In this document: piece after piece, positions 1 through 19,272 of the stretch
Numbering within the stretch: position 1 is the stretch's first letter
How the letters are laid out: every line of letters begins with the position of its first letter
Assembly: GCA_026000155.1 (NCBI GenBank)
Contig: BNYG01000036.1
Location: 1 to 19,272, forward strand
Reading direction: 5' to 3'
Origin: Bacteroidia bacterium
GTDB taxonomy: Bacteria; Bacteroidota; Bacteroidia; Bacteroidales; Azobacteroidaceae
Length of the DNA stretch: 19,272 nucleotides
Made by a program: the position numbers and the translations under genes
The notes under the pieces: generated by a model
Seen by the model: the letters and a program-made list of their open reading frames with translations, nothing else
Databases searched by the model: none
Told to the model about the DNA's origin: nothing

Positions 1-277
1 GTCTCTATCTGTTGTGGGCGCAGGAAATTTGAGGGGAACTGACACTAGTACGAGAGGACCGTGTTGGACAGACCGCTGGTCGACCGGTTGTTCCGCCAGG
101 AGCATCGCCGGGTAGCTAAGTCTGGGATAGGATAAGTGCTGAAAGCATCTAAGTACGAAGCCGGCCTCAAGATAAGATTTCCATAGAAGGTCGTCGAAGA
201 CTACGACGTAGATAGGCTGCAGGTGTAAAGGTGGCAACATCTTAGCCGAGCAGTACTAATGACCTGAATACTTGTCT
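1..277 (+). rRNA. rrl: 23S ribosomal RNA, 3' end (partial)
   Basis: The 3' part of a large-subunit rRNA. The sarcin-ricin loop core AGTACGAGAGGACC is at about 46-59, and the conserved end helix text GCCGAGCAGTACTAATGACC is at about 245-264. The gene starts left of the window; the 3' end is placed at about 277 by resemblance to other Bacteroidota and is uncertain by some 10 nt. It is followed by a 5S gene, as in a normal rrn operon. Confidence 0.95.
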
Positions 278-285
278 TTCAAAAG

Positions 286-448
286 AGAAATTAACAATTG
301 ACAATTGAGAATTGACAATTAAAAGTTGATTGGAGTTGTTAATTCTTACTCTATTACGTTCTTGTTTTACCTTTATGTTTATTCAATTGAGAATTAACAA
401 TTGAGAATTAAAATAATTGTCAATTGTCAATTGTCCATTATCAATTAA
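286..448. repeat. AATTGA-type short repeats in the 23S-5S spacer
   Basis: The spacer between 23S and 5S is built from variants of a 7-8-nt unit (CAATTGA, GAATTGA, TTAACAATTGA). They run in one sense at about 290-322 and 383-412 and in the opposite sense (AATTGTCAATTGTC) at about 415-447. The two senses could pair across the spacer, bringing the 23S end near the 5S start. No tRNA is present. The pattern looks like a low-complexity repeat family rather than coding DNA. Confidence 0.7.
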
Positions 449-454
449 AGTCAT

Positions 455-563
<109 letters not shown>

Positions 564-571
564 TTTTTTGA

Positions 572-612
572 AAACCTGTTAAGTCTTAAAGACCTAACAG
601 GTTTGCTTTTTT
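572..612 (+). terminator. Rho-independent terminator of the rRNA operon
   Basis: AAACCTGTTA at 572-581 pairs with TAACAGGTTT at 595-604, with further pairing inside the loop, and a T-rich run follows at 606-612. It sits 9 nt after the 5S gene. Confidence 0.9.
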
Positions 613-624
613 AAAATACTTTAA

Positions 625-843
625 AATAAAATTATACGAAAAATAATTTACTGTGTCACAAGTTGTAAGATTATCATTGAATTTAAGACTCGTTATGAAT
701 ACATCAAGCATCCGGGCACAGGAAAATTTATCAAACAAAAAATCAATGATACGGTAGAATATGAATGTTGCGATTACGAAACAACCTGTCAATACCAAAT
801 TGAATTGAAAGAGGCTTGGCAAAAGTATTTAGATGAACAATAA
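625..843 (+). pseudogene. start-less ORF, probable 3' remnant of a gene
   Basis: An open frame runs from the stop at 622-624 to TAA at 841-843 without an in-frame ATG, GTG or TTG. The last 58 or so residues look protein-like (KIIIEFKTRYEYIKHPGTG, then an acidic Cys-rich stretch VEYECCDYETTCQYQ and a C-terminal helix ending KYLDEQ), whereas 625-660 reads as noise. I do not recognise the family. The most likely reading is the C-terminal end of a gene whose 5' part was lost when its left side became joined to the rRNA operon. Start at a rare codon such as ATT or ATA cannot be excluded. It ends 13 nt before the next gene, so the two once may have formed an operon. Confidence 0.4.
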
Positions 844-856
844 ATATTAAAATATC

Positions 857-1288
857 ATGGACACAAAAACACGTATTTCCCCGCGTTGGATTAACGCCTT
901 ATCCGAAAATGAAATCTTTGTCTTTGGCAGTAATCTTGCCGGTCATCATGGTGGCGGAGCCGCACAGTTGGCAATGAATTGGGGCGCCATTTGGGGGCAG
1001 GGTGTCGGTTTGCAAGGACAAACTTACGCTATCCCAACCATGTTTGACAGTGTGGATGAAATCAAACCCTACGTAGATGAATTTCTGAATTTTGCAAAAA
1101 CACATCCGGAATTAAAATTCCTGGTTACCGAAATCGGTTGCGGCATTGCGGGATGGACGATGGAAGAAATTGCACCGCTGTTTAATCTTGCAATCAGTGA
1201 AAATATAGAGAATGTGTATTTGCCGGAAAATTTTTTGAAAGCAATTCAGTCTAAATCAAAAGATAAAAACATTTTATCTACTTGTTAA
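857..1288 (+). CDS. A1S_2505-like protein (macro-domain-like fold suspected)
   Basis: A 143-residue soluble protein without a signal peptide or membrane segment. Residues 20-40 contain the motif FVFGSNLAGHHGGGAA, followed by GxxWGQGVGLQGQTYAIPT at about 45-63 and LVTEIGCGIAGWTMEEIAPLF at about 92-112. This order matches the small phage-associated family named A1S_2505 that is common in Bacteroidota. The glycine-rich loop and the late IGCGxAG segment resemble the ligand loops of macro domains, which bind ADP-ribose-type nucleotides; that link is inferred from the motifs only. The ATG at 857 is the only start giving the full motif set and lies 13 nt after the preceding remnant. Substrate and role are unknown. 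Confidence 0.7.
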   Translation: MDTKTRISPRWINALSENEIFVFGSNLAGHHGGGAAQLAMNWGAIWGQGVGLQGQTYAIPTMFDSVDEIKPYVDEFLNFAKTHPELKFLVTEIGCGIAGWTMEEIAPLFNLAISENIENVYLPENFLKAIQSKSKDKNILSTC

Positions 1289-1309
1289 TCCAAATTTTTA
1301 CTAATTTTG
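1282..1309 (+). promoter_or_regulatory. Bacteroidota-type promoter of the coiled-coil gene
   Basis: TAATTTTG at 1302-1309 fits the -7 consensus TAnnTTTG. A TTG at 1282-1284 could serve as the -33 element, although the 17-nt spacing is short. It lies 24 nt upstream of the ATG at 1334. Confidence 0.5.
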
Positions 1310-1333
1310 TAATTCATCTAAAAATAAAAGAAT

Positions 1334-2350
1334 ATGGAAACACCGGTATCAGAAAAAAGCACAAAAGCAGAAATATTGAAGGCTTACGAGGCAATGTTGA
1401 AGAATGTTCAGAACGCTAAAGCTGACATTCCCAAACAAGTACAGGACGAAAAACAAAAAAAGGAAACTTTGGAAAAAGTGGCGGGCATAACCAATGATGG
1501 AATCGTGAAAAATATTACCGGTCTCAAAACGAATTTGAGCAATTCGTTGGATGAGATTTTGCAAAGTCTGACGAACGAATTTAAGAAATTGGAAGAGATA
1601 CGCGCCGCTATTGTCTTGGAAAAGAAGTCGCTCGAAGATTTGTATTCTTTGTCGGCCAATACAGATTCTTTGGCTGCTATGTTGCTCGTTCAGAAAGAGA
1701 AAAAAGAAAGTTTTGAGAAAACGATAAAGGAAAAAGAAGATGCTTTCGTTACGGAGATAACCGAGAAAAAAGAACAATGGGAACTTGAAAAAGCGAAACA
1801 GAAAAACGCTGAAAAAGAATATTCCGATGACTTGACTAAACGCAGGAAACGGGAGGAGGAAGAATATTTGTACGACTTGAAAATCAAGCGTCAGAAAGAA
1901 CAGGACGAGTATGATACTCAAAAAATTCAGCTGGAAAAGGAATTGGCTGATAAAAAAGCCAGGTTTGAACAAGAGGTTTCCAACCGGGAATTGGAATTGA
2001 AAAATGCGGAAGCCGAATTGACTGAACTCCGGAAGAATAACGTGGAATTTCCGGCTAAATTGGAAAAGGCGTTGAAAGATAAAGAAACGGAAATCACCAA
2101 ACAACTCCAAACGAAATACGATTTCGACATCAAACTGATGGAAAAGCAAAACGAAGCCGACATCCGTTTGAAAGACCAGATTATCGAATCGCTACAGGAA
2201 AAAATCAAAGAACAACAAGCTCAATTGAAGGAATATACGGATAAAGCCAATCGCGCCGAAGCCAACGTCAAAGATATTGCGGTGAAAGCGATTGAAAATT
2301 CTTCAAAAGTGCGTATGGTTACTGCGAAATCGGAAAAGGAAGATAATTAA
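1334..2350 (+). CDS. long coiled-coil protein of unknown function
   Basis: 338 residues, very rich in Glu, Lys and Gln. Heptad-like patterning is nearly continuous from residue 15 to 325, with strings such as KKETLEKV, EKEDAFVTEI, KRRKREEEEYLYDLKIKR and LEKALKDKETEITKQ. No enzyme motif, signal peptide or membrane segment is visible, so a cytoplasmic structural or scaffold role is likely. I do not recognise a named family. It has its own promoter-like box upstream. Its stop at 2348-2350 is about 84 nt from the convergent terminator at 2434-2468, which belongs to the displaced tracrRNA tail on the other strand. The gene is therefore the left chromosomal neighbour of the CRISPR locus before the mobile element entered. 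Confidence 0.75.
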   Translation: METPVSEKSTKAEILKAYEAMLKNVQNAKADIPKQVQDEKQKKETLEKVAGITNDGIVKNITGLKTNLSNSLDEILQSLTNEFKKLEEIRAAIVLEKKSLEDLYSLSANTDSLAAMLLVQKEKKESFEKTIKEKEDAFVTEITEKKEQWELEKAKQKNAEKEYSDDLTKRRKREEEEYLYDLKIKRQKEQDEYDTQKIQLEKELADKKARFEQEVSNRELELKNAEAELTELRKNNVEFPAKLEKALKDKETEITKQLQTKYDFDIKLMEKQNEADIRLKDQIIESLQEKIKEQQAQLKEYTDKANRAEANVKDIAVKAIENSSKVRMVTAKSEKEDN

Positions 2351-2433
2351 CCTCTTATTTATTTTTTGTTCCTAAGGGTACCTTTGTATATAAGAGTGAT
2401 TTGCAACCACCAATCGGATTTTCCATTTGAGCC

Positions 2434-2492
2434 AAAAAAAAGAAAGCGAGGATTTGCATCCCCGCTTTTAATGTTTTCACAACGGAATAATC
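2434..2492 (-). ncRNA. displaced original 3' end of the tracrRNA with its terminator
   Basis: Read on the minus strand, 2492-2460 is identical to the nexus and tail of the tracrRNA at 9327-9295. It continues into a hairpin, AAAGCGGGG (2468-2460) pairing with CCTCGCTTT (2451-2443) with loop ATGCAAAT, and then the T-rich run CTTTCTTTTTTTT (about 2446-2434). No promoter or anti-repeat is attached here. It is best explained as the original tracrRNA 3' end, cut off when the element integrated. It has a better U-tract than the copy now used at 9280-9303. Confidence 0.8.
2460..2492. repeat. left attachment repeat (33 bp)
   Basis: Begins CCCCGCTTTTAATG and ends GGAATAATC; identical to 9295-9327. Just left of it the stem arm AAAGCGAGG (2443-2451) also matches 9280-9288. 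Only the hairpin loop differs between the ends (8 nt here, 6 nt on the right). The crossover therefore lies in the 33-bp core. Confidence 0.9.
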
Positions 2493-2612
2493 ATGCCGAT
2501 TTTTGAAAGAAAATAACAAGCTAAAAAAAGCACAATAAAAGTAAGATATAACCACATATACAGCATATTTTTAGTAATTGAAATTATGCTTTTGTTTTCT
2601 GTTATCATTCTG

Positions 2613-2647
2613 TTTTTATGTTATTTTTTGTCCCCAGTTTATCCCTT
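2613..2647 (+). repeat. element-end repeat, left copy (possible integrase arm site)
   Basis: About 35 bp containing TTTTTATG, then TTTTGTCCCC, then TTATCCCTT. A close copy lies at 9192-9224 near the other end of the element, in the same orientation (TTTTTATG, TTTTGTCCCC, TTGTCCCTT). A pair of similar sites close to both att cores suggests arm-type binding sites for the integrase or for an accessory factor; this is inference. Confidence 0.5.
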
Positions 2648-2663
2648 ATTCAAAATGATGTTG

Positions 2664-2671
2664 TATCTTTG
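2664..2671 (+). promoter_or_regulatory. -7 box of the integrase promoter
   Basis: TATCTTTG matches TAnnTTTG exactly and lies 28 nt before the integrase ATG. No clear TTG is found at the -33 position, which may mean that the promoter needs help or is weak. Confidence 0.6.
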
Positions 2672-2699
2672 CATCGGGTAACAATAAAATTTCTACAAT

Positions 2700-3842
2700 A
2701 TGGGTAACATTAAGAAGCATCCAAAAGTAAAGGAACCGGTAAGAATACGCTTTAAGGACATGAAAAATGGCAATAAATCCATTTTTTTAGATACCTATTT
2801 GAATGGGACACGGCAAAAGGACTATTTGAAGCTCTATCTTATTCCAGAAAAAACGCCATTGGATAAAGAACAAAACCGCCAAACGCTTGAAATTGTAAAA
2901 ACAATCCAAAGCCAACGGATAGTAGATTTGCAAAAAGCGGAACATGGACTAAGCAATACAAGTAACAAAAAACAAAAAATGTTGCTTGTAGATTATATCC
3001 AGCACGTAGCAGGCAGCAAAAACCCACAAACAAAAAGAAGTTACGATACCTTGGTTTTATTTGTACAGGACTTTGCCCCCAATACCACCATTAAACAAGC
3101 GGATAAAAAATTTTGTTTGGATTTTATCGACTACCTAAAAAATACCGCCGGAATAAAAACCGCCCAATTATCAGCAAACACACAGGTTTGTTATTTGAGA
3201 AAATTAAAGGTAGTATTCAAAAGAGCGGTTGAAGATGAGATTATACCCAAAAACCCACTTGACACTATCAATAAGGAATTAAAACCAAAAAATACCTCAA
3301 CGGAAATCCCCTTTTTGACAATAGATGAGGTTAAAACATTGATAGGCACAAAAACGCCTTTTGATGAGATTAAAACCGCTTATTTATTCAGTTGCTACAC
3401 CGGATTAAGATTTTCAGATGTAAAGGGCTTAACATGGGAGCGTATCCGGGAAGTCAATAATGAAACGATGTTGATATACATACAGCAAAAGACTAAAAAG
3501 CAGGAATATTTACCGTTGGCAAAACCCGCCCTTGACTTGTTAGCAGGCAGAAAGCGGACAAAAGACAATGATTTGATATTTGATTTGCCCCTAAATAACA
3601 AAGCAAATGAGAGATTGAAACGTATTGTAGCGGAGGCTGGTATTGATGACAAAAAGGTAACGTTCCATACCGCCCGACATACCGCAGCCACAATGTTGTT
3701 AAGTTTGGGCGTTCCTATTGAAGTGGTAAGTAAGATATTGGGACACGCTGATATTAGAACGACACAAATTTATGCAAAGGTATTAGCCGAACAAGTAAAA
3801 ACAGGTATTCACAAGTTGGATAATCTTTTTGATAATCACTAA
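2700..3842 (+). CDS. int: tyrosine recombinase / integrase
   Basis: 380 residues, a normal length for Bacteroidota phage-type integrases. An N-terminal arm-binding-like region (about 1-85) precedes a SAM-like core-binding domain (about 92-195), and the catalytic domain follows. The catalytic set is visible: Arg237 in TGLRFSDV, a beta-hairpin Lys in the TKKQEYLPL region, His323 and Arg326 in HTARHT, His349 in LGHADIRTT, and the nucleophile Tyr358 in TTQIYAKV. It catalyses site-specific strand exchange between the element and the chromosome. The core site is expected to be the 33-bp repeat, whose left copy is 208 bp upstream. It is the first gene of the left operon, with a TAnnTTTG box before it. 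Confidence 0.95.
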   Translation: MGNIKKHPKVKEPVRIRFKDMKNGNKSIFLDTYLNGTRQKDYLKLYLIPEKTPLDKEQNRQTLEIVKTIQSQRIVDLQKAEHGLSNTSNKKQKMLLVDYIQHVAGSKNPQTKRSYDTLVLFVQDFAPNTTIKQADKKFCLDFIDYLKNTAGIKTAQLSANTQVCYLRKLKVVFKRAVEDEIIPKNPLDTINKELKPKNTSTEIPFLTIDEVKTLIGTKTPFDEIKTAYLFSCYTGLRFSDVKGLTWERIREVNNETMLIYIQQKTKKQEYLPLAKPALDLLAGRKRTKDNDLIFDLPLNNKANERLKRIVAEAGIDDKKVTFHTARHTAATMLLSLGVPIEVVSKILGHADIRTTQIYAKVLAEQVKTGIHKLDNLFDNH

Positions 3843-3853
3843 AATTTTGAGTT

Positions 3854-4111
3854 ATGGAAAACAGAAAAATAGAACGATTTGATATTGATGCGATCGCATC
3901 AATGACACAACTAAATGAATTTATAGCATCTATTAAGGCATTAGAGGATGTATGTGCAAATGTAACTGTAAATCTGCAAATTAACATTGTAGAGCATAAC
4001 GGTGGAATTGTAGGAATATCGGGAAACTATAACAGAATAAATAACGTTATCAACCAAAATAATGTAGAAGGCAATAATATCGTCGGACATGATTTTGTAG
4101 TAAATTATTAA
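3854..4111 (+). CDS. small hypothetical protein, Asn/Gly/Ile-rich C-terminus
   Basis: 85 residues, 11 nt after the integrase stop. The N-terminal half is probably helical (FIASIKALEDVCANV). The C-terminal half (about 45-85) alternates Ile, Val, Asn and Gly in a way that recalls the turns of a short beta-solenoid (GGIVGISGNYNRINNVINQN). No cysteine pair, signal peptide or membrane segment. I do not recognise the family. Its place directly behind int makes it a cargo or regulatory gene of the element. Confidence 0.6.
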   Translation: MENRKIERFDIDAIASMTQLNEFIASIKALEDVCANVTVNLQINIVEHNGGIVGISGNYNRINNVINQNNVEGNNIVGHDFVVNY

Positions 4112-4122
4112 TTAACAACGAT

Positions 4123-4386
4123 ATGGGAAATATACTAAATTTGAAATGTGGAAAGTGTGGCAATGAATGGCTGCACTATGAGGGATCGGGTTTTGATTCC
4201 ACTTATTACTATTGTGATAAGTGTGGAAAAGAAAAAACAACAAATGTAGGTGTGTCGGTTGCCGATGAGAGTTTGCAATGTGAATGTGGAGGTACTTTCC
4301 GGATCGACAACCCGGATATTATTTGCCCGGTGTGCCAAAGCAAGGATGTGGATAATGATAAAAATACAACAATGCTATGGGACTGA
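4123..4386 (+). CDS. double zinc-ribbon small protein
   Basis: 87 residues with four cysteine pairs: Cys9-x2-Cys12, Cys31-x2-Cys34, Cys53-x-Cys55 and Cys68-x2-Cys71. This makes two four-Cys zinc ribbons in tandem. Such ribbons commonly bind nucleic acid or protein; the partner is not evident. It starts 11 nt after the preceding gene and its last codons overlap the start of the next one, so it is part of the same left operon. No closer family is recognised. Confidence 0.65.
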   Translation: MGNILNLKCGKCGNEWLHYEGSGFDSTYYYCDKCGKEKTTNVGVSVADESLQCECGGTFRIDNPDIICPVCQSKDVDNDKNTTMLWD

Positions 4387-4601
4387 TAACAATGCAATTA
4401 GACGAATTTAAGAAAATGCTAAGCGACCACCTAAATAGTGATGAGTTCACAGAGCGGATAAATCAAACTATTGATGAGGTCTATAATAGCCCAGCATACA
4501 AAGCCCAGAAAGCAAAAGATGAGGCTAATTTAAAAGCAAATTGTCAATTCCAACGGTATTTAGGGGCGATAGAGTTTCAACGAGAAAACAGGATAATATG
4601 A
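4377..4601 (+). CDS. small hypothetical protein
   Basis: 74 residues, mainly charged helix (LDEFKKMLSDHLNSDEF, then KAQKAKDEANLKANCQF). The ATG at 4377 overlaps the zinc-ribbon gene by 10 nt; a second ATG at 4392 is an alternative start. The stop TGA (4599-4601) overlaps the next start as ATGA, indicating translational coupling. No family recognised. Confidence 0.5.
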   Translation: MGLITMQLDEFKKMLSDHLNSDEFTERINQTIDEVYNSPAYKAQKAKDEANLKANCQFQRYLGAIEFQRENRII

Positions 4602-4924
4602 AAACAGATTGGAATAGTGAGGGGTTTTTATCCGGCATAACGGAGGATTATTCAAATTACAGGTGGTACAAAGGGGAAAAGGATAATCCCTATACAAACG
4701 ATAAAAAACGCCCTTTGGCAGCCTCTTTTTGGTACTATGAAAGGGATTTCCATTTCAGTTATTTGGATTCAATAGGCAGCAACCAAACGCTCGCTGATGC
4801 CTATACTGAGTGGAAAGCCGGACTACTCAAAGAACACCTGCCGGGGAACATGGCAAACCCTGCCGGTGATACTACCAACTGGGACAAAGCATTTGAAACA
4901 GGAGGGATATACTATAATTATTAA
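4598..4924 (+). CDS. hypothetical protein, aromatic-rich
   Basis: 108 residues from the ATG at 4598, chosen because it forms an ATGA overlap with the previous stop; a longer start at 4541 would overlap that gene by 61 nt and adds sequence of unlikely composition. The protein is rich in Trp, Tyr and Phe (FWYYERDFHFSYLD) and ends GGIYYNY. No transmembrane segment or signal. No family recognised. It belongs to the left operon of the element. Confidence 0.55.
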   Translation: MKTDWNSEGFLSGITEDYSNYRWYKGEKDNPYTNDKKRPLAASFWYYERDFHFSYLDSIGSNQTLADAYTEWKAGLLKEHLPGNMANPAGDTTNWDKAFETGGIYYNY

Positions 4925-4935
4925 ATGTGATTATT

Positions 4936-5583
4936 ATGTGGGTAAAAGAATTTATTGATAAAATTGCTGATGGTACATTTACAAATAATGATATTATTGA
5001 ATATGCTGATCAGAAAGCAGACAAAATAGGCTTACTTTGGAATCTTTATTTTGCAGATAAGGATGTTATTGAAACTACTGGTAAACCACAGATTACAGAT
5101 GATCGCCAAATAAATAGGATTTCAAACGCTATGGACATAATTAGCTCCAGTTTCAATATTTCAATATGGAATGAATCCAACACAGCAAAGCCTCAACAAC
5201 CGGCACACTTTACCCGACAGTTTACCGCTGATGAGCAAAAAAAACTATTTGATGGATTGACAAACGGCTACTTTTTGCCCCAAGGCACCGATTACAGCCA
5301 CTTTTGTTATGTGTTTGGCGGTACTATTCCAAATGATAGAAAGCCGTTTGAGCCACTTATTTGGCAAAAATCGTTAGGGCTTTTGGCTTATATGATTGAT
5401 ATATTATTTTCAGATACGGACGGTACAAATTTATGGGAAACAACGGCAAAATGTTTTGTTTGGAAAGAAAAAGCCCCCAACAAAAACAGCATGAAAAACA
5501 CGGTAAGTAAATACAGAGAAAATGACGGGTACACAAAAAAGCCAAAAGGGTATGAATATTTAGATAATATTTTGAGAGCCTAA
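4936..5583 (+). CDS. hypothetical protein of Bacteroidota mobile elements
   Basis: 215 residues from the ATG at 4936; a GTG at 4927 would add three residues. Soluble and without recognised catalytic motifs. The middle contains DGLTNGYFLPQGTDYSHFCYVFGG, split here only by wording as positions about 106-129, and the C-terminus has KNTVSKYRENDG and LDNILRA. The style (a central F/Y/G-rich block followed by a helical tail) is common among unnamed proteins carried by Bacteroidota integrative elements, but I cannot name a family. It is the last gene before the terminator at 5606. Confidence 0.6.
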   Translation: MWVKEFIDKIADGTFTNNDIIEYADQKADKIGLLWNLYFADKDVIETTGKPQITDDRQINRISNAMDIISSSFNISIWNESNTAKPQQPAHFTRQFTADEQKKLFDGLTNGYFLPQGTDYSHFCYVFGGTIPNDRKPFEPLIWQKSLGLLAYMIDILFSDTDGTNLWETTAKCFVWKEKAPNKNSMKNTVSKYRENDGYTKKPKGYEYLDNILRA

Positions 5584-5605
5584 AAAACTTACACCGACTT
5601 ACAGT

Positions 5606-5638
5606 AAGGGTTACAGTAACACATTGTAACCCTTTTTT
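5606..5638 (+). terminator. terminator separating the two operons of the element
   Basis: AAGGGTTACA (5606-5615) pairs with TGTAACCCTT (5625-5634), loop 9 nt, followed by TTTT. It closes the integrase operon 23 nt after the last stop. Confidence 0.85.
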
Positions 5639-5653
5639 CTTTCCTACCTATCC

Positions 5654-5661
5654 TATTTTTG
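5654..5661 (+). promoter_or_regulatory. -7 box of the second element operon
   Basis: TATTTTTG fits TAnnTTTG, directly after the terminator and about 110 nt before the first gene of the right operon. The leader between them contains GAGTGCAACC (about 5681) and the inverted form GTTGCACC (about 5724), which might be an operator for the HTH protein encoded next. Confidence 0.5.
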
Positions 5662-5772
5662 CACTTGCAAACCAACAAAGCGAGTGCAACCCTTTGAATG
5701 TTTGCAACGGTACGGAGGCTGGAGTGTTGCACCTACCCGCCAAAGGCTATAACCCATAATCAAATTAGCGTT

Positions 5773-6075
5773 ATGGATGAGGTATTAAGAGCGTTGCAAG
5801 AAATAAAGCAACTGACAATATTAGGGGCAAAACAAGCCCTAACAATGAGCGATGCAAGCCTATTGACAGGATTAAGCAAGTCCCATTTGTACAAACTCGT
5901 TTGCAGAAAGGCAATACCGTACTACAAAAGTGATGGCGGGAAGCTGACCTACTTTGACAAAAACGAAGTAACAGCGTGGCAATTGCAGCACAGAGTAAAA
6001 ACCGCTTCAGAACTTGAAACAGAGGCGGCAAACTACCTTGTAACCGGAAAAGCAGGGAAAGGGGGCAAAAAATGA
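5773..6075 (+). CDS. helix-turn-helix DNA-binding protein, excisionase-like
   Basis: 100 residues from the ATG at 5773 (MDEVLRALQEIKQL). Residues about 24-70 form a MerR/excisionase-type winged HTH: LTMSDASLLTGLSKSHLYKL, then the wing YYKSDGGKLTYFDKNEV and a helix AWQLQHRV. Such proteins (HTH_17 family) act as recombination directionality factors or as repressors in Bacteroidota integrative elements. A longer frame back to 5698 exists but would read through the leader. Its stop overlaps the next start as ATGA. It could direct excision together with Int or regulate its own operon; sequence alone does not decide. Confidence 0.8.
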   Translation: MDEVLRALQEIKQLTILGAKQALTMSDASLLTGLSKSHLYKLVCRKAIPYYKSDGGKLTYFDKNEVTAWQLQHRVKTASELETEAANYLVTGKAGKGGKK

Positions 6076-6611
6076 ATCCTACAATTAATTGCTACCTAAA
6101 ACTGGAGCGTATCCTGAATAAGGACAAAAAAACGGCTCGATACGATTGTACAGCGTGGGCGGGGTATTATCCCCCATTGGAAGCCCTGAAAAATGCCAAG
6201 GGGCAACTGTTTTTCTATTTGATGAGAAGCCGTAACGACAAAAGTACAACCCCGGAACACTATTTGCAAGCATCCAAAGGAAGCATGAATTTAACCGGAT
6301 TGTTTCATTATTGGGAAGATGGCAAATTAAGCGGCTTTTGTTCCGGTTATCCCTCAACAAAAAAGGTATTTGATAACAAGGACAAAACGGAAAACCCTTT
6401 TTATGAGAATCGGAACGATGCTTTTTTATTCATTATCCATTGGGATAAGGACAAAGCGGAAAAGGTGCCGACACCCACAGCAATAGAAATGATTGTACTG
6501 AAAGATGCAAAAGTTTTGATTGATGCCTATCGGAAGCAATTAATGTTAGATGGCTTTGATGAGGAATTGAAACAGCTAAGAGCGCAGGCAAAAGCAATCT
6601 ATGAGTATTGA
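6072..6611 (+). CDS. hypothetical protein of the replication operon
   Basis: 179 residues; its ATG overlaps the previous stop by 4 nt, so the two are translationally coupled. The N-terminal part reads NCYLKLERILNKDKKTARYDCTA and then FFYLMRSRND, with a helical C-terminus (KDAKVLIDAYRKQLM, ELKQLRAQAKAIYEY). No motif that I can assign. The position before a rolling-circle-type Rep suggests a helper in replication or copy control, which is inference from location only. Confidence 0.6.
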   Translation: MNPTINCYLKLERILNKDKKTARYDCTAWAGYYPPLEALKNAKGQLFFYLMRSRNDKSTTPEHYLQASKGSMNLTGLFHYWEDGKLSGFCSGYPSTKKVFDNKDKTENPFYENRNDAFLFIIHWDKDKAEKVPTPTAIEMIVLKDAKVLIDAYRKQLMLDGFDEELKQLRAQAKAIYEY

Positions 6612-6616
6612 ATGTT

Positions 6617-6730
6617 TTCCCAGATATTGGGAATAAAAACACACTTTCGAGTTTACCGCAATCATTCAAAAAATGGAGGTCAAAAGGGATGCTATAATAA
6701 TAACTTGTAAGTATTCCCAAAAACAGGGAA
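6617..6730. repeat. paired TTCCC/GGGAA inverted repeats upstream of rep
   Basis: Two small inverted repeats share the same arms: TTCCCA-N5-TGGGAA at 6617-6633 and TTCCC-N7-GGGAA at 6714-6730. The second ends 3 nt before the rep start. They may be binding sites for the Rep protein (origin or autoregulation), or simple hairpins around a 120-nt leader. Confidence 0.4.
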
Positions 6731-6741
6731 ATTATGTATGA
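6673..6741 (+). CDS. possible 22-residue leader peptide of rep
   Basis: An ATG at 6673, preceded by an A-rich run, opens a 22-codon frame (MEVKRDAIIITCKY...) whose stop at 6739-6741 overlaps the start of rep at 6734. Such an arrangement can couple rep translation to that of a leader. It may equally be chance. Confidence 0.2.
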   Translation: MEVKRDAIIITCKYSQKQGNYV

Positions 6742-7678
6742 CAAATTAAGAATGTGGAATGATAGATACAAAGTTGGTGGCGACTTTACTAAAATTGACA
6801 ACTATTTGGACACTGTAAAAACACAAACAGACCAACGGACGGGCGAGGTTAAAATGTTTGGTAGTTTGCATGGTTTGAATGTGGCAATACATGAAAGTGG
6901 GCTATCCATTACCGGAAGTTTGCCAAAATTTCTATATCCTGATAATATTTACCCATTGAATAGGGAAAGTACCAAAGAAGCATTTGAAAAATTGAGCGAC
7001 TGCCTACATTTTAAGGTTGAGGAGGCTAAAATTATCAGCGTGGAATTTGGAACACATTTTTTGATGAGTAAACCGGTTCCGGCATATTTGGATATGTTGA
7101 GGGAAACAACCTACCTAAAACGATGTCAGTTTGAAGATAGTACGCTTTATTATCGGTCAAAGGGGAAACAGCAGCCAAAAACGATATGCTTCTATGACAA
7201 AGTAAAAGAGGCTGAAAAGAGGGGCGTTAAAATCCCGGATGGTTTGGAAAATAGCAATCTATTGAGGTATGAGATGAGATACAAAGGGCGGTTGCCCCAG
7301 CAACTAAAAGAGGATGAAATTACAGGCAAAACGCTATCGGATGAGGCTTTTTACCGTAAAATGATAGGGCTATACTCCAATGCTTATTTTGAGATAGACA
7401 AAGTTAAAACATTAAAAACAAACATTATGAGTAAAATTAAGACTGTTTCAGATGCTTTTGATGTGTTGATGGCACGTCTTATCAATCAGGGCGACCAGTC
7501 CCAAATAACGGCTTTTTTGGATGAGCTAAAGCAAAGCAATGTATTTGATGATCCAAAGTATTACACCCGCTTAAAAAAGAAGCTTTCAGACATTGCCGGA
7601 AAAGACGACATAACGGAATCAAACAGCCTTATCAAAGAGCTGGATAACGAGATTAAAAAAATATCAGCATATTGCTGA
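6734..7678 (+). CDS. phage/plasmid replication initiator, gene II/X family
   Basis: 314 residues. The pattern matches the replication proteins related to filamentous-phage gene II/X (Phage_CRI): a SLHGLNVAIHESGLSITGSL strand block at about 44-63, KFLYPDNIYPL at 65-75, EAFEKLSDCLHF at 82-93, ISVEFGTHFLMSKPVPAYLD at 101-120, ICFYDKVKEA at 151-160 and NLLRYEMRYKGRL at 175-187. In this family the protein nicks one strand at the origin and stays joined to DNA by a tyrosine; Tyr139, Tyr140 and Tyr154 are candidates. The C-terminal third is helical and less conserved. It implies that the element replicates by a rolling-circle mode when circular. Start chosen at 6734; an alternative ATG lies out of frame at 6738. 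Confidence 0.8.
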   Translation: MYDKLRMWNDRYKVGGDFTKIDNYLDTVKTQTDQRTGEVKMFGSLHGLNVAIHESGLSITGSLPKFLYPDNIYPLNRESTKEAFEKLSDCLHFKVEEAKIISVEFGTHFLMSKPVPAYLDMLRETTYLKRCQFEDSTLYYRSKGKQQPKTICFYDKVKEAEKRGVKIPDGLENSNLLRYEMRYKGRLPQQLKEDEITGKTLSDEAFYRKMIGLYSNAYFEIDKVKTLKTNIMSKIKTVSDAFDVLMARLINQGDQSQITAFLDELKQSNVFDDPKYYTRLKKKLSDIAGKDDITESNSLIKELDNEIKKISAYC

Positions 7679-7704
7679 AAATCAAGCAATTAAATAAAAA
7701 AGTC

Positions 7705-7911
7705 ATGAAAAGAGAAGACAGAATTAAAGAATTAGAAAATGAGATTGAGAAACTAAAGAACACCACCGATGAGGAGTTGGCTATTCAAGAAGCCTCTGAA
7801 TCACTATTGGAGAGAATAACAGCCAAAGAAACACCAGTAGAGAAAAAAGAAACCAAGGTAGGGGATTGTGCCCCCGGTTGTGCAAATTCAACTCAAAGAG
7901 GCGGTTTTTAA
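7705..7911 (+). CDS. small coiled-coil protein
   Basis: 68 residues from the ATG at 7705. The first 50 residues form a leucine/isoleucine heptad helix (REDRIKELENEIEKLKN), ending in a short tail with two Cys (DCAPGCANSTQRGGF). An in-frame TTG at 7672 overlapping the rep stop would add 11 residues. Probably translated with rep and possibly an oligomerising partner; no family recognised. Confidence 0.55.
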   Translation: MKREDRIKELENEIEKLKNTTDEELAIQEASESLLERITAKETPVEKKETKVGDCAPGCANSTQRGGF

Positions 7912-7941
7912 CAAATGTATCACAATTAAACAACACAAGAA

Positions 7942-8601
7942 ATGGAAAGTAACATTTTAGTATTTAGGGATGTGCCAGCGATTGATGAGGATGTAAGAGG
8001 GTATGCCATAGCACAAAAACAGCTACAAAGAGTTTTAGGATACTTGAAAAGTGCAGGGGTAGAGGCTGATTATGACCTATTAAAGGACATTGTAAAACAA
8101 GGCAGTAAGATTGTTGAGGTTTTGAATACAAAAGCCTCCAGCGAGAAACAAGGCATGCCAATAAGTATGCAAAATATCATTGACAATGACACACAAACGG
8201 TGTACAATGAAATAAAAAGGCTGGGGGAAGATGCCAACAGAGCTACAATAAACAGCTTTACCTATGCTATTGATTTGGATTTATTCAACATATCAAATGG
8301 GGATGTTTCTTTGAAACCGGATAGTAGGCAAATGATTGAAGACAAATATTCTGTTTACATTGACAGTCCGGACAGGGAAGATGTTTACAAAAAGGCTCAA
8401 AATGTGATAAAGGCTATTTCAGAACTGCAAAAAAGCATTGGCAAAGCAGATAAAAAGGGATTGGCGGGAAAGTTATTGCCTATTTTACCCGCTTCATATT
8501 CCGGTGCCAGAATACTAAATGTAGATGCCGATGGCGGGGTAGAGATTGTCGGGGAATCCTTTGGATTTATCAAATTAAGTGTGTCTATCAAACACACTTA
8601 A
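7942..8601 (+). CDS. hypothetical protein of the replication operon
   Basis: 219 residues, soluble. The first 70 residues are helical (YAIAQKQLQRVLGYLKSAG, LLKDIVKQGSKIVEVL), the middle holds ANRATINSFTYAIDLDLF, and the C-terminus is strand-rich with RILNVDADGGVEIVGES. No catalytic motif recognised. It lies 30 nt after the coiled-coil gene and 27 nt before the next, consistent with one operon. Confidence 0.6.
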   Translation: MESNILVFRDVPAIDEDVRGYAIAQKQLQRVLGYLKSAGVEADYDLLKDIVKQGSKIVEVLNTKASSEKQGMPISMQNIIDNDTQTVYNEIKRLGEDANRATINSFTYAIDLDLFNISNGDVSLKPDSRQMIEDKYSVYIDSPDREDVYKKAQNVIKAISELQKSIGKADKKGLAGKLLPILPASYSGARILNVDADGGVEIVGESFGFIKLSVSIKHT

Positions 8602-8628
8602 AATTAAAAACGAAAGGGAAACGGGGGT

Positions 8629-9006
8629 ATGGCTAAATTTAGGAAAGGAACGACCATAGGAAAAGAGCATAGATTTACGGCTGATTATCAGCCGTATAAG
8701 AATGGAAGAAAGAAATCTTTGTATCATTCAATCATTGCAAAAACAGGTTGCAAAATAAGAAAAAATGAATTTTTTGATGTAATCCGGTACTTAATGGAGC
8801 AATCTATACCAACATTGGAGGGTATTTTGAAAGAGGTAAAGGAAAACCCAAACACAAAAACCCCTATTTGGATATGTTCAATTATCGAAGCAATGTTGAA
8901 AGATTGTCGCTATGGTAGATTGATAGTAATCAATAGTTTGTTTGATAGGTTGTTTGGAAAACCGGAAAGCAAATTTGAGCCAAACAAAAGGAAAAGGGGT
9001 AGGTAA
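8629..9006 (+). CDS. small basic hypothetical protein
   Basis: 125 residues with a basic N-terminus (MAKFRKGTTIGKEHRF) and a very basic end (EPNKRKRGR). The stretch RLIVINSLFDRLFGKPESKF at about 97-116 resembles the end of phage packaging-associated proteins of the DUF5681/small-terminase kind, which end in a LLDRxxGKP-like motif. The likeness is short and could be chance. DNA or RNA binding is likely from the charge. It is the last gene of the element. Confidence 0.5.
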   Translation: MAKFRKGTTIGKEHRFTADYQPYKNGRKKSLYHSIIAKTGCKIRKNEFFDVIRYLMEQSIPTLEGILKEVKENPNTKTPIWICSIIEAMLKDCRYGRLIVINSLFDRLFGKPESKFEPNKRKRGR

Positions 9007-9115
9007 CTACTCCTTTTCTATTATCGGGATATTCCGCCACAAAAAATATGTTTTACAACATATTAGCCTCAACGATGAAGTGACTTAATCAAAATAATCA
9101 TTATCTTTGCTCTAC

Positions 9116-9197
9116 AATAACCCGCTAAAAAGGTAGTTTTCTATCCATTTTGTTACCCGTTTGTTACCCACAAAGGAATACAGGCGGGTTATTTTTA
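9116..9197 (+). ncRNA. candidate small RNA at the element's right end
   Basis: The TATCTTTG box at 9102-9109 would start transcription near 9116. The RNA would open with TAACCCGC (9118-9125), which pairs with GCGGGTTA (9184-9191), followed by TTTTT. An inner hairpin GGTAG/CTATCC lies near 9132-9146. Promoter, closing stem and U-run together fit a short structured RNA of about 80 nt. There is no clear -33 box. Confidence 0.4.
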
Positions 9198-9224
9198 TGT
9201 CGTTTTGTCCCCAATTTGTCCCTT
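9192..9224 (+). repeat. element-end repeat, right copy
   Basis: Direct copy of 2613-2647 with a few changes: TTTTTATG, TTTTGTCCCC and TTGTCCCTT occur in the same order and spacing within 2 nt. It lies 70 bp inside the right attachment core. Confidence 0.5.
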
Positions 9225-9272
9225 TTCCATATTTTTAGCTGGTTGAAAAAGCAATCTATATAATTGATATAC

Positions 9273-9352
9273 AAATAATAAAGCGAGGCTAACGCCCCGC
9301 TTTTAATGTTTTCACAACGGAATAATCCTTATTGTGAATTGCTTCAAAAATT
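9273..9352 (-). ncRNA. tracrRNA: tracrRNA of the type II-C CRISPR system (short form)
   Basis: Read on the minus strand. The box TATCTTTG (9366-9359) is a TAnnTTTG promoter with a start near 9352. The RNA opens with the anti-repeat (9355-9331: CAATTTTTGAAGC then AATTCACAAT), which pairs with the first 27 nt of the CRISPR repeat with one G-U pair, one bulged U and one missing U. The nexus follows, ATAAGGATTATTCCGTTGTG (9332-9313), resembling the AUAAGG...CCG nexus of other II-C tracrRNAs, and then the terminator hairpin AAAGCGGGG (9303-9295) / CCTCGCTTT (9288-9280) with a poor U-run (ATTATTTG). It lies upstream of and divergent from cas9. The part 9327-9295 is the attachment repeat of the mobile element, so the last part of this RNA is encoded by element DNA. 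Confidence 0.85.
9295..9327. repeat. right attachment repeat (33 bp), inside the tracrRNA
   Basis: Identical to 2460-2492. It covers the tracrRNA from the nexus to the first arm of the terminator stem. The next arm outwards (9280-9288) is also identical to 2443-2451, and only the loop between them differs. Confidence 0.9.
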
Positions 9353-9402
9353 GTAGGACAAAGATATGTAAAAATATTTTGAAAAAACATTTTTACATAA
9401 AT

Positions 9403-9437
9403 AAATCTTTATTTTATACAAAAAAGCAATTCGCAAC
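9403..9437 (-). repeat. degenerate CRISPR repeat next to the tracrRNA
   Basis: On the minus strand it starts GTTGCGAATTGCTTT, against GTTGTGAATTGCTTT in the array repeats (14 of 15). It then loses the CAAAAAA block, keeps TTGTAT, and drifts. It is single, not part of an array, and faces the same way as the array repeats. Confidence 0.75.
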
Positions 9438-9591
9438 ACCTACTATACACAATAAAACACTTGTGTTTATAAAAAATAAAATAGGGATTTATAGTTGGCT
9501 ATAAACAAGCTGGGATTGGACTCCCACCTAAAAATTATTTTAATAAATATTCTTCTTTTCTTGAGTATTTTATTGTGTACAGTAGGTATTG
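9434..9591. repeat. 24-bp inverted repeat spanning the guide segment
   Basis: 9434-9457 and 9568-9591 are inverted copies with 22 of 24 matches. The left arm covers the guide and the first 4 nt of the degenerate repeat. The right arm runs into ATTGTGGTTG (9588-9597), which faintly resembles a repeat start in the opposite sense. Between the arms lie three short hairpins: AAACAC/GTGTTT (9455-9468), TTTATAG/CTATAAA (9488-9505) and TGGGA/TCCCA (9511-9526). Confidence 0.75.
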
Positions 9592-9706
9592 TGGTTGTAA
9601 CAATCAATAAAATGCTCCTTTTAAAGCATCTATAGTGTGGACTTTAGATGTGCTGGGTTGGAAGTCAGCAAAAAATACAGTTTAAGCAATCTTCCCTATT
9701 TGTTTG

Positions 9707-9737
9707 CAAATGTATGGATTGTTTTTGAATTTCCAAA
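9707..9737 (-). promoter_or_regulatory. minus-strand promoter upstream of the tracrRNA region
   Basis: On the minus strand TTTG (9737-9734), 19 nt, then TACATTTG (9714-9707): both boxes and spacing fit the Bacteroidota consensus. It would start a transcript near 9700 running through the guide and the tracrRNA (about 425 nt), with the 24-bp inverted repeat folded inside it. Divergent from the cas9 promoter 20 bp away. Confidence 0.5.
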
Positions 9738-9756
9738 ATATTTTTGTATTTGTTTC

Positions 9757-9787
9757 TTGTATAGTAGGTGAATTTCTACTATCTTTG
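9757..9787 (+). promoter_or_regulatory. cas9 operon promoter with guide-matched site
   Basis: TTG (9757-9759), 20 nt, TATCTTTG (9780-9787): a full Bacteroidota promoter, start near 9793 and 36 nt of leader before the cas9 ATG. Between the boxes are a palindrome TAGTAG-N8-CTACTA (9762-9781) and the 12-nt match (9758-9769) to the guide of the long tracrRNA. Cas9 bound here would cover both boxes. Confidence 0.75.
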
Positions 9788-9828
9788 CGATGTTTTCTAT
9801 AAGTTGTTGATTTATAAAAGAAAATATC

Positions 9829-12800
9829 ATGAAGAAAATATTAGGACTAGATTTAGGTACAACTTCTATCGGCTGGGCATTGGTAAACGAAGCGGAAACC
9901 GCTGAAGAAAAATCGTCAATTATCAAACTTGGCGTAAGAGTTAATCCTTTGACCGTTGATGAACAGCAGAATTTCGAGAAAGGGAAAAGCATTACCACCA
10001 ATGCAGATAGAACCCTCAAACGCAGTATGCGCCGTAATTTGCAACGCTATAAACTTCGTCGTGAAAATTTGATTGAAATATTAAAAGAAAATGGTTTTAT
10101 TTCCGATGAGACAATCTTATCGGAAAACGGCAATCGAACTACTTTTGAAACTTATCGTCTGCGGGCAAAGGCTGCTACAGAAGAAATTTCGTTGGAAGAG
10201 TTTGCCCGTGTATTGTTGATGATAAACAAAAAGCGCGGATATAAAAGCAGTCGCAAAGCCAAAGGAACGGAAGACGGTGCATTGATTGATGGAATGGAAG
10301 TTGCCAAAAAACTGTACGAAGAAAATATTACGCCCGGACAATATTGTCTGCAACTTTTGCAGGCAGGCAAAAAATATCTTCCTGACTTTTACCGTTCCGA
10401 TTTGCAAAACGAGTTTGATAGAATTTGGGTAAAACAAAACGAGTTCTATTCCTTTTTGACGGATGAATTAAAAGAAGAATTGCGAGGAAAAAATGAAAAA
10501 GCAACTTGGGTTATTGCCGCATCGCATTTTATTTGGACAGAGACGAAGAAAATTTGGAACAGCGATGAGGGCAAAAATGAAGAAGTTATCAAAGAATGTA
10601 AACTTGTAGGCATAAAAAGGGAAACAAAACAAGCTGAACAAAAATTGGAAAATTTTCAGTGGCGAGCAAAAGCCTTGTCTGGAAAAATGCACCCCGAAGA
10701 GTTGATTATAGTTTTACAAAAAATCAATGGACAAATAAGTGGTTCAAGCGGTTATCTCGGCGCAATCAGCGACAGAAGCAAAGAACTTTATTTCAATAAA
10801 CAAACTGTTGGACAATATCAAATGGCTGTTTTGGAAGAAAATCCCAATGCAAGTTTGCGAAATATGGTGTTTTACCGCCAGGATTATTTAGATGAGTTTA
10901 ATGTAATTTGGGAAAAACAAGCAGAGTTTCATAAAGAACTTACCAATGAATTGAAAAATGAAATTCGCGATGTTGTCATTTTTTACCAAAGACGCTTGAA
11001 AAGCCAAAAAGGACTGATTAGTTTTTGTGAATTTGAAAGCCGACAAATTGAGGTGGAAATTGACGGAAAGAAAAAGATAAAAACCACAGGTAGTCGGGTT
11101 ATTCCGCGTTCTTCGCCATTGTTTCAAGAGTTTAAAATTTGGCAGATATTGAATAATATTGAGGTAACAGTTAGCGGCAAAAAAGGAAAAAGGAAGAAAC
11201 AAAAAGACAATTCGCCTTTGCTTTTTGATGATGTGGAAGAAATTGACCGGCTGGAACTCAACGGCAGACGATTTTTAGACCAGGACGAAAAGGAAATTTT
11301 GGCAAAAGAACTGTTTGTTCGTGATAAATTATCCAAATCCGATGCGTTGAAATTATTGTTTGAAAATCCACAGGAATTGGATTTGAATTTCAAAACCCTT
11401 GACGGTAACAAAACGGGTTTTGCCATGTTTCAAGCATACAGCAAAATCATTGAAATATCCGGACACGAGCCGATTGATTTCAAAAAATCAGCTGACGACA
11501 TTATTGAATATGTAAAGGAAATTTTTACGGCGTTCGATTGGAATACGGACATTTTACAATTCGATTCCGATACCGAATTAGACAAGCAGCCTTATTATAA
11601 ACTTTGGCATTTGCTCTATTCTTTTGAAGGCGACAATACGCCAACCGGAAACGGCAATTTAATTCAGAAAATTACCGAATGTTGCGGTTTTGAAAAAGAA
11701 TACGCTACAATTTTGGCAAACGTTACCTTTCAAGACGATTACGGCAGTTTATCAGCAAAGGCTATTCGTAAAATTTTGCCTCATTTGAAAGAAGGTAACG
11801 GTTACGATGTTGCTTGCGTTTATGCAGGTTACGAAAAACATTCAAAATCGTCATTGACCAAAGAAGAAATCGAAAACAAGGTTTTGAAAGACCGTTTAGA
11901 TATTCTTCCCAAAAACAGTTTGCGTAATCCCGTTGCGGAAAAGATTTTGAATCAAATGGTTAATGTAATCAACACGATTATTGACACTTACGGAAAACCG
12001 GACGAAATTCGTGTGGAATTGGCGCGTGAATTGAAGAAAAATGCCAAAGAGCGCGAAGAACTTACAAAATCGGTTGCCGAAAATACTAAAGCGCACGAGG
12101 AATACAAGAAAATCCTTTCGCAGGCACCCTTCAATCTTTCGCACATTAGCCGCACCGACATTGTGCGGTATAAACTTTGGCTCGAACTGAAAGCAACAGG
12201 TTTCAAAACGCTGTATTCCAACACGTACATTTCGCCTGCCAAACTTTTTACAGGAGAGTTTGATATTGAGCACATTATACCGCAAGCGCGATTGTTTGAC
12301 GACAGTTTTTCAAACAAAACGCTCGAAAAACGCGATGTAAATATTGCAAAAGGAAATCGCACAGCTTATGATTTTATGAAGGAAGAGTACGGCGAAGATG
12401 GTTTGCAAAATTATTTAAATCGCGTTGAAATGCTATATAATACCAAAAGCAGAGAAAATGCCGATGAGGATGTAAAATCAGCAGGCACCATTTCCAAATC
12501 GAAATACAATAAACTGAAAATGGAAGAAAAAGATATTCCTGATGGTTTCATTGATAGAGATTTACGAAATACACAGTACATTGCTAAAAAAGCGTTGGAA
12601 ATGTTGAACGAGATTGTAAGATTTGTAGTTCCAACCACAGGCGGATTAACAGATAGATTACGTGAAGATTGGCAGTTGGTAGATTTGATGAAAGAATTGA
12701 ATTGGGATAAATACAACAAACTTGGTTTAACCGAAATTGTTGAAGATACTGATTATAATGGGAATATATACAGATTTAGCCGTATTAAACCTGATGTTTG

Positions 12801-14370
12801 GACAAAGCGAAACGACCACCGCCACCACGCAATGGACGCTCTGACTGTGGCGTTTACTAAACGCAGTATTATTCAATATCTCAACAATTTAAGTGCAAGA
12901 ATACCGAAAAAATGTTATTGCGGTTACGAAAAATACAGATTTGATACGGAAGAATATAAGGATTGGACTTGTCCCGATTGTGGCAGACAATATTTTGCAA
13001 AAAAAGATACAAATGCAGTTTATGGAATTGAACGAAACGACCTTTACAGAAATTCCAAAGGAAAATTGCTCATTAAACCGCCGTTTGAATTGAACGAATT
13101 TCGCGCCGAAGCCAAAAAGCATTTGGAAAATACACTGATTTCCATTAAGGCAAAAAGTAAAGTAGTTACAACCAATATCAACACTACAAAAAAGAATGGT
13201 GGAACAAATAAAAAAACACAACAAACGCCACGCGGACAGTTACATATGGAAACTGTCTATGGCAGGGTAAAACGCTATGTTACCAAAGAGGAAAATATTG
13301 GGGCTACTTTTGATGTTGAGAAAATTGCAAGCGTTACCAAACCTATTTATCGAGAGGCACTGTTGGCACGACTTGCAACATTTGATAATAATCCCAAGAA
13401 AGCATTTACAGGAAGTAATGCATTAGACAAAAAGCCGATATGGCTAAACGAAAGCCATACAGAACAAGTGCCGAAACGAATAAAAACCGTTACGCTCGAA
13501 ACCATTTATACCATTCGCAAACCCATTTCTGCTGATATTACTATTGAAGATGTAATTGACAAAGGCATTCAGGAGATTTTGAAAAAACGCCTTACTGAAT
13601 ATGGAGGAAAAGCCAAAGAAGCATTCTCTAATATTGGCGAAAATCCTATTTTTAATAAAAATGGCAAAGAAATAAAGAGTGTTACTGTGGCTGCTGTAAG
13701 CAATGTGGTTTCTTTGCATGACAAAAAAGATAAAGATGGGAAGCCTATTTTAGATGAAAACGGCAAAAAACAATCTGTTGATTTTGTACAAACCCGTAAT
13801 AATCACCATGCCGAAATTTTCAAAGTGCCTGTTTTAGATAGGGATGGTAATCTCAAAACGGATGAACAGGGCAATGCGGTTTACGAATTAAAAGGCAACA
13901 TTGTTTCATTTTTTGAATCGTTGGCAAGAGTAAATGCAGGCGTGCCGATTATTGACAAAGGATACAAAGATAAAGACGGTATTAAAGTGGATGGAAGTGA
14001 ATTTTTGTTCAGCATTAAACAAAATGAATATTTTGTGCTACCGCAATATGCGAAAAAAGAACTCGTTAATGAAGAAACAGGCGAAATTACAGGTGAAGAA
14101 GAAGTTGTTATTTTCAATCCCGAGGACATTGATTTGCTTAACTCAGACAATTATTCTTTGATAAGTCCTAATTTGTATCGTATTCAAAAGATGAAGCAAA
14201 CAGATTCAGGTGGAACAATTTTTTTTCGTCACCATTTGGAAACCGATGTGCAGGAACGCAAAGAATTGAAAGACATTGCCTATACAAGCAAGGTAATTGC
14301 TAATTTGAAAGACATTGTAAAAGTTCGAGTAAATCATATTGGACAAATTGTTTCCGTTGGAGAATATTAA
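9829..14370 (+). CDS. cas9: Cas9 endonuclease, type II-C, with zinc-ribbon insertion
   Basis: 1513 residues, long for a II-C Cas9. It cuts double-stranded DNA guided by crRNA:tracrRNA. RuvC-I has Asp8 in LGLDLGTTSIGWAL; the Arg-rich bridge helix starts at Arg61 (RTLKRSMRRNLQRYKLRR); RuvC-II has Glu730 in IRVELARE; the HNH motif FDIEHIIPQARLFDDSF has His815 with Asn838; RuvC-III has His1000 and Asp1003 in DHRHHAMDALTVAF. All catalytic residues are present, so the enzyme should be active. After RuvC-III lies a four-Cys ribbon (Cys1029, Cys1031, Cys1048, Cys1051) that I do not expect in this position in related Bacteroidota Cas9 proteins. The C-terminal part (about 1080-1513) holds the PAM-interacting region, with PRGQLHMETVYGRV near its start. 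Its TAA directly precedes the rhuM ATG. Confidence 0.97.
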   Translation: MKKILGLDLGTTSIGWALVNEAETAEEKSSIIKLGVRVNPLTVDEQQNFEKGKSITTNADRTLKRSMRRNLQRYKLRRENLIEILKENGFISDETILSENGNRTTFETYRLRAKAATEEISLEEFARVLLMINKKRGYKSSRKAKGTEDGALIDGMEVAKKLYEENITPGQYCLQLLQAGKKYLPDFYRSDLQNEFDRIWVKQNEFYSFLTDELKEELRGKNEKATWVIAASHFIWTETKKIWNSDEGKNEEVIKECKLVGIKRETKQAEQKLENFQWRAKALSGKMHPEELIIVLQKINGQISGSSGYLGAISDRSKELYFNKQTVGQYQMAVLEENPNASLRNMVFYRQDYLDEFNVIWEKQAEFHKELTNELKNEIRDVVIFYQRRLKSQKGLISFCEFESRQIEVEIDGKKKIKTTGSRVIPRSSPLFQEFKIWQILNNIEVTVSGKKGKRKKQKDNSPLLFDDVEEIDRLELNGRRFLDQDEKEILAKELFVRDKLSKSDALKLLFENPQELDLNFKTLDGNKTGFAMFQAYSKIIEISGHEPIDFKKSADDIIEYVKEIFTAFDWNTDILQFDSDTELDKQPYYKLWHLLYSFEGDNTPTGNGNLIQKITECCGFEKEYATILANVTFQDDYGSLSAKAIRKILPHLKEGNGYDVACVYAGYEKHSKSSLTKEEIENKVLKDRLDILPKNSLRNPVAEKILNQMVNVINTIIDTYGKPDEIRVELARELKKNAKEREELTKSVAENTKAHEEYKKILSQAPFNLSHISRTDIVRYKLWLELKATGFKTLYSNTYISPAKLFTGEFDIEHIIPQARLFDDSFSNKTLEKRDVNIAKGNRTAYDFMKEEYGEDGLQNYLNRVEMLYNTKSRENADEDVKSAGTISKSKYNKLKMEEKDIPDGFIDRDLRNTQYIAKKALEMLNEIVRFVVPTTGGLTDRLREDWQLVDLMKELNWDKYNKLGLTEIVEDTDYNGNIYRFSRIKPDVWTKRNDHRHHAMDALTVAFTKRSIIQYLNNLSARIPKKCYCGYEKYRFDTEEYKDWTCPDCGRQYFAKKDTNAVYGIERNDLYRNSKGKLLIKPPFELNEFRAEAKKHLENTLISIKAKSKVVTTNINTTKKNGGTNKKTQQTPRGQLHMETVYGRVKRYVTKEENIGATFDVEKIASVTKPIYREALLARLATFDNNPKKAFTGSNALDKKPIWLNESHTEQVPKRIKTVTLETIYTIRKPISADITIEDVIDKGIQEILKKRLTEYGGKAKEAFSNIGENPIFNKNGKEIKSVTVAAVSNVVSLHDKKDKDGKPILDENGKKQSVDFVQTRNNHHAEIFKVPVLDRDGNLKTDEQGNAVYELKGNIVSFFESLARVNAGVPIIDKGYKDKDGIKVDGSEFLFSIKQNEYFVLPQYAKKELVNEETGEITGEEEVVIFNPEDIDLLNSDNYSLISPNLYRIQKMKQTDSGGTIFFRHHLETDVQERKELKDIAYTSKVIANLKDIVKVRVNHIGQIVSVGEY

Positions 14371-15387
14371 ATGAAATTGCTTATGGAAAATACAAATAAT
14401 AATCTTCCCACCCCCACCGACTTCCTGCTCTACAAAGATGCCAACGGTCAAGTGAAAATAGAAATTTATCTTTTCAATGAAACGATTTGGCTAACACAAG
14501 ATAAAATCGCTCAATTATTTGCTGTTCAGCGTCCTGCTGTTACCAAACATTTGAAGAATATCTTTGAAAGCGGCGAATTACAAGAAAATTCAGTTAGTTC
14601 CATTTTGGAACTAACTGCCTCTGATGGCAAAACGTATCAAACGAAAGTTTATAATCTTGATGCTATCCTTTCAGTTGGTTATCGTGTAAACAGCATTCAG
14701 GCAACGCATTTCCGCATTTGGGCAAACAGCGTTTTAAAAGAATACCTTATCAAGGGTTTTGCCATGAACGATGAACGATTGAAAAATCCGCAGAAACTAT
14801 TTGGTCAAGATTATTTTGAAGAACAACTTGCCCGTATCCGCGATATTCGCAGCAGCGAACGCCGTTTCTATCAGAAAATTACCGATATTTATTTGCAATG
14901 CAGTGCCGATTATGAGCCGAACAGCGATATTACCAAAAAGTTTTTTGCTACCGTGCAAAATAAACTGCATTGGGCTATCACAGGACAAACCGCCGCGGAA
15001 ATTGTTGCAGCAAGAGCCGATGCCGAAAAAGCAAACATGGGACTTACTTCGTGGAAAAATGCGCCCAAAGGAATGATTCGCAAGCCCGATGTAAGTGTTG
15101 CCAAAAATTATTTGAACGAAACGGAGTTAGACCACCTCAATCGCATCGTGTCGATGTATTTGGATTATGCTGAAAATCAGGCAAAAAAAGGACAAGTAAT
15201 GTATATGCAGGATTGGGTTAAAAAATTAGATGCTTTTCTTCAATTCAATGAAGAGGTGATACTTACAGACAACGGACGTGTTAGTCATGAAGTGGCAAAA
15301 GCTTTAGCAGAAAAAGAATTTGAAAAATTCCATGCAAAGCAGTTACAGGATTATGAATCTGATTTTGATAAATTATTGGCATTATGA
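14371..15387 (+). CDS. rhuM: RhuM-family protein inside the cas operon
   Basis: 338 residues, full length for the Virulence_RhuM family. An N-terminal winged-helix-like part (about 36-70: LFNETIWLTQDKIAQLFAVQ, then VTKHLKNIFESGEL) precedes the family signature YNLDAILSVGYRVNSIQ and FRIWANSVLKEYLIKGF (about 94-130), followed by helices to the C-terminus. RhuM was named from Salmonella pathogenicity island 3; its biochemical role is unknown, and the genes are frequent inside type I restriction operons and phage islands. Here the ATG at 14371 abuts the cas9 stop (a second ATG at 14383, MENTNNN, is an equally likely start), and the stop overlaps the cas1 ATG as ATGA. It must be co-transcribed and probably translationally coupled with cas9 and cas1. 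Likely DNA-binding; intact. Confidence 0.9.
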   Translation: MKLLMENTNNNLPTPTDFLLYKDANGQVKIEIYLFNETIWLTQDKIAQLFAVQRPAVTKHLKNIFESGELQENSVSSILELTASDGKTYQTKVYNLDAILSVGYRVNSIQATHFRIWANSVLKEYLIKGFAMNDERLKNPQKLFGQDYFEEQLARIRDIRSSERRFYQKITDIYLQCSADYEPNSDITKKFFATVQNKLHWAITGQTAAEIVAARADAEKANMGLTSWKNAPKGMIRKPDVSVAKNYLNETELDHLNRIVSMYLDYAENQAKKGQVMYMQDWVKKLDAFLQFNEEVILTDNGRVSHEVAKALAEKEFEKFHAKQLQDYESDFDKLLAL

Positions 15388-16328
15388 TTAAGAAAACTCT
15401 CTATTTCGAAAACCCCGCGTATCTCAGCCTAAAGAACCAGCAACTGCTTATCAAGCTGCCGGAGGTTGAGAAAAGTGATTCTGTGCCCGAATCATTCAAA
15501 GAAAGCAGTGTGAAAACCATTCCGATAGAAGATATTGGTATTGTCATTTTAGATAACAAGCAAATAACTCTTACTCACGGACTGATAGAAGCATTGCTGG
15601 CAAATAATTGTGCGTTAATCACTTGTGGTAGCAATCGGATGCCGGTGGGTTTGCAGCTTCCGTTGGATGGAAATACCTTGCAAAGCGAGCGTTTTCAGGC
15701 GCAAATTGATGCATCACTTCCATTAAAAAAGCAGTTGTGGCAACAAACCATTCAGGCGAAAATAAGTAATCAGGCGCATGTTTTAAAAACTACCCGGAAT
15801 GCAGTTGTGGGCAATATGCTGAAATGGGTCAATGATGTAAAGAGCGGCGATAGCGAAAATTTGGAAGGGCGTGCAGCAGCGTATTATTGGAAAAATCTTT
15901 TTCCTGATATTGAAGGTTTTACACGAGGTCGCGAAGGTGTTCCTCCGAACAATCTGTTGAATTATGGTTATGCGATTTTGAGAGCGGTCATTGCGCGTGC
16001 TTTGGTGGCAAGCGGATTATTGCCGACTTTTGGGATACATCATCATAATCGCTACAATGCTTATTGTTTGGCGGATGATATCATGGAACCTTACCGTCCT
16101 TTTGTCGATAGATTAGTGGTGGAAATCGTAGAGACGTATAATTATACGTCTTTACCAATCGAATTATCCAAAGAAATAAAGACGAAATTGCTTTCCATTC
16201 CGGTGTTGGATGTTGTTATCAATGAACAACGAAGTCCTTTGATGATTGCGGCCGGTCAGACAACCGCTTCATTATCTAAATGTTATCTGGGGGAAATGCG
16301 GAAAATCGCTTATCCTTCATTCCCGTAA
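15384..16328 (+). CDS. cas1: Cas1 integrase, type II
   Basis: 314 residues, usual for type II Cas1. With Cas2 it integrates new spacers at the leader end of the array. The metal-binding residues are visible: Glu161 in NLEGRAAAYYW, the His cluster 219-221 in FGIHHHNRYNAYCLADD, and Glu235 in DIMEPYRPFVD. The N-terminal beta domain starts KTLYFENPAYLSLKNQQLL. The start overlaps the rhuM stop by 4 nt; cas2 follows after 9 nt. No csn2 or cas4 is present, which with the Cas9 type assigns subtype II-C. Confidence 0.97.
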   Translation: MIKKTLYFENPAYLSLKNQQLLIKLPEVEKSDSVPESFKESSVKTIPIEDIGIVILDNKQITLTHGLIEALLANNCALITCGSNRMPVGLQLPLDGNTLQSERFQAQIDASLPLKKQLWQQTIQAKISNQAHVLKTTRNAVVGNMLKWVNDVKSGDSENLEGRAAAYYWKNLFPDIEGFTRGREGVPPNNLLNYGYAILRAVIARALVASGLLPTFGIHHHNRYNAYCLADDIMEPYRPFVDRLVVEIVETYNYTSLPIELSKEIKTKLLSIPVLDVVINEQRSPLMIAAGQTTASLSKCYLGEMRKIAYPSFP

Positions 16329-16670
<342 letters not shown>

Positions 16671-16707
16671 ACTGATTATTGTATGGACCAACCCAAAATA
16701 AAAAATT

Positions 16708-17841
16708 ATGTATCAAATTAATAAAGCGGAAAATAGAATTATAAAAATTCAAGAAAAGACATTCTCTGAACTGGGTTTTCGAGAAAGGGACCATTTACAA
16801 GAATGGTTGGCAAATAATCCGGAGGCTCTTGGAGAGGAACTTTTAATCATACAAAAAGAATTTGATGGCTTCAACGATACAAATGAACGACTTGATTTGT
16901 TGGCAATTGACAAGCAAGGAAACCTTGTGATTGTTGAAAATAAGCTTGATGATACAGGTAGAGATGTTACTTGGCAAGTTCTTAAATATGCGTCTTATTG
17001 TTCGACTCTTTCAAAAGAAAACATTAGACAAATTTATCAAAAATACTTGGATAGACAAAGCGAAGGTTTAAATGCAGAAGAAAATTTGATTGATTTTTTC
17101 AATGCGAATGATTTTACAGAAATTAGTTTAAATAGTGGACAAACGCAACGCATAATAATGGTTGCTGGGAGTTTTAGAAAAGAAGTTACCTCCACTGTTT
17201 TATGGTTGATGAATTACAAATTAAGAATACAATGTTTTAAAGTAACACCCTATCAACTTAACGAACAGTTATTCTTAGATGTAGAACAAGTAATACCGAT
17301 GAAAGATGCCGAAGACTACATAATTAGTATGGCTGACAAAACACAAGAAGACATAAGTATGCAAGAAGAATTAAAATCTCGACATCTATTAAGGCTTGAA
17401 TTTTGGAAGCAATTGCTGAAAGAAGCTAGTAATTCAAAATTAAATAGTGTTCAAAATATAAGTCCATCTAAAGAAAATTGGATTAATTTAGGTACAGGAC
17501 TGGGCGGAGTTGCATTTGCCTTCGTAATTTCAAAGCAATCTGCAACTATTAATGTTTATATAGGCAGACCAATAAAAGAAGAAAATAAACATATATTTAA
17601 TCTTCTACAAGAGAACAAGGAATATATTGAAGCAAAATTCGGTGAACCATTGACTTGGGAAGAAACGCCAAATATAAAAAGTTCAAGAATTAAATTAGAG
17701 AAAACTGGCGTTAATTATTTTAATAAAGAAGACTGGGACGAAATGATTAAATTTATGGTTGAAGGAATGATTAGACTTGAAGAAGCTTTCAGAGAGCCAA
17801 TTAATAAAATTAAACAATCAAAATCATATAATCAGGAATAA
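16708..17841 (+). CDS. DUF4268-type protein with PD-(D/E)XK nuclease-like domain
   Basis: 377 residues. The N-terminal domain (about 20-135) has a PD-(D/E)XK layout: Asp63 in ERLDLLAID, then Glu77-Asn-Lys79 in NLVIVENKL, and the helix TWQVLKYASYCSTL with Gln90. This is the DUF91/NucS-like fold common in nucleases. The C-terminal half (about 230-365) fits DUF4268, including NWINLGTGLGGVAFAFVISK and INVYIGRP. Such proteins often lie in defence islands; their substrate is not established. It sits 37 nt after cas2 in the same direction, between the cas operon and the array. Codon use is more A/T-rich than in cas1, so it may have joined later. Confidence 0.75.
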   Translation: MYQINKAENRIIKIQEKTFSELGFRERDHLQEWLANNPEALGEELLIIQKEFDGFNDTNERLDLLAIDKQGNLVIVENKLDDTGRDVTWQVLKYASYCSTLSKENIRQIYQKYLDRQSEGLNAEENLIDFFNANDFTEISLNSGQTQRIIMVAGSFRKEVTSTVLWLMNYKLRIQCFKVTPYQLNEQLFLDVEQVIPMKDAEDYIISMADKTQEDISMQEELKSRHLLRLEFWKQLLKEASNSKLNSVQNISPSKENWINLGTGLGGVAFAFVISKQSATINVYIGRPIKEENKHIFNLLQENKEYIEAKFGEPLTWEETPNIKSSRIKLEKTGVNYFNKEDWDEMIKFMVEGMIRLEEAFREPINKIKQSKSYNQE

Positions 17842-17863
17842 ATTTTTATAGTTCTATGTACAT

Positions 17864-17892
17864 GGTCGGACATTTTGAAATGGAATCCGACC
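17864..17892 (+). promoter_or_regulatory. stable hairpin over the start of the next small ORF
   Basis: GGTCGGA (17864-17870) pairs with TCCGACC (17886-17892), and inside it CATTT (17871-17875) pairs with AAATG (17878-17882). No T-run follows, so it is not a typical terminator. It covers the TTG start at 17875 and could hide it or act as a processing site. Confidence 0.55.
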
Positions 17893-18057
17893 ACACAACG
17901 CCTTGACACAAGGGAGGAAAATGAGCAAATCAGCCAATTTTTACAACTTAGTTATGATGATTTGTTCGAAGTGAAAATAAATAGACTATCTTTGGACGTT
18001 CATCCGGAAAAACAGTTTGGGATAGTGGTTAGGATACGGGAAAAGAATAAAATATAG
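17875..18057 (+). CDS. small hypothetical protein, uncertain start
   Basis: 60 residues from a TTG at 17875; the frame is open back to the stop of the preceding gene (17839) but has no ATG. The text TTQRLDTREENEQISQFLQL and RLSLDVHPEKQFGIVVRIREK reads like a real protein. The next gene starts 6 nt after its stop. No family recognised. It could also be the C-terminal remnant of a longer gene. Confidence 0.4.
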   Translation: MKWNPTTQRLDTREENEQISQFLQLSYDDLFEVKINRLSLDVHPEKQFGIVVRIREKNKI

Positions 18058-18063
18058 AAAGAG

Positions 18064-18624
18064 ATGAAGTTATACTATTACCTGCATAAAATAAGAGAAT
18101 TTCCGCGTGATGTAAAGCACTGGTACCAAAGGGCAAAAAAAGGATATTCCTATAGAGATTTGTGGAGTATCGACTATTGGTTTATGGAAATTATGCCCAA
18201 GATGTTGACGGATTTTAAAAAGAATCTGCATGGTTGTCCATCACAATTTACAACCCATACCGATGGTACGGAATATCAGGATGTAGATAAAGGAATGAAA
18301 GATTGGGAAGCCGTTATTGACCGAATGATATTTTGCTTCACCGAAATGCATGAAGATACTTGTTCGATGAAAAACGAATATGAAGATGAATATCATCGAC
18401 AACGACATCTACCTAATGAAGGTAAACCGGTAAAGGAGTGGTTTATTCCCTGTGAAGGTACTTACCAGGGTGAGAAATACTACCGTTTGAATGAAGGCGA
18501 TGTGGAAGCTGAATTAAAAGAAAATTGGTACAAAAAAGTTCTTGCAATAGAAGAATATCGGGAAAAAATGAAAAACGAAGGATTAGAATTGTTTCGTAAA
18601 TATTTTTGGAATTTATGGGATTAA
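18064..18624 (+). CDS. hypothetical protein, phage-type
   Basis: 186 residues, rich in Trp, Tyr and charged residues. The block DLWSIDYWFMEIMPKMLTDF at about 37-56, followed by GMKDWEAVIDRMIFCFTEM, occurs in unnamed proteins of phages and plasmids as far as I recall; function is unknown. No membrane segment or catalytic motif seen. It starts 6 nt after the preceding small ORF and ends before a bidirectional terminator, so it closes the rightward transcription unit. Confidence 0.65.
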   Translation: MKLYYYLHKIREFPRDVKHWYQRAKKGYSYRDLWSIDYWFMEIMPKMLTDFKKNLHGCPSQFTTHTDGTEYQDVDKGMKDWEAVIDRMIFCFTEMHEDTCSMKNEYEDEYHRQRHLPNEGKPVKEWFIPCEGTYQGEKYYRLNEGDVEAELKENWYKKVLAIEEYREKMKNEGLELFRKYFWNLWD

Positions 18625-18672
18625 CAACCTGTGTCAAATAAAAAATCTCCTCCCATGTACCTGCTTAAACAA

Positions 18673-18705
18673 TAAAAAATCCCACTTGTTAAGTGGGATT
18701 TTTTA
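18673..18705. terminator. bidirectional terminator between genes and CRISPR array
   Basis: AAAAAATCCCACTT (18674-18687) pairs with AAGTGGGATTTTTT (18691-18704), loop GTT. With A-runs and T-runs on both sides it can stop rightward gene transcription and leftward array transcription. Confidence 0.9.
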
Positions 18706-18775
18706 TACACGAACAGTTTTTAATTTTCTAATAACATCTGTAAATAGTTGATATACAATTAAATATTGCAATTGT

Positions 18776-19130
18776 GCTGTTCGAGATGTCAAAGATACAA
18801 TTTTTTGAAAGCAATTCACAACACAATGGATGTTCGCTTTTGTGAAGAATTTGCTGTTCGAGATGTCAAAGATACAATTTTTTGAAAGCAATTCACAACC
18901 AACACATCGTCGTCGCTTTTAAAATCCGCGCTGTTCGAGATGTCAAAGATACAATTTTTTGAAAGCAATTCACAACAATGCCTTATCTTGCGTTTTTCGT
19001 GCTAAAGCTGTTCGAGATGTCAAAGATACAATTTTTTGAAAGCAATTCACAACCATCTCTTTTGATTCCAAACAAAAAGCGATGCTGTTCGAGATGTCAA
19101 AGATACAATTTTTTGAAAGCAATTCACAAC
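18776..19130 (-). CRISPR. type II-C CRISPR array, 5 repeats and 4 spacers
   Basis: Five identical 47-bp repeats at 18776-18822, 18853-18899, 18930-18976, 19007-19053 and 19084-19130, separated by four spacers of exactly 30 bp. On the minus strand the repeat starts GTTGTGAATTGCTTTC and ends CATCTCGAACAGC, the layout of Bacteroides 47-bp II-C repeats. Minus-strand orientation is chosen because the anti-repeat of the tracrRNA pairs with the first 27 nt. Each repeat contains GTTG followed after 21 nt by TATCTTTG (repeat positions 26-33), a Bacteroidota promoter, so each repeat could start the crRNA of the next spacer, as in Neisseria II-C arrays. I see no match of any spacer elsewhere in the window. 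Confidence 0.98.
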
Positions 19131-19272
19131 CATTACTCCAATACACAGGGCAAACGCATTTAAGAATTAACAGTTATTAACAATACAGGAGTAGAAACTC
19201 CCGTAAGAGTTTCGTATTATCATAATTCTTCATTATGTTTGTATTGTTAATGTTTTTGAAAGGCGGATTTAC
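19131..19272. other. flank of the array: probable leader side with a branched inverted repeat
   Basis: No gene. It lies upstream of the array in the sense of crRNA transcription, so it is the likely leader. TTAACAATACA (19177-19187) pairs with TGTATTGTTAA (19240-19250), and inside are two hairpins, GAAACTC/GAGTTTC (19194-19213) and CATAAT/ATTATG (19221-19237). The next 30 nt after the last repeat (19131-19160) are not followed by a repeat. Confidence 0.6.

What the first reader, a model, noticed from the sequence alone, without database searches (positions are those of the whole stretch)
2434..9352. The tracrRNA gene serves as the attachment site of an integrative element
Seen: a perfect 33-bp direct repeat (2460-2492, 9295-9327) bounds a 6.8-kb segment that starts with a tyrosine integrase. 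On the minus strand the right copy is the tracrRNA from nexus to terminator stem, continuous with the anti-repeat at 9355-9331. The left copy runs into the same terminator stem with a strong U-run but has no anti-repeat or promoter. Known: many tyrosine-recombinase elements enter tRNA or tmRNA 3' ends and carry a copy that restores the gene. Inference: here the target is the tracrRNA of a CRISPR-Cas9 locus. I know of no described element using this site. It would give the element a conserved structured target in II-C hosts and physical control over the end of an RNA needed for immunity against it.
Basis: partly seen in the sequence, partly recalled or inferred. Interest (0 to 1): 0.95.

Follow-up and report, generated by a model that had tools for sequence, protein, structure and literature searches.

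The report
Mobile element lodged in tracrRNA gene
In three Bacteroidota genomes, related mobile DNA elements sit at the same point inside the gene for tracrRNA, the RNA that Cas9 immunity needs, and each brings a replacement end that completes the gene sequence; the element's own integrase most likely picks this site and the rebuilt RNA is predicted to work, but neither has been tested.

Summary
A perfect 33-bp repeat (2460-2492, 9295-9327) bounds a 6,835-bp unit with a tyrosine integrase at one end. The right copy lies in a complete tracrRNA gene; the left copy is that gene's displaced 3' part. The empty site exists: in relative G023 (Cas1 96% identical) one continuous tracrRNA is identical over 84 bases to the joined window flanks. 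A nearly identical element (96-99% DNA) sits at the same point in G009, beside a very different Cas9, and a diverged one in G433 (its two ends on separate contigs). A ~60% identical integrase in G031 also borders a tracrRNA 3' part. The exchange maps to CGTTGTGAAAACAT, between nexus and terminator. Each of the three elements supplies its own terminator hairpin, with a weaker T-run in the window's case. Against strict specificity: a related integrase (L005, 81%) is at a non-tracrRNA site, and five more distant ones (37-49%) have no tracrRNA in their loci. This is tRNA-style integration at a new kind of target, an immune RNA gene; five paper searches showed no description of it. Excision, integrase activity and tracrRNA function are untested.

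The parts
2460..2492 (-). left att core: displaced 3' part of the tracrRNA gene (end of nexus, linker, 5' arm of terminator), no anti-repeat or promoter
2434..2468 (-). original host terminator hairpin (2468-2443) and T-run of the tracrRNA, now cut off from it
   Evidence: same terminator in the uninterrupted G023 tracrRNA
2627..2651 (+). two TTTGTCCC/TTTATCCC motifs 11 bp apart, candidate arm-type integrase sites (left)
   Evidence: function inferred
2700..3842 (+). tyrosine integrase, 380 aa
   Evidence: PF00589, PF13102, PF17293
3854..5583 (+). small ORFs of unknown function (85, 87, 74, 127, 218 aa); no padloc match
5698..6075 (+). HTH_17 / excisionase-family protein, candidate directionality factor
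   Evidence: PF12728, TIGR01764 over cut-off
6072..6611 (+). ORF of unknown function, 179 aa
6734..7678 (+). replication-initiator-like protein
   Evidence: PF05144 Phage_CRI
7672..9006 (+). ORFs of unknown function (79, 219, 125 aa)
9204..9228 (+). two TTTGTCCC motifs 11 bp apart, candidate arm-type integrase sites (right)
   Evidence: function inferred
9280..9303 (-). terminator hairpin brought by the element, now the end of the tracrRNA; tail ATTATTTGTA
9295..9327 (-). right att core, inside the complete tracrRNA gene
9314..9319 (-). start of the inferred strand-exchange interval CGTTGTGAAAACAT (9319 down to 9306)
   Evidence: inferred from attL/attR differences
9330..9355 (-). anti-repeat of the tracrRNA
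   Evidence: duplex with the CRISPR repeat
9359..9366 (-). TATCTTTG, promoter -7-like box of the tracrRNA (Bacteroidota motif from recall)
   Evidence: sequence
9829..14370 (+). cas9, 1513 aa
   Evidence: PF18541, PF13395; TIGR01865 over cut-off
15384..16670 (+). cas1 and cas2
   Evidence: PF01867, PF09827
18767..19133 (-). CRISPR array, five repeats with 77-bp period

Best explanation
The 6.8-kb segment is an integrated mobile element that lies inside the tracrRNA gene of a Cas9 locus, and its own tyrosine integrase likely put it there by recombining a tracrRNA-like attP with the matching stretch of the gene. Exchange would take place within CGTTGTGAAAACAT, the linker between nexus and terminator. 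The promoter, anti-repeat and nexus then stay with the host, while the element supplies the rest: linker end, terminator hairpin and tail. The host's own 3' part is pushed to the far end of the element. The tracrRNA sequence is thus complete again and is predicted to be transcribed, to pair with crRNA and to fold as before, so Cas9 immunity would be kept. The linker is so conserved among Bacteroidota tracrRNAs that one integrase can serve loci with Cas9 proteins that share little sequence. Shown: anatomy, empty site, repeated occurrence at the same point. Inferred: integrase action, excision, function of the rebuilt RNA.
For: Empty site: joined flanks equal G023 over 84 bases; uninterrupted tracrRNAs also in G010, G011, G036. 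Repeat use: G009 carries a 96-99% identical element DNA between a core with its own host terminator and a complete tracrRNA, on one contig, beside a 1441-aa Cas9 that aligns to the window's only in short pieces (23-40%; cas1-cas2 DNA 74.6%). G433 has an 87% identical integrase beside the displaced core (contig L003) and a complete tracrRNA with a homologous element end beside a third Cas9 (contig L047). G031 has a ~60% identical integrase directly beside a displaced core. All four integrases sit at the same end, in the same orientation, and for the three nearest 163-218 bp from the core. Each of the three right ends forms a terminator hairpin (-17.2, -12.8, -13.3 kcal/mol). Candidate arm-type motifs with equal spacing at both ends.
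Against: L005, 81% identical integrase, lies beside a non-tracrRNA sequence although its genome has an intact tracrRNA. Five more distant homologues (L006, L010, L011, L012, L208; 37-49%) have no such core in the loci read. G031's second end was not found. G433's two ends are on different contigs, so their link is assumed. In G009 the integrase gene is split by other mobile DNA. No circle, no reads, no RNA data.
Confidence: 0.93

Rival explanations
1. The integrase recognises only a short core sequence, and tracrRNA genes are merely the commonest place where that sequence occurs; there is no selection for the immune RNA as such.
For: L005 at a non-tracrRNA site with a partly similar sequence (GAAAACA shared). 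The core is present in 115 of 393 genomes of the order, so it is an abundant landing site.
Against: In 4 of the 5 homologues of 59% identity or more whose flank was seen, the neighbour is a tracrRNA part. The elements carry a full terminator hairpin downstream of the exchange point, in three versions with different loops, as expected if gene restoration is selected.
Confidence: 0.3
2. The insertion does not simply preserve the tracrRNA but changes it: the element's weaker tail lets transcripts run on or lowers the amount of tracrRNA, which would dampen Cas9 immunity while the element is resident.
For: T in the 10 bases after the hairpin: window 6 (ATTATTTGTA) against 8 in the lost host end (CTTTTTTTTG); G009 6 against 7; G433 5 against 6.
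Against: The differences in G009 and G433 are one T each, and uninterrupted G023 and G010 have 5 and 4 T by the same count, so weak tails are also native. Hairpins are intact. No spacer among 140 read matches the window's element beyond 13 bases, so no conflict with the array is visible.
Confidence: 0.2
3. The repeat comes from assembly error or from homologous recombination between tracrRNA copies, not from site-specific integration.
For: The window is a contig of a draft genome of 282 contigs; repeats can misassemble.
Against: The same arrangement is found in G009 on one contig and in G433, with different flanking DNA; an integrase is at the end in each case.
Confidence: 0.02

Closest known systems
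Genomic islands in tRNA and tmRNA genes (Islander, PMC4383910; abstract and introduction read)
   Same: Tyrosine integrase on board, attP carries the 3' part of an RNA gene, integration splits the gene and restores it, displaced fragment marks the far end.
   Different: Target is a tracrRNA, a gene of adaptive immunity found only in type II CRISPR hosts, not a tRNA or tmRNA.
Tn7-like elements next to the SRP-RNA gene (PMC6360697; passages read)
   Same: A mobile element that uses a non-tRNA small RNA gene as landing site.
   Different: Transposase-based, inserted downstream of the RNA gene with a short target duplication; no rebuilding of the RNA.
Bacteroides mobilizable elements that enter tRNA 3' ends (NBU1 type; recalled, not looked up)
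   Same: Small Bacteroidota elements with a tyrosine integrase.
   Different: Here no mobilisation protein was recognised and the target is tracrRNA.
RNA anti-CRISPRs of phages (PMC10651486; passages read)
   Same: Mobile DNA that carries a piece of CRISPR RNA sequence.
   Different: Racrs mimic CRISPR repeats as decoys; this element carries a tracrRNA 3' end that completes the host gene.

Membership tests
Integrative element in an RNA gene (Islander type) | tyrosine integrase encoded inside the element | tested here: met
   PF00589 etc.
Integrative element in an RNA gene (Islander type) | RNA gene at one end, displaced fragment of it at the other, same orientation | tested here: met
   repeated in G009 and, across two contigs, G433
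Integrative element in an RNA gene (Islander type) | uninterrupted site in relatives | tested here: met
   G023, G010
Integrative element in an RNA gene (Islander type) | target is a tRNA or tmRNA gene | tested here: not met
   ARAGORN finds none in the window; target is the tracrRNA
Integrative element in an RNA gene (Islander type) | excision and circle | not testable with these tools
   no reads held
Integrative conjugative or mobilizable element | relaxase or type IV secretion genes | tested here: inconclusive
   no such match in Pfam, PHROGs or NCBIfam for the ORFs scanned; PF05144 protein could act on DNA ends
Temperate phage | capsid, terminase or portal genes | tested here: not met
   no such match in Pfam or PHROGs for the ORFs scanned; integrase not found in viral contigs
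Type II-C CRISPR-Cas9 locus (host of the element) | cas9, cas1, cas2, array and tracrRNA, with neither csn2 nor cas4 | tested here: met
   no csn2 or cas4 match in the ORFs scanned, though not every window ORF was scanned; subtype rule recalled

The most novel reading that the evidence does not exclude
A lineage of mobile elements homes on the immune system itself: its integrase reads the universal linker of Bacteroidota tracrRNAs, so the element enters CRISPR-Cas9 hosts whatever their Cas9, makes itself part of the immune RNA gene, and by supplying the RNA's end becomes able to set how much or what form of tracrRNA the cell makes. Losing the element wrongly would cost the host its immunity, which would tie the two together.
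Probability: 0.2. Interest if true: 0.93.

Novelty: new variant of a known kind. Interest (0 to 1): 0.8.

Why it matters
Integration into tRNA and tmRNA genes is textbook; use of the RNA cofactor of Cas9 as landing site was not found in print. It would mean that an immune gene can serve as a shared docking site for mobile DNA, that a foreign element writes the last part of an RNA that Cas9 binds, and that CRISPR carriage itself decides which elements a cell can host. It gives a ready marker (core plus displaced core) to screen CRISPR genomes for further elements, and a possible integrase for targeting tracrRNA loci in laboratory work.

Tried and rejected
Assembly artefact or recombination between repeats: rejected because of G009 on a single contig and G433.

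A functional tracrRNA elsewhere in the genome: one search of the own genome found only the two known places; the genome is 88% complete, so a distant or missing copy cannot be fully excluded.

Element kept out by spacers: 140 spacers from seven arrays gave no match to the window's element longer than 13 bases.

Element in viruses or plasmids: integrase not found in viral contigs; replication protein not found in the plasmid or phage collections. Integrase at E<=1e-90 in 1 of 393 genomes of the order (the window's own) and 2 of 395 of the class (own and G517, 48%, no core in its locus): the lineage is narrow in named genomes, although 2514 proteins with E<=1e-60 exist in the large protein set (best 120 listed, no context).

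Other integrases at the same target: among 108 core-like sites read in other genomes of the order, two lack the 5' part (G152:C27, G406:C44) but show no integrase in the loci read, and G333 has a complete tracrRNA with a tyrosine recombinase 350 bp away on the promoter side. A second element in G152 is possible, not shown. My integrase profile missed the weak recombinase of L103, so this scan is not exhaustive.

Integrase tree: the four tracrRNA-bordering integrases and L005 fall in one supported group of 26 rows; for the other 21 the neighbourhood is unknown, so one origin of the preference was not shown.
Full report
What is there. A 33-bp exact direct repeat, 2460-2492 and 9295-9327, bounds a unit of 6,835 bp; about 5e-11 such pairs are expected by chance. 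The unit begins with a tyrosine integrase (2700-3842) and holds an HTH/excisionase-family protein and a PF05144 replication-initiator-like protein; most other ORFs have no known function and none of ten tested matches a defence family. To the right lie the tracrRNA gene and cas9, a RhuM-family gene, cas1, cas2 and a CRISPR array. The tracrRNA anti-repeat pairs with the CRISPR repeat far better than shuffles (-27.6 against a mean of -7.7 kcal/mol, 200 shuffles).

Empty site. Joining the window's flanks in a script predicts the uninterrupted gene. In G023, whose Cas1 is 96% identical, a continuous tracrRNA is identical to this join over 84 bases, 61 before and 23 after it. In G010 the right probe matches 58 of 58 and the left probe 48 of 50 bases at adjoining positions. 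G011 and G036 also have uninterrupted genes.

Same site elsewhere. In G009 (its contig has the length of, and shares the integrase with, BNTW01000020.1, Bacteroidia bacterium MS502-62) the element's DNA is 96.2% (3683 bp), 99.1% (938 bp) and 99.4% (1219 bp) identical to the window's. It lies between a displaced core with a different host terminator (31682-31713) and a complete tracrRNA (7933-7997) on one contig. Its Cas9 aligns to the window's only in short pieces (23-40% identity), and cas1-cas2 DNA is 74.6% identical. The integrase gene there is split between residues 323 and 327 by about 16 kb of other DNA with two further recombinases. In G433 (Bacteroidales bacterium OttesenSCG-928-B11) the left end with an 87% identical integrase is on one contig, and a complete tracrRNA with a homologous element end, beside a third kind of Cas9, on another. 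In G031 a ~60% identical integrase directly borders a displaced core next to a uvrC-like gene; its other end was not found.

Exchange point. In G009 the left end turns to host sequence after ...AAAACAT; in G031 the element sequence ends before CGTTGTG. Together the exchange lies within CGTTGTGAAAACAT (inference; one base in that stretch differs between the two G009 ends). The identical stretch is 33 bp in the window, 14 plus 7 bp around one mismatch in G009 and 48 bp in G433. So promoter, anti-repeat and nexus are the host's, terminator and tail the element's. Each of the three element ends folds into a terminator hairpin with a different loop. The window's tail is poorer in T than the lost one (6 against 8 of 10), G009 6 against 7, G433 5 against 6; but uninterrupted G023 and G010 have 5 and 4, so a change of termination is only a possibility.

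How common. The 22-base core (up to 2 mismatches) is in 115 of 393 genomes of the order, 119 sites by my count of the table; the reversed control pattern gave none in the rows shown. I read the flanks of 108 of the 117 sites outside the window's genome: 105 have the CACAATAAGG anti-repeat end just before the core (up to 2 mismatches; one of them, G411, keeps only its last bases), two lack it and one is a chance match. In the family (45 genomes, up to 3 mismatches) 17 genomes matched; in G024 and G027 these are chance matches. Of the other 15, 13 have a complete tracrRNA, G006 is cut by a contig end and G031 shows only the displaced part. Three of these 15 are occupied: window, G009, G031. The same 45 genomes hold 287 PF00589 matches (sum of the table; list of places truncated). 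In the loci fetched, recombinases within 400 bp of a core belong to the window, G009, G433, G031 and G333.

Against. L005 (Tannerellaceae, 81% identical but cut by the contig end) has a non-tracrRNA flank with GAAAACA in common, although its genome (G434) has an intact tracrRNA. L006, L010, L011, L012 and L208 (37-49%) have no such core in their loci. In total 4 of 10 homologues with a flank (the window's among them) border a tracrRNA, 4 of 5 at 59% or more.

Mechanism and novelty. It works like islands in tRNA genes, whose attP carries the gene fragment that restores the target (PMC4383910, abstract and introduction). It differs in the target. Paper searches for tracrRNA with attachment site, integration or island terms (in 54 and 55 only the first 20 rows were listed) showed no such element; passages of PMC6360697 and PMC4771134 concern other things, and the review PMC11656645, of which I saw passages, mentions tracrRNA only in a legend and an abbreviation list. 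Open-licence papers only were searched.

Noticed in passing
window 9437-9464 (-) and 9758-9770 (+): Upstream of the tracrRNA, on its strand, a repeat-like TTGCGAATTGCTTT is preceded by a guide-like stretch whose last 13 bases (TGTATAGTAGGTG) recur about 60 bp before the cas9 start on the other strand. G108 (L131) has the same plan with a 13-base match just upstream of its cas9 start. This resembles the tracr-L single guide that represses cas genes in type II-A (PMC11417352, passages), here in a II-C-like setting; 2 of 115 loci scanned.
   Followed up: partly
window 9434-9461 and 9564-9591: 28-nt inverted repeat (89%) between tracrRNA and cas9; the first arm overlaps the guide-like stretch, so the second may be another target of it.
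   Followed up: no
L102 8170-8300 (virus contig of 53 kb with terminase and portal-like genes): GTTGTGAATT...AATTCGCAATAAGG, two small hairpins, then the conserved tracrRNA core and a terminator: a phage-borne RNA that looks like a repeat fused to a tracrRNA; no Cas9 seen in the stretch read.
   Followed up: partly
L103 1000-1090 (virus contig of 61 kb): Complete tracrRNA with promoter-like box about 200 bp from a recombinase-like ORF (1297-2505), no Cas9 match to the two Cas9 queries in 15 kb read.
   Followed up: partly
L205 (G333), tracrRNA near 10227: Complete tracrRNA with a tyrosine recombinase about 350 bp away on the promoter side and no match to the two Cas9 queries in the 18 kb read.
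   Followed up: partly
L106 (G152:C27) 2358-2379 and L105 (G152:C4) 191-212: Displaced core with terminator on one contig and a complete tracrRNA close to the end of another in the same genome: possibly a second, unrelated element at the same target.
   Followed up: partly
L022 (G010) just after 11738; L003 before 287: GTGTGCCG..., the start typical of group II introns (recalled), directly after the tracrRNA terminator; in L003 a reverse-transcriptase-like ORF lies beside it. The terminator may be a target for such introns.
   Followed up: no
window 14371-15387: RhuM-family gene (PF13310) between cas9 and cas1; G009 has one at the same place (42.8% identical).
   Followed up: no
L140 (G406:C44) 1538-1559: Core and terminator without anti-repeat, about 10 bp from the start of an ORF that looks like Cas3: perhaps a relic of a lost Cas9 locus.
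   Followed up: no
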